From the NCBI RefSeq assembly GCF_003628145.1, contig NZ_RBZV01000017.1, positions 1 through 64,000 of the forward strand: a stretch of 64,000 nucleotides of DNA, given 5' to 3'. Positions 1 to 64,000 of the stretch are shown here, piece after piece (the stretch's first letter is position 1; the number at the start of each line of letters is the position of its first letter). Source of the stretch: Trinickia fusca. Lineage in GTDB: Bacteria > Pseudomonadota > Gammaproteobacteria > Burkholderiales > Burkholderiaceae. The notes beneath the pieces were generated by a model. It was given only the letters and a program-made list of their open reading frames with translations. It did no database searches and was not told the DNA's origin. Position numbers and translations under genes: made by a program.

Positions 1-410
1 GCTACCGTCTTGCGTCGCTGCGTCAGCAGCAGAGAAACGAGATTATGCAGACTTCGTTTTCATTCGTCAACTGTTTTTTTCGCTTCGCTTCGTTTTTACT
101 TCACTCAGCGTTCAAAACCAGTCTTCGATCAAACGTGCCGCGCACACCACTTCAACTCCCGCGCAGCCCTGCTCCCACTTCCCTTTCCGCTGCACACTTG
201 GCTGCGGAAAGGGCGTGACTTTACGCCCCTTCCTCGACCTGTGCAAGCGAAATTTGAAAACAATGCAAATGGCATTCTTAATGCAGGCGCAAGCACAATC
301 GACGCAGTGCCGCGACATCCTGCCGCCGCGTACCAAGCACAGCTCGGCTAAAAGCGCCGCGGAAAAGACTAGAATGCAAGGCTCATTGAATCCAATATAA
401 GACTGCTCCT
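1..410. other. Intergenic region with hairpins, no convincing gene
   Basis: No open frame here has the codon bias of its neighbours. The first 110 bases are T-rich and repetitive (TTCGCTTCGCTTCG). Two hairpins share bases: a perfect 10-bp stem at 181-190/204-213 (CCCTTTCCGC with GCGGAAAGGG) and a 6-bp stem at 211-216/223-228 (GGGCGT with ACGCCC). Because they share the GGG at 211-213 they cannot both form fully. Neither is followed by a T-run. They could be the end of an upstream transcript or part of the leader of the gene at 411. The extreme left may be the end of a gene cut by the window edge, but I cannot identify it. Confidence 0.5.
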
Positions 411-1613
411 ATGCGCTCGCGAATCGCTAAACGTCTTCCTCCCGATGCCGACAAGCTCGTCGGCCTGTCCCTCGCGCTCTTCGCATCGGGTAGCCGCATC
501 GAAGACCGCTTCTGGGAAGCGAAGCTCGATGCCCTTCTCGCAAAGGTCATTCGTAACAGCAATCAAACGACGCTCGACGCCGCGCTCGACCATCTGCAGC
601 AAAATCATCCGGATGCCTACGGCGCGCTCGCCGATATGGCCGAAACGCACAGCGAATCGTTCGTCGTCGAGCACGAAGGCACACCGTACGAAGCCCTGCT
701 CATCGCCGCCCCCGTGCTCGCCTGGACGCGCTACGTCATTCCGTCCGGCCCGCTCAAGACCGACGCCGTCGACGCGCTACGCGCGCACCTGCAAGCGCAC
801 GTGCTCGCGGACGGCTCGCGTGTCGCGCTCGCGCCGTTCCTCTATAGCATCGACCAATTGCCGCGCCACCACGTCGAAACCTATCGCGTTGCGCAGCAAT
901 TGATCCAGGCCGCGATCAGCGGCTCAACCGCCAAGCTCAACTTCGGCGACCTGCCCGAAACGTCGCCGATCCTCGCCGACCCGCGTTTCTTGCTCGCCGT
1001 CGTCGCCGCTCCCGTCGGCGCGCCACTCTTTCGCTGGCAGGAAGAAGAAAACGGCATGCGTATCGAACGCGGCCAATGCCTCGAGCAGTGGGCCACCCAA
1101 GGCGGCGCCAACCTCGCACTCGTGCTGCCCGGCTGCGAATTCGAATGCCTGCTGCCCGATGCCTACTATTCGGCCTGCCGCGACGCCGACGAACGCGTGC
1201 GCCCCCATACCGTGCGCACGGCGATCCGCTATCTGTACGACACCATCGGGGCAACGCCGCAAGACCTGCGGGCCGTTGTCGCCGGCTTCGGCGAGCGGCG
1301 CGTCGACGAATACCGCGTGGGCTTCACGCGCCGCGGCAGCAACGACGTGATCTACGGCGTAGTGTGGCCGCTATACGGGCGCGAGAACGGCGAGCTCGCC
1401 ATCGACGAGGAAGCCGAAGGCTCCGGTCCGCTCGAAGAAATCATTGCGCTGCTCAAGGAAGCCGGCGTGACCGATATTCGTCGCCACGCGGGTCGATTCG
1501 AACCCGAATATTGCGACGATTGCGGCGTCCCGCTCTATGCCGACCCGCTCGGAGAAATCGTGCATGCCGAAATGCCCGAAGACGCCGAGCCCGCCCAGCC
1601 GCACTTCCACTGA
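411..1613 (+). CDS. DUF2863 family protein
   Basis: A 400-residue soluble protein whose composition and length fit the DUF2863 family of Burkholderiaceae; its function is not known. No signal peptide or membrane segment is visible. The C-terminal part carries a CDDCG cysteine cluster (about residue 369) that could bind a metal, followed by an acidic tail ending in PHFH. The ATG at 411 is the first in a long frame with strong third-position GC bias, although no good Shine-Dalgarno sequence precedes it. The gene stands alone: the next one starts about 200 bases downstream. The last seven codons and the stop lie in a 24-bp tandem duplication. Confidence 0.75.
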   Translation: MRSRIAKRLPPDADKLVGLSLALFASGSRIEDRFWEAKLDALLAKVIRNSNQTTLDAALDHLQQNHPDAYGALADMAETHSESFVVEHEGTPYEALLIAAPVLAWTRYVIPSGPLKTDAVDALRAHLQAHVLADGSRVALAPFLYSIDQLPRHHVETYRVAQQLIQAAISGSTAKLNFGDLPETSPILADPRFLLAVVAAPVGAPLFRWQEEENGMRIERGQCLEQWATQGGANLALVLPGCEFECLLPDAYYSACRDADERVRPHTVRTAIRYLYDTIGATPQDLRAVVAGFGERRVDEYRVGFTRRGSNDVIYGVVWPLYGRENGELAIDEEAEGSGPLEEIIALLKEAGVTDIRRHAGRFEPEYCDDCGVPLYADPLGEIVHAEMPEDAEPAQPHFH

Positions 1614-1637
1614 CCCGCCCAGCCGCACTTCCACTGA
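1590..1637. repeat. Perfect 24-bp tandem duplication across a stop codon
   Basis: Bases 1590-1613 and 1614-1637 are identical. The first copy carries the last seven codons and TGA stop of the DUF2863 gene; the second copy lies just after the stop. The unit length is a multiple of three, so a mutated first stop would add eight residues and terminate at the second copy. It looks like a recent replication-slippage event. Confidence 0.9.
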
Positions 1638-1656
1638 CCCTCCCCTTCGCATCGAA

Positions 1657-1678
1657 CCCCGCCGCGGAAGCGGCGGGG
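1657..1678 (+). terminator. GC-rich hairpin downstream of the DUF2863 gene
   Basis: A perfect 9-bp stem (CCCCGCCGC, loop GGAA, GCGGCGGGG) begins 43 bases after the stop at 1613. The GNRA-type loop makes it very stable. No T-run follows, so it may act as a 3'-end stabiliser or weak terminator rather than a classical intrinsic terminator. Confidence 0.4.
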
Positions 1679-1816
1679 CACGTGTGTCCTATGCCGTCCG
1701 GATAGCCGCCCCACCGTAAGGAATTTGTCATCATTGCCTCCTCGGCGCATTCCCGGCACCGGCCCGCTCCCGGTTCGCCGCTGCCGCCGTCCATCGACCA
1801 ACGAGGAGGCAAAACT

Positions 1817-2668
1817 ATGCGGTTCGCAGTTCTCAGTCCAGGTGCAGAACGTCGCGACGGCCTGAAAGCCCTGTTGCGGCAGATCGATCGGCACGCCCGT
1901 TTTTGCGAGGCAAGAGATTGGGTGCAATCGAGCCGGGCGCTGCGGCGGGTGCCCGCCGATTTGCTCGTCGTCGATTGGCAAGATGAGATGCGCGTCTCGG
2001 ACGCGCGTGCATTGCTGGCCGAACATGTCTCGTTGCGGGTCGCGGTGTTCGTCGATGACGCGACGGCGTCCCGCGTGCGTGCGCTCGTCGAACAGGGCGT
2101 GCATGGCGTGATCCCGCGCGTCACCCATGCTCAGTTGATCGTGCGCCTGCTCGAATTCGTGCTCGCCGGCGGTCATTACGCTCCATACGTCTCGCCGGCG
2201 CGCGATGCGCGGGCGGCCGGCGAGGTGCGGCCACTGCCGTCGTCCGCGCGCGCCTGCCCGCTACCCGGGCCGCGTCGCATCCGGCTCTCGACGATGCTGT
2301 CCCCGCGTCAGGAGCAAATCATGCGGTGCGTTCACATGGGCAGTACCAACAAGATGATCGCACGCACGCTCGGCATCAGCGAGGGCACGGTCAAGATCCA
2401 CCTGGCCAGCATCTTCCAGCAACTCGGCGCGCCCAACCGCGCCGCCGCGGTTGCCATCTACAACGGCTGGCTGTCCGCCCAGCTCGAAGTGCTGCGCACG
2501 GAAGGCGAAGGTACAACCAAGCCCGTGCTCGGTCAGGCGGGACCGGTCCCGCTGCGCCGCAGTGCCTCATATCAGTACCCGATCGCGCGCTGTGACGAAA
2601 GAACCAATCTGCCGATGGCCGCCGAACCCGACACGCCGTTCGGCTCGGCAACGTCCAATACCTGCTGA
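1817..2668 (+). CDS. LuxR-type response regulator with degenerate receiver domain
   Basis: A 283-residue regulator. The first about 125 residues resemble a response-regulator receiver; an Asp in DLLVVDW (about residue 56) could be the phosphoacceptor, but the acidic pocket is poorly conserved. A variable linker leads to a LuxR/FixJ helix-turn-helix at about residues 158-215: LSPRQEQIMRC, then GSTNKMIARTLGISEGTVKI and HLASIFQQLGA. The last about 60 residues are low-complexity. A strong AGGAGG seven bases before the ATG supports the start. No sensor kinase is adjacent, so it is an orphan regulator; its targets are unknown. Confidence 0.8.
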   Translation: MRFAVLSPGAERRDGLKALLRQIDRHARFCEARDWVQSSRALRRVPADLLVVDWQDEMRVSDARALLAEHVSLRVAVFVDDATASRVRALVEQGVHGVIPRVTHAQLIVRLLEFVLAGGHYAPYVSPARDARAAGEVRPLPSSARACPLPGPRRIRLSTMLSPRQEQIMRCVHMGSTNKMIARTLGISEGTVKIHLASIFQQLGAPNRAAAVAIYNGWLSAQLEVLRTEGEGTTKPVLGQAGPVPLRRSASYQYPIARCDERTNLPMAAEPDTPFGSATSNTC

Positions 2669-2745
2669 ACGCGACGGATGGCGCGCCGCGCCCGCGAGCC
2701 GCCGATGCAACGGCCACTCCCCTCTTTAGCGCCCCAACGAGTAAT

Positions 2746-3429
2746 ATGGACGGCATGGGTTTCCTCTACACGCCGCTCCCGTTGTGGATTGCCGTCGGTG
2801 GCTGGGCCACCGCGGCAGGACTCATTGCGCTCGCGTTGACGCGCAAGCCGTTTCGGCGCCTTCAGGATGGCACGCTGCAACATGTGTGGCTCGCGCTCGT
2901 CGTCGCCATCTCAGTGCTGTGGGCCAGCAACGCGTGGCTCAACGACGGCCCCGTCATGCATGTGCTCGGCGCGACGCTCGTCGTCACATTGTTCGACTGG
3001 TCGCTTGCGTTGGTTGCGATGGCCGCCGTGTCCGGCATCGCCGGCCTCATCTTCGATGCGGCATGGCAAGGCATCGCGCTGACGTTCCTCATCTATGGCG
3101 CGATGCCGGTCGGTGTGTCGGCACTGTTGCAGCGCGCCTGCATTGCATGGCTGCCGCGCAATCTGCTCGTCTTCATCTGCGCGCAAGGCTTCGTCTCGCC
3201 GGCCATTGCGGTCACGTGCGCGTCGCTCGCCGCGGCTGCCATGCATGTCGCGCTCGCTCACGGCTCCTTTGCCGTCATTCCCATCGGCTATGCGTTCAGC
3301 GTATTGCTGCTGGCCCTCGGGGAGGCCTGGTTCACCGGCATGTCGACGGCATTGATCGCCGTGTACAAGCCGACCTGGGTCACGACCAACGACGTGCGCC
3401 GCTATCGGCTGGGCGGGCCACGCACCTGA
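2746..3429 (+). CDS. CbiM-like integral membrane protein, putative ECF-type permease
   Basis: A 227-residue protein with about six hydrophobic segments, the first starting WIAVGGWATAAGLIALAL. The stretch LQHVWLALVVAISVLWASNA, then DGPVMHVLGATL, resembles the proteobacterial membrane family annotated as energy-coupling-factor permease (CbiM/COG3235 group), which is linked to cobalt or nickel uptake. The N-terminal metal-binding His of true CbiM is not evident and no ATPase or CbiQ/CbiN partner is adjacent, so the transport role is only inferred. Starts at 2746 or 2755 (MGFLYT) are both possible; neither has a clear ribosome-binding site. Confidence 0.65.
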   Translation: MDGMGFLYTPLPLWIAVGGWATAAGLIALALTRKPFRRLQDGTLQHVWLALVVAISVLWASNAWLNDGPVMHVLGATLVVTLFDWSLALVAMAAVSGIAGLIFDAAWQGIALTFLIYGAMPVGVSALLQRACIAWLPRNLLVFICAQGFVSPAIAVTCASLAAAAMHVALAHGSFAVIPIGYAFSVLLLALGEAWFTGMSTALIAVYKPTWVTTNDVRRYRLGGPRT

Positions 3430-3685
3430 GAGGCCGCACGCGGCAAGTCCAGGCTCCGATCGCGCCACACGCAACCGAACCGCACCAAGCGGCACCAAGC
3501 AGCACGTCAGGCAGTCACCTCGATCTCCCATCTCGACGTCGGACATGTCGTCGCAGGCGGGCGTATCGCGGATTCTTTTGGTCTCAACCGACACCGCTCA
3601 CTAGCGAAAATATTCACGCCGTCATTGAACTCCGGCTCCGACTGGGGCATCTTACGTGCCTGATGTCTCAATAGTGCCCAACTGG

Positions 3686-4276
3686 ATGGATAGCTCCAAC
3701 ACCTCGAGCCGCTTGCGGCAGGTCCTCAAGTGGCTGGCCATGGCAGCGACTTCTCTGCCGCTCGCGTTTTCCGCGACCGCCCATGCCGACCTCCTCATCG
3801 ATCAGCGCAATGCGATGATCGCCAAATTCATCAACGAGATGCACGCGGACCCGCTGGTCGCCGACTGTGCGGCCCACGGCAACTTCGTCGCGAGCACCTC
3901 GAGCGTCATCGATCATGTCGAGTTCCCGCCCGAGGCCTTCGATAGCGACCACGCCAAGATCGCTCCGTGGAACGAGTCGTTCGACGAAGGCAAGCAACGC
4001 GTCAAGGTCGAGAACGTCGTCACCGTCAACGGACAAGGCGTCGCCCGCGAGTCGGGGCACGCCCCGTACGATCTGACGTTTCGCTGCGGCTACGTGGGTA
4101 CGCAGATGCTCGCGTTCAGCTGGAACGACCCCGAGCCCGCGGCCAAGCCCCACACCGAACGCGCAGCCAAGAAGAAAGGCAAGGGCAAGCACGGCAGGAG
4201 CGCCGTCAAGCGTTCGGGCAGCTCGGGCAAAAAGAAAGGCGCCGCTTCCTCCCGCCAGAAGAAAGCGGCAGCCTGA
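3686..4276 (+). CDS. Secreted BspC-like protein with Lys-rich tail
   Basis: A 196-residue exported protein. From the ATG at 3686 the N-terminus is a clean signal peptide: basic RLRQVLK, hydrophobic WLAMAATSLPLAFS, then an AHA cleavage site before DLLIDQRN. An upstream GTG at 3656 would add ten residues and spoil the n-region. The mature domain (DPLVADCAAHGNFVAST and following) resembles the BspC-type proteins annotated in Burkholderia; function unknown. Two Cys (in ADCAAHG and FRCGYVG) could form a disulfide. The last about 50 residues are Lys/Arg/Ser-rich (KKKGKGKHGR), suggesting binding to anionic polymers such as LPS or nucleic acid. Confidence 0.65.
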   Translation: MDSSNTSSRLRQVLKWLAMAATSLPLAFSATAHADLLIDQRNAMIAKFINEMHADPLVADCAAHGNFVASTSSVIDHVEFPPEAFDSDHAKIAPWNESFDEGKQRVKVENVVTVNGQGVARESGHAPYDLTFRCGYVGTQMLAFSWNDPEPAAKPHTERAAKKKGKGKHGRSAVKRSGSSGKKKGAASSRQKKAAA

Positions 4277-4280
4277 CCGT

Positions 4281-5447
4281 TCAGGCAAATGTCTCGAAGT
4301 GGCGCAGCACGGCTGACAGCATCGCTGCGCCCAATGCCGCGCTGCGCTCGCCGTTCCAGCCGACACGCTCGTCGGGCAGGTCCGCGTTGTCCTTGAACGG
4401 CATCTCGAGCGTCAGCGACAGACAACCGAACGTGTGACCCACGTACTTGGAGGCCAGCTTCAGCGCATCCTCCTTGTACTTGCTCGCCTCGTAGCCGTAT
4501 TTGTCCTGGAAGTCGGGGCTCGCATGCTTGAATGCGGCGATGAACGCCTTCTGCTCCTCAGCCTGGCGTGCCGTGAAGCTCGGCAGCATTTCCGAACCCG
4601 CGAGAAACACGTACGGCAGCCCTTCGTCGCCGTGAATGTCGAAGAACAGATCACAACCGATCGCGTGAATCGCGTCGCGCACCGCGAGCACTTCGGGGCT
4701 GCGCTGCGCATCGGGTTCCATCCATTCGCGATTGAGGTTGGCACCCGCTGCGTTGGTACGCAGATTGCCGCGCACGCTGCCGTCAGGATTCATGTTCGGC
4801 ACGATGTAGAACACGGCGTGCTCGTACAATTTGCGCGCCACCGGATCGCCCGACCAGTCGCCCCACCCCACCAGCCGCTTGACCAGCCCTTCGACGAACC
4901 ATTCGGCCATCGTCTCGCCCGGATGCTGACGCGCGATGATCCACACCTTCTTCTTCGGCTTCGCACTGGCGCCTTCCATCGCTTCGGGCGTCCCAAGCAC
5001 GATAAGCGACATGGGCCGGTCTTCGACGGTGCGGCCCAGCTCGAGCAGCGTTGCGTGCGGCATCTGCTGCACGGCGCCCAGAAACTCGGAGTGGCGCTCC
5101 TCGCTGTACGGCTCGAAGTACGCGTAGTAGACGCGGTCGAACTCGGGCGTATGGTCGATCGTGAGCGCGCGGCCGTCGTAGGACGCCGGCACGCGGAACC
5201 AGTTGACCCGGTCGTAGCTCGCCATCGCACGATAGTCGCGCCAACCTTGCTCGAATGCGCACTCGGACGCATTCTCGAACGTCATCACGCAGCGTTCGCC
5301 GCGCGCGCCCGTGAGTCTGAAGTAGAACCATTGCGCGAAGTCGGCATGCGAGTCCGGGCGGATACGCAACCGGATGTCGTCGGCCGCTTCGCAAGACAGC
5401 ACTTCAATGGCGCCGCCGTCAAAGTTGCTCGTGATCGAAAGGCTCAT
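4281..5447 (-). CDS. M14-family zinc carboxypeptidase (cytosolic carboxypeptidase type)
   Basis: A 388-residue metallopeptidase of the AGBL/CCP-like branch. Residues about 1-125 form the characteristic beta-rich N-terminal domain. The catalytic domain shows zinc ligands HPGE (in RQHPGETMAEW), a later His in DIHGDEG, and the catalytic Glu in TLEMPFKDN; substrate-binding NMNPDG, RTNAAGANLNREW is also present. There is no signal peptide, so it is cytoplasmic. It probably trims C-terminal residues from peptides; the bacterial substrate is unknown. It ends close to the convergent BspC-like gene and sits 50 bases downstream of yaaA in the same direction, so the two may be cotranscribed. Confidence 0.85.
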   Translation of the reverse strand: MSLSITSNFDGGAIEVLSCEAADDIRLRIRPDSHADFAQWFYFRLTGARGERCVMTFENASECAFEQGWRDYRAMASYDRVNWFRVPASYDGRALTIDHTPEFDRVYYAYFEPYSEERHSEFLGAVQQMPHATLLELGRTVEDRPMSLIVLGTPEAMEGASAKPKKKVWIIARQHPGETMAEWFVEGLVKRLVGWGDWSGDPVARKLYEHAVFYIVPNMNPDGSVRGNLRTNAAGANLNREWMEPDAQRSPEVLAVRDAIHAIGCDLFFDIHGDEGLPYVFLAGSEMLPSFTARQAEEQKAFIAAFKHASPDFQDKYGYEASKYKEDALKLASKYVGHTFGCLSLTLEMPFKDNADLPDERVGWNGERSAALGAAMLSAVLRHFETFA

Positions 5448-5497
5448 GAAGTTTCCTCAGTTCGATGCGGATGATGGTTGATGTCGCGCAGCGCGGC

Positions 5498-6280
5498 TCA
5501 AGCGCCGATGCGACGACGGAACAGGTAAGTGGATTCGTTCGACGCCTGTGCATCGAACGCATAGCCCTCGGCAGCGAATGCCTTCAGCTGCTCGGGCGTC
5601 TCCAGCCGATGCTCGACGGCAAAGCGCGCCATCAGGCCACGCGCGCGTTTTGCGTGGAAGCTGATGATCTTGTAGCGGCCACCCTTCCAGTCTTCGAAGA
5701 CGGGCGTGACGACGGGCGCATCCAGCAGCTTCGGCTTGACCGACTTGAAGTACTCCTCCGAAGCGCAATTGACGAGCACGCGCGCGCCCCGCTCGTTCTT
5801 GCGCAACTGCGCGTTGAGCGCCTCGGTGATGCGCGCGCCCCAGAAGGCGTACAGGTCCTTGCCGTGCGCATTGGCCAGACGCGTGCCCATTTCGAGCCGG
5901 TACGGCTGGAGCAGATCGAGCGGACGCAATACGCCATACAGCCCGGACAGCACACGCACATGCTGCTGCGCGTAGTCGAGGTCGGCAGCCGACAGCGTTT
6001 TCGCGTCGAATCCTTCGTAGACGTCGCCGTTGAAAGCGAGCACCGCTTGCTTCGCGTTATCGGTGGTAAAACGCGGCGACCAATCGGCGTAACGCTGGAA
6101 ATTCAGGTGTGCGAGCGCATCGGAGATGCCCATCAGCGTGCCGATCTGCTGCGGCGACAAGCGGCGCAAGCCTTCGACGAGCTCGGTGGCGGCGTCGATG
6201 AAATCGGGAATCGTATGATGCTCGACGTGTGGCGGCGTTTCGTAGTCGAGCGACTTGGCCGGGGACAAAACAATTATCAT
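5498..6280 (-). CDS. yaaA: Peroxide stress protein YaaA (DUF328/UPF0246)
   Basis: A 260-residue protein with the family's signature start [17 protein letters not shown] and internal motifs ([41 protein letters not shown]). YaaA lowers intracellular iron and protects DNA and proteins during hydrogen peroxide stress in E. coli; the same role is inferred here. The start at 6280 is chosen because all family members begin with [10 protein letters not shown]; an in-frame extension to 6502 lacks that support. It faces the divergent PIN-domain gene across 55 bases. Confidence 0.92.
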
Positions 6281-6335
6281 GGAGGCTCGCCGGCGTGCCT
6301 GGCCGGCGGTTAGACGAAAAGCCCGATTGTAGCGA

Positions 6336-6863
6336 ATGCCTGCCTCCCCTACCTTGCGCGACGTGCCCCGCGTCGTACTCGACTCGAACGTCTGGATCGA
6401 TATTCTCGTATTCGACGATGGGGTCACACGCCCGATCCGCGCTGCGCTCGAGCGCGGTGCGCTCGATGCCGTCATCGACGCGCGCTGCCTCGCCGAGCTC
6501 ACCTATGTGCTCGACTATCCACAGTTCGTGCGCTGGGCGGTCGACAAGGAGGCCGCACTCGCGACAGTCGGGCGCCTCGCCACGCTGATCGCGCCGGAGC
6601 CCGTACCGAGCGATTGCGCGCCGCTGCCAAAGTGCAAGGACCGCGACGATCAGAAGTTTCTCGAGCTTGCCCGCGCGGCCGGTGCCGACTGGCTCGTGTC
6701 GAAGGATCGCGCCGTCCTCAAGCTCGCGCGGCGCACGGCGCGCGATTTCGGCTTTCGCATCGCACAACCGGCGCCGTTCGTAGCCGAATGCCTGGCCGAC
6801 GCGTCGACGACGAGCACGCAGACAGACAGCTCACCGCCACCGCAGGTCGCGGTGCCCGGGTGA
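6336..6863 (+). CDS. PIN-domain protein, putative toxin-type ribonuclease (COG1569-like)
   Basis: A 175-residue protein with a PIN fold: first acidic residue in [12 protein letters not shown], Glu in [11 protein letters not shown], Asp pair in [13 protein letters not shown], and a final Asp in [10 protein letters not shown]. These are the four metal-binding acids expected of an active PIN nuclease. The family is usually annotated as the toxin half of toxin-antitoxin systems, but no small antitoxin gene lies on either side: yaaA is divergent upstream and the aminotransferase follows. It may be a solitary RNA-processing enzyme. The C-terminal about 25 residues are Ser/Thr/Pro-rich and non-conserved. 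Start codon support is weak. Confidence 0.8.
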
Positions 6864-6930
6864 ACCGAGCCCGTCATGCCGAAATATCGAGCCGCCATCC
6901 CTTCACGAACCCTTCAACGTTGACCGTCCG

Positions 6931-8109
6931 ATGAACGCACCGCACGCCCCGACGCATGCCACGTCCCCTGTTCTGACCTCGCGTCTGCCGAATGTCGGCA
7001 CGACGATCTTCTCCGTGATGAGTGCGCTCGCGGTCGAACACGGCGCCGTCAACCTGGGCCAGGGCTTTCCCGACTTCGATTGCGACGCGCGCATCGTCGA
7101 CGCGGTCACCAAGGCCATGCGCGACGGTCACAATCAGTACCCGCCGATGGCCGGCGTCGCGCCGCTGCGCGAGGCCATCTCGCACAAGATTGCCGCGATG
7201 CACGCACGCCACTACGATCCCAACACGGAAATCACCGTCACGGCCGGCGCGACGCAAGCCTTGCTGACGACGATCCTCGCGACCGTGCATCCCGGTGATG
7301 AGGTCGTCGTGATCGAGCCGACGTACGACAGCTACGTGCCGTCGATCGAACTCGCGGGCGGCAAGCCCGTGTTCGTTGCGCTCGAGGCGCCCGATTACGC
7401 GATCGACTTCGACAAGCTCGCGGCCGCGATCACGCCGCGCACGCGCCTGCTGATGATCAATACGCCGCACAATCCGACCGGCCGCGTCTGGCATGCCGAC
7501 GACATGCGCCGGTTAGAAGCGATCGTACGTGGCACGAACGTGTTGATCCTCTCCGATGAGGTGTACGAGCATATGGTCTACGACGGCGCGCCGCACGAGA
7601 GCGTCGCGCGCTACCCCGAGCTCGCGCAGCGCAGCTTCGTCGTCTCGAGCTTCGGCAAGACGTTTCACGTGACGGGCTGGAAGGTCGGCTACGTGGCCGC
7701 GCCGGCCGCGTTGATGGCCGAGTTCCGCAAGGTCCATCAATTCAACGTGTTCACGGTCAACACGGCGATGCAGGCCGGCATCGCCGACTATCTACGCGAC
7801 CCGGCACCGTACCTCGAGCTGCCGGCCTTCTATCAGCAAAAGCGCGACACCTTCCGTGCGGGACTCGCGAACACGCGCTTCAAGCTGCTGCCTTGCGAAG
7901 GCACCTACTTTCAGTGCGTCGACTACACGGCGATCAGCGATATGCCCGAAGCGGAATTTTCACAGTGGCTCACGCGCGAGATCGGCGTCGCGGCCATTCC
8001 GGTGTCGGCGTTCTACCATGCGCCGCACGAGTCGGGCGTCGTGCGCTTTTGCTTCGCCAAGCGCGACAGCACACTGGCGACGGCACTCGAGCGGCTCGCC
8101 CGTCTGTAA
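6931..8109 (+). CDS. ybdL: PLP-dependent aminotransferase, methionine aminotransferase (YbdL) type
   Basis: A 392-residue fold-type I aminotransferase. It closely follows E. coli YbdL throughout: VGTTIFSVMSALA, NLGQGFPDFDCDARI, NTPHNPTGRVW, SDEVYEHMVYDG, and the PLP lysine in SSFGKTFHVTGWKVGY. YbdL prefers methionine (also His and Phe) with 2-oxo acids and is placed in methionine salvage, converting 2-oxo-4-methylthiobutanoate to methionine. No other salvage genes are nearby. The length matches the family, and the ATG at 6931 leaves the usual about 20-residue lead before the conserved region. Confidence 0.88.
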   Translation: MNAPHAPTHATSPVLTSRLPNVGTTIFSVMSALAVEHGAVNLGQGFPDFDCDARIVDAVTKAMRDGHNQYPPMAGVAPLREAISHKIAAMHARHYDPNTEITVTAGATQALLTTILATVHPGDEVVVIEPTYDSYVPSIELAGGKPVFVALEAPDYAIDFDKLAAAITPRTRLLMINTPHNPTGRVWHADDMRRLEAIVRGTNVLILSDEVYEHMVYDGAPHESVARYPELAQRSFVVSSFGKTFHVTGWKVGYVAAPAALMAEFRKVHQFNVFTVNTAMQAGIADYLRDPAPYLELPAFYQQKRDTFRAGLANTRFKLLPCEGTYFQCVDYTAISDMPEAEFSQWLTREIGVAAIPVSAFYHAPHESGVVRFCFAKRDSTLATALERLARL

Positions 8110-8144
8110 ACACTGTCCGCCAAAAGGGAACACGCCCGTGTGTC

Positions 8145-8182
8145 CGATGGCGCGCCCCGCTTGCACGGCCGGCGCGCCATCG
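8145..8182. terminator. Perfect inverted repeat between convergent genes
   Basis: A perfect 12-bp stem (8145-8156, CGATGGCGCGCC, with 8171-8182) and a 14-base loop lie between the convergent aminotransferase (ends 8109) and GST (ends 8189). There is no T-run on either strand. A bidirectional 3'-end hairpin is the simplest reading. Confidence 0.5.
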
Positions 8183-8188
8183 CTGCGT

Positions 8189-8839
8189 TCAGCTGCCCTG
8201 CATCGCAGCCACGTACGCTTTACGGTCGTCCATCACGCGCCGCACTGCGGGCCGTTCGGCGATCGGCTTGATGTACGACTTCCAGTCGACCCCGCCTTCG
8301 AGCAGCAGATCGCGTCCGAGCACGGCTTGCGTCGCCATCCCGACGGCCGGCAGGATCGTGTAGCCGACGATATCGGCGATCGTGAACGTGTCGCCGGCAA
8401 GGTACGGGGCAAATTTCGCGAGCTGCTTGAAACCCTTGATGTGCTTGACGAGCAGCGTCTCGACACGCGCTTTGGTCTCGTCGGTCACCGTGCCGCCGAA
8501 AAACGCCTGCTTGTAGAGATCACGCGCGGGCAGCTCGAGATGCAGCTCGACGAACGTGATGAGCTCACGGAGCTTCGCCGCCTGGAACGCGTCGGCCGGG
8601 AAGATGCCCTTCTCGGGAAAGCGCTGGGCCAGATACTCGATGATGACTTCCGATTCGCACAGCGTACCTTGCTCGGTGTGAATGAACGGTATCTTGCCGG
8701 CTGGCGAGCAGACGAGCGTCGCTTCGTCTTCGATCGGCAAGCCCGTATGCACTTCCTCGAACGCGATGCCGTATTCGAGCAACGCAAACTTGACCTTGTT
8801 GTAGTAGTTCGACAGCGCGATGCCATGCAACTGAATCAT
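8189..8839 (-). CDS. Glutathione S-transferase family protein
   Basis: A 216-residue two-domain GST. The thioredoxin-like N-terminal domain (residues 1-77) begins MIQLHGIALSNYYNKVKFAL and has the cis-Pro glutathione motif GKIPFIHT and the ESEVIIEYLA segment that contacts the gamma-glutamyl group. The all-helical C-terminal domain contains the N-capping motif FTIADIVGY. The start at 8839 is preferred over 8851 because GGAGAG sits just upstream. Substrate is unknown. It is convergent with the aminotransferase and divergent from the enoyl-CoA hydratase gene. Confidence 0.88.
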   Translation of the reverse strand: MIQLHGIALSNYYNKVKFALLEYGIAFEEVHTGLPIEDEATLVCSPAGKIPFIHTEQGTLCESEVIIEYLAQRFPEKGIFPADAFQAAKLRELITFVELHLELPARDLYKQAFFGGTVTDETKARVETLLVKHIKGFKQLAKFAPYLAGDTFTIADIVGYTILPAVGMATQAVLGRDLLLEGGVDWKSYIKPIAERPAVRRVMDDRKAYVAAMQGS

Positions 8840-8957
8840 GACTCTCTCCATGTACTGGGCGGTATGTCGCGCACCTCGACCCCGCGGGCGCGATCAGCTC
8901 GTCTCGAAAATGAAACGAGCGTGCTAGTCTAGACGCATTTCCGTGAAAGGAGACACC

Positions 8958-9746
8958 ATGAGCGCAGAGCTACTTGCGTCGCGCCCGCCCGAGAGCGAGT
9001 CGACCCTCGTTCTCACGCTTTCGAACCCCGGTGCGCGCAATGCGCTGCATCCCGACATGTACGCGGCCGGCGTTCGCGCACTCGAAACCGCCGAGCGCGA
9101 TCCGTCCGTACGCGCCATCGTGCTCACGGGTGCCGACGACTTCTTCTGCGCCGGCGGCAATCTGAACCGGCTGCTCGAAAATCGCGCCAAGGATCCCTCG
9201 GTGCAGGCGCAGAGCATCGATGCGCTCGGCCAGTGGATTCTAGCGCTGCGCACGTCGACCAAACCCGTCATCGCGGCCGTCGCGGGTGCGGCGGCGGGCG
9301 CCGGTTTCTCGCTGGCGCTCGCATGCGACCTCATCGTCGCGGCCGACGACGCGAAGTTCGTCATGTCGTATGCGCGCGTCGGCCTCACACCCGACGGCGG
9401 CGGTTCGTGGTTCCTCGCGCAAGCGTTGCCGCGTGCGCTCGTCACCGAGGTGCTGCTCGAAGCGAAGCCGATCGGTGCCGACCGCCTGTATGCGCTGGGC
9501 GTCGTGAACCGCCTCGTGAAGACGGCGCAGGTCCGCGACACCGCGATTGCGTGGGCCGATGAGCTGGGCCGCGGCTCGCCCAACGCATGCGCGCGCATCA
9601 AGACCTTGATCGCGGCAGCCGGCACGCAGCCGCTCGCCGATCACCTCGGCACCGAGCGCGACCACTTCGTCGCGTCGCTCCATCATGGCGATGCCCTCGA
9701 GGGCATTACCGCCTTCCTCGAAAAGCGCGCGCCGCGCTATCGTTGA
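8958..9746 (+). CDS. Enoyl-CoA hydratase/isomerase family protein (oxepin-CoA hydrolase-like)
   Basis: A 262-residue crotonase-fold protein. The first oxyanion-hole region is FFCAGGNLNRL and the second AGAAAGAGFSLALACDLI. FVMSYARVGLTPDGGGSW covers the usual active-site region; the catalytic Glu pair of classical hydratases is not both present, fitting the subfamily labelled alternative oxepin-CoA hydrolase or isomerase. AAAGGAGAC before the ATG at 8958 fixes the start. It leads a plus-strand run with a histidine phosphatase (11-base gap), a kinase-like protein and an acyl-CoA dehydrogenase, pointing to breakdown of an acyl-CoA substrate. Confidence 0.82.
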   Translation: MSAELLASRPPESESTLVLTLSNPGARNALHPDMYAAGVRALETAERDPSVRAIVLTGADDFFCAGGNLNRLLENRAKDPSVQAQSIDALGQWILALRTSTKPVIAAVAGAAAGAGFSLALACDLIVAADDAKFVMSYARVGLTPDGGGSWFLAQALPRALVTEVLLEAKPIGADRLYALGVVNRLVKTAQVRDTAIAWADELGRGSPNACARIKTLIAAAGTQPLADHLGTERDHFVASLHHGDALEGITAFLEKRAPRYR

Positions 9747-9757
9747 AGGAGCCCGCC

Positions 9758-10474
9758 ATGGCCGAATTCACGATGCCCCGACGGCGCCGCATCTTCCTCA
9801 TGCGTCACGGCGACGTGACGTACTTCGACGATACGGGCCGTGCGATCGATCCCGATACGGTGCCGCTCAACGAACGCGGCCGCGTGCAAGCCAGCGCCGC
9901 CGGCCGCGCTTTTGCGGCGCACGGTTTGCGCTTCGATCGCGTGATCGTGAGCGGTCTGCCGCGCACCGTCGAGACGGCCGAGCGCGTGCTCGCCGAAACC
10001 GGCCAGCAGGTCGCGATCGAAGCATGGCCCGAGTGGCGCGAGATCCGTGGCGGCCGGCTCGTCGACTTGTCGGCCGATCGCATCGAAGCCGCGTTTCTGA
10101 GCGCATTCGATGGCATCGTGGCCGAAGACACGCGCTTTCTCGGCGGCGAAACGATCGGCGAGCTGCTCGATCGCGTGCTGCCGCCACTCGCACGGCTGCG
10201 CGCGGACCCATCGTGGGATACCGTGCTGCTCGTGCTGCATGGCGGCGTCAATCGCGCACTGCTCTCGCACGCCATCACCGCGGGCGGGCGCGCCTTCTTC
10301 GGTCATCTCGCGCAAGCCACGGGCTGCATCAACGCGCTCGACATAGGCAGCAAACCGGGTGACTGGGTCGTGCGCGCGCTCAACTACGCGCCGCCGACAC
10401 CGCTGTTTCCCGACATACGCCACACGACAATGGAAGAGCTGTACGCGCAGTACCTGCGATACCGGCGCGAGTAG
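9758..10474 (+). CDS. Histidine phosphatase (phosphoglycerate-mutase-like) family protein
   Basis: A 238-residue member of the branch-1 histidine phosphatases. The phosphate-binding motif is FLMRHGDVTYFD (RHG, catalytic His), with a supporting Arg in SGLPRTVETAE and the second active-site His in LLVLHGGVNRALL. A GAAGGAG sequence overlapping the end of the hydratase gene precedes the ATG at 9758, so the two are probably translationally linked. Its position before an APH-like kinase and an acyl-CoA dehydrogenase is suggestive of dephosphorylating an acyl-CoA intermediate or coenzyme, but the substrate cannot be read from sequence. Confidence 0.85.
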   Translation: MAEFTMPRRRRIFLMRHGDVTYFDDTGRAIDPDTVPLNERGRVQASAAGRAFAAHGLRFDRVIVSGLPRTVETAERVLAETGQQVAIEAWPEWREIRGGRLVDLSADRIEAAFLSAFDGIVAEDTRFLGGETIGELLDRVLPPLARLRADPSWDTVLLVLHGGVNRALLSHAITAGGRAFFGHLAQATGCINALDIGSKPGDWVVRALNYAPPTPLFPDIRHTTMEELYAQYLRYRRE

Positions 10475-10549
10475 CGCGTTCGCCCCGCGCATCCGCATCC
10501 CACACTTCATCCGCAATGCGCCGGCACAGGCGCCCTATCCGGAGGAGAC

Positions 10550-11671
10550 ATGGCAGCGAGCGATTCGGCAACAGCATCACCAGCAGAAGAACGGCCCGAC
10601 TATTCGGCATTCGTCGGCACGCGCGCCGTCGCCGAGCGCCAGCGCTTCGACCTCGACGCGCTGGCCGCCTGGCTGCGCGAACACGTGGACGGCTTCGATG
10701 GTCCTTTGAGCGCGGAGCAGTTCGCAGGCGGTCAATCGAATCCGACCTTCAAGCTCGTCACCCCCTCACGCAGCTACGTCATGCGGGCCAAGCCGGGGCC
10801 CGCCGCGAAGCTGCTGCCGTCGGCGCATGCGATCGAGCGCGAGTACCGCGTCATGCATGCGCTGGCGGACACGGACGTGCCCGTCGCGCACATGCTCGCG
10901 CTGTGCGAGGACGAAACCGTGATCGGCCGGGCGTTCTACGTGATGGAGTACGTCGAGGGACGGGTGCTGTGGGACCCGTCGCTGCCGGGCATGACACCGA
11001 CCCAACGCGCGGCCGTCTATGACGAGATGAACCGCGTCATTGCGGCGCTGCATAGCGTCGACGTGAACTCGGCTGGCCTGACCGATTACGGCAAGCCCGG
11101 CAACTACCTGGCGCGGCAGATCGCCCGCTGGAGCAAGCAGTACGAGGCCTCGGAAACCGAGCCGATCGAGGCGATGCATCGGCTCATCGAATGGCTGCCG
11201 CAGCATGTGCCGGTTCAGACGCAGGCCGCGCCGGCACGCGTGTCGATCGTGCACGGCGATTACCGGCTCGACAATCTGATCTTCCATCCGAGCGAGCCAC
11301 GTGTCCTGGCCGTGCTCGACTGGGAGCTGTCGACGCTCGGCGATCCGATCGTCGACTTTGCCTATCACTGCATGACCTGGCACGTCGACCCGTTGCAGTT
11401 TCGCGGCATCGCGGGCCTCGACTGGCAGATGCTCGGCATTCCCGATGAAACGCGCTACGTCGCGCGCTACTGCGAACGCACAGGCTTGACCCTCCCCGGC
11501 GACTGGAACTTCTATCTGGCGTTCAACATGTTTCGCATCGCGGCGATCCTGCAAGGCATCATGAAGCGCGTGACGGTCGGCACGGCCGCGAGTGCGCAAG
11601 CCGCCGACGCAGGCCGGCGCGCGCGGCCGATGGCCGAGCTCGCGTGGTCGTACGCTTGCAAAGTCCGCTGA
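10550..11671 (+). CDS. APH-fold phosphotransferase (ACAD10/11 kinase-domain type)
   Basis: A 373-residue protein with an aminoglycoside-phosphotransferase/protein-kinase-like fold. Visible motifs: FAGGQSNPTFKLV (nucleotide loop), YVMRAKPGP (Lys), the Brenner motif IVHGDYRLDNLIF (catalytic Asp and Asn) and VLDWELSTLGDP (Mg-binding Asp). This family pairs with acyl-CoA dehydrogenases, as the kinase domain fused to ACAD in human ACAD10/11 and as LvaA in Pseudomonas, where it phosphorylates 4-hydroxyacyl-CoA. The adjacent acyl-CoA dehydrogenase (24-base gap) fits this. GGAGGAGAC before the ATG gives a confident start. Despite the Pfam name it is not expected to confer antibiotic resistance. Confidence 0.87.
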   Translation: MAASDSATASPAEERPDYSAFVGTRAVAERQRFDLDALAAWLREHVDGFDGPLSAEQFAGGQSNPTFKLVTPSRSYVMRAKPGPAAKLLPSAHAIEREYRVMHALADTDVPVAHMLALCEDETVIGRAFYVMEYVEGRVLWDPSLPGMTPTQRAAVYDEMNRVIAALHSVDVNSAGLTDYGKPGNYLARQIARWSKQYEASETEPIEAMHRLIEWLPQHVPVQTQAAPARVSIVHGDYRLDNLIFHPSEPRVLAVLDWELSTLGDPIVDFAYHCMTWHVDPLQFRGIAGLDWQMLGIPDETRYVARYCERTGLTLPGDWNFYLAFNMFRIAAILQGIMKRVTVGTAASAQAADAGRRARPMAELAWSYACKVR

Positions 11672-11695
11672 TTCGTCACGCTCCGCGAGGTCTCC

Positions 11696-12934
11696 ATGAA
11701 CTTCGACTACACCCCGAAAGTACAAGCACTGCGCGAAAAGCTGCTGGCGTTTTTCGATGCGCACATCTACCCGAACGAGCGCGCGTTCGCCGAGGAAGTC
11801 GCGCGCAATCGCGCAAACGGCGATGCATGGGTGCCCACGCAATTGATCGAAACATTGAAGGCGCGCGCGCGCGAAGCTGGCCTGTGGAATCTCTTCCTGC
11901 CCGATTCGACGCGCGGCGCCGGGCTCACGAACCTCGAATATGCGCCGCTCGCGGAGATCATGGGCCGCGTGCCGTGGGCGCCCGAAGTGTTCAACTGCAA
12001 TGCGCCCGACACCGGCAACATGGAGACGATCGAGCGCTACGGCACCGACGAGCACAAGCGCACCTGGCTCGAGCCGCTGCTTGCCGGCGAGATTCGCTCC
12101 GCATTCCTGATGACCGAGCCCGAAGTCGCCTCGTCCGACGCGACCAACATCCGCACGCGCATCGAGCGCGACGGCAACGACTATGTCGTCAACGGCCGCA
12201 AGTGGTGGTCCTCCGGCGCCGGCGATCCACGTTGCAAGATTTATATCGTGATGGGCAAGACCGATCCCGACGCGCCCAAGCACGCCCAGCAGTCGATGAT
12301 CCTCGTGCCGGCCGACATGCCCGGCATCACCGTGCATCGGCCGCTCTCGGTGTTCGGCTACGACGACGCACCGCACGGCCACATGGAAATCACGCTCGAG
12401 AACGTGCGCGTGCCCGCCTCGAACATCCTGCTCGGCGCAGGCCGCGGCTTCGAGATCGCGCAGGGCCGCCTGGGGCCGGGGCGCATCCATCACTGCATGC
12501 GGCTCGTCGGCCTCGCCGAACGCGCGCTCGAGCTCATGTGTCGGCGCGCCTTGCAGCGCGTCGCGTTCGGCAAGCCGATCGCAGCGCAAACGGTCACACA
12601 GGAGCGTATCGCCGAGGCGCGCTGCATGATCGAACAGGCGCGTTTGCTGACGCTGAAGGCAGCCTACATGATGGATACCGTCGGCAATAAAGCGGCCAAA
12701 AGCGAGATTGCGATGATCAAGGTGGTCGCACCGAACATGGCGTGCCAGGTCATCGACTGGGCGATTCAAGCACATGGCGGCGCCGGCGTCAGCGACGACT
12801 TCCCACTCGCCTATGCGTTCGCCAGCGCCCGCACACTGCGGTTCGCCGACGGCCCCGACGAGGTGCACCGCAACGCCATCGCGAAGTTCGAGCTCGCGCG
12901 CTATCGGGAGGCAGAGCCGCCGCTACCGGCTTGA
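11696..12934 (+). CDS. Acyl-CoA dehydrogenase (ACAD10/11-like)
   Basis: A 412-residue flavoenzyme with the standard helical-beta-helical layout. Visible features include [16 protein letters not shown] (FAD and substrate contacts), [15 protein letters not shown], the C-terminal helical domain [20 protein letters not shown], and a late [18 protein letters not shown] motif characteristic of FAD-binding near the C-terminus. It oxidises an acyl-CoA and passes electrons to ETF. Coupling with the upstream APH-fold kinase suggests the ACAD10/11 or LvaC-type role in 4-hydroxyacyl-CoA degradation rather than straight-chain beta-oxidation. The start at 11696 has GAGG upstream. Confidence 0.88.
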
Positions 12935-13059
12935 AAGCGTGATGCCCGCACCGCAATCAGGGCTTTGGGGCGCAGCCAGCGACGCTCGTCGATCTATGCT
13001 AATTTTCGCGTCAATCGGCGCCGCCCCTTGCTGGCGCCAATCTCGACGAAGGAATGACG

Positions 13060-13752
13060 ATGATCGACGTGCATAGCTGGGCAACACCCAACGGTCACAA
13101 GGTTCACATCATGCTCGAGGAGACGGGCCTCGAATACCGCGTCCATCCGATCGACATCGGAGCGGGCGATCAATTCAAGCCCGAGTTCCTCGCACTGAGT
13201 CCCAACAACAAAATTCCTGCCATCGTCGATTCCGACGGCCCGGACGGCAAACCGATCACGTTGTTCGAGTCGGGTGCGATCCTCATCTATCTGGCCGAGA
13301 AGACCGGGCGCTTCCAACCCGTCGATCCGGCCGGCCGCTATCGCGTGCTGCAATGGGTGATGTTCCAGATGGGCGGCCTCGGGCCGATGCTGGGACAGGC
13401 GCACCACTTCCGCATCTATGCGCCGCAGAGAATCGACTACGCGGTCGAGCGTTACACGAACGAGGCCAAGCGACTGTACGGCGTGATGGACAAGCAGCTC
13501 GGCAAGACACAGTACCTGGCCGGCGATGACTATACGATCGCCGACATCGCGAGTTTCCCGTGGACGCGTTCGTGGCAGAACCAGGGCATCGAACTGGCCG
13601 AATTCCCCAACGTGCAGCGCTGGCACGAAGCGATCGCTGCGCGGCCGGCCGTGCAGCGCGGCGTCGAAGTGCTGTCCTCGGCACGCAAGCCGCTGATCGA
13701 CGACAAAGCGCGCGAGATGCTGTTCGGTGCCACGCAGTACGCGAAGCACTAG
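13060..13752 (+). CDS. Glutathione S-transferase / disulfide-bond oxidoreductase (YfcG/YghU-like)
   Basis: A 230-residue GST of the Nu/YfcG type: MIDVHSWATPNGHKVHIMLE, glutathione-binding NNKIPAIVD and FESGAILIYLAEKTG, and C-terminal GDDYTIADIASFPW. Such proteins act as glutathione-dependent disulfide reductases or peroxidases in the cytosol. The ATG at 13060 is preferred over 13054 because the AAGGA motif has proper spacing only to the second. It follows the acyl-CoA dehydrogenase by 125 bases and may belong to the same transcription unit. Confidence 0.87.
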   Translation: MIDVHSWATPNGHKVHIMLEETGLEYRVHPIDIGAGDQFKPEFLALSPNNKIPAIVDSDGPDGKPITLFESGAILIYLAEKTGRFQPVDPAGRYRVLQWVMFQMGGLGPMLGQAHHFRIYAPQRIDYAVERYTNEAKRLYGVMDKQLGKTQYLAGDDYTIADIASFPWTRSWQNQGIELAEFPNVQRWHEAIAARPAVQRGVEVLSSARKPLIDDKAREMLFGATQYAKH

Positions 13753-13885
13753 ACAGCATCGGAATCCGATACGCGCAAGCGTGTCTTGCGCGACCTCGCT
13801 CGAGGTGAAGTATTGCGGCTTGCCGCAGAGGGGGTATCCTCGCGAAGCGCGCCGTCGGCGCCCCCCTTCCCTCCGAGAGATTCTC

Positions 13886-14698
13886 ATGCCGCTTCGCCGC
13901 CTATGGTTGTGTTTGCTCGCTTGTGCCTTGCCGCTGCATGCGGCCGAGCTCAAGCTCGACCTCGATAACGGCGATCGCGTGGTCACGACCGAGCAGCTGC
14001 TCGTGCGGCCCGACGCACGCAGCGTGACAGTTCCGGCCGATCTATCGTTCCACCGTGAGATGCACTACCGCGCGGTGCCGCTCGCCGCGCTGCTTGCCGG
14101 TGTGAAGCCCGGCACGCGCCTGCAGTTCGTCGCCGCCGATGGATTCGCAGTCGACATCGACGCGGATTTGATTCGCAATCACAAGGGCGCGCAGGCATGG
14201 CTTGCCATCGAGGACCCGCAGGCACCGTGGCCCCCACTACCGACGAACAAGGGGCACGCGGGTCCGTTCTATGTCGTCTGGACGCACCCGGAGGCAGCTG
14301 GCGTCAGCGACGAGCAGTGGCCGTATCAGCTCGCCCAGATCCGACGCACGCTTGATGGCGCGACAAAGTACCCGGCCACGGCGCCCGACGCATCGGTGCC
14401 GGCCGATGGCGCTATCCGTCGCGGCTATGCGGTGTTTCAGCGAACCTGTTTCGCGTGCCACACGCTCAACGGGGAAGGCGATTCACATATGGGCCCCGAT
14501 CTGAACGTCCCGCACAACCCGACCGAATACCTGCGTGCCGATATGCTGCGGGCCTTCATCCGCGATCCGCAGTCGCTGCGTCGCTGGCCCGAGGCGAAGA
14601 TGAAGGGGTTCCCGACGCAAGCATCGCTGTCGGACGCCGATCTCGATGACGTCCTGGCGTACCTGCGTCACATGGCGCTGCACAAGGCGGACCACTAA
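13886..14698 (+). CDS. Secreted c-type cytochrome with N-terminal molybdopterin-oxidoreductase-like domain
   Basis: A 270-residue exported protein. The start at 13886 gives a signal peptide (MPLRRLWLCLLACALPLHA, then AELKLDL). Residues about 20-165 resemble the small beta-rich domain of molybdopterin-binding oxidoreductases (HREMHYRAVPLAALL), but without cofactor-binding residues. A C-terminal cytochrome c domain carries one haem site, TCFACHTLNGEG, and a distal Met likely in KMKGFPT. It should act in periplasmic electron transfer. An in-frame ORF runs further upstream, but it would abolish the signal peptide. The gene is convergent with the MaoC gene. Confidence 0.8.
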   Translation: MPLRRLWLCLLACALPLHAAELKLDLDNGDRVVTTEQLLVRPDARSVTVPADLSFHREMHYRAVPLAALLAGVKPGTRLQFVAADGFAVDIDADLIRNHKGAQAWLAIEDPQAPWPPLPTNKGHAGPFYVVWTHPEAAGVSDEQWPYQLAQIRRTLDGATKYPATAPDASVPADGAIRRGYAVFQRTCFACHTLNGEGDSHMGPDLNVPHNPTEYLRADMLRAFIRDPQSLRRWPEAKMKGFPTQASLSDADLDDVLAYLRHMALHKADH

Positions 14699-14720
14699 GC
14701 GGCGGGTATTTCACCGCCGC
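14699..14720. terminator. Hairpin between cytochrome and MaoC genes
   Basis: A 7-bp stem GCGGCGG / CCGCCGC with an 8-base loop starts directly after the cytochrome stop codon and lies between two convergent genes (the other ends at 14753). No T-run is present, so termination strength is uncertain. Confidence 0.4.
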
Positions 14721-14752
14721 GTGTGTATCGAACGCCACGGGCGTGGCGAGGT

Positions 14753-15223
14753 TTACGCCGTGGCTCCGCGCGCGACTGCCTGCTCGCGCAAGCCGAACAT
14801 CACCTTCGAACGCACGGTGACAACCGTTTCGTCGTCCTGATTGACGCCTTCCCACAGCGTCGTGGCGATGCCGAGTTCGGGACGGCTCGACGACACGCGC
14901 TTGTCGATGACGGAGTTGAACATCCGGATCGCATCGCCGGGACGGACGGGCTTGAGCCAGCGAATCTCCTCGATGCCCGGGGAGCCCATCGACGTCGAAC
15001 CGTTCAACACGTTGCGCACGAGCATGCCCATCATAACCGAGCAGGTATGCCAGCCGCTCGCGATGAGCCCGCCGAACTGCGATGCGCGCGCGGCTTGCTC
15101 GTCGATGTGAAACGGCTGCGGATCGAAACGCTCGGCGAACGCCAGAATCTCTTCGGCCGTAAACGTGTGCGTGCCGATCTCGTCGCGCGACCCCACGCGC
15201 AGGTCCTCAAAACTCAACCCCAT
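14753..15223 (-). CDS. MaoC-like hot-dog-fold dehydratase
   Basis: A 156-residue single hot-dog-fold protein. The R-hydratase active-site pattern is visible: Asp and His in FDPQPFHIDEQAA, followed by GGLIASGWHT. Such enzymes hydrate trans-2-enoyl-CoA to (R)-3-hydroxyacyl-CoA or act on related acyl-CoAs. A GGAGACAG sequence upstream supports the start at 15223. It is the first of a minus-strand run (MaoC, DUF1178, NUDIX, DUF2818, nuo) commonly found after nuoN in related bacteria, although no functional link to complex I is known. Confidence 0.85.
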   Translation of the reverse strand: MGLSFEDLRVGSRDEIGTHTFTAEEILAFAERFDPQPFHIDEQAARASQFGGLIASGWHTCSVMMGMLVRNVLNGSTSMGSPGIEEIRWLKPVRPGDAIRMFNSVIDKRVSSSRPELGIATTLWEGVNQDDETVVTVRSKVMFGLREQAVARGATA

Positions 15224-15389
15224 CTTCTGTCTCCATGTTCGGCTCGCCTATCGAGCCTGATCTTGAACAACCATCGTTGGCATCGCCACGCACGGGCAGC
15301 GCGTGAATGGGTACAGCGTCGGGTACACGTTCGGCGGGCAAGCGCGAGCGATGCGCGCTGGAAAGATACGGCAAAGCCGCGAATCGCGT

Positions 15390-15857
15390 CTATTGCAGCG
15401 ATTCTTTTGGAACGCAGGCACCTGGCAGCGGCAGCACGTCGATGCCTTCTTCGACCAGCGCTTTCGCGTCTTCGGGCGTGGTGACGCCGCGAATGCTACG
15501 CGCGGGCGCTTCGTTGTAATGGATGCGGCGCGCTTCTTCCGCGAAGCGTTCGCCGACGTTCTCGGTTTTCTCGAGCACCTCGCGCAGCATGCGCATCGCG
15601 CGTGCCTCGACCTCGCGCAAGCCCGCCTGCCCTTGCGGACGCTCAGCGGCTGCGCGGCGTTGCGTCTCGCCCGATTCGGGGCTCGTGGCGCCCGACAGAT
15701 TCAGACGCGGCGCGGACGGCATACGGCAAACCTCGGTCGCCGCGCAAATCGGACATTCGACCAACTTGCGTGACAACTGCGACTCGAAGTCATCGACGGA
15801 GGCGAACCAGCCTTCGAACCGATGGCCGTGGGAACATTGCAGATCGAGGACCTTCAT
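15390..15857 (-). CDS. DUF1178 family protein
   Basis: A 155-residue protein. The N-terminus MKVLDLQCSHGHRFEGWF and then VECPICAATEVCRMPSAPRL supplies a four-Cys zinc-ribbon-like arrangement typical of DUF1178. The C-terminal half is helical (EARAMRMLREVLEKTENVGE) and ends in a conserved region (EEARRIHYNEAPARSIRGVT). The function is unknown; the family is cytoplasmic and widespread in alpha- and beta-proteobacteria. It lies 47 bases downstream of the NUDIX gene, in the same direction. Confidence 0.87.
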   Translation of the reverse strand: MKVLDLQCSHGHRFEGWFASVDDFESQLSRKLVECPICAATEVCRMPSAPRLNLSGATSPESGETQRRAAAERPQGQAGLREVEARAMRMLREVLEKTENVGERFAEEARRIHYNEAPARSIRGVTTPEDAKALVEEGIDVLPLPGACVPKESLQ

Positions 15858-15903
15858 GCTGAACCGAGGTGAATGCAGAGCTGTCGACTCATTCTAGCGC
15901 GCT

Positions 15904-16521
15904 TTACCCGCGCGCCGACGAAGTGGCCGCCGCCTCGACAGCGCGGGGCTGCCACTCCCCCGAGCGCACTTTCTCGAGCCAGAACGTGCCGATGATCGTC
16001 TTCACGTCGCTGATCTCGCCCGTGCGCACCCATTCGCTGACCTGATCGGCGTGGACGGTAAAGGTCTCGAGGAATTCGCCTTCATCGAGGCTGCTCTCGC
16101 CGGCCGTCAGGCCTCGGGCAAGGTAGATGTCGATGAATTCGGTCGAATACGAAATGATCGGATGGATGCGCGTCAGGAACAGATACTCGCGCGCGGTATA
16201 CCCGGTTTCCTCGCCCAATTCGCGCTGCGCGCAGGCGAGCGCGCCTTCGTTGGGATCGAGCTTGCCGGCCGGGTATTCGATCATGACTTTGCCGATCGGA
16301 TAGCGGAACTGGCGCTCCATCAGCACACGGCCGTCGTCGAACAGCGGAATCACCATGACCGCGCCCGGGTGCTGCACATATTCGCGCGTGGCTTGCTTGC
16401 CGTCGGGCAGGCGCACGATGTCGCGCTTGAGGGTGAGGAACGAACCTTCGTGGACGGTTTCGCTGCTGACTCGCGTCTCGGTCAGGGACGCATCATGATC
16501 GTGATCGGGCAACTGGGCCAT
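15904..16521 (-). CDS. NUDIX hydrolase, ADP-ribose pyrophosphatase type
   Basis: A 205-residue NUDIX enzyme. The Nudix box is GALACAQRELGEETGYTA (residues about 106-123) with the expected REL-EE-G pattern; the preceding IEYPAGKLDP is typical of ADP-sugar hydrolases (ADP-ribose to AMP plus ribose 5-phosphate). The ATG at 16521 (MAQLPDHDHD) is chosen; a frame extension to 16545 is not supported. The gene lies 45 bases after DUF2818 at the tail of the nuo cluster. ADP-ribose removal is a plausible housekeeping link to NAD metabolism, but the association with complex I is only positional. Confidence 0.87.
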   Translation of the reverse strand: MAQLPDHDHDASLTETRVSSETVHEGSFLTLKRDIVRLPDGKQATREYVQHPGAVMVIPLFDDGRVLMERQFRYPIGKVMIEYPAGKLDPNEGALACAQRELGEETGYTAREYLFLTRIHPIISYSTEFIDIYLARGLTAGESSLDEGEFLETFTVHADQVSEWVRTGEISDVKTIIGTFWLEKVRSGEWQPRAVEAAATSSARG

Positions 16522-16566
16522 GTGCACTCTCCGAAGGGCGGGCACGACGGCGCTTGCTGCGCGCCG

Positions 16567-16863
16567 TCAGCGTCGTTTGACGAGATATTGGAACGTGAAG
16601 CCGGGGAACGCGAAGACGATGAAAAGACTGAACGTAATCGCGTAGAACTGCCAGCCCTGTTCGAAGCGGTTGCCGGCGCGCGCTTCAAGGATGAAGCCGA
16701 GCGCGCCGACCAGAAAATACAGCACGATCAATTCGCCGATCCGGATCCAGACGCTCTTTTTCGCCGCCGCGAGCGGCACGACGGCGAACAGACGCTGATT
16801 GAGAAACGGCACGTTGGCGCCGGCGAGCGCCAACAGTACGACGAACCAACCTGCGGCCGACAT
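16567..16863 (-). CDS. DUF2818 membrane protein downstream of nuoN
   Basis: A 98-residue integral membrane protein with three hydrophobic segments (GWFVVLLALAGANVPFL, IGELIVLYFLVGALGFIL, FYAITFSLFIVFAFPGFTF). It matches the DUF2818 family, nearly always found after nuoN in beta-proteobacteria. The ATG overlaps the nuoN stop codon (TGATG), implying translational coupling. The function is unknown; an accessory or assembly role for complex I is a reasonable guess from context only. Confidence 0.87.
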   Translation of the reverse strand: MSAAGWFVVLLALAGANVPFLNQRLFAVVPLAAAKKSVWIRIGELIVLYFLVGALGFILEARAGNRFEQGWQFYAITFSLFIVFAFPGFTFQYLVKRR

Positions 16864-18341
16864 CAGAGCGCCACGGGCAGCGTGTGGGCGACGGCGTTCA
16901 GGCACAGCGTCATGAGCGGACCCGGCACGATGCCGAGCACCACCACCGCCACGCCGTTGGCAGCCAGCAGCCAACGCTTCGTGAAATCGCCGCCAATCGG
17001 CGTCGTGTCTTGCGGCGCGTCGAAGTACATGAGCTTGACGACGCGCAGATAGTAGAACGCACCGAACAGCGACGTGACGACGGCCAGCACGGCGAGCCAG
17101 GTCAGGCCTGCGTTCATGATCGCCTGGAGCACGGCGAGCTTCGCATAGAAGCCGACCGTCGGCGGAATGCCGGCCAGCGAGAACATCATCGTCATCATCA
17201 CGAACGCATACACCGGGCTGCGCTTGTTGAGACCCTTGAAGTCGTCGAGCGTCTCGGCTTCGAAGTCGCGGCGCGCGAGCAGCATCACCACGCCGAACGA
17301 ACCGAGCGTCGTCAGCAGATAAACGATGCTGTAGAACATCGCCGAGCTGTAGGCGCCGGCCATGCCGTCGGCCTTGCCGTCGACCACGCCTGCGAGCAGG
17401 CCCAGCAGCACGAAGCCCATGTTCGAGATCGCCGAGTACGCGAGCATGCGCTTGACATTGCGCTGCGCGATACCGGTGATGTTGCCCACGATCAGCGACA
17501 GCGCCGCGAGGATCGTCAGCATTTCCTGCCAGTCGACGGCGAGCGGCAGCAGACCCATCACGAGCAGGCGCAGACCCCACGCGAACGCGGCCACCTTCGG
17601 GCCACCGCCCACGAGCAGCGTCATGGCCGTCGGCGCGCCGTGATAGACGTCGGGCACCCACATGTGGAACGGTACGGCGCCCATCTTGAACGCGACGCCG
17701 GCCACGATGAAGATCACACCGAACAGCAGCACCGGTTCGTTGATGTGGCCCGAGGCCACGGCCTTCAGCACTTCGCTGAGGTCGAGCGAGCCCGTCGCGC
17801 CGTACAGCATCGACATGCCGTACAGCAGGAAGCCCGAAGCAAGCGCGCCGAGCACGTAGTACTTCATGGCCGCTTCGTTCGACTGCGACGCGTCGCGGCG
17901 CAGCGCGATCGCCGCGTACAGCGACAGCGACATCAGTTCGAGGCCGAGGTACAGCGTCAGGAAGTTGCTGCCCGAGACCATCACGAGCTGACCGAGCAGC
18001 GCGAACATGCCGAGCAGCACGAAGTCGCCGCGGAACAGATCACGATCCTCGAGATACTTGCGCGAGTAGATCATCGTGATCGCGTAGCCGATCGAGATCA
18101 CGGCCTTCATCCCACTCGCGAACGCGTCGACCACGTACATGTGCGAGAAGAAGTAATGCGGCTGCGGATCGAACACGAGCGTCGTGAACCACACGCCCGC
18201 GACGAGCGACGCGGCGATCGCGATGAAGTACGTCAGGCGGCGGCCATTGTCGCCCACGAACGTTTCGTTCAGCCAGGCCACGACGGCGGCGGCCATCAGC
18301 AGCGCGTCGGGCAACAGAACAGTCATAGAGGCGTTTTGCAT
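16863..18341 (-). CDS. nuoN: NADH-quinone oxidoreductase subunit N
   Basis: A 492-residue antiporter-like subunit of respiratory complex I with about 14 membrane helices. It is one of three Mrp-type proton-translocating subunits (with L and M). Conserved residues visible include the TM5 Glu in TLYLGLELMSLSLYA and the Lys in MLAYSAISNMGF (KRMLAYS). The length is normal. An alternative start at 18326 (MTVLLPD) is possible, but GAGAATC precedes 18341. It is the last nuo gene in the operon, 24 bases after nuoM. Confidence 0.96.
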   Translation of the reverse strand: MQNASMTVLLPDALLMAAAVVAWLNETFVGDNGRRLTYFIAIAASLVAGVWFTTLVFDPQPHYFFSHMYVVDAFASGMKAVISIGYAITMIYSRKYLEDRDLFRGDFVLLGMFALLGQLVMVSGSNFLTLYLGLELMSLSLYAAIALRRDASQSNEAAMKYYVLGALASGFLLYGMSMLYGATGSLDLSEVLKAVASGHINEPVLLFGVIFIVAGVAFKMGAVPFHMWVPDVYHGAPTAMTLLVGGGPKVAAFAWGLRLLVMGLLPLAVDWQEMLTILAALSLIVGNITGIAQRNVKRMLAYSAISNMGFVLLGLLAGVVDGKADGMAGAYSSAMFYSIVYLLTTLGSFGVVMLLARRDFEAETLDDFKGLNKRSPVYAFVMMTMMFSLAGIPPTVGFYAKLAVLQAIMNAGLTWLAVLAVVTSLFGAFYYLRVVKLMYFDAPQDTTPIGGDFTKRWLLAANGVAVVVLGIVPGPLMTLCLNAVAHTLPVAL

Positions 18342-18365
18342 GATTCTCTCAATCCTCCACTCGGC

Positions 18366-19859
18366 TTACTGGGACAGCGGCGGCAGCTTCGACTGCGCCA
18401 CGTGGGAGAGGAGGTTCTGCACGGACACGTGCATCACATCGGTGAAAGGCTTCGGATAGAGGCCCATGAGCAACGTCAGCGCAGCGAGCACGCCGAGAAT
18501 CAGGAACTCGCGGCAGTTGATGTCCTTCAGTTCCTTCACGTGATCGTTCGCCACCGCGCCGAAGTACACGCGCTTGTACATCCACAGCGTGTAGGCCGCG
18601 CCGAGGATCAGCGTGAAGGCGGCGCCGAACGCGATCCAGAAGTTGTACTGGACCGACGCGAGAATCACCATGAACTCCCCGACGAAACCCGAGGTGCCCG
18701 GCAGGCCGCAGTTGGCCATCGCAAACAGCATCACGAGCGCGGCGAACTTCGGCATCACGTTCACGACGCCGCCGTAATCGGCGATCTGACGCGAGTGCAT
18801 GCGGTCGTACAGCACGCCGATGCACAGGAACATCGCGCCCGACACGAAGCCGTGCGAGATCATCTGCACGATCGCGCCTTCGACGCCGAGCTGGTTGAAG
18901 ATGAAGAAGCCGAGCGTCACGAAGCCCATGTGCGCGATCGACGAATACGCGACGAGCTTCTTCATGTCCGCCTGCACCATCGCAACGAGGCCGATGTAGA
19001 TCACGGCGATCAGCGACAGCGTGATGACCACGGGCGCGAGCGCGTGGCTCGCATCGGGCGTGATCGGCAGCGAGAAGCGCAGGAAACCGTACGCGCCGAG
19101 CTTCAGCATGATCGCGGCCAGCACGACCGAGCCGCCCGTCGGCGCTTCCACGTGCGCGTCAGGCAACCACGTATGCACGGGCCACATCGGCACCTTCACC
19201 GCAAACGCGAGGAAGAATGCGATGAACAGCAGCACCTGTGGCGTCATCGCGATCGGCGCGTGTTGCCACGCCGCCAGATCGAACGTGCCCGTCTGCACGT
19301 ACAGGTAGACCAACGCAACCAGCATCAGCAGCGAGCCGGCCAGCGTATAGAGGAAGAACTTGAACGCCGCGTAGATACGGTTCGCCCCACCCCACACGCC
19401 GATGATCAGGTACATCGGGATCAGGGTGGCTTCGAAGAACACGTAGAACAGCATGCCGTCAGCCGCCGAGAACACGCCGACCATGATCCCCGAGAGAATC
19501 AGGAACGCGGCCATGTACTGCGACACGTGCTCGGTGATCACTTCCCAACCGGCGATCACGACGATCACCGTGATCAAGGCGGTCAGCACGACGAACCACA
19601 TCGAGATGCCGTCCACGCCGAGGTGGTACGTGATGTGGAAGCGTTCGATCCAGTTCGACTGCTCGACGAACTGCAGCGCGGCCGTCGACGAATCGAAGCC
19701 GGTAATGAGCGGCAACGTCACGAGGAAGCCCGCGATCGAGCCGATCAGCGAGAGCCAGCGCGCGGGCCCGGGGTTCTTGTCGGAACCGATGGCGAGTACG
19801 GCCAAGCCGAAAACGATCGGCAGCCAGATCGCGGTACTAAGAATCGGAAAAGAGTACAT
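18366..19859 (-). CDS. nuoM: NADH-quinone oxidoreductase subunit M
   Basis: A 497-residue antiporter-like, proton-translocating subunit of complex I in the inner membrane. Conserved functional stretches are visible: MLFYVFFEATLIPMYLIIG (with the TM5 Glu), KVPMWPVHTWLPDAHVEAPT, and KKLVAYSSIAHMGFVTLG (the Lys on the ion pathway). GGGGACACTGA precedes the ATG. It sits 14 bases after nuoL. Length and motifs are normal. Confidence 0.97.
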   Translation of the reverse strand: MYSFPILSTAIWLPIVFGLAVLAIGSDKNPGPARWLSLIGSIAGFLVTLPLITGFDSSTAALQFVEQSNWIERFHITYHLGVDGISMWFVVLTALITVIVVIAGWEVITEHVSQYMAAFLILSGIMVGVFSAADGMLFYVFFEATLIPMYLIIGVWGGANRIYAAFKFFLYTLAGSLLMLVALVYLYVQTGTFDLAAWQHAPIAMTPQVLLFIAFFLAFAVKVPMWPVHTWLPDAHVEAPTGGSVVLAAIMLKLGAYGFLRFSLPITPDASHALAPVVITLSLIAVIYIGLVAMVQADMKKLVAYSSIAHMGFVTLGFFIFNQLGVEGAIVQMISHGFVSGAMFLCIGVLYDRMHSRQIADYGGVVNVMPKFAALVMLFAMANCGLPGTSGFVGEFMVILASVQYNFWIAFGAAFTLILGAAYTLWMYKRVYFGAVANDHVKELKDINCREFLILGVLAALTLLMGLYPKPFTDVMHVSVQNLLSHVAQSKLPPLSQ

Positions 19860-19873
19860 TCAGTGTCCCCGCC

Positions 19874-21907
<2,034 letters not shown>

Positions 21908-21924
21908 AACCGCAGTGCCTGAAT

Positions 21925-22236
21925 TTAACCTTTGAGCTGATCGAGATCCTCGACGTTGATCGTGTCGAGGCTACGGAACAGAGTCACCAGAATCGCGAGG
22001 CCGATCGCGGCTTCCGCTGCCGCCACGGTCAGCACGAAGAACACGAAGATCTGCCCGTGCACGTCGCCGAGGTAGTGCGAGAACGCGACGAAGTTCGTAT
22101 TCACCGCGAGCAGCATCAGCTCGATCGCCATCAGGATGATGATGACGTTGCGACGATTCAGGAAAATGCCGACGACGCCGATCGAAAAGAGGATCGCGCC
22201 GAGCACGAGGTAATGAGCCAGGGTCAGGTCAAGCAT
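21925..22236 (-). CDS. nuoK: NADH-quinone oxidoreductase subunit K
   Basis: A 103-residue, three-helix membrane subunit of complex I. The two conserved membrane Glu residues are present ([13 protein letters not shown] and [14 protein letters not shown]), which form part of the proton pathway next to the quinone module. GAGGAGA precedes the ATG at 22236. It lies 17 bases after nuoJ in the operon. Confidence 0.96.
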
Positions 22237-22253
22237 ATTTATCTCCTCGCCGC

Positions 22254-22904
22254 TCAGCCGTTGTTGCCGGACGCGTTCGCGTCGGCAGCCGTATCGAGCA
22301 CCTTCTCGGCCGGCATCTTCACGATGCGCACGCGATCTTGCGCGCGCACCTTCACTTGTTCGGACACGCGTTGGCGCTTGCTGTCCTTGCCCTTGCGCGC
22401 CGTCAGCGCGATCGCTGCGATGATCGCCACCAGCAGCACGAGGCCGGCCACTTCGAACGCGAACACGTAGTCGGTGTAGATGGCCTTGCCGATCAGGAAC
22501 GTATTCGGAACGGCGGCCGCACCTGCTGCAGCTGCTTCGCGCACCGGCGTGGTCGTCGCACCGTAGCCGTGCCAGAGGATCAGCGCGGTCTCGATGACGA
22601 TGATCGCGCCCACCAGGGTCGCCATCGGCACGAAGCGCTTGAAGTCCTTGCGCAGCACGTCGAGGTTGATGTCGAGCATCATCACGACGAACAGGAACAG
22701 CACCATCACCGCGCCGACATACAGCAGCACGAGCAGGATCGCGAGGAATTCGGCCTCGAGCAGCATCCAGATGGCCGCTGCGTTGAAGAACGCGAGCACG
22801 AGAAAGAGCGCAGACCCGACCGGGTTGCGCGACGTGATCACCTTCAGCCCCGACACCGTAAGGAGCAGCGCGAAGATGTAGAACAGTACGGTCGTGAATT
22901 CCAT
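22254..22904 (-). CDS. nuoJ: NADH-quinone oxidoreductase subunit J
   Basis: A 216-residue membrane subunit of complex I. It has five helices, including [20 protein letters not shown], whose TM3 pi-bulge region ([16 protein letters not shown]) couples quinone chemistry to proton pumping. The C-terminal cytoplasmic tail is Lys/Arg-rich and variable. A gap of 122 bases separates it from nuoI, the longest in this part of the operon; I see no gene or clear signal there. Confidence 0.95.
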
Positions 22905-23026
22905 GATTACCGGTTCATCGTTAGCCCAACGTCAGGCATGGTGTTTCGCAGGCCACACGCTGCATTCGCACCGCGACAGGCATCGAGCCTGCCGCGGCAT
23001 GTTCGCCGCGTGCGAAACCCTTGCGT

Positions 23027-23515
23027 TCAACGATACGGCGCGTCGGCCGCCTTGGCCGCGGCGATTTCCGCTTCGTAGCGATCGCCCACTGCCAGCAGCA
23101 TGTCCTTCGTGAAGTACAGGTCGCCGCGCTTCTCACCGTGATACTCGAGGATCTGCGTCTCGACGATCGAGTCGACGGGACAGCTTTCCTCGCAGAAACC
23201 GCAGAAGATGCATTTGGTCAGATCGATGTCGTAGCGCGTCGTGCGGCGCGTGTTGTCCGCGCGCGTTTCCGATTCGATCGTGATCGCCAGTGCCGGGCAC
23301 ACCGCCTCGCACAGCTTGCAGGCGATGCAGCGCTCTTCGCCGTTCTCATAGCGGCGCAGCGCATGCAGGCCACGGAAACGCGGCGAGATCGGCGTCTTTT
23401 CCTCGGGGAACTGCACCGTGAACTTGCGCTTGAACGTGTAACGACCCGTCAGCGCGAGACCCTTGAGCAGCTCGGTCAGGAAAAACGTCTTGAAGAAGTG
23501 TTGGATTGCGGTCAT
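23027..23515 (-). CDS. nuoI: NADH-quinone oxidoreductase subunit I
   Basis: A 162-residue peripheral subunit of complex I carrying two [4Fe-4S] clusters (N6a and N6b). The ligand motifs are [13 protein letters not shown] and [13 protein letters not shown]. The N-terminal amphipathic helix ([20 protein letters not shown]) anchors it to the membrane arm. It relays electrons from NuoG to the N2 cluster in NuoB. It is 15 bases after nuoH. Confidence 0.97.
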
Positions 23516-23530
23516 GTTTTCGTCCGCCCT

Positions 23531-24595
23531 TTATTTCCAGATGTTCAGCGGCGACATGATCCAGAACCCGACCACGACGACCCACAAGATACACACGGGC
23601 AGGAATACCTTCCAGCCGAGGCGCATGATCTGGTCATAGCGATAGCGCGGGAACGTCGCACGGGCCCAAATGAACACCGACAACAGGAGGAACACCTTCA
23701 GCACGAGCCAGAAGATGCCAGGGATGAACGACAGGAAGCCGAACGGCGCATCCCAGCCACCGAGGAACAGCACCGAGGCGAGCGCCGAGATCACGATCAT
23801 GTTGATGTACTCGGCGAGGAAGAACAGCGCGAACGCCATACCCGAGTAATCGATCATGTGGCCTGCGACGATTTCCGACTCCCCTTCCACCACGTCGAAC
23901 GGGTGGCGGTTCGTTTCGGCAATGCCCGAAACGAAGTAGACGACGAATACCGGCAGCAGCGGCAGCCAGTTCCACGACAGCAGGTTCAGGCCATAGCTCG
24001 CGAACAAGCCGCGCGCTTGCGAACCGACGATGTCGGAGAGGTTCAGGCTGCCCGAGGTCATCAGCACGACGACGAGCGCAAAACCCATCGACACTTCATA
24101 CGAGACCATCTGCGCCGCCGCGCGCATCGCGCCGAGGAACGCGTACTTCGAGTTCGACGCCCAGCCCGCGAGAATCACGCCGTACACGCCGACCGACGAA
24201 ATCGCGATCACGTACAGCAGACCCGCGTTGATGTTGCCGAGCACCGCGCCCGCCTGGAACGGGATCACCGCCCACACGGCAAACGCCGGCACGACGGTCA
24301 TGACCGGCGCGATCAGGTAGAACCAGCGGTTGGCCGCGGTCGGCTGAATCACTTCCTTGAGCAACAGCTTCAGCACGTCGGCGATCGGCTGCAGCAGACC
24401 CTTCGGACCCACGCGGTTCGGCCCGAGACGCACGTGCATCCAGCCGATGAGCTTGCGCTCCCACAGAATCAGGTAAGCCACGCACAGCAGGATCGAAACC
24501 GACACCACGAGGATGCGCACCAGCGCCCACACCGTAGGCCATGCCGCACCGAGTAGCTGCGTGCCGCCCGAGTTGATCGTATCGAACAAGCTCAT
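23531..24595 (-). CDS. nuoH: NADH-quinone oxidoreductase subunit H
   Basis: A 354-residue membrane subunit that joins the membrane and peripheral arms of complex I and helps form the quinone pocket. Conserved elements: [20 protein letters not shown], the acidic quinone-chamber loop ([20 protein letters not shown]), and about eight helices. The ATG follows the nuoG stop codon with no spacer, so the two are translationally coupled. Confidence 0.97.
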
Positions 24596-26935
24596 TTACG
24601 CCTTCTCCACCACCAGTTCACCGAACAGGCCGCCGAGCATCGCGCCGGCAGGCGTCGCCGCCGACACGCGCACGACCGTCTCGGCCAGATTCGCATCGCG
24701 CACTGCGCTCGCCAGAACGGCACGATCGCCTTGGCGTACGCTCACGACCTCACCATCCTTCAGACCCAGCTTGTCGAACAGCGCGGCCGGCAGGCCGATC
24801 GTGTTCGCGGCGCGCGCGGCGACCGTCAGATGCAGCGACGGCGCACGACGCACGAGCGGATCGGCATGATAGATCGGCACATCGGCGATACGCTCGAGCG
24901 CACCGGCTGCGGCCGGCTTGGCAAACGCGCCTGCCTTGGCCGGCACCGCCGACGTGCGGTTCGACAAACGTGCCGCGACGGCGCCGTTGCCGAGCGCTTG
25001 CGCACGCACGTCTTCCACGCTGTCGTACTCGAAGCCCGGCAGGCCCAGCACGTTGCCGAGCACGCGCAGCACCTTCCATGCCGGACGCGTTTCGCCGAGC
25101 GCACGCACGACGCCGTTGAACGACTGAACCGTGCCTTCCGCATTGACGAACGCACCGGCCGTTTCGGTGAACGGCGCGATCGGCAGCAGCACGTCGGCAT
25201 ATTCCATGCCGTGCTTGAATGCCGACAGCACGACGACCGTCTCGGCCTGCTTCAAAGCGGCCAGCGCTTGCTGCGGATTAGCCGTATCGAATTCGGGCTC
25301 GACGTTCATCAGCACATAGCCCTTGCGCGGCTGCTCGAACGCTTCGCGTGCGTTGAGACCGCCTGCGTCGGGCAGTGCGCCGACCACGTGCGCGCCGACC
25401 GTGTTCGCCGCTTCCGTGAGGAAGCCCAGCGTCGCGCCGGTTTGTTCGGCGATCCACTGTGCGAGCGCATGGATGCGCGAGAAATCGGGGTGTTGCACGG
25501 CGCTATTGCCGAGCAGCACGAGACGACGCTCGCCGCTGACGAGTGCCGCGGCCACTTCCTGAGCCTGTGCGGACGCTTGCACGCCGTCGAAGCCTGCGGG
25601 CAGTGCGACTGCGCGTGCTTGCGACACGGCTGCCGCCACACCGGCCAGCGCATCGAGCCAGGCCGACGGTGCGGCGACGATCGCCTTGGCCGTCGGGATC
25701 AGCGAGTTGTCGGCCGTCGCGTGCAGCAGATGCAGCTTCGCACCGGACTTGGCCGCCTGACGCAGACGCGCAGCCATCAGCGGATGGTCGCGGCGCAGGA
25801 ACGAACCGATCACGAATGCGCTATCGACCTTCGTCAGGTCGGCAAGCGACACGCCAAGCCACGGCGCACCGTCGAGCGCGGCGGAGAAGTCGCTCTGACG
25901 CAGACGGAAGTCGACGTTCGGCGTACCGAGCGCCTTCGCGAGCTGCTTGAGCAGGAACAGTTCTTCGACGCTGCTGTGAGCGCTGCCCAGCATCGCGAGT
26001 GCTTGCGCGCCGTGGTCCGCCACGACACCCTTCAGGCCCTTCGCGACGTATTCGAGCGCGGTCTGCCAGTCGGTTTCGAGCCACTGGCCGCCTTGCTTGA
26101 TCATCGGCTGCGTGAGGCGCTCTTCGCTGTTGAGGCCTTCGTACGAGAAGCGGTCCTTATCGGAGATCCAGCACTCGTTGATGGCTTCGTTCTCGAGCGG
26201 CAGCACGCGCATCACGCGGTTGTTCTTGACCTGCACGGTGAGGTTCGCGCCGACGGAATCGTGCGGGCTCACCGACTTGCGGCGCGACAGTTCCCACGTA
26301 CGCGCGCTGTAGCGGAACGGCTTGCTCGTGAGTGCGCCGACCGGGCACAGGTCGATCATGTTGCCCGACAGTTCGGAGTCGACGGTCTTGCCGACGAACG
26401 ACGTGATTTCGGAGTGCTCGCCACGGCCCAGCATGCCGAGCTCCATGACGCCGGCGATCTCCTGGCCGAAGCGTACGCAGCGCGTGCAGTGGATGCAGCG
26501 CGTCATCTCTTCCATCGAGATCAGCGGCCCCACGTTCTTGTGGAACACCACGCGCTTCTCTTCGCTGTAGCGCGAGGACGACTTGCCGTAGCCCACGGCC
26601 AAGTCTTGCAGCTGGCATTCGCCGCCCTGATCGCAGATCGGGCAGTCGAGCGGGTGATTGATGAGCAGGAATTCCATCACCGATTGCTGCGCCTTGACGG
26701 CCTTGTCGGACGTCGTGCGCACGACCATGCCATTCGAGACCGGCGTCGCGCAGGCCGGCACGGCCTTGGGCATCTTCTCGACTTCGACGAGACACATCCG
26801 GCAGTTGGCCGCGATCGAAAGCTTCTTGTGATAGCAGAAGTGAGGGATGTACGTGTCTACCTTGTGGGCAGCCTGGATCACCATGCTGCCCTCGGGCACC
26901 TCGACCTTCTTCCCGTCTATTTCAAGTTCAACCAT
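24596..26935 (-). CDS. nuoG: NADH-quinone oxidoreductase subunit G
   Basis: A 779-residue iron-sulfur subunit of complex I. The N-terminal 2Fe-2S ferredoxin domain (YIPHFCYHKKL, NCRMCLVEVE) is followed by the HxxxCxxC-type [4Fe-4S] site N5 (HPLDCPICDQGGECQLQ) and N4 (MTRCIHCTRCVRFGQEIAG). The C-terminal two-thirds is a molybdopterin-oxidoreductase-like domain that has lost the cofactor. The length is typical of beta-proteobacteria. Its start lies about 115 bases after nuoF, with no gene in between. Confidence 0.97.
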   Translation of the reverse strand: MVELEIDGKKVEVPEGSMVIQAAHKVDTYIPHFCYHKKLSIAANCRMCLVEVEKMPKAVPACATPVSNGMVVRTTSDKAVKAQQSVMEFLLINHPLDCPICDQGGECQLQDLAVGYGKSSSRYSEEKRVVFHKNVGPLISMEEMTRCIHCTRCVRFGQEIAGVMELGMLGRGEHSEITSFVGKTVDSELSGNMIDLCPVGALTSKPFRYSARTWELSRRKSVSPHDSVGANLTVQVKNNRVMRVLPLENEAINECWISDKDRFSYEGLNSEERLTQPMIKQGGQWLETDWQTALEYVAKGLKGVVADHGAQALAMLGSAHSSVEELFLLKQLAKALGTPNVDFRLRQSDFSAALDGAPWLGVSLADLTKVDSAFVIGSFLRRDHPLMAARLRQAAKSGAKLHLLHATADNSLIPTAKAIVAAPSAWLDALAGVAAAVSQARAVALPAGFDGVQASAQAQEVAAALVSGERRLVLLGNSAVQHPDFSRIHALAQWIAEQTGATLGFLTEAANTVGAHVVGALPDAGGLNAREAFEQPRKGYVLMNVEPEFDTANPQQALAALKQAETVVVLSAFKHGMEYADVLLPIAPFTETAGAFVNAEGTVQSFNGVVRALGETRPAWKVLRVLGNVLGLPGFEYDSVEDVRAQALGNGAVAARLSNRTSAVPAKAGAFAKPAAAGALERIADVPIYHADPLVRRAPSLHLTVAARAANTIGLPAALFDKLGLKDGEVVSVRQGDRAVLASAVRDANLAETVVRVSAATPAGAMLGGLFGELVVEKA

Positions 26936-27050
26936 GATGGTGAATGGTCCTTAACCTATTACCGCTCAATCGTTCGCTCGCCGACACCACCCGCGCATCC
27001 ATGCGCGGGGCCTATCGCGAAGCGATGAAAGTACGTCTGTCGATGCTGCG

Positions 27051-28379
27051 TTACGCGACCGCCGCAGCGGCTGCAGCCGACGCACCCGCGTGACCGCCGA
27101 CGAGGCAGCGCTTGTGCTCGACGTGATATTCGAATTCGTCCCAGTAGTGCTTGAGCATGCCGCGCACCGGCATCGCTGCCGCATCGCCGAGCGCGCAGAT
27201 CGTGCGGCCCATGATGTTCTCGGCCACCGAATTGAGCAGGTCGAGGTCTTCCTTGCGGCCCTCGCCGTGCTCGATGCGATTGACGACGCGGTAGAGCCAG
27301 CCCGTGCCTTCACGGCAAGGCGTGCACTGACCGCACGACTCTTCGTAGTAGAAGTACGACAGACGCAGCAGCGAGCGCACCATGCAACGCGTCTCGTCCA
27401 TGACGATGACCGCGCCCGAGCCGAGCATCGAGCCGGCCTTCGCGATCGAATCGTAGTCGAGATCCGTTTGCATCATGAGGTCGCCCGGCACCACCGGCGC
27501 CGACGAACCACCCGGAATGACGGCCTTGAGCTTCTTGCCGCCACGCACCCCGCCCGCCAGCTCCATCAGCGTCGCGAACGGCGTACCGAGCGGCACTTCG
27601 TAGTTGCCCGGACGGGCGACGTCGCCCGACACCGAGAAAATCTTCGTGCCGCCGTTGTTCGGCTTGCCGAGCTCGAGGTAATTCTGCGGCCCGATCGCCA
27701 GCAGGAACGGCACCGCGGCAAACGTCTCGGTGTTGTTGATCGTGGTCGGCTTGCCGTACACGCCGAAGCTCGCCGGGAACGGCGGCTTGAAGCGCGGCTG
27801 GCCTTTCTTGCCTTCGAGCGATTCGAGCAACGCCGTCTCTTCGCCACAGATGTAGGCGCCGTAGCCGTGATGCGCGTGGAGCTCGAACGAGAAGCCCGAA
27901 CCGAGGATGTTGTCGCCGAGGAAACCCGCGCGGCGTGCTTCCTCGAGCGCCTCTTCGAAGCGCTTGTACGTTTCGAAGATTTCGCCGTGGATGTAGTTGT
28001 AGCCGACCGTGATGCCCATCGCGTACGCGCCGATCGCCATCCCTTCGATGAGGGAATGCGGGTTGTAGCGCAGGATGTCGCGATCCTTGAACGTGCCGGG
28101 CTCGCCTTCGTCCGAGTTGCAGACGAGATACTTCTGGCCCGGGAACTGACGCGGCATGAAGCTCCACTTCAGGCCGGTCGGGAAGCCCGCACCACCACGG
28201 CCGCGCAGGCCCGACGCCTTGACGTCGGCGATAACCTGCTCGGGCGGAATCTTTTCTTCGAGAATCCGGCGCAGCTGGGCGTAACCGCCGCGCGCCACGT
28301 AATCCTCGAGGTGCCAGTTGTCGCCGTTAAGGCCGGCGAGCATCAGCGGCTTGATGTGACGATCGTGCAAAGACGTCAT
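27051..28379 (-). CDS. nuoF: NADH-quinone oxidoreductase subunit F
   Basis: A 442-residue NADH- and FMN-binding subunit, the electron entry point of complex I. Motifs: [16 protein letters not shown] (NADH/FMN site), [14 protein letters not shown] (FMN), and the N3 [4Fe-4S] ligands in [15 protein letters not shown] plus a distal Cys in TICALGDA. The ATG at 28379 overlaps the nuoE stop by four bases (ATGA), which fixes the start; the frame runs open to 28487 only by chance. An Ala-rich tail ([10 protein letters not shown]) ends the protein. Confidence 0.97.
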
Positions 28380-28861
28380 TTCGAGAGCTCCTCGAGCAAC
28401 TGGTCGATCTTCTCGCGGCTCATGAAGCTGCACATGCGGTGATTGTTCACGAGCAGCACCGGCGCATCGCCGCACGAGCCCATGCACTCACCTTCCTTGA
28501 GCGTGAACTTGCCGTCGGGCGTCGTCTCGCCGAAGTCGATACCGAGCTTTTGTTTCAGATAGTCGGCCGCGCTGTCTGCGCCGCCGTCAGGGCCAAGCTG
28601 GCACGGCAGGTTCGTGCAGAGCGTGATCTTGTATTTGCCGACGGGCTTCGTCTCGTACATCGTGTAGAACGTCGCGACCTCCTGCACGGCGATCGCCGGC
28701 ATGCCGAGGTAATCGGCGACGAACTGCATGAGCTCGGGCGACAGCCAGCCATGCTCTTCCTGAGCAACGGCCAACGCCGACATCACGGCGGACTGTTTCT
28801 GATCGGCGGGGTACTTCGCGACCGCACGATCGATTTCTTTCAGGCCTTCAGCTGAGATCAT
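28376..28861 (-). CDS. nuoE: NADH-quinone oxidoreductase subunit E
   Basis: A 161-residue thioredoxin-like [2Fe-2S] subunit of the NADH module of complex I. The four Cys ligands are in CTNLPCQL and [15 protein letters not shown]. The N-terminal helical region ([20 protein letters not shown]) is as expected. It overlaps nuoF by four bases and follows nuoD after 88 bases. Confidence 0.97.
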
Positions 28862-28949
28862 TTTGAGAACACGACTCTTTCAATACCTACCGAACGAAAA
28901 CCTGCTGCGCGGCGCAGCCCGCTAACACGAGCCGCGCACCGCGCGGCAC

Positions 28950-30203
28950 TTAGCGGTCGACTTCGCCGAACACGATGTCCTGCGTACCGATGATCGCGAC
29001 CGCGTCGGCGATCATGTGGCCACGCGCCATCTCGTCGAGCGTGGACAGGTGCGCGTAGCCGGGCGCGCGAATCTTGAGCCGGTACGGCTTATTCGCGCCG
29101 TCCGAGATCAGATAGATGCCGAACTCGCCCTTCGGATGCTCGACGGCTGCGTAGGCTTCGCCTTCCGGCACATGGAAGCCTTCCGTGAAGAGCTTGAAGT
29201 GGTGAATCAGCTCTTCCATGTTCGACTTCATGTCGACACGCGACGGCGGCGCAACCTTGTGGTTGTCCGTCATCACGGGGCCCGGGTTCTTGCGCAGCCA
29301 TTCGATACACTGCTTGACGATCCGCGTCGATTGGCGCATTTCCTCGACACGCACGAGATAGCGGTCGTAGCAGTCGCCGTTCACGCCGACCGGAATATCG
29401 AAATCGAGTTGATCATAGACTTCGTACGGCTGCTTCTTGCGCAGATCCCATTCGATGCCCGAGCCACGCAGCATCGGCCCCGTCATGCCGAGCTGCAGTG
29501 CGCGCTCGGGGCTCACGACGCCGATACCCACCAGACGTTGCTTCCAGATGCGATTATCGGTCAGCAGCGTTTCATATTCGTCGACGCAGGTCGGGAAACG
29601 CGTGAAGAAGTCGTCGATGAAGTCGAGCAGCGAGCCTTGGCGCGTCTCGTTCATCCTCTCGAGCGCCTTCGCATTGCGGATCTTCGACGCCTTGTACTGC
29701 GGCATCGCGTCAGGCAGATCGCGATAGACGCCGCCCGGGCGATAGTACGCCGCGTGCATGCGCGCACCCGACACCGCCTCGTACACGTCCATCAGATCTT
29801 CGCGCTCGCGGAACGCGTAGAGGAACACCGCCATCGCGCCGACGTCGAGCGCGTGCGCGCCGATCCACATCAGGTGGTTCAGGCAGCGCGTGATTTCGTC
29901 GAACATCACGCGGATGTACTTCGCGCGAACCGGCACGTCGATGCCGAGCAGCTTTTCGATCGCGAGCACATAGCCGTGCTCGTTGACCATCATCGACACG
30001 TAGTCGAGACGGTCCATGTACGGCACGGATTGCAGATAGGTCTTGTGCTCGGCGAGCTTCTCGGTCGCGCGATGCAGCAGACCGATGTGCGGATCGGCCC
30101 GCTGGATCACTTCGCCGTCGAGCTCGAGCACCAGGCGCAGCACACCGTGCGCGGCCGGGTGCTGCGGACCGAAGTTGAGCGTGTAATTCTTGATCTCTGC
30201 CAT
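28950..30203 (-). CDS. nuoD: NADH-quinone oxidoreductase subunit D
   Basis: A 417-residue 49-kDa-type subunit of complex I, derived from the large subunit of [NiFe] hydrogenases. It forms the quinone-binding chamber with NuoB. Key residues: the quinone-headgroup His in [14 protein letters not shown] and the Tyr in the [15 protein letters not shown] segment. The C-terminal [12 protein letters not shown] is typical. It sits nine bases after nuoC. Confidence 0.97.
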
Positions 30204-30212
30204 GGCGACCTC

Positions 30213-30815
30213 TTAGTGTTTCAGACCGCCGTAGCGATCCTCGCGGATCACGCGGGGTGTAACTTCGCGCGGCTCGATCGTGACCGGCTGATAGACGACG
30301 CGCTTCTCCTCCGGGTCGTAACGCATTTCGACGTAGCCCGACAGCGGGAAGTCCTTGCGGAACGGGTGGCCGATGAAGCCGTAGTCGGTCAGGATACGAC
30401 GCAGGTCGGGGTGACCTTCGAAGACGAGGCCGTACAGGTCGAACGCTTCGCGCTCATACCAGTTCGCCGAATTCCAGATGTCCACGACCGAGGGCACGAT
30501 CGGCATGTCGTCGTCGGGTGCGAACACGCGCACGCGCAGACGCCAGTTGTTCGACACCGACAGCAGATGCAGCACGGCTGCGAAGCGCAGGCCTTCGTAG
30601 GTGCCTTCGCCGTAGGATTGATAGTCGACGCCGCACAGGTCGATCAGCTGCTCGAAGCCGAGCGTGCGATCGTCGCGCAGACGCTTGGTGATTTCGAGGT
30701 AATCAGCGGCCTTCACGACGATCGTCAGTTCGCCGACCGATTCCGTGATGCTCACAAGACGGCCGCCGAAGGCCGCCTCGAGGTTCGCTTTGAGGGTCTC
30801 GAGTTTGCTTGCCAT
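30213..30815 (-). CDS. nuoC: NADH-quinone oxidoreductase subunit C
   Basis: A 200-residue 30-kDa-type subunit of the complex I hydrophilic arm. The signature ERE..DLYG region ([20 protein letters not shown]) and [20 protein letters not shown] are present. It stabilises the NuoB-NuoD quinone module. As in most beta-proteobacteria it is a separate gene rather than a NuoCD fusion. It is 19 bases after nuoB. Confidence 0.97.
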
Positions 30816-30834
30816 ATTGTGGGAAGGCTCAGGC

Positions 30835-31314
30835 TTATTGACGGGCGATGGTGTTGGTGCGGCGGATCTTCGCTTGCAGCTGGATCACGCCATAGACGAG
30901 CGCCTCGGCAGTGGGCGGGCAGCCCGGCACGTAGACGTCGACCGGCACGATGCGATCGCAACCGCGCACGACCGAGTACGAATAGTGATAGTAGCCGCCG
31001 CCGTTGGCGCACGAGCCCATCGAGATCACCCAGCGCGGCTCGGCCATCTGATCGTAGACCTTGCGCAATGCGGGCGCCATCTTATTGCACAGCGTGCCGG
31101 CGACGATCATGACATCCGACTGACGCGGGCTCGGACGAAACACGACACCGAACCGGTCCAGATCGTAGCGGGCCGCACCCGCATGCATCATCTCGACCGC
31201 ACAACATGCGAGACCGAACGTCATGGGCCACAGCGAACCCGTGCGCGTCCAGTTGATCAGCTTGTCAGCCGTAGTGGTGACAAACCCTTCCTTCAAGACC
31301 CCTTCGATACTCAT
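30835..31314 (-). CDS. nuoB: NADH-quinone oxidoreductase subunit B
   Basis: A 159-residue subunit holding the terminal [4Fe-4S] cluster N2. Ligands are the tandem Cys in [13 protein letters not shown], then GSCANGGG and [11 protein letters not shown]. The ATG at 31314 ([11 protein letters not shown]) matches the family's N-terminus; a GTG four codons upstream at 31326 also reads in frame but is less likely. It is 65 bases after nuoA. Confidence 0.97.
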
Positions 31315-31379
31315 TTTGCTTTCCACTCCAGACGGGACGGCGATGCTGGGCCGCCCGTGAGAAACCGGCGATTAACCCA

Positions 31380-31739
31380 TCACTCCCAATCGAGCCCGCC
31401 CTTCCTCCAGATATAGGCAAAGCCCAACAGGAGTTCGAGCAGGAAAATCATCATCGCCATGAAGCCGGGCCAGCCGATATCGCGCAGGGCAACACCCCAC
31501 GGGAACAGGAACGCGGTCTCGATATCGAAAATGATGAACAGGATTGCCACGAGGTAGTAGCGCACATCGAACTTCATGCGCGCATCTTCGAACGCTTCGA
31601 AGCCGCACTCGTACGGCGAGTTCTTTTGATTGTCGGGCTTGCTGGGGCCGAGGATCTTGCCGATGCTGACCAGCGCTATGCCTAAACCAGCGCCCACGAG
31701 AAGGAATAACAGAACGGGGAAGTAGGCTGCGAGGTTCAA
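31380..31739 (-). CDS. nuoA: NADH-quinone oxidoreductase subunit A (TTG start)
   Basis: A 119-residue, three-helix membrane subunit of complex I, first gene of the nuo operon. The conserved loop [20 protein letters not shown] carries the Cys that switches accessibility between active and deactive states. The start is taken as TTG at 31739: AGAGGA lies about six bases upstream, and the resulting N-terminus ([12 protein letters not shown]) matches the usual family length. An in-frame ATG at 31775 would add 12 residues ([12 protein letters not shown]) not typical of NuoA. An inverted repeat and tRNA-Leu lie upstream. Confidence 0.93.
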
Positions 31740-31856
31740 GACTATCCTCTTGAGGTTGGTTCTGAGTGCCGCCAAGCGAGCGATGGCTCACCCGACGAAA
31801 ATCACTTCGTTCTGCTTGGCATTGCAAGCATCTCGCAAGCCAAACTCCAGAAGCGA

Positions 31857-31892
31857 CAATGCCAGCCGAAGCTGAGCAAGCGGCTGGCATTG
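31857..31892 (-). promoter_or_regulatory. Perfect 12-bp inverted repeat between tRNA-Leu and nuoA
   Basis: CAATGCCAGCCG (31857-31868) and CGGCTGGCATTG (31881-31892) form a perfect 12-bp stem with a 12-base loop, eight bases after the tRNA 3' end and about 118 bases before the nuoA start. No T-run follows on the minus strand, so it is unlikely to be a plain terminator. It may be a processing or stability element at the tRNA-nuo junction. Confidence 0.6.
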
Positions 31893-31900
31893 GATAACTT

Positions 31901-31985
31901 TGGTGCCGACGGCGAGACTCGAACTCGCACAGCTTTCGCCACTACCCCCTCAAGATAGCGTGTCTACCAATTTCACCACGTCGGC
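31901..31985 (-). tRNA. tRNA-Leu (anticodon GAG)
   Basis: An 85-base class II tRNA. The acceptor stem GCCGACG pairs with CGTCGGC, followed by A73 and an encoded CCA. The D-arm (GTGAAATTGGTAGACAC), anticodon stem-loop CTATC-TTGAGGG-GGTAG (anticodon GAG), long variable arm (TGGCGAAAGC region) and T-arm (GTTCGAGTC) are all recognisable. It decodes CUC/CUU. It lies between secG and nuoA, in the same direction, and could be processed from a joint transcript. Confidence 0.97.
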
Positions 31986-32100
31986 ACTAACTGCAATCCG
32001 GGACACAACTCGTTGAAACCCGCGAATCGCTTCAAGACTTAAATTCTAACCTGACCGTCTGATTTGTTCAACGCACAAATGCAATTTTTTTTAGATTTTG

Positions 32101-32457
32101 TTACTTCGGCACGTTCTGACCCGGCGCCGACACCGGCGCAGGCACGGCAGCCGGCACCGAAGCCGCCGAGGCCGTCACAGCAGGCGCCGCACCGAGCAAG
32201 CCCGCCGACGGCTTGGACTTGTACGAGCCGATGTACGTCAGCGTGAGCGTCGTTGCAAAGAACACCGCGGCGAGGATGGCCGTCGTGCGCGACAGGAAGT
32301 TCGCCGAACCGGTCGCACCGAAGAGGCTCCCCGACGCACCGCTGCCGAATGCGGCACCCATGTCCGCGCCCTTGCCATGCTGCAGCAGCACGAGGCCGAT
32401 GACGCCCAATGCCGACAGCAACTGCACCACGATAATCAACGTTTTCAGAAACAGCAT
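32101..32457 (-). CDS. secG: Preprotein translocase subunit SecG
   Basis: A 118-residue inner-membrane subunit of the SecYEG translocon. It has two hydrophobic segments (LKTLIIVVQLLSALGVIGLV and TTAILAAVFFATTLTLTYIG) separated by the conserved cytosolic loop GADMGAAFGSGASGSLFG. The Ala/Pro/Val-rich C-terminal tail is variable. The start at 32457 (MLFLKTL) fits the family; a GTG at 32466 would add three residues. It lies 96 bases after tpiA. Confidence 0.94.
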   Translation of the reverse strand: MLFLKTLIIVVQLLSALGVIGLVLLQHGKGADMGAAFGSGASGSLFGATGSANFLSRTTAILAAVFFATTLTLTYIGSYKSKPSAGLLGAAPAVTASAASVPAAVPAPVSAPGQNVPK

Positions 32458-32553
32458 CACACTCACCCGAGTAGAGGTTTAGGCATCCGCCGCGCCTGCG
32501 GCCGGACACATACATCGCGGCATCGACCGCAACGGCTCAATGCACGTTGCCGG

Positions 32554-33315
32554 TCACTGCGCCGCAGCGCAGATCGCGAGAAAATCCTGGCTCTTCAACG
32601 CCGCGCCGCCAATCAGCCCGCCGTCGATATCAGCCTGACGGAACAACGTTTCGGCATTGTCCGCCTTGACGCTGCCGCCGTAGAGCAGCGGCACGGCCGC
32701 TAGCGACGCATCCTTGGCCGCCAGACGCGCACGCAGGAACGCGTGCACTTCCTGCGCCTGCTCGGCCGTTGCGCTCTTGCCCGTGCCGATCGCCCAGACC
32801 GGCTCGTAGGCCACGACGATACGCGCCGCCTGCTCGACCGACAGCACCGCCAGCACGGCATCGAGTTGCGCACCGACGACCGCCTCGGTCGCACCGCCTT
32901 CGCGCTGCTCGAGCGTTTCGCCGATGCAGACGATCGGCGTCAGGCCCGCTTCCAGCGCACGGACCGTTTTCGCGGCCACGCGCTCGTCGCTTTCGGCATG
33001 ATAGGCCCGCCGCTCCGAGTGACCGACGATCGCGAGCGTCGCGCCGAATTCGACGGCCATTTCGCCCGCCACTTCCCCCGTGTACGCGCCATGCGTGTAC
33101 GCGGAGAGGTCTTGCACACCCCACACGAGCGACGTGCCAGCGAGCAACGTCTGCACTTGCGCGAGATACGGGGCCGGCACGCAGACGCCGACGCGCACGG
33201 CTTCGCCGAACGCACCCGCGCCCTGCACCACCGCCTGCAACAAGGCCGCGTTATCGGCCAGGCGACCGTGCATCTTCCAGTTACCGACTACCCACTTCGC
33301 TCGTTGTTTCGACAT
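32554..33315 (-). CDS. tpiA: Triosephosphate isomerase
   Basis: A 253-residue glycolytic TIM-barrel enzyme that interconverts dihydroxyacetone phosphate and glyceraldehyde 3-phosphate. Catalytic residues: Asn and Lys in VGNWKMHG, His in [11 protein letters not shown], and Glu in [16 protein letters not shown]; the phosphate-binding GGSVKADN is near the end. The start at 33315 ([14 protein letters not shown]) is preferred, as the frame upstream to 33387 does not match the family. The tpiA-secG-tRNA-nuo order is conserved in relatives. Confidence 0.96.
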
Positions 33316-33511
33316 GTGTCGCCCTGACGCTTCCCGTTCTCCGTCCCGTACAGGCAACAGGGTCGGGAAATCTTTTGTGGACCGCATTGAGAAAAGCCTG
33401 CGCGCGCTATCGCCTCATCCGACATGCCGATGCCTGCGGCGCACGCAAAACGCGCAATTTTACTGTGCGCGGACGGGACCGGTCAAACCGAATCGGCCCA
33501 ATCGAGCCGCA

Positions 33512-34537
33512 TCAGCCGAGCCCCGCTTCATCGGTCCAATCGAGGACGATCTTGCCGATATGCTCGCTGCTTTCCATCAGCGCGTGCGCGTCTTTGGCCT
33601 GCGCCGCCGGAAATACGCGATAAACGACGGGCTTGATGCGCCCCGCTTCGATATGCGGCCAGACCTTCGCTTTCAATTGGGCCGCGATCTTCGCCTTGAA
33701 GTCGACCGAGCGCGGGCGCAGCGTCGAGCCCGTCACCGTGAGCCGCCGCCGCAAGATCTCGCCGAGATTGAGATCCGCCTTCGCCCCACCAAGCAGCGCA
33801 ATCAACACGAGCCGTCCGCCGTCGGCGAGCGCCGACAGCTCGCGCGGCACATAGCCGCCTCCGACCATGTCGAGGATCACGTCCACGCCGCGATCGTTCG
33901 TCAACGACTTGACGACCTCGACGAAATCCTCTGAGCGGTAATTGATGGCACGTTCGGCACCCAGTTGCTCGCACGCACGGCATTTCTCCACCGAGCCCGC
34001 CGTCGCGAAGACGCGAAAGCCGAATGCATGCGCGATCTGAATCGCGGCCACACCGATACCGCTGGAGCCACCCTGCACGAGCAGCGTCTCGTGCTCGCCC
34101 CCCTCGCCCTCGCCCAGCTGCGCCCGGTCGAAGATGTTGCTCCACACCGTGAAGAACGTTTCAGGCAACGACGCCGCCTCGATGTCGGTCAAGCCAGCCG
34201 GCACAGGCAGACATTGCGCGAGCGGCACGCTCGCATATTGCGCATAGCCGCCGCCCGCCGTCAGCGCGCAGACACGATCTCCCAGCTTCAAGCCAAACGG
34301 GTTGTGCTTGCCCGCGAGCTCGCCTTTGACGATCTCGCCGGCCAACTCCAGCCCGGGCAGGTCCGACACGCCCAGCCGCGGGGCGTAGGAGCCTTTGCGC
34401 TGGAGGACATCGGGACGGTTCACGCCCGAGGCCGCAACCTTGATCAGCACCTCGCCGGCCTTCGGCTCCGGTATCGGGCGGTCCGTCAGCGCGAGCACTT
34501 CAGGCCCGCCGAACTCGGTAATCTCGACTGCTTTCAT
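33512..34537 (-). CDS. NAD(P)H quinone oxidoreductase, PIG3/zeta-crystallin family
   Basis: A 341-residue zinc-free medium-chain dehydrogenase/reductase. The N-terminal catalytic domain starts MKAVEITEFGGPEVL and contains ASGVNRPDVLQRKGSYAP; the Rossmann nucleotide-binding motif is QGGSSGIGVAAIQIA. It reduces quinones one electron at a time with NADPH in characterised relatives (PIG3 type). It sits between pnp and tpiA on the same strand, as in other Burkholderia, but a strong terminator (34603-34645) separates it from pnp, so it has its own promoter. Confidence 0.88.
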   Translation of the reverse strand: MKAVEITEFGGPEVLALTDRPIPEPKAGEVLIKVAASGVNRPDVLQRKGSYAPRLGVSDLPGLELAGEIVKGELAGKHNPFGLKLGDRVCALTAGGGYAQYASVPLAQCLPVPAGLTDIEAASLPETFFTVWSNIFDRAQLGEGEGGEHETLLVQGGSSGIGVAAIQIAHAFGFRVFATAGSVEKCRACEQLGAERAINYRSEDFVEVVKSLTNDRGVDVILDMVGGGYVPRELSALADGGRLVLIALLGGAKADLNLGEILRRRLTVTGSTLRPRSVDFKAKIAAQLKAKVWPHIEAGRIKPVVYRVFPAAQAKDAHALMESSEHIGKIVLDWTDEAGLG

Positions 34538-34602
34538 CTACATCACCCCTCATCATGGGTCGAACGCCGATGTCGCAGAGCACGACAACACCCTATTCTG
34601 AT

Positions 34603-34645
34603 AAAAAAACGGCCGGTTCGCTTGTAGCAAGCGAACCGGCCGTTT
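34603..34645 (-). terminator. Rho-independent terminator of pnp
   Basis: An 18-bp perfect stem (34607-34624 with 34628-34645) with a three-base loop is followed on the minus strand by seven T residues. It begins 15 bases after the pnp stop codon. On the plus strand only three T residues follow, so it acts mainly in the pnp direction. Confidence 0.93.
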
Positions 34646-34659
34646 CATGGGCTACCGCG

Positions 34660-36804
34660 TTACTGCTGCGGCGTCGATTCGGGCTGAGCGGCACCCGACT
34701 CGTTGAGCAGCGCCTTCGCCGACAGGCGCACGCGACCCTTTTCGTCCGTCTGGATGACCTTGACCTTCACTTGCTGGCCTTCGGTCAGGTAGTCCTTGAT
34801 GTCCTTGATGCGCTCGTTGGCGATCTCGGAGATGTGCAGCAGACCATCCTTGCCCGGCAGCAGGTTCACGATCGCGCCGAACTCGAGCAGCTTGAGCACC
34901 GTGCCTTCGTAGACCTGGCCGACTTCGATTTCGGCCGTGATGTTCTCGATGCGGCGCTTGGCTTCCGCCATGCCTTCGCTGTTCGTGCTGGCGATCGTGA
35001 CGACGCCGTCGTCGGAGATGTCGATCGTCGTGCCCGTTTCCTCGGTCAGCGCGCGGATCACCGAACCACCCTTGCCGATCACGTCGCGGATCTTTTCCGG
35101 ATTGATCTTGATCGTGATCATGCGCGGCGCGAACTCGGACAGCTCGGTATTCGCACCGGCCACCGCTTCCGTCATCTTGCCGAGGATGTGCATGCGGCCT
35201 TCGCGCGCCTGTGCGAGCGCGACCTGCATGATTTCCTTCGTGATGCCCTGGATCTTGATGTCCATCTGCAGCGCGGTCACGCCGTCAGCGGTACCCGCCA
35301 CCTTGAAGTCCATGTCGCCGAGGTGATCTTCGTCGCCGAGAATATCGGTCAGCACTGCGAACTTGTTGCCTTCGAGGATCAGGCCCATCGCGATACCGGC
35401 CACGTGCGCCTTCATCGGCACGCCGGCGTCCATCAGCGCGAGGCAGCCGCCGCACACCGATGCCATCGACGACGAACCGTTCGACTCGGTGATTTCCGAC
35501 ACCACGCGAATCGAGTAGCCGAATTCTTCGGCGCTCGGCAGGCACGCAACCAGCGCGCGCTTCGCGAGACGGCCGTGACCGATTTCACGACGCTTGGGCG
35601 TACCCACACGGCCCGTTTCGCCCGTCGCGAACGGCGGCATGTTGTAGTGGAGCATGAAGCGCTCGCGGTACTCGCCTTCGAGCGCGTCGATGATCTGCTC
35701 GTCGCCCTTCGTGCCGAGCGTCGCCACGACGAGCGCCTGCGTTTCGCCACGCGTGAACAGCGCCGAACCGTGCGTGCGCGGCAGCACGCCCGTGCGGATT
35801 TCGATCGGACGCACCGTGCGCGTGTCGCGGCCGTCGATACGCGGCTCGCCATTCAGGATCTGGCCGCGAACGATCTTCGCTTCGAGTTCGAACAGGATGT
35901 TGCCGATGGTCGCCTTGTCGACGGCGGCTGCACCTGCGGCGAGCGCTGCTTCGTCGAGCTTCGCGCCGGTCGCGGCGTAGACTTCCTTGAGCTTCGTCGA
36001 ACGCGCTTGCTTGTTGCGCATCTGGTAAGCCGCGAGCAGCTCGCCCTGGGCGAGCTCGGTCACGCGCGCGTACAGGGCTTCGTCCTTCTGCGCCGGCTGC
36101 CAGTCCCACTCTTCCTTGCCACCTTCGCGCACGAGCTCGTGGATCGCGTCGATAGCCGTTTGCATCTGCTCGTGGCCGAACACGACCGCGCCGAGCATCA
36201 CGTCTTCAGGCAGCTGATCCGCTTCCGACTCGACCATCAGTACGGCACGCTCGGTACCGGCGACGATGAGCTCGAGGCGCGATTCCTTCATTTGCGAGCG
36301 CGTCGGGTTCAGCACGTACTCGTTGTTGATGTAGGCCACGCGCGCAGCGCCGACGGGGCCGTTGAACGGCACGCCCGAGATCGCCAGCGCAGCCGACGAG
36401 CCGATCAGCGCGGCGATGTCGGCCGGCACTTCCGGGTTGATCGACAGCACGTGCACGACAACCTGCACTTCGTTGTAGAAGCCTTCCGGAAACAGCGGGC
36501 GCAGCGGACGGTCGATCAGGCGCGACGTCAGCGTCTCACCCTCCGACGGACGGCCTTCGCGACGGAAGAAGCCGCCCGGAATCTTGCCGGCGGAATAGGT
36601 CTTTTCGATGTAGTCGACGGTCAGCGGGAAGAAATCCTGACCCGGCTTGGCCGTCTTGGCTGCGACGACCGTTGCGAGCACGACCGTATCGTCGATGTCG
36701 ACGAGCACGGCGCCCGAAGCTTGACGCGCGATTTCGCCCGTCTCGAGGCGAACGTTATGTTGGCCCCACTTGAATTCCTTAACGATCTTATTGAACATGG
36801 TCAT
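34660..36804 (-). CDS. pnp: Polyribonucleotide nucleotidyltransferase (PNPase)
   Basis: A 714-residue 3'-to-5' phosphorolytic exoribonuclease, a degradosome component. Layout: first RNase PH-like domain ([19 protein letters not shown]), an alpha-helical linker, second RNase PH domain ([32 protein letters not shown] with active-site Asp), KH domain ([18 protein letters not shown]) and S1 domain ([20 protein letters not shown]). The ATG at 36804 has GGAG five bases upstream; ATG 36798 is an alternative. It is downstream of rpsO, the conserved order, but separated by a terminator and a hairpin-rich 400-base leader. Confidence 0.97.
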
Positions 36805-37163
36805 AGTCACTCCTTCTCACATTTTGCTCATCGTTGTATCGGTCCGCTGCCGCACCCGAAGGGCAGCAGGCGGCGCGAGCGGCCAGAGCACTCGCGGGAA
36901 GAGGTGTGTTATGCCATTCCAGCGCCACGCTTGCGTACCGTACGCAAGCATCGCGATGGAATGACACAAAGCTCTGCCCGCCGAACTGGCCGGTTCGAGA
37001 GCCCGGCGCACGCTCATGCGTGCTGTGGGGCTCTACGGCAAACGCACGTATCGTGCGTGCCTTTCAGCTTTGCTTGGGACCGCAATAACCGCTTCAGCGG
37101 TTACTGTGGTCGACAGCTCTGCATGGGACCGCAGTAAGCGCTAAAGCGCAAACTGCGGTCGAC
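36805..37163 (-). promoter_or_regulatory. Hairpin-rich pnp leader / rpsO-pnp intergenic region
   Basis: This roughly 360-base stretch without genes holds at least five stem-loops: 36915-36921/36957-36963 enclosing a perfect 9-bp stem at 36929-36949; 36998-37004/37028-37034 with an inner stem; 37042-37048/37052-37058 (ACGCACG/CGTGCGT); and two related 40-base hairpins at 37076-37115 and 37125-37164. In E. coli, RNase III cutting of a pnp leader hairpin followed by PNPase attack autoregulates pnp; the same logic is likely here. The pnp promoter must lie within this region, but I cannot point to a clear -35/-10 pair. Confidence 0.65.
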
Positions 37164-37164
37164 A
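37076..37164. repeat. Two tandem 40-bp hairpin repeats with compensatory changes
   Basis: Copies 37076-37115 and 37125-37164 share 32 of 40 bases, both starting GGGACCGCA and ending GGTCGACA. Each folds into a stem of about 15 bp with a two-base loop. Some differences keep pairing: an inner C-G becomes G-C, a G-T wobble becomes G-C, and an A-C mismatch becomes G-C, whereas two A-T pairs become A-A. This suggests partial selection for the folded form. Confidence 0.8.
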
Positions 37165-37202
37165 AAAAACAAAATGCCTGCATCAGAGGACTGACACAGG
37201 CA
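37164..37202 (-). terminator. Rho-independent terminator of rpsO
   Basis: A 12-bp stem with two G-T wobbles (37175-37186 with 37191-37202), loop of four bases, is followed on the minus strand by a T-rich tract (37164-37174, interrupted by one G). It starts 26 bases after the rpsO stop. Confidence 0.85.
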
Positions 37203-37227
37203 CCTTGCATGAAGCGACGACCGCCGA

Positions 37228-37497
37228 TTACTTGCGCAGACCCAGCTTTTCGATCAGCGAACGGTAACGGTCAGCATCCTTGCCCTTCAGGTAGTCGAGC
37301 AGCTTACGACGACGGCTCACCATGCGCAGCAGACCGCGGCGGCTGTGGTGGTCCTTCGAGTGCGACTTGAAGTGGGACGTCAGTTCGTTGATGCGCGTGG
37401 TCAGCAGTGCGACTTGCACTTCGGGCGAGCCGGTGTCGTTCGTGGCACGCGCGAATTGCGCGACGATGTCGGACTTCTTGATATCTGCAACAGACAT
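37228..37497 (-). CDS. rpsO: 30S ribosomal protein S15
   Basis: An 89-residue primary rRNA-binding protein of the 30S subunit platform. Family features are all present: the four-helix fold, [40 protein letters not shown] and [17 protein letters not shown]. The length is exactly as in most bacteria. It is transcribed ahead of pnp, with its own terminator between them. Confidence 0.98.
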
Positions 37498-37602
37498 TTG
37501 GTTTCCTTTAAAACAAACGGGCGGACACGGAAGAAAGGCCGTGCCGTGAGTTACGACGAAGCCGGGATTCTAACACAGTCGGACATGACTACCCAGCCCC
37601 CC

Positions 37603-38865
37603 TCAAGGCCGCTTCATGCGGCACACGTTGGCCGGCTCCGTCTGCTGGGCCGTTAGCGCCCGCACCGTGCGAAAGCCGTAACCGGAGCCCTCGTTGTCGA
37701 AACGCACACCCGGCACACCCGCGCGATCCATCTCGATCACGTAAAGGGGTTGGATCAGTTGGTGGTCGGCCGCGCGCATCGTGACACGGTGAAAATCGGG
37801 GCCGAACGTCATGCCCTCGAACGCCTTCGCGACGGCCATCGCATCGACCGAGCGCGCCCGCGTGACGGCCTCGGCCAGCATCTCGACCATCAGCTCCATG
37901 CGCAGCACGGGGTAATCGTCATGCGCGGCCGGATAGCGGGCGCGGAACGCCGCATAGTACTGATCGGACGCCTGCCCCCCCACGTTCGGATGCCAGTCGG
38001 CCACGGCCAGCACACGCTTGACGCCGGCATCGCCGAGCGCAGCCGGGGCATCGAGACTGTTGCCGTAGAACGTGTAGAACTTGCCGTTGAAGCCCTGCTC
38101 GCGCGCCGCTTTCACGAGCAGGGTCAGGTCGTTGCCCCAATTGCCCGTCACGACGGCGTCCGCGCCGCTCGCGCGCATCTTGGCGATATAGGGCGCAAAG
38201 TCCTTCACGCGACCGATCGAATGGAATTCGTCGCCGACGATGGCGATGTCGGGCCGCTTCGCCGCCAACGCCGCGCGCGCCAGCGTGCTCACGTCGTGGC
38301 CGAAGCTATAGTCCTGATTGAGCAGATAGACCTTCTTCACCGTGTGCTCGTCGGCGATCACGTCGGCCAGCGCATCCATGCGCATGCCCGCATGCGCGTC
38401 GAAGCGAAAGTGCCAGAAGCTGCACGCGGCGCCGGTCAACGCGGGATCGTCGGCCGAATAGTTGAGGAACAGCTCGCGATTGTCGGGCTCACGGGTATTT
38501 TGCTTATCGATCGCCGCCACCAGCGCCGCCGCCACGGACGAACCGTTGCCCTGCAAGATGAACGGAATATGCCGGTCGGCCGCCGCGCGTTGCTGAAGCA
38601 GCGCCTGCTCGACACTGCCCTGGCTGTCGAGCACCACGAGTTCGAGCGGGTGTGCGCCGTCGGGCAGCTTGACGCCGCCGCGCGCGTTCACGCGCTCGAC
38701 GCCGAAGCGCAAATTGCGTTCGACCGCGGCGCCCGCGTCGGCGAACGGCCCCGACATCCCCTCGATCAGCGCCAGCCGGATCGGCTCCGCCGCACTGGCG
38801 GGCAGCGCCAACACCGACGCCAGCACGGCCGCCGCCGTCACCGCCTTTTTCCATGCGCCCTTCAT
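37603..38865 (-). CDS. Periplasmic ABC-transporter substrate-binding protein (LivK-like)
   Basis: A 420-residue type I periplasmic binding protein. The signal peptide (MKGAWKKAVTAAAVLASVLA, cleaved around PASAA) is followed by PIRLALIEGMSGPFADAGAA, the start of the Leu/Ile/Val-binding fold, and the second lobe VKKVYLLNQDYSFGHDVS. It should bind a small amphipathic solute, perhaps a branched-chain amino acid or an aromatic acid. No permease or ATPase genes are adjacent, so it must work with a transporter encoded elsewhere. Two Cys (ACSFWHF and the C-terminal NVCRM) could form a disulfide. Confidence 0.85.
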   Translation of the reverse strand: MKGAWKKAVTAAAVLASVLALPASAAEPIRLALIEGMSGPFADAGAAVERNLRFGVERVNARGGVKLPDGAHPLELVVLDSQGSVEQALLQQRAAADRHIPFILQGNGSSVAAALVAAIDKQNTREPDNRELFLNYSADDPALTGAACSFWHFRFDAHAGMRMDALADVIADEHTVKKVYLLNQDYSFGHDVSTLARAALAAKRPDIAIVGDEFHSIGRVKDFAPYIAKMRASGADAVVTGNWGNDLTLLVKAAREQGFNGKFYTFYGNSLDAPAALGDAGVKRVLAVADWHPNVGGQASDQYYAAFRARYPAAHDDYPVLRMELMVEMLAEAVTRARSVDAMAVAKAFEGMTFGPDFHRVTMRAADHQLIQPLYVIEMDRAGVPGVRFDNEGSGYGFRTVRALTAQQTEPANVCRMKRP

Positions 38866-39074
38866 CGCACGATCCTCGTATCGATTCGAAAGCGCGGATC
38901 ATAGGCCGTTGCCCCGCCCGTCCGCAAGCAGGCGCCGCCAGCGCCGATGCGGTTGCACTGACACGATGGCCGCCACCGCCCGACCCAAATCTTTTTGCAG
39001 CGCCTACTGTCAAAACCTTGGACAGCGTGATAAAACGCCGCTCGAACGGGTTCATGCGGTAATCGGAGGAATTC

Positions 39075-39581
39075 ATGTCCAAGCGTCTTACAGCGATGCT
39101 CGTCTGCGCGGCAGCCTTTTCGCTCGCGGGCTGCGCGCAGCCGTGGCAACGGTTTCAGCCGGGTGAGGACCAGTCGGCCCTGGTCCAGCGGCTCGGCCCG
39201 CCGCGCGAGATCTACGATCTGCCGAACGGCGGCAAGCGACTGATGTGGCCGACTCAGCCGATGGGCGAAGTCACGACGGCAGCCGACATCGATGCGGCGG
39301 GCAAGGTCGTGAACGTGCGCCAAGTATTACAGGCGAATGAGTTCTACCGCGCGCAGATCGGCCAGTGGACCAAGCGTGACGTACTCGTCAATTTCGGGCG
39401 CCCCGAGGAGACATCGTACTTTCCGCTCATGAAGCGCGAAGTGTGGACCTACCGCTATCAGGAAGACAACGTCTGGTATCTGCTCTACAACTTTTATTTC
39501 GATGACAACGGCATCCTGCGCCTGACGCAGAAGACGCCCGACCCGCTGCACGAACCGGACCGCGGCGATCGTATGTTCTGA
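39075..39581 (+). CDS. Putative outer-membrane lipoprotein (BamE/SmpA-like)
   Basis: A 168-residue lipoprotein. The signal peptide ends in the lipobox LAGC (Cys20), and residue +2 is Ala, favouring the outer membrane. The mature protein has two similar segments: DQSALVQRLGPPREIYDLPN and KRDVLVNFGRPEETSYFP, each followed by an aromatic-rich strand, resembling a duplicated BamE/SmpA-type fold. The function is not established. GGAGGAATTC precedes the ATG at 39075. It is divergent from the binding-protein gene and ends at a strong terminator. Confidence 0.82.
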   Translation: MSKRLTAMLVCAAAFSLAGCAQPWQRFQPGEDQSALVQRLGPPREIYDLPNGGKRLMWPTQPMGEVTTAADIDAAGKVVNVRQVLQANEFYRAQIGQWTKRDVLVNFGRPEETSYFPLMKREVWTYRYQEDNVWYLLYNFYFDDNGILRLTQKTPDPLHEPDRGDRMF

Positions 39582-39611
39582 GCTTTGCCGCCGCACCGAG
39601 CATGCGCGTAG

Positions 39612-39668
39612 AAAAAAGCCCGCTGCGAAAGCGGGCTTTTTTTGCCCACTTCGCAGCGGGCTTTTTTT
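39612..39668. terminator. Composite bidirectional terminator between lipoprotein gene and leuA
   Basis: Plus strand: AGCCCGC (39617-39623) pairs with GCGGGCT (39631-39637), followed by a T-run to 39643. A longer alternative pairs 39617-39628 with 39651-39662 (12 bp, AGCCCGCTGCGA), followed by a second T-run to 39668. On the minus strand the same bases give a stem followed by six T residues (39617-39612), serving leuA. It looks like a duplicated terminator arm. Confidence 0.88.
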
Positions 39669-39697
39669 CATCGTGATGCCGCGCAATGCGCGGGCAA

Positions 39698-41239
39698 TCA
39701 CGAACGCTGCGGGTTCACCTTGTCGCCCGCATAGAGCTTGTTCAGCGCGGCGATGTACGCCTTGGCCGATGCCGCCACGATGTCGGGATCGGTGCCGACG
39801 CCGTTCACGATGCGGCCGCCCTTGGACAGCCGCACCGTCACCTCGCCCTGCGCCTGCGTGCCCGTCGTGATCGCGTTGACCGAGTACAGCAGCAGCTCCG
39901 AGCCGCTGCCGACCTCGCTCTCGATCGCGTTCAGCGTCGCATCGACCGGGCCGTTGCCGCGAGCCTCGCCCGTGATTTCCTTGCCGTCGACCGAGAACAC
40001 GACGCGCGCCTCAGGGCGCTCGCCCGTTTCCGAGTGCTGCGACAGCGACACGAACTTGAACTGCTCCTGTTCCTGGGCCTGCGCCGACTCTTCGGTGACG
40101 ATGGCGATGATGTCCTCGTCGAAGATCTCGGCCTTGCGATCGGCGAGCTCCTTGAAGCGCGCGAACGCATTGTTCAGTTCGCTCTCGCTGTCGAGCGCGA
40201 TGCCGAGCTCTTGCAAGCGCTGCTTGAACGCGTTGCGGCCCGACAGCTTGCCGAGCACGATCTTGTTCGCGCTCCAGCCCACATCCTCGGCGCGCATGAT
40301 TTCATAAGTGTCGCGCGCCTTGAGCACGCCGTCCTGGTGAATGCCGGACGCGTGTGCGAACGCATTCGCGCCGACCACGGCCTTGTTGGGCTGCACGACG
40401 AAGCCCGTGATCTGCGAGACGAGCTTCGAGGCCGGCACGATCTGCGTCGTATCGATGCCGACGTCGAGGCCGAAGTAGTCCTTGCGCGTCCTGATCGCCA
40501 TCACGATTTCCTCGAGCGCCGTATTGCCCGCCCGCTCGCCGAGCCCGTTGATCGTGCACTCGACCTGACGCGCCCCGCCGATCTTCACGCCCGCCAGCGA
40601 GTTCGCCACAGCCATGCCGAGGTCGTTGTGGCAGTGCACCGAAAAGATCGCCTTGTCCGAGTTCGGGATGCGCTCACGCAGTGTCTTCACGAGATTACCG
40701 TAAAGGTCGGGCACACCGTAGCCGACCGTGTCGGCGATGTTGATCGTCGTCGCGCCTTCGGCAATGACGCCTTCCAGCACGCGGCACAGGAAATCGATGT
40801 CCGAGCGGCTGCCGTCTTCGGGCGAGAACTCGATGTCATCGGTGAAGTTGCGCGCGAAACGCACCGCCAGACGAGCCTGCTCGTAAACCTGCTCGGGCGT
40901 CATGCGCAGCTTCTTCTCCATGTGCAGCGGCGACGTCGCGATGAACGTGTGGATACGGAAGCGCTCGGCCGGACGCAGCGCATCGGCGGCCCGTTGGATG
41001 TCCTTGTCGTTCGCGCGCGCGAGCGAGCAGATCGTGCTGTCCTTGATCATCGACGCGATCGTGTTGATCGCATCGAAATCGCCGTTCGAGCTGGCCGCGA
41101 AGCCGGCCTCGATCACGTCCACCTTCATCCGCTCCAATTGCTTCGCAATGCGGATTTTTTCTTCTTTCGTCATCGACGCACCGGGCGACTGCTCGCCGTC
41201 GCGCAACGTCGTGTCGAAAATAATCAGCTTGTCTGCCAT
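39698..41239 (-). CDS. leuA: 2-isopropylmalate synthase
   Basis: A 513-residue enzyme of leucine synthesis, condensing acetyl-CoA with 2-oxoisovalerate. The TIM-barrel domain has the catalytic [15 protein letters not shown] and metal-binding [15 protein letters not shown], plus [12 protein letters not shown]. The C-terminal LeuA allosteric domain (about residues 385-510; [16 protein letters not shown]) confers leucine feedback inhibition. The ATG at 41239 has GGAGACAAGAG upstream. It follows pssA in the ilv-psd-pssA-leuA cluster but is separated from it by a terminator, so it is probably transcribed from its own promoter. Confidence 0.96.
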
Positions 41240-41502
41240 CTCTTGTCTCCAGGGGACGATTTCAATCGGATCGTAAATACGGAATTGGGGTGTCCGCGCC
41301 ACCGCTGGCGACGCTGAACGACGAACGAAGGCAGACGGGGGGCGAAAACGATCAGCGCGACGCGCGCGCTAGCGCTAGTGCGCGTAGCGACGCACCGGCG
41401 AGAAGGGATAGGAGGGGAAATGCGTGGATCGACATGCCGATGACTATAGCGGCATTCAAAAAAACGTGCAACGAGCCCCGCCGGATAAGGGCCCGAACCG
41501 GG
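41240..41502 (-). promoter_or_regulatory. leuA upstream region with near-perfect 22-bp palindrome
   Basis: This region between leuA and the pssA terminator must hold the leuA promoter. A 22-bp palindrome at 41363-41384 (CGCGCG-CTAGCGCTAG-TGCGCG, one mismatched pair) lies about 125 bases before the leuA ATG. It could be an operator or a leader hairpin. I found no convincing leader peptide with a run of Leu codons, so leucine attenuation of the enteric type is not supported. Confidence 0.45.
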
Positions 41503-41533
41503 AAAAGCGCCGCCGGACAGCACGCGGCGGCGC
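41503..41533 (-). terminator. Rho-independent terminator of the ilv-psd-pssA operon
   Basis: A perfect 9-bp GC stem (GCGCCGCCG at 41507-41515 with 41525-41533), nine-base loop, followed on the minus strand by four T residues (41506-41503). It starts 11 bases after the pssA stop codon. Confidence 0.7.
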
Positions 41534-41543
41534 GGTGTGCCGC

Positions 41544-42428
41544 TCAGTCGTGCGGCACCGAGCGGGCCGGATTGTCACGGCCGCGCACGGCCATGTAGGC
41601 CCAGAACACATACCCCGACAGGCCGTAGAGCACGAACAGGCCGAACAGCATCAGCGGCGGATCGGACGACACGAGCACGAACGCGACGACGACCAGCAGG
41701 ATCGCCGCGAACGGCACGCGATGCCGCACATCGAGTGCCTTGCCGCTGTAGAACGGCGCATTCGAGACCATCGTCATACCGGCATAGACGGTCAGCACGA
41801 ACGCGACCCACGGCAGCCAGGAGAGCTTGAGCGGCACGCGGTTGTCGGTCGCGAGCCACACGAAGCCCGCGATCAGCGCCGCCGCGGCCGGACTCGGCAA
41901 GCCCTGGAAGAAGCGCTTGTCGACGACGCCGATGTTGGTGTTGAAGCGCGCCAGCCGTAGCGCCGCGCCCGAACAGTAGATGAACGCCGCGAGCCAGCCC
42001 CAGCGGCCGAGGTCCTTGAGCACCCATTCGTACATGACGAGCGCCGGCGCCACGCCGAACGACACCATATCGGAGAGGCTGTCGAATTGCTCGCCGAACG
42101 CGCTCTGCGTATGCGTCATGCGGGCGACGCGGCCGTCCATGCCGTCGAGCACCATCGCCACGAAGATCGCGATCGCCGCGATCTCGAAGCGCACGTTCAT
42201 CGCCTGCACGACCGCGAAGAAGCCGCAAAACAGCGCGGCTGTCGTGAACGCATTCGGCAGCAGATAGATGCCGCGCGTGCGCAGGAACTGCTGGCGTGCG
42301 GCACGGCGGCTCTCGGCCGGCGCCGAATCGCCGGCGAGCGTCTTGTTGCGGTGGAACGGATTGCGCCGGAACGGCCGCGGCAGCGGCGTGTTGCCGCTGC
42401 GCGGACGGCGAGGTTTGAAAGCGGCCAT
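41544..42428 (-). CDS. pssA: CDP-diacylglycerol--serine O-phosphatidyltransferase
   Basis: A 294-residue membrane enzyme making phosphatidylserine from CDP-diacylglycerol and serine. The CDP-alcohol phosphotransferase signature is complete: DGMDGRVARMTHTQSAFGEQ followed by FDSLSD (DG..AR...G...D...D). About eight membrane helices follow a basic, proline-rich N-terminus (FKPRRPRSGNTPLPRPFRRN). The start at 42428 (MAAFKPRR) is preferred over longer frames. It lies 20 bases after psd, the next enzyme of phosphatidylethanolamine synthesis. Confidence 0.95.
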   Translation of the reverse strand: MAAFKPRRPRSGNTPLPRPFRRNPFHRNKTLAGDSAPAESRRAARQQFLRTRGIYLLPNAFTTAALFCGFFAVVQAMNVRFEIAAIAIFVAMVLDGMDGRVARMTHTQSAFGEQFDSLSDMVSFGVAPALVMYEWVLKDLGRWGWLAAFIYCSGAALRLARFNTNIGVVDKRFFQGLPSPAAAALIAGFVWLATDNRVPLKLSWLPWVAFVLTVYAGMTMVSNAPFYSGKALDVRHRVPFAAILLVVVAFVLVSSDPPLMLFGLFVLYGLSGYVFWAYMAVRGRDNPARSVPHD

Positions 42429-42448
42429 CTGACCCTCCTCGCCCCGCC

Positions 42449-43087
42449 TCACAGCTCGGCGAGGATCGTCGACGACGCGTACACCTTTTCGCCAATCGAA
42501 ACCTTCGCACGGCTGCCGAGCGGCAGATAAACATCCACGCGCGAGCCGAAACGGATGAAGCCGTAGCGCTGACCACGCGTGAGCGGCTCGCCGGTGCGCA
42601 CGTAGCACAGGATGCGTCGCGCGATGAGGCCGGCGATCTGCACGGACGTGACCGTCTTGCCGTCGGCCATCTGGATCACGAGCGCGTTGCGTTCGTTCTC
42701 GAGCGACGCCTTGTCGATCGCGGCGTTCAGGTAGGCACCCGGAAAGTATTCGACCTTCGTGATGGCGCCGTCGACGGGCGAGCGCTGCGAGTGCACGTTG
42801 AACACGTTCATGAACACGCTGATCTTGAGCGCCTCGCGATCGGCATACGGGTCACGCGTCGTTTCGACGGCGACGATGCGCCCGTCGGCCGGACACAGCA
42901 CCGCATTGGCCTGCGTCGGAATCGCACGCGGCGGATCGCGGAAGAATTGCACGACGAAGATCAGCAACAGCCAGAACGGCCATGCCAGAGCGAGCCCGGC
43001 GACCGCGTGGATCAACAGCGCGACGACGGCGGCGATTGCAATGAACGGCCAGCCTTCGCGCGCGATGATCGGATGAGGGTAATTCAT
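42449..43087 (-). CDS. psd: Phosphatidylserine decarboxylase (short type)
   Basis: A 212-residue pyruvoyl-dependent decarboxylase converting phosphatidylserine to phosphatidylethanolamine at the inner membrane. Two N-terminal hydrophobic segments ([35 protein letters not shown]) precede [22 protein letters not shown] and the self-cleavage region [11 protein letters not shown], where Gly-Ser cleavage creates the pyruvoyl group. It is the short form found in beta-proteobacteria, unlike the longer E. coli enzyme. It is followed by pssA, so consecutive pathway steps share a transcript. Confidence 0.94.
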
Positions 43088-43124
43088 GGATCGTTTCAGT
43101 CTTTTTGTAAAACCGTAGGATAGC

Positions 43125-43161
43125 AAAAGCCGTCCGGCGCACGACGCGCGGGACGGCTTTT
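43125..43161 (-). terminator. Hairpin between ilvC and psd
   Basis: An 11-bp stem (AAAAGCCGTCC, 43125-43135, with 43151-43161) lies 39 bases after the ilvC stop. The minus-strand 3' arm ends in TTTT followed by GC, so it is a weak or partial terminator that may tune expression of psd-pssA relative to ilv. Confidence 0.6.
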
Positions 43162-43199
43162 GTGCACGCCGGCATCAAGCCGGCGGTCGATCATACCGC

Positions 43200-44246
<1,047 letters not shown>

Positions 44247-44309
44247 TTAAATCGGTGAAATGCTTAAAAAGCGCGCGCCATCCGCCTGGCGCGCCGATCG
44301 CAAGCGGCG

Positions 44310-44801
44310 TTACACCTTCAGGATGCGCTCGCCACGCCCGATGCCCGAGCTGCCCGTGCGGACCGTCTCGAGAATCACGGCGGCATCGAGCGCTTCGATG
44401 AAGGCGTCGAGCTTGTCGCTCGCCCCCGTCAGCTCGATCGTATAGGTCTTTTCGGTCACGTCGATGATGCGGCCGCGGAAAATGTCCGCCATCCGCTTCA
44501 TTTCTTCGCGCTCCTTGCCGACCGCCCTTACCTTGATCAGCATCAGCTCGCGCTCGATGTGGGCGCCTTCTGTCAAGTCGACCACCTTCACCACCTCGAT
44601 CAGGCGGTTCAAGTGCTTCGTGATCTGTTCGATCACGTCGTCCGAGCCAATGGAAACGATGGTCAGGCGCGACAGCGAATGGTCTTCGGTCGGTGCCACC
44701 GTCAAGGTTTCGATGTTGTAGCCGCGTGCGGAGAACAGGCCGACCACGCGCGACAGCGCGCCCGGTTCGTTTTCCAGCAGGACGGAGATGATGTGTCGCA
44801 T
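44310..44801 (-). CDS. ilvH: Acetolactate synthase small (regulatory) subunit
   Basis: A 163-residue regulatory subunit of acetohydroxyacid synthase with two ACT-type domains. The first (MRHIISVLLENEPGALSRVV through LFSARGYNIETLTVAPTED) binds valine for feedback inhibition. The start at 44801 matches the family exactly. It is 121 bases after ilvB, its catalytic partner. Confidence 0.97.
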   Translation of the reverse strand: MRHIISVLLENEPGALSRVVGLFSARGYNIETLTVAPTEDHSLSRLTIVSIGSDDVIEQITKHLNRLIEVVKVVDLTEGAHIERELMLIKVRAVGKEREEMKRMADIFRGRIIDVTEKTYTIELTGASDKLDAFIEALDAAVILETVRTGSSGIGRGERILKV

Positions 44802-44922
44802 AGTGCTTTCCCGTTTATCCAGATGTCGATGCGTGCGGTGCCCCCCAGCGCCTCGCGTCACGCCCGCCCTTCGTGAAAGCGTGTGCGCGCGATCGCTTGT
44901 CATGCCGGGCGCCGCGTCGTCG

Positions 44923-46689
44923 TTAGAGGTCTTCCGAGCCGAGCAGCATCTCTGTGATGCCCTTGCCGGCCTGAACCATCGGCCAGACGTTTTCGGTCGG
45001 GTCGGTCTGGAAATCGAGAAATACGGTGCGATCCTTCAGGCGCAACGCCTCCTTGAGCGCCGGCTCGACATCCGCGGTCTTTTCCACGCGAATGCCCACG
45101 TGGCCGTACGCCTCGGCGAGCTTCACGAAGTCGGGCAGCGCATCCATGTACGAGTGCGAATAGCGCTTGCTGTATTCGACCTGCTGCCACTGGCGCACCA
45201 TGCCCAGATAGCGGTTGTTCAGCGAGATGATCTTGATCGGCGTGTCGTACTGCTTGCAGGTCGACAGCTCCTGAATGCACATCTGGATCGAGCCTTCGCC
45301 CGTGATACAGACGACGTCGGAATCGGGATGCGCCATCTTCACGCCCATCGCGGCCGGCAGGCCGAAGCCCATCGTGCCGAGGCCGCCCGAATTGATCCAG
45401 CGGCGCGGCTTGTTGAAGCGGTAGAACTGCGCGGCCCACATCTGATGCTGGCCCACGTCGGAACACACGTACGCTTCGCCGTCGGTCAGCTCCCACAGCT
45501 TTTCGACGACGTATTGCGGCTTGATGATCTCGCTCGTACGGTCGAACTTGAGGCAGTCCTTCGCGCGCCACGCCTCGATCTCTTTCCACCACTGCGCGAG
45601 CGCAGCCGTGTCGGGACCGTGCTCGGCCGTCTGCAGCTGCTCGATCAAGTCTTTCAGCACTTCCTTGACGTCGCCGACGATCGGAATGTCGACCTTCACG
45701 CGCTTGCTGATCGAGGACGGATCGATGTCGATGTGGATGATCTTGCGCGCCCGCGATGCGAAGTGCTCCGGATCGCCGATCACGCGGTCGTCGAAGCGCG
45801 CGCCGATGGCGATCAGCACGTCGCAGTGCTGCATCGCCATGTTCGCCTCGTACGTGCCGTGCATGCCCAGCATGCCGAGGAACTTCTTGTCGCTCGCGCG
45901 GTAGCCGCCCAGCCCCATCAGCGTGTTCGTGACGGGGTAGCCGAGCAGGTCGGCGAATTGATTGAGCTCGCGCGCCGCGTCGGCGAGGATGATGCCGCCG
46001 CCCGTGTAGATATACGGACGCTTGGCCGCAAGCAGCAGCGCGACTGCCTTGCGGATCTGGCCCGAATGGCCCTTCGTAACCGGGTTGTATGAGCGCAGCG
46101 AGACGCTCTTGACCGGCTCGTACTGGCACGGCGTCTTCGAGATGTCCTTCGGAATGTCGATGAGGACAGGGCCCGGACGACCGGTGCGCGCAATATAGAA
46201 CGCTTTCTTGACGGTGGCCGCGAGGTCGCGCACGTCCTTCACGAGGAAGTTGTGCTTTACGCAGGGCCGCGTGATGCCGACCGTGTCGCATTCCTGGAAT
46301 GCGTCCTGGCCGATGGCGGCCGTCGGCACCTGCCCGCTGATGATGACGAGCGGGATCGAATCCATGTAGGCCGTGGCGATGCCGGTGACGGCATTGGTGA
46401 CGCCGGGGCCGGAAGTCACGAGACACACGCCAACCTTGCCGGTCGAGCGCGCATAAGCGTCGGCCGCGTGCACGGCTGCCTGTTCGTGGCGCACGAGCAC
46501 GTGCTGGACTTTGTCCTGCTTATAGAGTTCGTCGTAGATATAGAGCACTGCGCCGCCGGGATAGCCCCACAGCACCTCGACGCCTTCGTCCGCCAGCGCG
46601 CGCATGAGCACCGTGGCGCCAATCGAATCGGCTTCGTGGGCAGGAGTGATATCCGACGTGGAGAATTCCGCGCTGGGCATATTCATCAT
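44923..46689 (-). CDS. ilvB: Acetolactate synthase large (catalytic) subunit
   Basis: A 588-residue ThDP enzyme making acetolactate and acetohydroxybutyrate, the first common step of branched-chain amino-acid synthesis. The catalytic Glu region is GYPGGAVLYIYDELYKQ; FAD/ThDP domains follow, with the ThDP motif ITGEGSIQMCIQEL through SLNNRYLGMVRQWQ (the usual GDG appears as GEG). The ATG at 46689 is followed by a second at 46686; AAAGG precedes both. A good promoter lies upstream at 46834-46862. It is first in the ilvBHC-psd-pssA transcription unit. Confidence 0.97.
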   Translation of the reverse strand: MMNMPSAEFSTSDITPAHEADSIGATVLMRALADEGVEVLWGYPGGAVLYIYDELYKQDKVQHVLVRHEQAAVHAADAYARSTGKVGVCLVTSGPGVTNAVTGIATAYMDSIPLVIISGQVPTAAIGQDAFQECDTVGITRPCVKHNFLVKDVRDLAATVKKAFYIARTGRPGPVLIDIPKDISKTPCQYEPVKSVSLRSYNPVTKGHSGQIRKAVALLLAAKRPYIYTGGGIILADAARELNQFADLLGYPVTNTLMGLGGYRASDKKFLGMLGMHGTYEANMAMQHCDVLIAIGARFDDRVIGDPEHFASRARKIIHIDIDPSSISKRVKVDIPIVGDVKEVLKDLIEQLQTAEHGPDTAALAQWWKEIEAWRAKDCLKFDRTSEIIKPQYVVEKLWELTDGEAYVCSDVGQHQMWAAQFYRFNKPRRWINSGGLGTMGFGLPAAMGVKMAHPDSDVVCITGEGSIQMCIQELSTCKQYDTPIKIISLNNRYLGMVRQWQQVEYSKRYSHSYMDALPDFVKLAEAYGHVGIRVEKTADVEPALKEALRLKDRTVFLDFQTDPTENVWPMVQAGKGITEMLLGSEDL

Positions 46690-47050
46690 TTACCTTTCAA
46701 ATTTTCGGCAAAAAATTGATCGGGTGCTCTCTGCCGGGCTTGTGGCTCGGGTTCAAGCGGCGCGTCCAGTTTGACAGGCAGGCTTCTTGGGCCCACCCCA
46801 AAAGAGACAATCACTTTGTGTCGCGAATCGGAAACGTTATCTGCTGACGGAGGCAAGGTCAAGCAAAACTTCCCGAAGCAAGCACCGGCGTGGCCTTGCG
46901 CGCAATGCAGTGAGCACTTAAAACAACGCGCGGCTGGCGTTTGGCGGCCGCGCCCATCCCCAGCGCCCCGAAAGTTTGCTAGCATCCGCGAGTTTTACGA
47001 CTTTTTTTCAATCGATTACGGCGCGCGCAAGCTTCGCGCCGATCTCAGGG
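46690..47050. other. Divergent intergenic region between ilvB and the ECF sigma gene
   Basis: About 360 bases without a gene. It contains the ilvB promoter (46834-46862) and a leader of roughly 140 bases. The stretch next to the sigma-factor gene includes a T-run (46999-47008) but no clear -35/-10 pair that I could assign. No obvious leader peptide rich in Val/Leu/Ile was seen. Confidence 0.5.
46834..46862 (-). promoter_or_regulatory. Predicted sigma-70 promoter of the ilv operon
   Basis: Reading on the minus strand, TTGACC (46862-46857) and TAACGT (46839-46834) are separated by 17 bases. Both boxes are close to consensus and lie upstream of ilvB with no gene in between. Confidence 0.6.
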
Positions 47051-47614
47051 ATGGCATCAGACAAGGAACTCGCCGATTTTCTGGCGGGCGTCGAAAGGCG
47101 CGCGTTCAAGCAGACCGTCTACGCTGTGCGCGACGACGATGCCGCCCTCGACATCGTGCAGGACGCGATGATCAAGCTCGCCGAAAAATACGGCGACCGC
47201 CCCGCTGCCGAGCTTCCGCTCCTGTTTCAGCGTATCCTGCAAAATGTGACGCACGACTTTTTCCGTCGTCAGAAAGTACGCAATACGTGGGTCAGCCTGT
47301 TTTCGTCACTGGGCAACGCCGACGACGAGGACTTCGACCCGCTCGAAACGATCGAAGCCGATGACAACGCCTGGGGTTCCGAGAGCAGCGAACAAAAGCT
47401 CGAACGCGATCAGGTACTTGCATTGATCGACGCGGAAATCCAAAAATTGCCGGCGCGTCAACGGGAGGCGTTTCTCATGCGTTATTGGGAAGATATGGAT
47501 GTCGCCGAGACTGCCGCCGCAATGGGCTGTTCCGAGGGCAGCGTCAAGACGCACTGTTCACGGGCCACGCATACGCTAGCGGTCGCGCTCAAGGCCAAAG
47601 GAATTACGCTATGA
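47051..47614 (+). CDS. ECF-type RNA polymerase sigma factor
   Basis: A 187-residue sigma factor with region 2 (DDAALDIVQDAMIKLAEKYG ... RILQNVTHDFFRRQKVRNTW) and region 4 (IDAEIQKLPARQREAFLMRY, then WEDMDVAETAAAMGCSEGSV) separated by an acidic linker (DDEDFDPLETIEADD). It directs polymerase to a specific promoter set. The start at 47051 is chosen because CAGGG precedes it and longer frames add atypical residues. The stop overlaps the start of the DUF3619 gene (ATGA), a common arrangement for a sigma factor with its membrane-bound anti-sigma partner. Confidence 0.88.
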   Translation: MASDKELADFLAGVERRAFKQTVYAVRDDDAALDIVQDAMIKLAEKYGDRPAAELPLLFQRILQNVTHDFFRRQKVRNTWVSLFSSLGNADDEDFDPLETIEADDNAWGSESSEQKLERDQVLALIDAEIQKLPARQREAFLMRYWEDMDVAETAAAMGCSEGSVKTHCSRATHTLAVALKAKGITL

Positions 47615-48042
47615 GCTCCGCTCCCGATACAAAAGAACGCGAGTTCGCGCAGAGAATCTGCCGCGCGCTCGACGAAAACACGGCCAGCCTGCCCACTTCG
47701 ACACTCGACAAGCTGGCTACCGCACGGCGTACCGCGCTTGCACGCAAGAAGCCGGAACCCGTCGCCGCCCCGGCCTTCGCGCCGGTGCTCGCGCACGCCG
47801 GTGGCTCGTTCGGCACACCGCGTGCCGACGCGCCGCGTGAGCGCGTCTCGCCACTGCGCCGGCTCGCCCGCGCGTGGCCGCTCGTCGCACTCGTGGTGGG
47901 TGTGGTCGTGGTCGCTTACTGGGAAGACGTGCAACGCGCCAAGGAACTGGCCGACATCGACGCGGCCATGCTCAGCGACGACTTGCCGCTCAACGCGTAT
48001 CTCGACCACGGGTTCAACGCGTATCTGTCGCGCGCGCGCTAA
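47611..48042 (+). CDS. DUF3619 membrane protein, possible anti-sigma factor
   Basis: A 143-residue protein with one membrane helix (WPLVALVVGVVVVAYW, about residue 89) between an N-terminal cytoplasmic part of about 85 residues (EREFAQRICRALDENTASLP) and a short periplasmic end. It matches DUF3619, found after this sigma factor in beta-proteobacteria. Translational overlap with the sigma gene and single-pass topology make an anti-sigma role likely but unproven. Confidence 0.75.
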   Translation: MSSAPDTKEREFAQRICRALDENTASLPTSTLDKLATARRTALARKKPEPVAAPAFAPVLAHAGGSFGTPRADAPRERVSPLRRLARAWPLVALVVGVVVVAYWEDVQRAKELADIDAAMLSDDLPLNAYLDHGFNAYLSRAR

Positions 48043-48063
48043 CGCAGGCGGGAGCGAATCGGG

Positions 48064-48822
48064 GTGAGCTACAAGCGCGGCTTGGCCGTTGTGTTCGGGT
48101 GTGCCATCGCGGCTGCGGTCGCGTTCGCCGCCACGTACCCACGCTTTTTCTCGCAGCAGCCGGCAGCCCAGGCTGGCGGCGCGCACGGCGCTGCGCCAGC
48201 GCCGGCGGCGCTCGCCGTCGAGTTCCCCCCTCTTGCCACCGACAACAACCCGCTGTCGTGGTCTCATTTGTCCCCGGCCCAGCATGTGGCCCTCGCGCCG
48301 TTCGCCGCCGAATGGGACGGCTTCAGTGACGAGCGCAAACGCAAATGGATCAAGATCGCGGCTCGTTTCTCGAAGATGTCGCCAGAAGCGCAAAAGCGAC
48401 TGCAAGATCGGATGGCCGAGTGGATTGGCATGACGCCCGAGCAGCGACGCGTCGCGCGTGAGAACTATCAGGTCTCGAAGACGCTTCCGCCGCAGGCGCG
48501 CCAGAACGCCTGGAAGGCTTATCAGGAACTCTCACCCGATCAGAAGGCCCGGCTGGCGGCCAGCGAGCGCAAGCGCCGGCCGACTGTCGTCAGTGCGCCG
48601 CCTTCCGGCGCCAAAAGCGAGATTCGCGGCATCAACCGGCTCGTCAACGGGCCCAAACACGCGGCAAGCTCCACGCAGGCCGCGCAAGCGCCCGGCGTAG
48701 CGAGCGGGGCGTCGGAAGTGGCGCCCGCACCCATGCCCGCGTCGAGCCCGGCCGGCTTCGCGCCTGCCATCCCGACGCCGGTTTCGCCATCCGAAGCGCC
48801 CTCGCTGTTCCGCGGCGCCTAA
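48064..48822 (+). CDS. DUF3106 domain protein, exported or membrane-anchored
   Basis: A 252-residue protein. An N-terminal hydrophobic segment (LAVVFGCAIAAAVAFAATYP) anchors or exports it. The DUF3106 region (about residues 65-155) is helical and charged with repeating motifs: LSPAQHVALAPFAAEWDGF, RKRKWIKIAARFSKMSPEAQ, MTPEQRRVARENY, LSPDQKARL. This pattern resembles CpxP/ZraP-like periplasmic sensors. The C-terminus is Ala/Pro-rich. The GTG start at 48064 follows a GGGAG motif. It lies in the sigma-DUF3619-DUF3106-RDD operon. Confidence 0.72.
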   Translation: MSYKRGLAVVFGCAIAAAVAFAATYPRFFSQQPAAQAGGAHGAAPAPAALAVEFPPLATDNNPLSWSHLSPAQHVALAPFAAEWDGFSDERKRKWIKIAARFSKMSPEAQKRLQDRMAEWIGMTPEQRRVARENYQVSKTLPPQARQNAWKAYQELSPDQKARLAASERKRRPTVVSAPPSGAKSEIRGINRLVNGPKHAASSTQAAQAPGVASGASEVAPAPMPASSPAGFAPAIPTPVSPSEAPSLFRGA

Positions 48823-48838
48823 TCACCCTTCTTCGTTC

Positions 48839-49381
48839 ATGTCCTCGCCGACGCCCTCGAACGCACCGACCCCAACCCGCTCCCGTGGCGTGCCGTCGGT
48901 GCGGCGGCGTCTGGCGGCGCTCGTCTACGAGAGCGTGATCCTGTTCGGCATCGTGTTCGTGGCCGGCTACCTGTTCAGCACGCTGACGCAGCAGCGCAAC
49001 GGTCTGACGCACCACAACGCGCTCGCGGTGTGGGTGGCGCTCGTGGTCGGCGTCTATTTCGTCTGGTGCTGGACTCATGGGGGCCAGACCCTGCCGATGA
49101 GGACCTGGCGCCTGCGCGTGATCACGGCGAACGGCGAGCCGCTGGGCCTCGTACGCGCGATGGCGCGTTATGCTCTGGCCTGGCTCTGGTTCCTGCCGCC
49201 GCTGGCGCTGCACCCGCTGCTGCACCTGTCCGTGCCGGCCACGCTCGGCGCCACCGCGGCCTGGTTCGCTTTCTGGGTCGTGGCGGCGCGGCTCGATCGC
49301 GCGCGGCAATTCCCGCACGATCGCCTCTGCGGCACGCGCATCGTCGCCGTCGACGCCAAAGCCGCGGACCAACCCGCGTAA
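48839..49381 (+). CDS. RDD family membrane protein
   Basis: A 180-residue integral membrane protein with three to four helices (LAALVYESVILFGIVFVAGY, ALAVWVALVVGVYFVWCW, WLWFLPPLALHPLLHL, ATAAWFAFWVV). It belongs to the RDD family, here with Glu (RLAALVYES) in place of the first typical Asp. The family is of unknown function, possibly transport-related. It closes the ECF sigma-factor operon, 16 bases after DUF3106. Confidence 0.78.
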   Translation: MSSPTPSNAPTPTRSRGVPSVRRRLAALVYESVILFGIVFVAGYLFSTLTQQRNGLTHHNALAVWVALVVGVYFVWCWTHGGQTLPMRTWRLRVITANGEPLGLVRAMARYALAWLWFLPPLALHPLLHLSVPATLGATAAWFAFWVVAARLDRARQFPHDRLCGTRIVAVDAKAADQPA

Positions 49382-49514
49382 ACGCCCGCGCCACCGCGCG
49401 GCACCGCTCTTGCGCAGCCCCTGTCCTGGCCGCGTCTTCCGTCCCTGAAATGCAGTAATAAGAACTTCTTGTGACTGTCATGTGGCAGTCACGCACGCGT
49501 GGCGCAATGCACGC

Positions 49515-50483
49515 ATGTTCAACTCGACGCGAGAAGCCATGGACCGCACGACGTCCGCGACTTCGCTGCTGCGGCAACTCGGCGCAAGCGTCGACGCTGT
49601 GCCGTTTCAACCCCTCTCCACCGGCGCCGCTGACCTGCCGCTCGATACGCCGCCGCTGCCGACTTCGAACAGCCATCACGACGACAGCGTGGGCGACGAA
49701 TCGCATCGCTATCGCACGATCTGGCTCTCGGATATCCATCTGGGCTCGAGCGGGTGTCAGGCCGAATATCTGCTCGACTTCCTGCGTCATAACGAGTCCG
49801 AATACCTGTACCTCGTCGGCGACATCATCGACGGCTGGCAGCTCAAGAAAGGCTGGTACTGGCCGCAGGCGCACAACGACGTCGTGCAAAAAATCCTGCG
49901 CAAGGCGCGCAAAGGCACGCAGGTCATCTACATCCCGGGCAATCACGACGAAGGCGCGCGGCAATTCTGCGACCTGGCGTTCGGCGACATCCACGTCCGC
50001 GGCGAGGCGTTTCACACCACGCTGTCGGGCAAGCGCTTGTGGATCGTCCACGGCGACCTGTTCGACGGCGTGATTCAGCACGCCAAATGGCTCGCGTACC
50101 TCGGCGATACGGCCTACACGGGAATCCTCGTGCTGAACCGCTGGTTCAACCGCCTGCGCAGCCGCTTCGGCCTCCACTACTGGTCGCTGTCGCAGTATCT
50201 CAAGCATCAGGTCAAGAACGCCGTGAACTTCATCTCGTCGTTCGAGCACGTCATGGTCGACGAAGCACGCCGGCGCGGCTGCGACGGCGTCGTGTGCGGA
50301 CACATCCACAAAGCCGAGATCCGCGACGTCGACGGCCTGGTCTACTGCAACGACGGCGACTGGGTCGAGAGCCTGTCGGCGCTCGTCGAGACGCTCGATG
50401 GCGAACTCAAGATCGTGTACTGGACCGTCATGCGCTCGCCCGAAGCCAGCTCGCGCAAAACCAAGGCCAAGGCCGCCGCTTAA
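49515..50483 (+). CDS. LpxH-like metallophosphoesterase (UDP-2,3-diacylglucosamine diphosphatase family)
   Basis: A calcineurin-like phosphoesterase of the COG2908 type. The metal-ligand motifs are all present: SDIHLGS, GDIIDGW, GNHDEG, HGDLFD and GHIHKAE. The LpxH family splits UDP-diacylglucosamine in lipid A synthesis, but this copy is longer (about 320 residues), has a non-conserved N-terminus and a Lys/Ala-rich tail, and is likely a paralogue acting on another envelope lipid. The start is uncertain (GTG 49482, ATG 49515 or 49539). A GT4 glycosyltransferase and DgkA follow in the same direction. Confidence 0.78.
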   Translation: MFNSTREAMDRTTSATSLLRQLGASVDAVPFQPLSTGAADLPLDTPPLPTSNSHHDDSVGDESHRYRTIWLSDIHLGSSGCQAEYLLDFLRHNESEYLYLVGDIIDGWQLKKGWYWPQAHNDVVQKILRKARKGTQVIYIPGNHDEGARQFCDLAFGDIHVRGEAFHTTLSGKRLWIVHGDLFDGVIQHAKWLAYLGDTAYTGILVLNRWFNRLRSRFGLHYWSLSQYLKHQVKNAVNFISSFEHVMVDEARRRGCDGVVCGHIHKAEIRDVDGLVYCNDGDWVESLSALVETLDGELKIVYWTVMRSPEASSRKTKAKAAA

Positions 50484-50509
50484 AGCCCGTGACAACCGGA
50501 AATACCCGC

Positions 50510-51541
50510 ATGAAAATCATGATCGTCACCGACGCCTGGGAACCTCAGGTCAACGGCGTCGTGCGCACGCTGAAAAACACCACCCGCGAGCTCACCGCGC
50601 TCGGCCATCGCGTCGAGCTCGTCACACCGCTCGAATTTCGCACGGTGCCGTGCCCGACCTACCCCGAGATCCGACTCTCGCTGTTGCCACGCCGGCGTCT
50701 GCACACACGAATCAGCGAGTTCTCGCCTGATGCGCTGCACATCGCCACCGAAGGCCCGCTCGGGCTCGCCGCACGCGCCTATGCCGTCAGGCACGGCCTG
50801 CCGTTCACGACGGCCTACCACACGCGCTTTCCCGAGTACGTGCAGGCGCGTTTCGGCATTCCGGTAACGGCCACCTACCGCTTCCTGCGCTGGTTCCACG
50901 GCGCTTCGCTGGCCGTCATGGCACCGACGCCCGTCGTGAAAGCCGACCTCGAGCACCATGGCTTCAAGAACGTCGTGCTGTGGACGCGCGGCGTCGATCT
51001 CGAGATCTTTCATCCGATGGATTCGAAGGTGCTCAACACCGCGCGGCCGATCTTTCTCTATGTGGGGCGCGTGGCTGTCGAGAAAAACGTCGAGGCGTTC
51101 CTGAAGCTCGATCTGCCCGGCTCGAAGTGGGTCGCCGGCGAAGGACCCGCCCTTGCTGAGCTCAAGTCGCGCTACCCCGAGGTCAACTACCTCGGCGTGC
51201 TTTCGCAAGCGGAACTCGCGAAGGTCTATGCCTGCGCCGACGTGTTCGTCTTCCCGAGCCGCACCGACACGTTCGGCCTCGTGCTGCTCGAGGCGCTCGC
51301 TTGCGGCACGCCCGTGGCGGCCTACCCCGTGACGGGACCGATCGACGTGCTCGCCGATGGCGGAGCCGGCGCCATGCACGAAGACCTGCGCGAAGCATGC
51401 CTCGATGCGCTGAAAATCGACCGTGCGCATGCTCGCGCATGGGCCGAGCGCTTTTCCTGGAGAGCGGCGTCCGAGCAGTTCGCCGCGCATCTGAAGCCGC
51501 GTTCGAACGCGGCCATACCTGAGGAAAACGCAGCCGCATGA
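50510..51541 (+). CDS. GT4-family glycosyltransferase (MgtA/SqdX-like)
   Basis: A 343-residue GT-B glycosyltransferase. The N-terminus MKIMIVTDAWEPQVNGVVRT and the acceptor-side IATEGPLGLAARAYA are typical of glycolipid or mannosyl transferases. The nucleotide-sugar site reads FPSRTDTFGLVLLEALACGT, the variant seen in the SqdX/MgtA subgroup rather than a strict E-x7-E. It probably adds a sugar to diacylglycerol or a lipid headgroup, fitting its operon with an LpxH-like phosphatase and DgkA. The stop overlaps the dgkA ATG (ATGA). Confidence 0.85.
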   Translation: MKIMIVTDAWEPQVNGVVRTLKNTTRELTALGHRVELVTPLEFRTVPCPTYPEIRLSLLPRRRLHTRISEFSPDALHIATEGPLGLAARAYAVRHGLPFTTAYHTRFPEYVQARFGIPVTATYRFLRWFHGASLAVMAPTPVVKADLEHHGFKNVVLWTRGVDLEIFHPMDSKVLNTARPIFLYVGRVAVEKNVEAFLKLDLPGSKWVAGEGPALAELKSRYPEVNYLGVLSQAELAKVYACADVFVFPSRTDTFGLVLLEALACGTPVAAYPVTGPIDVLADGGAGAMHEDLREACLDALKIDRAHARAWAERFSWRAASEQFAAHLKPRSNAAIPEENAAA

Positions 51542-52029
51542 AGCGCGATCCGTCGCTTTCCCCGCAAGCCGCCAGCGAGCCTCAAGCACCTCATGAGCCG
51601 CTCGGCCCCGACGATCCCCTCGCGCTGGCGCCCGCGCCCTTCAATCCGTACAAAGGCAATCGCGGCCTCACGCGCGCATGGCACGCGCTGAAGAACTCGA
51701 TCAACGGTTTTCGCGTGGCGATTCGCGAAGAAAGCGCGTTTCGTCAGGAGCTCACGCTCGCCGCGATTCTCGTGCCATGCGGCACGTTCGTGCCTGTCGA
51801 CGCCGTCTCGCACGTGCTGCTCGTCGGCTCGGTGCTGCTCGTGCTGATCGTGGAACTGCTCAATTCGAGCGTCGAGGCGGCCATCGACCGCATTTCGCTC
51901 GAGCGTCACGAGCTGTCGAGGCGCGCGAAAGACCTCGGCAGCGCCGCGGTTACCGTCGCACTCGTGCTTTGCGTGCTGACTTGGGCCCTCATCGTGGGCC
52001 CGCTCGCGATGCATTGGCTGGGCCGCTGA
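51538..52029 (+). CDS. dgkA: Diacylglycerol kinase
   Basis: A 163-residue protein whose last about 120 residues form the three-helix DgkA fold: AWHALKNSINGFRVAIREES, then AFRQELTLAAILVPC, and the active-site NSSVEAAIDRISLERHEL. It phosphorylates diacylglycerol to phosphatidic acid in the inner membrane, recycling the diacylglycerol released by lipid remodelling. The N-terminal about 40 residues are a variable cytosolic extension. It overlaps the glycosyltransferase gene by four bases. Confidence 0.93.
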   Translation: MKRDPSLSPQAASEPQAPHEPLGPDDPLALAPAPFNPYKGNRGLTRAWHALKNSINGFRVAIREESAFRQELTLAAILVPCGTFVPVDAVSHVLLVGSVLLVLIVELLNSSVEAAIDRISLERHELSRRAKDLGSAAVTVALVLCVLTWALIVGPLAMHWLGR

Positions 52030-52259
52030 AACCGACCAAAGCCACGCCCCGCAAGGCTTCAGCGAACGATCGTTCGAAATCTGTCTCTCCCGCGCCACAC
52101 AAGGCTTGTCCGGAAAACCCTATACAAAAGTCCGGGGAACAGAACGACCAGTTTATAATCGCCCGACAATCCTCAAAACATACCAACCGAGCCGGGCTCA
52201 CAACGCAAGCTCGCGAGAGCGACACGCGTGCCCGGCAGCACAGGGCCGGACGAGACGAT

Positions 52260-52985
52260 ATGGAAGCCAAAACTCCCCGCCGCACCCGCGAACGGATTCT
52301 CGAGCTGTCGTTGAAGCTATTCAACGAGATCGGCGAACCGAACGTGACCACGACGACGATCGCGGAGGAAATGGAGATCAGCCCAGGCAATCTCTACTAC
52401 CATTTCCGCAACAAGGACGACATCATCAACAGCATCTTCGCGCAGTTCGAGCAGGCCATCGAAAAGCGACTGCGGTTCCCCGAAGATCATCGTCCGACCA
52501 TCGACGAGACCTGGTCGTACCTGCAGTACATGGCCGACTTCATGTGGACGTACCGCTTCCTGTACCGCGACCTGAACGACCTGCTCGCGCGCAACCGCAC
52601 GCTCGAGACGCACTTCAAGCAGATCATCAGCCACAAGGTGCGCTTTGCGCGCGACATGTGCGAACTGCTCGTGGCCGACGACGAAATGGTGGCGACGCCC
52701 GATGAGATTCAAGTCATCGCGACCAACATGGGCGTCATCGCGACGTACTGGCTCTCGTACCAGTTCGTCATGCATCCGCGCAAGTACAACGACCAGGAAG
52801 CGATCCGCGACGAGCTGCATCAGGTCAGCGTGCACGTGATCTCGATGATGGCGCCGTATCTGCGTGGCCGCTCGCGACAATTGTTCGACGATCTCGTCTC
52901 CGGCAAGCTGCCCAAGCGTCAGTTCCAGGACTATCTGCCTCCGCGCGATGGCTCGCGCGCCGCCGCCAAGGACGCCCAGCAATGA
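52260..52985 (+). CDS. TetR/AcrR-family transcriptional regulator
   Basis: A 241-residue repressor-type regulator. The helix-turn-helix is ILELSLKLFNEIGEPNVTTT followed by TIAEEMEISPGNLYYHFRNK. The remaining helical domain (residues about 60-230) should bind a ligand, unidentified. A TATAAT at 52154-52159 lies about 100 bases upstream; no good -35 box is spaced from it. The stop overlaps the start of the LOG-family gene (ATGA), so the two are cotranscribed. Confidence 0.88.
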   Translation: MEAKTPRRTRERILELSLKLFNEIGEPNVTTTTIAEEMEISPGNLYYHFRNKDDIINSIFAQFEQAIEKRLRFPEDHRPTIDETWSYLQYMADFMWTYRFLYRDLNDLLARNRTLETHFKQIISHKVRFARDMCELLVADDEMVATPDEIQVIATNMGVIATYWLSYQFVMHPRKYNDQEAIRDELHQVSVHVISMMAPYLRGRSRQLFDDLVSGKLPKRQFQDYLPPRDGSRAAAKDAQQ

Positions 52986-53566
52986 AATCGATCTGCGTCT
53001 ACTGCGGTTCTTCGCCCGGCGCCAAGCCGGTCTATGCGCAGGCCGCGCGGGCGTTCGGTCAAGCACTCGTGCGCGAGGGCTGCTCGCTCGTCTACGGCGG
53101 CGGCCGCGTAGGCCTGATGGGCATCATCGCCGATGCCGTGCTCGAGGCCGGTGGCCAGGCGATCGGCGTGATCCCCAAGCTGCTCGTCGACAGGGAAATC
53201 GGCCATCCGGGGCTCACGGAACTGCACGTCGTGCCCGACATGCATGAGCGCAAGAAGAAGATGGCCGATCTCGCCGACGCGTTCGTCGCGCTGCCCGGCG
53301 GCGCGGGCACGCTCGAAGAGCTGTTCGAGGTCTACACGTGGTCCCACCTCGGCTATCACAACAAGCCGATCGGGCTCTACGACGTCGAAGGCTACTATCG
53401 TCCGCTCGTCGCAATGCTCGAACACACCGTGCGCGAAGGCTTCTTGCGGCAGAACTACGTCGATGCGCTGCAGGTCGACGCGCACGCACCTGGGCTGATC
53501 GACAAGCTGCGCCGCTATCGTCCGCCCGGCAGCGATAAGTGGGCTCTCGAGCGCGACGCCGTCTGA
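52982..53566 (+). CDS. LOG family protein (cytokinin nucleoside 5'-monophosphate phosphoribohydrolase type)
   Basis: A 194-residue Rossmann-fold protein of the TIGR00730 family. Motifs: YCGSSPGAKPVY, VYGGGRVGLMGIIAD, and the catalytic PGGAGTLEELFEVYTW, with active-site Arg and Glu in MHERKKKMADLA. LOG enzymes release free base from nucleoside monophosphates (cytokinins in plant-associated microbes; AMP/purine nucleotides generally). Its translational coupling to a TetR regulator is notable. No isopentenyltransferase gene is nearby. Confidence 0.9.
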   Translation: MKSICVYCGSSPGAKPVYAQAARAFGQALVREGCSLVYGGGRVGLMGIIADAVLEAGGQAIGVIPKLLVDREIGHPGLTELHVVPDMHERKKKMADLADAFVALPGGAGTLEELFEVYTWSHLGYHNKPIGLYDVEGYYRPLVAMLEHTVREGFLRQNYVDALQVDAHAPGLIDKLRRYRPPGSDKWALERDAV

Positions 53567-53606
53567 GCGGCTGCGCCCCCTCCCCCTCCGATCCGGTGAT
53601 GCTCCG

Positions 53607-54362
53607 ATGACCCGCGCCCAGCCCGTGGCTCTCATCACCGGCGCCAGCCGCGGCATCGGCCGCGCCACCGCGCTCAAGCTCGGGCAGGCCGGCTGGGCCG
53701 TCGGCGTCAACTACACGCGCGACGCGCTGGCCGCCGAACAGACTGCGGCCGAGGTCGAATGCGCAGGCGGCCGCGCACTGACCGTGCAAGCGGACGTTGC
53801 CGACGAAGCCGCCGTAATCGCGATGTTCGACACGCTCGAACGCACGTTCGGGCCCATCGACGCACTCGTGAACAACGCTGGCATCGTCGCTCACTCGATG
53901 CCCCTTGCCGACATGGACTATGCGCGGCTCAAGCGTATGTTCGACGTGAATGTGCTCGGCGCGTACCTTTGCGCCCGCGAGGCGGCCCGCCGCATGTCGA
54001 CCGACCGTGGCGGGCACGGCGGCGCGATCGTCAACGTCTCCTCGGCGGCAGCCCGGCTCGGCTCGCCCAACGAGTATGTCGACTATGCAGGCTCGAAAGG
54101 CGCGATCGATACGATGACGCTCGGCCTCGCCAAGGAACTCGGGCCACGCGCAATACGCGTCAATGCCGTGCGCCCGGGCCTCATCGACACCGAGATCCAC
54201 GCCAGCGGCGGACGCCCCGAGCGCGCGGCGACACTCGGCGCGCAAACGCCGGCCGGACGGCCCGGTACGGCGGAAGAAGTCGCTGCGGCTATCGTCTGGC
54301 TGCTCAGCGACGCCGCCTCGTACGTCAACGGCGCCCTGCTCGACGTCGCCGGCGGCCGATAA
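53607..54362 (+). CDS. SDR-family oxidoreductase
   Basis: A 251-residue classical short-chain dehydrogenase/reductase. The cofactor motif is ITGASRGIGRATALKLG; the structural NNAGIV and catalytic triad residues (SSAAARLGSP ... YVDYAGSKGAID, Ser-Tyr-Lys) are all present. Residues after the cofactor motif (NYTRD) favour NADP(H). Resemblance to FabG-type and glucose-dehydrogenase-type SDRs does not define the substrate. It follows the LOG gene by 40 bases. Confidence 0.9.
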   Translation: MTRAQPVALITGASRGIGRATALKLGQAGWAVGVNYTRDALAAEQTAAEVECAGGRALTVQADVADEAAVIAMFDTLERTFGPIDALVNNAGIVAHSMPLADMDYARLKRMFDVNVLGAYLCAREAARRMSTDRGGHGGAIVNVSSAAARLGSPNEYVDYAGSKGAIDTMTLGLAKELGPRAIRVNAVRPGLIDTEIHASGGRPERAATLGAQTPAGRPGTAEEVAAAIVWLLSDAASYVNGALLDVAGGR

Positions 54363-54597
54363 ACGGCATCGTCGCCACCCGCCCCGGCGCGGCGTTCTGA
54401 CCCCACCCACACAAAACTCCACAAAGCTCGACGCTTCTCGTAATACGCGGTAACAATTGGCCGATACACTTATTCGTAATGGCTGGCCAAGTTGTTGCAA
54501 GCAGTTGGAGTCGTTCATAGCCAGCTCCCTACGCGGGCCACGCGTCATCAGGCTGCACGCCACGTAAGCGTCCGGCCGATTCAAACGACCGATTCAC

Positions 54598-56664
54598 ATG
54601 CTCGGACCTGTAGAGACTCCGCGGCGGACTTCGTCCGCCCGCGATCCCCTCGTTTCGCCCGTCGCCTCCGCGCGCCGCGCTCACGCTGGCATCGAACCGG
54701 CGCTGACGACGCTGCGCACGCATGGCCTCGAGCCGGTCGACGTGTCGATGGGCAGTCACGGGCACGCGCCGGCAGCGGAACGGACTATCGCACGCGCGTG
54801 GTTCTGGCCTCGGCTGCGGGCCTGGCTGATCATGCTGGCGCTCGTGTGCGCCTACGTGCTGCCCGGCACACTCGGCCACGACCCCTGGAAGCAGGACGAG
54901 ACCTATACGTTCGGCATCATCCAGCACATGCTCGAGACCGGTGACTGGGTCGTGCCGACGAATGCGGGCCAGCCGTTCGTCGAAAAACCCCCGCTTTACG
55001 ACTGGGTTGCCGCCTCGCTCGCGTGGGCAGGCGGCGACGTGTTGCCGCTGCACGACGCGGCACGGCTCGCCAGCGCGCTGTTTACGCTGCTCACGCTCGC
55101 CTGCGTCGCGCGACTTGCGCGTCAGGCGACTGGAGCCCGCAGCTGGAGCGACATGCGTGTGCTCGGCATGCTGGCGCTGTTTGCGGGCACGCTGCTCGTC
55201 GTCAAGCACTCGCACGACATGATGACCGACGTCGCCTTGATGGCGGGCACGGCGCTTGGCTTTTGCGGTCTTTTCGAGCTCGTGACGATCCTGCGTCGCG
55301 ACCGGGCCGACACCGACCGCAAGGCTGCCGACGTGGCCGCGCTGATGCTCGGCGTCGGTGTCGGCATCGCCTTCATGACGAAGGGACTCTTTCTGCCACT
55401 CGTCTTCGGCGCCACCGTGTGCGCGCTGCCGATCATCGATCCGGCCTGCCGCAGCCGCGCGTTCGTCCGCGCGCTTGCGCTCGCCGCGCTCGCCTTTGCC
55501 CCGTTCGCGCTCGTTTGGCCGATTGCCTTCTACTGCCGCTCGAGCGAGCTGTTCAAGGTGTGGTTCTGGGATAACAACATCGGCCGCTTCTTCGGCTTTT
55601 CGGTGCCGCAGCTCGGTTCCGAGAACGATAAGCCGCTGTTCATCTGGCGCGTGCTGCTGACGGCGGGCTTCCCCGTCGGGCCGCTCGCCCTCGCCGCACT
55701 GGCCGGCGGCGCGTGGCGCCGCTGGCGCGAGCCGCGCGTCGCGTTGCCCGTCGTCTTCTGCGGCATCGGCATCGTGGTGCTGCAAATGTCGGCGACCGCG
55801 CGCGAACTGTACCTGCTGCCGTTCATGGCCCCGTGCGCATTGCTCGCCCTGCAAGGCGTCGAGCGCATCACGTTGCGCGCGCACACCGCTTGGGACTTCG
55901 TCAGCCGCGCGCTGTTCGGCCTCTCCGCGGCAGCCACTTGGCTGGTCTGGTCGGATATGACCGATCCGTCGAGCACCCATGAGCAGATCCGTTTCCTCGG
56001 CCGCTGGCTGCCGCTCGACTGGACGATGCCGATCCAGCCGGTGGCCGTCATGATTGCGCTCGGGTTCACGTCCGCCTGGCTGTGGCTGCTGCCGCTGCTG
56101 CGGCAAACCGGTAAGTGGCGCGGCGTGTTCAGTTGGTGCGCGGGCGCGATGCTCGCCTGGGGCCTCGTTTTCACGCTGCTGTTGCCGTGGATCGATGTCG
56201 CCAAGAGCTATCGCTCCGTATTCGAAGACCTGTCGGTGCATCTGGATTCTGCATGGCGCCAGGGCGACTGCCTGGCGAGCCAGGACCTCGGCGAATCGGA
56301 AGCACCGATGCTGTATTACTTCACGGGCATCCTGCACGCGCCGTTGGCGGCCGATGCGCCGGAGAATACGCAGTGCCGCTGGATCATCGTGCAAGGCGCC
56401 CCGAATGACGGCAAAACGCCGGCCGGCGACTGGACGCCGTTCTGGGCAGGTGCACGGCCCGGCGACGATGGTCAGCAACTGCGCGTTTACTTGCGCAAGC
56501 CGTTCAGCATCGCCAACGCAAGCAATATCAACAAAACACAACCGATTAAAACGACGAATTGGGTTCGAGCAGAAGCGCACGCTCCTCATCGGTCAATGTC
56601 CGCCCCGACGCGGCATGGCGATGTGGAAAGCAATCAAAGCGTTCGACGATTTCCCAGCGTCTGA
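54598..56664 (+). CDS. ArnT-like glycosyltransferase family 39/83 membrane protein
   Basis: A 688-residue GT-C glycosyltransferase. A variable cytosolic lead of about 70 residues is followed by the first helix (LRAWLIMLALVCAYVLPGTL) and the catalytic acidic loop GHDPWKQDETYTFGI. About 11 further helices follow, including GVGIAFMTKGLFLPLVFGA. Family members transfer sugars (such as aminoarabinose) from undecaprenyl phosphate to lipid A or other acceptors at the periplasmic face. No arn genes are nearby. The last about 40 residues (from KTQPIKTTNWV) are read antisense through the decayed DUF924 copy at 56543-56760, so the real conserved end is near residue 647. Confidence 0.82.
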   Translation: MLGPVETPRRTSSARDPLVSPVASARRAHAGIEPALTTLRTHGLEPVDVSMGSHGHAPAAERTIARAWFWPRLRAWLIMLALVCAYVLPGTLGHDPWKQDETYTFGIIQHMLETGDWVVPTNAGQPFVEKPPLYDWVAASLAWAGGDVLPLHDAARLASALFTLLTLACVARLARQATGARSWSDMRVLGMLALFAGTLLVVKHSHDMMTDVALMAGTALGFCGLFELVTILRRDRADTDRKAADVAALMLGVGVGIAFMTKGLFLPLVFGATVCALPIIDPACRSRAFVRALALAALAFAPFALVWPIAFYCRSSELFKVWFWDNNIGRFFGFSVPQLGSENDKPLFIWRVLLTAGFPVGPLALAALAGGAWRRWREPRVALPVVFCGIGIVVLQMSATARELYLLPFMAPCALLALQGVERITLRAHTAWDFVSRALFGLSAAATWLVWSDMTDPSSTHEQIRFLGRWLPLDWTMPIQPVAVMIALGFTSAWLWLLPLLRQTGKWRGVFSWCAGAMLAWGLVFTLLLPWIDVAKSYRSVFEDLSVHLDSAWRQGDCLASQDLGESEAPMLYYFTGILHAPLAADAPENTQCRWIIVQGAPNDGKTPAGDWTPFWAGARPGDDGQQLRVYLRKPFSIANASNINKTQPIKTTNWVRAEAHAPHRSMSAPTRHGDVESNQSVRRFPSV

Positions 56665-56760
56665 TTACATACTCGAGATAGCCGCGCTCGCCCGTTTGCC
56701 GAGCGAGCGCGTCGAACAGGCACACCGAGTCGCTGAACGTCCGGCGACTCGGTGTGTTCG
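56543..56760 (-). pseudogene. Decayed 3' fragment of the DUF924 gene (partial duplicate)
   Basis: This segment aligns with 59750-59969, the 3' end of the intact DUF924 gene. The first 191 positions align without a gap with about 25 mismatches (87% identity by eye), including the same TAA stop and the ending LLLEPNSSF. At 56733/56734 two bases are missing relative to the intact gene, shifting the frame; similarity continues to 56760 and then stops just before the motB-like stop codon. It has no start and is overlapped antisense by the ArnT-like gene. It marks one edge of the inserted MotAB/CRP-FliG module. Confidence 0.9.
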
Positions 56761-56793
56761 CTTGCCCACGCCGCGAGCTAGGGCCTGTTCGCG

Positions 56794-57495
56794 CTAATAC
56801 TGAACCAGAATCGTCACGCGCCGATTCGCAGCCCGGGCCGCCGCGTCATCTCCCAGCACTAACGGGACGTTATCCGCGCGGCCAATCGCGGCGAGCCTGA
56901 GCGGCTCGATTCCCTGGTCGACGAAGTACCGCACGACGGCCCCCGCTCGCGCGGACGAAAGCTCCCAATTCGACTCGTACTTCGCGTTCGAGATGGGCAC
57001 GCTGTCGCTATGGCCTTCGACCAAAATACTCTTCGCCGATCGGCTTGCGAGTGCTCGTGCGACTTGATTGAGGACTGCAAACGAATCGGGCAGCAGGCGC
57101 GCATCGCCCGAATTGAACAGGACCTTCGCGTTGATCGCGATCTCCACGCCCTCAGACGTATCGACCACCGCGATCTGGTGCTGGTCGCTCAACGGTTTCA
57201 AAAGGGAGAGCAGCGTCTGTTTCGCCGTTGTTCGCGCGTTTTGCACGGCGCTTGCGGCATCCATGCCGGCGACGGCGGCCCGTTGCTTGACGACGTGCGC
57301 GTCGAACGCCTTGCTCTCGAGCTCCCTGTATTTCGCCAACTGCAACACATAGAGCGCGAGAAAGAACACCATCAGCGTCGTGATGAGATCCGCGTAGGAA
57401 ATGAGCCAGCGCTCCGAACGCTCGTCGGCATCCTCCTCGTCCTCGTATCCGTTCTCGGAGGGTGCGAGGCGTTTGCCGCCAGAAAGGATGCTCAT
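56794..57495 (-). CDS. MotB-like OmpA-family stator protein
   Basis: A 233-residue protein with MotB architecture. A short acidic cytosolic lead is followed by one membrane helix, SYADLITTLMVFFLALYVL (residues about 33-53); Asp36 corresponds to the proton-carrying Asp of MotB. A helical linker (about 55-105) leads to an OmpA-like peptidoglycan-binding domain (107-231) with VEGHSDSVP (Asp164) and NWELSSARAGAVVRYF (Arg183), the residues that hold meso-diaminopimelate. It is shorter than E. coli MotB (308). It is last in the operon, 61 bases after the MotA-like gene. No chemotaxis or flagellar genes are adjacent. Confidence 0.88.
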   Translation of the reverse strand: MSILSGGKRLAPSENGYEDEEDADERSERWLISYADLITTLMVFFLALYVLQLAKYRELESKAFDAHVVKQRAAVAGMDAASAVQNARTTAKQTLLSLLKPLSDQHQIAVVDTSEGVEIAINAKVLFNSGDARLLPDSFAVLNQVARALASRSAKSILVEGHSDSVPISNAKYESNWELSSARAGAVVRYFVDQGIEPLRLAAIGRADNVPLVLGDDAAARAANRRVTILVQY

Positions 57496-57556
57496 GATGA
57501 AAAGCTCAATTCAAAAACCAGCGTTCGATACGATGCGTCCGGTCCGCCGAGCCGGG

Positions 57557-58321
57557 CTAGGCCAGCAGCTCCGCGGACCGCTCCCGGACTTCTGCCGCCA
57601 AACGCGTCTCGATGGTTTGCGGCGACTCCTTGCGCGAAATGGCGAGCAAGCCATCCAGGTACAACCGTCTGAAGCGCAATTCGCTATCGACCTGCGCTTT
57701 GATCTTTCCGTACAGCGGCAGAAAGATCAGATTCGCCAGCGCCAGGCCATAGAGCGTCGCGGTGAATGCGGCTGCGATACCTTGCCCGAGCTGCGCCGGC
57801 TCGAGGATGTGGCCCGTCACGTGGATCAAGCCGAGCACGGCGCCAAGAATGCCGAAAGTCGGCGCATACCCGCCTGCCTGCTGCCAGATGCGTGCCGCGG
57901 CCATGCGATTGCGCTCATAGGCAACCAACTCCCGTTGCAGGGCATCTTCGAGGACAGCGGTGGACACACCGTTTGCGAGCAGCTCCAAGCCCCGCTTCGC
58001 AAAGGCGTTGATCCCGCTGGCGTCGATCGATTCGAACGCCAGCATGCCGTTCAATTTCGCCTGATCGCCCCACTCGAGCAAGACCGAGAGACTTTCGCGG
58101 TCGACTTGCCGTGTCTTGGTGAACGCGAGATGCAGCTGCTTGATGCCGTCGCAGAACCGCACCCAGGTGTTCTGAATCATCACGGCGCTCACGGTGCCGC
58201 CCAGGACGATGACCAGCGCCTCCATCTGGAAGAGCGTCGTGAAATGGCCGCCCTCGAGCCAGAAGCCGAGGGCGATGGCGGTCGCGCCGAATAGCGCGCC
58301 AAATACGGTCAGCAGATCCAT
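57557..58321 (-). CDS. MotA-like stator proton/ion channel subunit
   Basis: A 254-residue protein with the four-helix MotA/PomA plan: TM1 MDLLTVFGALFGATAIALGF, TM2 EALVIVLGGTVSAVMIQ, a large cytosolic loop (about 52-150), TM3 GYAPTFGILGAVLGLIHVTG and TM4 GIAAAFTATLYGLALANLIF. Pro154 and Pro202 occupy the positions of the functional prolines. The loop has a charged patch (LQRELVAYERNRM) where MotA contacts FliG. Length and the GGYAPTFG motif place it with the shorter PomA/MotP-type stators. ATG 58321 or GTG 58330 (directly after the upstream TGA) may be the start. It needs the MotB-like protein to form a channel. Confidence 0.88.
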   Translation of the reverse strand: MDLLTVFGALFGATAIALGFWLEGGHFTTLFQMEALVIVLGGTVSAVMIQNTWVRFCDGIKQLHLAFTKTRQVDRESLSVLLEWGDQAKLNGMLAFESIDASGINAFAKRGLELLANGVSTAVLEDALQRELVAYERNRMAAARIWQQAGGYAPTFGILGAVLGLIHVTGHILEPAQLGQGIAAAFTATLYGLALANLIFLPLYGKIKAQVDSELRFRRLYLDGLLAISRKESPQTIETRLAAEVRERSAELLA

Positions 58322-58330
58322 GGCGAACAC

Positions 58331-59575
58331 TCAAGCTTCTCGGCCGGCAAGCGCCGTGCCATTGGCCGCAGACGTCTTGATCGTTCTGACGGTCTCGAGG
58401 AATCGTTGCTCGATGTCGCTCACTTCGAGCGGATCGATCTTGATGTCGCGCCGCATCACCCACGACACCTCTTTCCTCCTTGCATCCGCCAAGACGGAAA
58501 TCAGCCGTTCCGAAATCGACTGATCCGCCATCGTCGCGAGCAGCTTGGCGAGATCGTATGTATCGGTGGCGGCCACGGCCTCGAAGAGCGTCCTTTGATC
58601 GACGAATTCGAGATCCTCGAGCGAATTCACATCGCCAGTCCCACGCGCGTTTCGCTTCGAGAAGTAGCTGACCCCTTTCTGCTCGACATAATTGAGGACT
58701 CTCGTCTTGCGGAACGCGAACAGGTCCTCGGCGATTTCGCCATGCGACAGCTTGCTCAAGATCAGCTTCTTCTCCACCCCGATCAGCGTTTCCAGGTCGG
58801 TCAGCTCGATGAGCTCGAGTTCGCTGTTGATGGCGATATCCAGATCGCGGTCACCCACTTGCTCGGCGCGATCGGTGATCCGCGCCGGGTCGAACGTCAC
58901 CATCTGTCGGCCTATCGCATCGTCCTGCCCGGAATAGCGCGAGTTCTCGGGAAGACTTCCGGCCCGGCCGTTCTCCATCGTGATGAGATTGAGCTTCTCC
59001 ATCCGCTTGAGCATCGCCATCACGTGCGGACGGGAGTGGCCTGCAATCGCACGGCACTTCTTGATGACGTCAGGCAATGGCACGGAAACGTCGTCGCTCT
59101 GCGCACGCCGCATCCGTCGGTCCATCGACTCCACATTGTCGGCAGCCGCCATCAGCGCGAGGACATGCGCATACGACAGCACGCCTGGCAGGAAATCGGC
59201 GTGCGTGTACGTCGCGAGGAGATCGTCTTTCTTTCTGGACCGGCGAATCATCGTTCGCACCATATGGCGAACGAGCGGCGACGATCGCTCGAGCTCTTGC
59301 TCCACCGTGCTGGCTTGGACCACCGTCAATTGACAAAACGTCAGCGCCTTCGCGGTATGCGCACGCGGTTCGGCAGGCAGCAGTGCCGCTTCGCCGAAGA
59401 ATTCGCCTTTGCCGAGGGTGGCCAAGACGACTCGCTTGTCGTCGCATTGCGTGGAGAGTTCGACTTTGCCGTCCGCAATCACGTAAATGACTGCGTCGCC
59501 CGCGTAACCCGCGGAATAGATGACTTCGCCCGGAGCCGCTGTGCGCGTCCAGGACGACGATCGTTGCTGATTCAA
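58331..59575 (-). CDS. Cyclic-nucleotide-binding / CRP-like winged-helix / FliG-C-like fusion protein
   Basis: A 414-residue cytoplasmic protein, first in the operon. Residues about 8-100 are a cyclic-nucleotide-binding domain; the phosphate-binding cassette reads GEFFGEAALL with Arg71. Residues about 165-205 resemble the CRP winged helix (AGHSRPHVMAMLKRMEKLNL). Residues about 317-400 resemble FliG-C: LEDLEFVDQRTLFEAV, DTYDLAKLLATM, ISERLISVLADARRKEVSWV and DPLEVSDIEQRFLETVRTI. In true FliG the torque helix reads DDR; here it is DQR, and a later conserved Arg is Ala, so charge interactions with MotA may differ. The intervening about 110 residues are helical and may match the FliG middle domain. 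The stop abuts the MotA-like GTG. Confidence 0.75.
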   Translation of the reverse strand: MNQQRSSSWTRTAAPGEVIYSAGYAGDAVIYVIADGKVELSTQCDDKRVVLATLGKGEFFGEAALLPAEPRAHTAKALTFCQLTVVQASTVEQELERSSPLVRHMVRTMIRRSRKKDDLLATYTHADFLPGVLSYAHVLALMAAADNVESMDRRMRRAQSDDVSVPLPDVIKKCRAIAGHSRPHVMAMLKRMEKLNLITMENGRAGSLPENSRYSGQDDAIGRQMVTFDPARITDRAEQVGDRDLDIAINSELELIELTDLETLIGVEKKLILSKLSHGEIAEDLFAFRKTRVLNYVEQKGVSYFSKRNARGTGDVNSLEDLEFVDQRTLFEAVAATDTYDLAKLLATMADQSISERLISVLADARRKEVSWVMRRDIKIDPLEVSDIEQRFLETVRTIKTSAANGTALAGREA

Positions 59576-59752
59576 GATGCACTCCCCGTAACTGGTTCCT
59601 GCACGCCCGGTCCTCGTTGGTGCTTCGAGGCGGACGCGTCGTGCCGATGTCGCGGCTTATGCAAACGATAACGACATCATTAGGAGCATCTTTAGACTCG
59701 TCGACATACGTCTGACGAATGTGGGGGCCAAGGCTAAACGGAACACACTCGA
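59576..59752 (-). promoter_or_regulatory. Upstream region of the motA/motB/CRP-FliG operon
   Basis: This 177-base gap between the DUF924 stop and the fusion gene must hold the operon promoter. An imperfect inverted repeat with TCGTC/GACGA ends lies at 59699-59719. I see no TGTGA-N6-TCACA site, so classical CRP control is not supported. The right-hand edge (from about 59738) begins the DUF924-derived repeat. Confidence 0.35.
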
Positions 59753-59969
59753 TTAAAACGACGAATTGGGTTCGAGCAGAAACGCACGCTCTTCATCGGT
59801 CGATGTCCGCCCTAGCACGACATTGCGATGTGGGAAGCGACCAAAGCGTTCGACGATCTCCCAGTGCCTGATTGCATACTCGAGATTGCCGCGCTCGCCC
59901 GTTTCCTCGGCGAGTGCGTCGAATAGGCGCACCGATTCGCGCTGAGCCTCCAGCGACTCGGCGTGCTCG
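59750..59969. repeat. Intact partner of the DUF924 3'-end direct repeat
   Basis: This is the functional copy of the segment repeated at 56543-56760, in the same orientation and 3207 bases away. Together the two copies bracket the motB/motA/CRP-FliG operon. Weak similarity (13 of 17 bases) continues a little beyond the stop codon on the left, so the duplicated unit included some sequence downstream of the gene. Confidence 0.9.
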
Positions 59970-60451
59970 AATGGCAGGTACGCGAACACACGGTGATGCG
60001 AGGTCGGCAGCAAGCGGTCTGCTTGCGTCCGAACGAGTTGCTGCGCAGCCGCCAGCGCGCGCGCATCGCCGGCAAACGCCTGTGCATGGCCACGATGAAG
60101 ATTGCGCGAGAACTGGTCGAGCACCAGGATCAACGCCAGCGCACCGAGCGGCGTGCGCTGCCAGTCGTCGAGCTCGCCGCTGCAGGCGCTGGCGAGCGTC
60201 GGCGCAAAGCGCGCCGTCAATTCCGCATCGAACGCATCGTCGCGCGCGAACCAGCGTGAATCGGCGCGACCAAAACGCGGCGAATCCGGCGCACCAAACC
60301 AGAAGTCGAGCACCTCGCGCGCGGCGCTTGGCAGCGCCAGGTAGTCAGCGCTCGGGTGCCCTGCCCCGTTCGCTTCGAATGCGCGAGGGTCCCCCCCAGC
60401 CTGCTCCGTCGCCCTGAAGCCCCCTTCTTCGATGTCGTGCGGATGCGTCAT
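59753..60451 (-). CDS. DUF924 family protein
   Basis: A 232-residue helical protein. The family core is intact: EVLDFWFGAPDSPRFGRADS, RWFARDDAFDAELTARF, LALILVLDQFSRNLHRGHAQ, YLPFEHAESLEAQRESVRLF. DUF924 is predicted to have a TPR-like fold; its function is unknown. The ATG at 60451 has GGAGATTGC upstream and overlaps the alaX stop (ATGA), so it is coupled to the tRNA-editing gene. The first about 45 residues are variable. Its 3' end has been partially duplicated at 56543-56760. Confidence 0.88.
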   Translation of the reverse strand: MTHPHDIEEGGFRATEQAGGDPRAFEANGAGHPSADYLALPSAAREVLDFWFGAPDSPRFGRADSRWFARDDAFDAELTARFAPTLASACSGELDDWQRTPLGALALILVLDQFSRNLHRGHAQAFAGDARALAAAQQLVRTQADRLLPTSHHRVFAYLPFEHAESLEAQRESVRLFDALAEETGERGNLEYAIRHWEIVERFGRFPHRNVVLGRTSTDEERAFLLEPNSSF

Positions 60452-61179
60452 GCAATCTCCAATACGAGGCGCCGCGTGCGAGCGCTTTTCTTTTCCAATT
60501 TGGCCACGCGCAGCACGCCGATCTCGGCCGTATTGGCCACATGCGTGCCGCCGCACGGCTGCAAGTCGACGCTCTCGATGCGCAGCAGACGCACGCGCCC
60601 GAGCCCCATCGGCGGCTTCACGCTCATCGTGCGCACGAGTTCGGGACGCGCGGTCATCTCTTCGTCGGTGATCCATTCGGTCGATACGCGGTGCTCCCCT
60701 TTGACGAGCTCGGCAAGCCGTGCCTCGACCTGCTCGCGCTCGATCGGTTCAGCCGTCGCGAAGTCCATGCGCGCGTAGTCGGCTGTGATGCTGCATCCGT
60801 CGACGGCGTAAGGCAGCACCGCGCACATCAGATGCGCGGCCGTATGCAGGCGCATGTGCCGGTAGCGGCGCGCCCAGTCGATCTCGGCCACGACCGCCTC
60901 GCCCACGCGCAACCGGCTCAGCAGCAACGCCTGGCCCGGCGCCGGCACGTGCACGACATCGTCGACCGTGGCGCCGTCGAACTTGGCCTTGCGCGCATCG
61001 GCAATCTCGATGCGCGTACCGTCGGCAAGCTCAAGCACGCCCGTGTCGCCGGCCTGCCCGCCGCCGAGCGGATAGAAGACCGTCCGATCGAGCACGATGC
61101 CGTGCTCATCGAGGTGGGTGATCGATGCCTCGCAGCGCGTGAGGTAAGCATCGTTGCGAAACAGTGCTTGCGTCGTCAT
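60448..61179 (-). CDS. AlaX-type alanyl-tRNA editing protein
   Basis: A 243-residue stand-alone homologue of the AlaRS editing domain that hydrolyses Ser- or Gly-tRNA(Ala). Zinc-binding motifs are complete: HTAAH (LHTAAHLMCAVLP) and CGGTHV (LQPCGGTHVANTAEIG). The N-terminal beta-barrel starts MTTQALFRNDAYLTRCEASI and has FYPLGGGQAGDTG, as in AlaX-M. The start at 61179 (AAGGTCCTGCC upstream) fits the family better than the open frame to 61359. It is translationally coupled to DUF924. Confidence 0.9.
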   Translation of the reverse strand: MTTQALFRNDAYLTRCEASITHLDEHGIVLDRTVFYPLGGGQAGDTGVLELADGTRIEIADARKAKFDGATVDDVVHVPAPGQALLLSRLRVGEAVVAEIDWARRYRHMRLHTAAHLMCAVLPYAVDGCSITADYARMDFATAEPIEREQVEARLAELVKGEHRVSTEWITDEEMTARPELVRTMSVKPPMGLGRVRLLRIESVDLQPCGGTHVANTAEIGVLRVAKLEKKSARTRRLVLEIA

Positions 61180-61559
61180 GGCAGGACCTTTCTGGACAAG
61201 GGATCGAAACCGTTCGGCGCGTGTCTGTTTTGACTTCATCAAGCGCGCCGGCACCGCATGCGCATTATCGCGACGAACGATCGGCACAGAACAGGCTGCC
61301 CCGTGCCGCGCACGCACAGCACCGTACCGGTCGATCAACCGGGCCGGTTGCGCATCCAATGTTTCCGAATACTACTGACTGTTCGCGGCAGGTAAGTGCC
61401 GGCTCGGCAATTCGTCCTGCCACTCATCGAATAAGCGGCCTTGACGGCATCATATCGTTTCGACGAACGGGAACTCGTACCGGCTCGCGAAGACGGCGCA
61501 TCGCCGGATGCGTGCCGTCCGGCCGCCGCGAAACGCAGACTTGCTTCGAAAGTGCGGGA
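61180..61559. other. Intergenic region holding an insertion edge and a hairpin
   Basis: About 380 bases without a recognisable gene. 61331-61358 is a copy of the globin gene's 3' end, marking the left edge of the second insertion. A bulged hairpin at 61492-61519 (GACGGC-GCATC with GATGC-GT-GCCGTC) lies 41 bases after the stop of the unknown gene at 61560 and may terminate its transcript. Confidence 0.55.
61331..61358. repeat. 28-bp direct repeat of the globin gene 3' end (left copy)
   Basis: 26 of 28 bases match 62601-62628, which carries the last codons and TGA of the globin gene. The two copies are 1270 bases apart in the same orientation and frame the unknown gene at 61560-62414 and the IS3 remnant. 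The pattern resembles an att-type or target-site-type duplication. Confidence 0.8.
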
Positions 61560-62414
61560 TCAAAGCCGCTCGAGAACTTCGAGACCGAGCAGCACAATGA
61601 TAAGTACGCCAATCCATCTCACCGTCAATCTCAGGTTGGCGAGCTTCGCGCCGAGTGAAATCACGGCATCGGCGACAGGGTTCATCGCCCCTTCAGCATC
61701 CTCGTCACCGTTGGCCACGGCGCCACGCAACTCGGTCGTTGCGAAATCGATACGAAGGTGGGTGACATAGCCGGTTGCGATATGCGGCCATTCACCCGTG
61801 CTGTCGCTCTCGCTCCTGTCAGGCCTGAGAAACAGGCGAGCCCGACGTGCAGGGTTGTCCGGCGCGTTTTCGGCCGTGTAGAGATGCCGCAGGACGAGGC
61901 CCAACTCGACCCCACCGAGCTGGCCATCCGCGCTCGCCCTGGACAGCGCCTGCAGGCAGGCTTGGGGAATGTGGCAGGCAAGCCACCACTGATCGGGCTC
62001 TCCCGTCTCGTCGTCGGCGCCGTTGAATCCCAAGCGAGCCGTGCCGAGCGTCACATCGGAATACGAAATGCCGAGTTCGTCCTCCAACTGGCGCAGGCCT
62101 ACCCGGTCGCCTGTGCTCACGTCGCGCGCCCCAAAAGACACGTCAACCGTACGCGTCGTGTGCGCATCGTCGCCGATGATCGCCAACTCCCGGCCGTCGA
62201 GATACGCCAGCCCGTGCAGCGACGTGGAAAGTGTCGGCTGTTTGTCTTCGTCCAAGGGCTCGGCAAGCTGCTTCACCACCTGGAGGCGCCCCAACTTCAG
62301 CCACATGGACCGGGCAGGGTAATAAGCCTTTTTTTCGATCTCGGACCCGACATATTCGAGGGAGTGATCCTGCCGCTCGATGAATTCGTCCGCGACCTTC
62401 TTGTCCGCTAGCAT
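61560..62414 (-). CDS. Unknown protein with single C-terminal membrane anchor
   Basis: A 284-residue protein that I do not recognise. The N-terminal about 255 residues are soluble and mixed alpha/beta (YLDGRELAIIGDDAHTTRTV, QWWLACHIPQACLQ, GVELGLVLRHLYTAENAP). The end is a single hydrophobic helix WIGVLIIVLLGLEV before the stop, giving tail-anchored topology with the bulk in the cytoplasm. The start at 62414 (MLADKKVADEF) is assumed; there is no good Shine-Dalgarno. A sampled 60-base line here (62281) is 55% G+C, lower than neighbours. It lies inside a segment framed by direct repeats, consistent with horizontal gain. Confidence 0.6.
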   Translation of the reverse strand: MLADKKVADEFIERQDHSLEYVGSEIEKKAYYPARSMWLKLGRLQVVKQLAEPLDEDKQPTLSTSLHGLAYLDGRELAIIGDDAHTTRTVDVSFGARDVSTGDRVGLRQLEDELGISYSDVTLGTARLGFNGADDETGEPDQWWLACHIPQACLQALSRASADGQLGGVELGLVLRHLYTAENAPDNPARRARLFLRPDRSESDSTGEWPHIATGYVTHLRIDFATTELRGAVANGDEDAEGAMNPVADAVISLGAKLANLRLTVRWIGVLIIVLLGLEVLERL

Positions 62415-62491
62415 GGCGCGCCCCCCGCTCGCAATGCGATCTGCCGATGAGCGCAACTGTAATCGCGGCGACGCCCGACTTTGTATGATGA

Positions 62492-62606
62492 AGGGCACAC
62501 AAAGACACAAGAATTACGCAGTGGGCGGCGATCGAATCCATCGTGCCCAAGATCGGCTGCACGAGCCAGACGCTGCTGGGGTCGGTCAAGCGAGATGAAG
62601 TCGATC
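62492..62606 (+). pseudogene. Remnant of IS3-family transposase OrfA
   Basis: In one plus-strand frame the sequence reads TRITQWAAIESIVPKIGC followed by TSQTLLGSVKRDEVD. This matches the conserved helix-turn-helix region of IS3-family OrfA proteins (usually SQWAAI.SIA.KIGC..QTL..WV). No OrfB, inverted repeats or start codon remain; a stop codon lies directly upstream. The remnant runs into the globin 3' end and marks the right edge of the second insertion. Confidence 0.72.
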
Positions 62607-63018
62607 AACCAGGTCGGTTGCGCATCCAGTCGGCCGTGTCGTAGAACGACATCATCAAACGCTCGCGCAGCGGCTCGCCCAATCCCATGTCGTCCATCGC
62701 CCAGGCTATGCACCGCAGCCACTGGTCGCGCTCAGACGATGCGATTGCAAACGGCAGGTGCCGCGCACGCAGTCGTGGATGGCCGAAGCGCTCGATGTAG
62801 TGATCGGGGCCGCCGAGCCAGCCGCACAAGAACCAGAACAGCTTGTCGCGCGAGCCGTCGAGCGAGGGCGGGTGCATCGCGCGGATACCCGCGAACTCGG
62901 GCTCGAGATCCATCAAATCGTAGAAACGGTCGACGAGTTCGCGCACGCGCGCCTCACCGCCCACGAGTTCGAATGCCGTCGGCTGGGACGGCACTTCGTC
63001 GTCGGTCTTATCGGTCAT
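62605..63018 (-). CDS. Group II truncated haemoglobin
   Basis: A 137-residue 2-on-2 globin. Typical group II features: FELVGGEARVRELVDRFYDL, HPPSLDGSRDKLFWFLCGWL, and the proximal His in ERFGHPRLRARHLPFAIAS. Such proteins bind oxygen and nitric oxide and take part in redox or nitrosative-stress handling. Its last codons lie in the right copy of the 28-bp direct repeat; the gene is intact. The ABC permease gene ends 78 bases upstream on the same strand. Confidence 0.92.
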   Translation of the reverse strand: MTDKTDDEVPSQPTAFELVGGEARVRELVDRFYDLMDLEPEFAGIRAMHPPSLDGSRDKLFWFLCGWLGGPDHYIERFGHPRLRARHLPFAIASSERDQWLRCIAWAMDDMGLGEPLRERLMMSFYDTADWMRNRPG

Positions 63019-63096
63019 ACGTAATACGTCAAGCCAAGAAAAAAGAAACGGAATGGAACGGAAAGCCTGCGCGCGTGAAGTGGTCGCGGCCGTGCC

Positions 63097-64000
63097 TCAC
63101 GCGTCGCGCAACGACTGCGCTGCCGGACGCCGCAGCACGCGTGCGAGGCTCAGCCAGCCGCCTACACCCGCGCATACGACGCCGGCCGCCACGCCGACCG
63201 GCAGTAGCCACGGGTCGAAGTCGAGGTAGAAGTCGAACACGCGCGTGGCGAGCACCGAGCCCAGCGCTTGCGCGCCAGCTGCCGCCATGAGTCCGGCAAG
63301 CGCCCCGACGGCGGCGAACTCGGACAGCTGCACCGCACGCACCTGCCGATGCGATGCGCCAAGCGCACGCAGCAAGGCCGATTCTCGCACGCGCTCGTCA
63401 CGCGTGCCGGCGAGCGCCGCATACAGCACGAGCACGCCAGCGGCCAACGTGAACGCAAACAGGAACTGCACGGCGCCGATCACCTGATCGAGCACATGCT
63501 GCACCTGCGCCAGGATCGGCCCTGTGTCGATCGCCGTCAGGTTCGGATGCTCGGCGATCAGCGCGTCAAGCACCGCGCGCCGCTGCGGCGGCAGATAGAA
63601 ACTCGTGATGAAGGTGGCCGGGAAACCTTGCAGCGAGGCCGGCGGCATCAACACGAAGAAGTTGACCTTGAACGAGCCCCAATCGAGCTTGCGCACGCTC
63701 GTGACCGGGGCCTCGACCGGCAAGCCCGTCACATCGAAGCGCAGCACGTCCCCCACTTTCACGCCGATCAGTTTCGCGAGTCCCGCTTCGATCGAGATCT
63801 CGGGCTTCGTCGCCGCGCCGAACCAGCGGCCGTCGGTAATGCGATTGTCGTCGGGCAGGCTCGCGCGGTACGAGAGGTTGAACTCGCGATCGACGAGGCG
63901 GCGCGCGTCGTCGTTCTTGTACGCGCCTGGGTCGACCGGCTTGCCGTCGATGGCGAGCAGTCTGCCGCGCACGAACGGTTCGAGTACGACGCCGGGCACG
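63097..64000 (-). CDS. ABC transporter permease, FtsX/YbbP type (partial)
   Basis: The C-terminal about 300 residues of a large MacB/FtsX-like permease; the rest lies beyond the window edge. Visible are a periplasmic domain (YRASLPDDNRITDGRWFG, then VGDVLRFDVTGLPVEAP) and the final three membrane helices (VQFLFAFTLAAGVLVLYAAL, FAAVGALAGLMAAAGAQALG, LLPVGVAAGVVCAGVGGWLS) around the cytosolic coupling region RVRESALLRALGASHRQVRA. It matches YbbP-type permeases that work with the YbbA ATPase on lipophilic or envelope substrates. The gene ends with SLRDA. Confidence 0.85.
   Translation of the reverse strand, partial: VPGVVLEPFVRGRLLAIDGKPVDPGAYKNDDARRLVDREFNLSYRASLPDDNRITDGRWFGAATKPEISIEAGLAKLIGVKVGDVLRFDVTGLPVEAPVTSVRKLDWGSFKVNFFVLMPPASLQGFPATFITSFYLPPQRRAVLDALIAEHPNLTAIDTGPILAQVQHVLDQVIGAVQFLFAFTLAAGVLVLYAALAGTRDERVRESALLRALGASHRQVRAVQLSEFAAVGALAGLMAAAGAQALGSVLATRVFDFYLDFDPWLLPVGVAAGVVCAGVGGWLSLARVLRRPAAQSLRDA

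Follow-up and report, generated by a model that had tools for sequence, protein, structure and literature searches.

A cyclic-nucleotide-binding FliG-C fusion protein encoded with a stator pair behind a predicted flagellar promoter in Trinickia fusca and other Burkholderiaceae

What might a protein that joins a cyclic-nucleotide-binding domain to a piece of the flagellar rotor do beside a stator pair encoded in the same operon? In the C-ring, FliG-C is where the stators push; here it appears on a CRP-like protein. The window, by which we mean the whole 64,000-nucleotide stretch analysed here (positions 1-64000 of one contig in a 6.1-Mb genome), carries three adjoining minus-strand genes that an original prediction, made from the letters alone, had described as a non-flagellar stator module. 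Re-reading of the open reading frames confirmed all three where they had been placed, in the order fusion (58331-59575), MotA-like (57557-58330) and MotB-like (56794-57495), and the interpretation given to this operon is partly supported. The features are as follows, in the order of transcription.

59669..59694, minus strand: predicted sigma-28 (FliA)-type promoter, TAAAGATG-N11-GTCGTTA(TC), from pattern match and conservation
59582..59587, minus strand: ribosome-binding site GGGGAG, read from the sequence, relatives having a GGGG run at a like position
58331..59575, minus strand: fusion protein of 414 aa starting at TTG, with cNMP-binding, CRP-type and FliG-C parts (open reading frame and domain matches)
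59285..59545, minus strand: cyclic-nucleotide-binding domain of the fusion, residues 11-97, pocket FGE + PR (Pfam PF00027)
58976..59098, minus strand: CRP-type winged-helix-like region, about residues 160-200 (weak profile match to CAP and Vfr, not significant)
58640..58906, minus strand: middle of the fusion, residues 224-312, a conserved stretch without a recognised fold (alignment; no significant PDB match)
58376..58621, minus strand: FliG-C domain, about residues 319-400 (PDB profile search with relatives; Pfam FliG_C on relatives, not on this copy)
57557..58321, minus strand: MotA-like protein, the MotC/PomA-type A subunit of the stator, whose open frame begins at GTG 58330 (Pfam, NCBIfam and PDB matches)
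58031..58057, minus strand: torque-loop residues K92 to E100 of the MotA-like protein (alignment with PomA)
56794..57495, minus strand: MotB-like protein, the MotD-type B subunit of the stator, carrying a plug and an OmpA-type domain (Pfam, NCBIfam)
57388..57390, minus strand: Asp36 codon of the MotB-like protein, the ion-carrying residue by family (orthologue conservation)

For the MotA-like protein, the ATG at 58321 is the likelier start because PDB relatives align from residue 4. Both smaller genes encode the stator subunits that had been proposed. The MotA-like protein matched Pfam MotA_ExbB (E 2.7e-24) and MotA_N (E 4.1e-6) and solved MotA and PomA stators aligned with the greater part of it (E 2.2e-47 to 6e-22); the MotB-like protein matched OmpA (E 1.6e-17) and MotB_plug (E 8.3e-11), and its Asp36 is matched by D in 66 of 67 orthologues, the remaining one being unread, among the matches listed. 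In NCBIfam, the MotA-like protein scored barely above the cut-off (239.5 vs 237 bits) of PRK09109, a model named 'flagellar motor protein' that we take to be MotC, and the best match of the MotB-like protein was MotD, under that model's curated cut-off. Its NCBIfam and PDB matches put the MotA partner in the flagellar class. In its torque loop, K92 falls opposite PomA R88 and E100 opposite PomA E96 (presumably the counterparts of MotA R90 and E98), and among the matches listed K92 and E100 were each kept in 67 of 68 loci, with R at the former and Q at the latter in one locus each. Full-length alignment, the plug and OmpA-type domains and the conserved Asp, K and E thereby liken the pair to MotAB, MotCD and PomAB stators; unlike these, it shares its operon with a cNMP-FliG-C chimera, has neighbours that vary between loci and exists alongside two canonical MotA1 proteins. 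The latter belong to motAB pairs elsewhere in the genome (L007, beside flhC, and L008, both above the TIGR03818 MotA1 cut-off), so the pair is not the sole stator, just as the prediction had needed it not to be.

The C-terminal segment of the fusion had been proposed to match FliG, and here the outcome depended on which relatives entered the comparison. Pfam FliG_C did not match the window fusion even at E 10, hhalign of a narrow alignment of the C-terminus against FliG-C was not significant (P 0.048 and 0.014), and a PDB search with the narrow profile placed FliG (E 0.35) second to an unrelated protein (0.16). Significance was reached only after relatives from other orders joined the profile: with a wider C-terminal profile of close relatives, four distant fusions and the orphan fusion L089 described below, FliG was the only significant PDB family (3ajc 3.3e-8, 1qc7 4.2e-8, 1lkv 4.3e-8, 4fhr 6.7e-8), the best non-FliG match being 0.059. 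Pfam FliG_C was also found above its cut-off in all five distant fusions (1.8e-9 to 4e-6), at E<=1 in 43 of 45 aligned close orthologues (best 4.1e-5), and at E<=1e-3 in 14 of the 24 Burkholderiaceae fusions from the genome search, 11 of which were above the cut-off (one of the 11 only with its neighbours in frame). Against FliG-C of its own genome, the fusion C-terminus gave E 9.1e-5 (probability 59%, 57 columns). On these profile comparisons, we regard FliG-C homology of the fusion C-terminus as established, and accept it for the window copy by way of its close relatives. The proposed FliG-C match (3.3e-8 in the PDB profile search) accordingly stands; neither FliG-N nor FliG-M had a Pfam match in the window fusion (E<=10) or in the five distant fusions (E<=0.01). 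The fusion thus shares a homologous C-terminal domain with C-ring FliG, from which it differs in these unmatched parts, in the attached CRP-like sensor and, in Burkholderiaceae, in changed contact positions (below). In the distant fusion L132, a sub-threshold MgtE_N match falls within the FliG_C part. Residues 224-312 gave nothing significant in a profile search of the PDB.

The cyclic-nucleotide-binding part of the proposal was upheld by a Pfam cNMP_binding match to the window fusion (E 7.8e-19). The FGE...PR residues act in the cyclic-nucleotide pocket; in the aligned orthologues, E62 is present in 45 of 45 and R71 in 44 of 45, and the motif of the fusion aligns with that of cGMP-dependent kinases. 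Its retention is in line with cAMP or cGMP as the likely ligand. Near the fusion, two of five distant loci encode a class III cyclase, immediately upstream in L129 and, with CHASE2, as the third gene downstream in L139, and in L130 the gene of another cNMP-binding protein separates the fusion from MotA.

That the three genes form a unit kept in other genomes was borne out by a neighbourhood survey. The best 76 of 255 candidate loci included 68 from Burkholderiaceae (L009-L076), with Paraburkholderia and Trinickia as the nearest relatives (up to 75%, among the matches listed); loci L077-L084 matched at the N-terminus only and were excluded from linkage counts. Among the matches listed, a MotA-like gene was present in all 68 Burkholderiaceae loci (in L074 as a 43-aa match only) and a MotB-like gene in 67, and strand and order were identical in 67 of the 67 loci with all three genes matched (L074 dropped, and some genes partial or ending at contig ends). 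In L038, ~1 kb separates MotA from MotB. When frames of at least 100 aa were clustered (E<=1e-25, 60% cover), the three module genes were the sole families recurring in at least 10 of the 68 loci, among the matches listed, indicating that the unit sits in changing neighbourhoods.

At the genome level, the fusion was found at an identity of at least 64% in 24 of 199 relatives and, within the same genus, in 10 of 11; a genome of this genus (G008) has FliG, and the fusion was not found in it, so the module is dispensable. The MotA partner (E<1e-30), sought in 56 family genomes including 17 of the 24 fusion carriers, was present in 17 of 17 with a full fusion vs 0 of 39 without. Another genome of the family carries the orphan fusion L089 (32-35% identical) without adjacent MotAB, and this genome yielded no MotA orthologue at E<1e-30. 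Searches with the C-terminal profile recovered, besides our own, four distant fusions in 274 genomes of the class and one more in four genomes of the order of G367; no fusion was found in two plus two genomes of two other orders, and 398 genomes of the phylum gave only our own genome and one of the same family. The distant carriers, partly fragmented assemblies of the same class (which we take to be Gammaproteobacteria in GTDB terms), encode MotA and MotB downstream of the fusion in three of five loci (L129, L130 and L131; not L132 and L139). True FliG was present in 30 of 30 fusion-bearing genomes searched, which is weak evidence because 70 of 71 genomes searched have FliG.

Does the module, then, belong to the flagellum? 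Upstream of the fusion, the pattern TAAA-N14/16-G[CT]CG[AT][AT]A was matched in 55 of 67 regions (66 loci plus the window, L074 and L075 being left out as cut off) among the matches listed, where mononucleotide shuffles expect 0.1. Across the 66 loci, the box begins 78 to 148 b ahead of the match start, in most cases 108 to 123 b, and 54 matches fell in the 300-b upstream windows vs 3 elsewhere in 1.7 million strand-bases. A large share of these loci are closely related; once they had been dereplicated, a slightly stricter pattern still found the box in 29 of 35, among the matches listed. The boxes read TAAAGATT and GTCGTTATC, all 55 having a G after TAAA that lies outside the search pattern, and their spacing equals that of the FliA consensus, TAAAGTTT-N11-GCCGATAA (as given in a portion of PMC4866697), or is one base longer. 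Eight of the other 12 regions have a CAAG-type box with like spacing, which brings a relaxed pattern to 63 of 67, among the matches listed. The box also precedes the orphan L089, and it was absent before all five distant fusions. This pattern is post hoc, defined after viewing the upstream sequences. In our own genome, it is not enriched genome-wide (18 matches vs 23 for a reversed control), so that the case rests on position, conservation and downstream genes. The genes just downstream of own-genome matches include flgM, a response-regulator gene, two chemoreceptors and two GGDEF proteins; other matches precede genes without an evident flagellar tie, and one overlaps the flhC start codon and is therefore no ordinary flhC promoter. 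Because of these boxes, their conservation and the flagellar and chemoreceptor genes sharing them, the Burkholderiaceae module is most likely part of the late flagellar regulon through its predicted promoter. The label 'non-flagellar' finds no support: with a sigma-28-type promoter before almost every Burkholderiaceae copy examined and a MotA of the flagellar class, that reading is disfavoured.

We tentatively prefer, with somewhat less than even confidence, a reading in which the module supplies an accessory stator of the flagellar regulon that is gated by a soluble, cNMP-responsive rotor mimic, i.e., a clutch. The CRP-like part of the fusion would dimerise and bind cAMP or cGMP; its FliG-C domains would dock, as the C-ring does, on the torque loops that the dedicated MotA5B2 exposes to the cytoplasm; and nucleotide binding would alter this docking, such that the accessory stator is either held off or else let go and made ready for the flagellar rotor. 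The clutch may in this way select which stators drive the flagellum. Consistent with this are the FliG-C homology, the linkage, the co-occurrence with MotA, the sigma-28-type box, and the conserved K92/E100 and cNMP pocket, together with the cyclase genes near L129 and L139 and the extra cNMP protein of L130. Against it stand the fusions without adjacent MotAB (L089, L132 and L139), the lack of a box before the five distant fusions, the genome G008 without a fusion, and altered contact residues. In the flagellar motor, MotA R90 and E98 have FliG D289 and R281 as their partners (according to passages of PMC4030992). At the R281 place, all 45 of the 45 Burkholderiaceae fusions have A, T or V, each followed by R at the next residue, and at the D289 place all 45 have V or I; in the distant fusions, read by eye, R281 is R in four of four and H in L139, and D289 is T in four of four. 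Since the R281 and D289 places have changed and an invariant R follows one residue on, the docking surface appears related to that of FliG but rebuilt, which fits a private partner without proving one.

A different role is possible for the CRP-like part: the fusion may be a stator-tethered transcription factor that binds DNA, its docking on the dedicated MotAB letting gene expression follow the activity of the stator, its load or the ion-motive force, under cNMP modulation. As in CRP and Vfr (CRP/FNR regulators), a cyclic-nucleotide-binding domain is followed by a CRP-like, putative helix-turn-helix stretch, GHSRxxV...LKRME..NL, whose R182 is present in 45 of 45 aligned orthologues. Unlike in those regulators, this stretch is only weakly recognisable, profile matches to CAP (E 0.53) and Vfr (E 1.7) not being significant, and about 190 further residues follow, including FliG-C. 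The winged helix of the original prediction is thus weakly supported. The recognition-helix stretch also differs between Burkholderiaceae and distant copies, and the one other conserved upstream palindrome, PurR-like and present in 30 of 66 upstream regions among the matches listed, is absent from the window and was set aside as an operator for the fusion. We consider this role unlikely. A similarly low probability attaches to a private rotary unit, in which MotA5B2 would spin or twist a CRP-FliG-C dimer and ion-motive force, cell-wall load and the nucleotide signal would be integrated in one, possibly DNA-binding, protein (a motor-to-gene switch).

The fusion might instead brake the ordinary motor in response to nucleotide, rivalling C-ring FliG for canonical stators or entering the C-ring, with its own MotAB as a decoy or secondary stator. 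Such a brake could account for the box on L089, in a genome without a MotA orthologue (E<1e-30), and for L132 and L139, and it is analogous to the c-di-GMP effectors YcgR and FlgZ; the dedicated MotA was never found without the fusion among the 56 family genomes searched, which points to a private partner, and we judge the brake distinctly unlikely. Just as improbable is an independent non-flagellar motor, in which the fusion assembles as a small rotor for the dedicated stator: it would suit a self-contained unit in changing neighbourhoods and the box-less distant copies, but not the sigma-28-type promoter in Burkholderiaceae, the true FliG in all 30 fusion-bearing genomes searched, or a fusion that, with no FliG-N or FliG-M model matched, is without a known ring-forming part. 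The prediction's own alternative of a nucleotide-responsive brake or clutch suits the evidence better than would an independent rotor.

To our knowledge, control of the stator-rotor contact in known systems is exerted by c-di-GMP and PilZ proteins. YcgR, FlgZ and MotI are soluble second-messenger receptors proposed to act at that contact, as we propose for the fusion. All three respond to c-di-GMP through PilZ and lack a rotor domain. The fusion differs in having a cNMP pocket and a FliG-C domain, and Pfam found no PilZ in it at E<=10. With FliG-C on a cNMP receptor, a dedicated stator pair and a sigma-28-type promoter, the clutch reading opens direct control of the stator-rotor contact by cNMP to testing; it suggests a novel means by which a small signal molecule could govern a rotary motor in many Burkholderia-type bacteria, and the choice among several stator sets in one cell becomes directly testable in non-pathogenic soil strains, one of which, Paraburkholderia xenovorans LB400, has a copy at L039.

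Titles and the starts of abstracts, covering few subscription journals or preprints, described no cNMP-FliG-C protein, and a term search of PMC6680979 gave no match. 5:2 motors have been described (parts of PMC9389320), and a MotAB survey separates flagellar from generic stator relatives, its main text naming FliG once and, by term search, not using 'cyclic' (PMC12505986). Zorya ZorAB, AglRQS and TolQR are, like the present pair, ion-driven stator relatives; unlike in them, the MotA partner in this operon has its best scores with flagellar A subunits and not with the generic class.

Among the Burkholderiaceae loci with matches to the fusion of cNMP-binding, CRP-type and FliG-C parts, the palindrome CAAACGTTTG was detected in the upstream regions of 30 of 66 loci (within L009-L070), including two from Trinickia; it lies 5' of the sigma-28-type box (a FliA-type promoter pattern) at about -146 to -235 relative to the match start. 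The palindrome, which is of PurR/LacI-like type, was not found in the window.

The sigma-28-type box itself also precedes an orphan fusion in another genome of the family (L089:5429-6583), at -113, despite the absence of MotAB, which were not found alongside this gene in the examined locus. This orphan is 32-35% identical and lacks part of the middle region. Two of the five loci with distant fusions, from other orders of the same class, have extra genes. In the L130 operon, fusion and MotA are separated by a gene for a lone cNMP-binding protein of 157 aa (L130:4849-5322). In L139 the genes after the fusion code for TPR and FecR proteins and then for a class III cyclase with CHASE2 (L139:1711-6139), with no MotAB found adjoining the fusion in the locus neighbourhood.

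Two copies of the module occur in Paraburkholderia franconis CNPSo 3157, on separate contigs of one genome (L042 and L071). The fusion is also present on eight large secondary replicons, 0.85-3.5 Mb in size, from Burkholderiaceae (plasmid records H1-H8); it is annotated in one of the eight, as 'cyclic nucleotide-binding domain-containing protein'. Separately, the T. fusca genome holds a second canonical MotA1/MotB pair (L008; G000, contig C41, near 164863), additional to its flhC-linked pair.

Genome G482 seems to encode several FliG-C proteins that are not part of the C-ring and form a small family. Two proteins distinct from its flagellar FliG have FliG_C matches above the cut-off: one is 534 aa long (L162:3143-4747), and the other, which has two of these matches, spans at least 954 aa (L161:3-2864).
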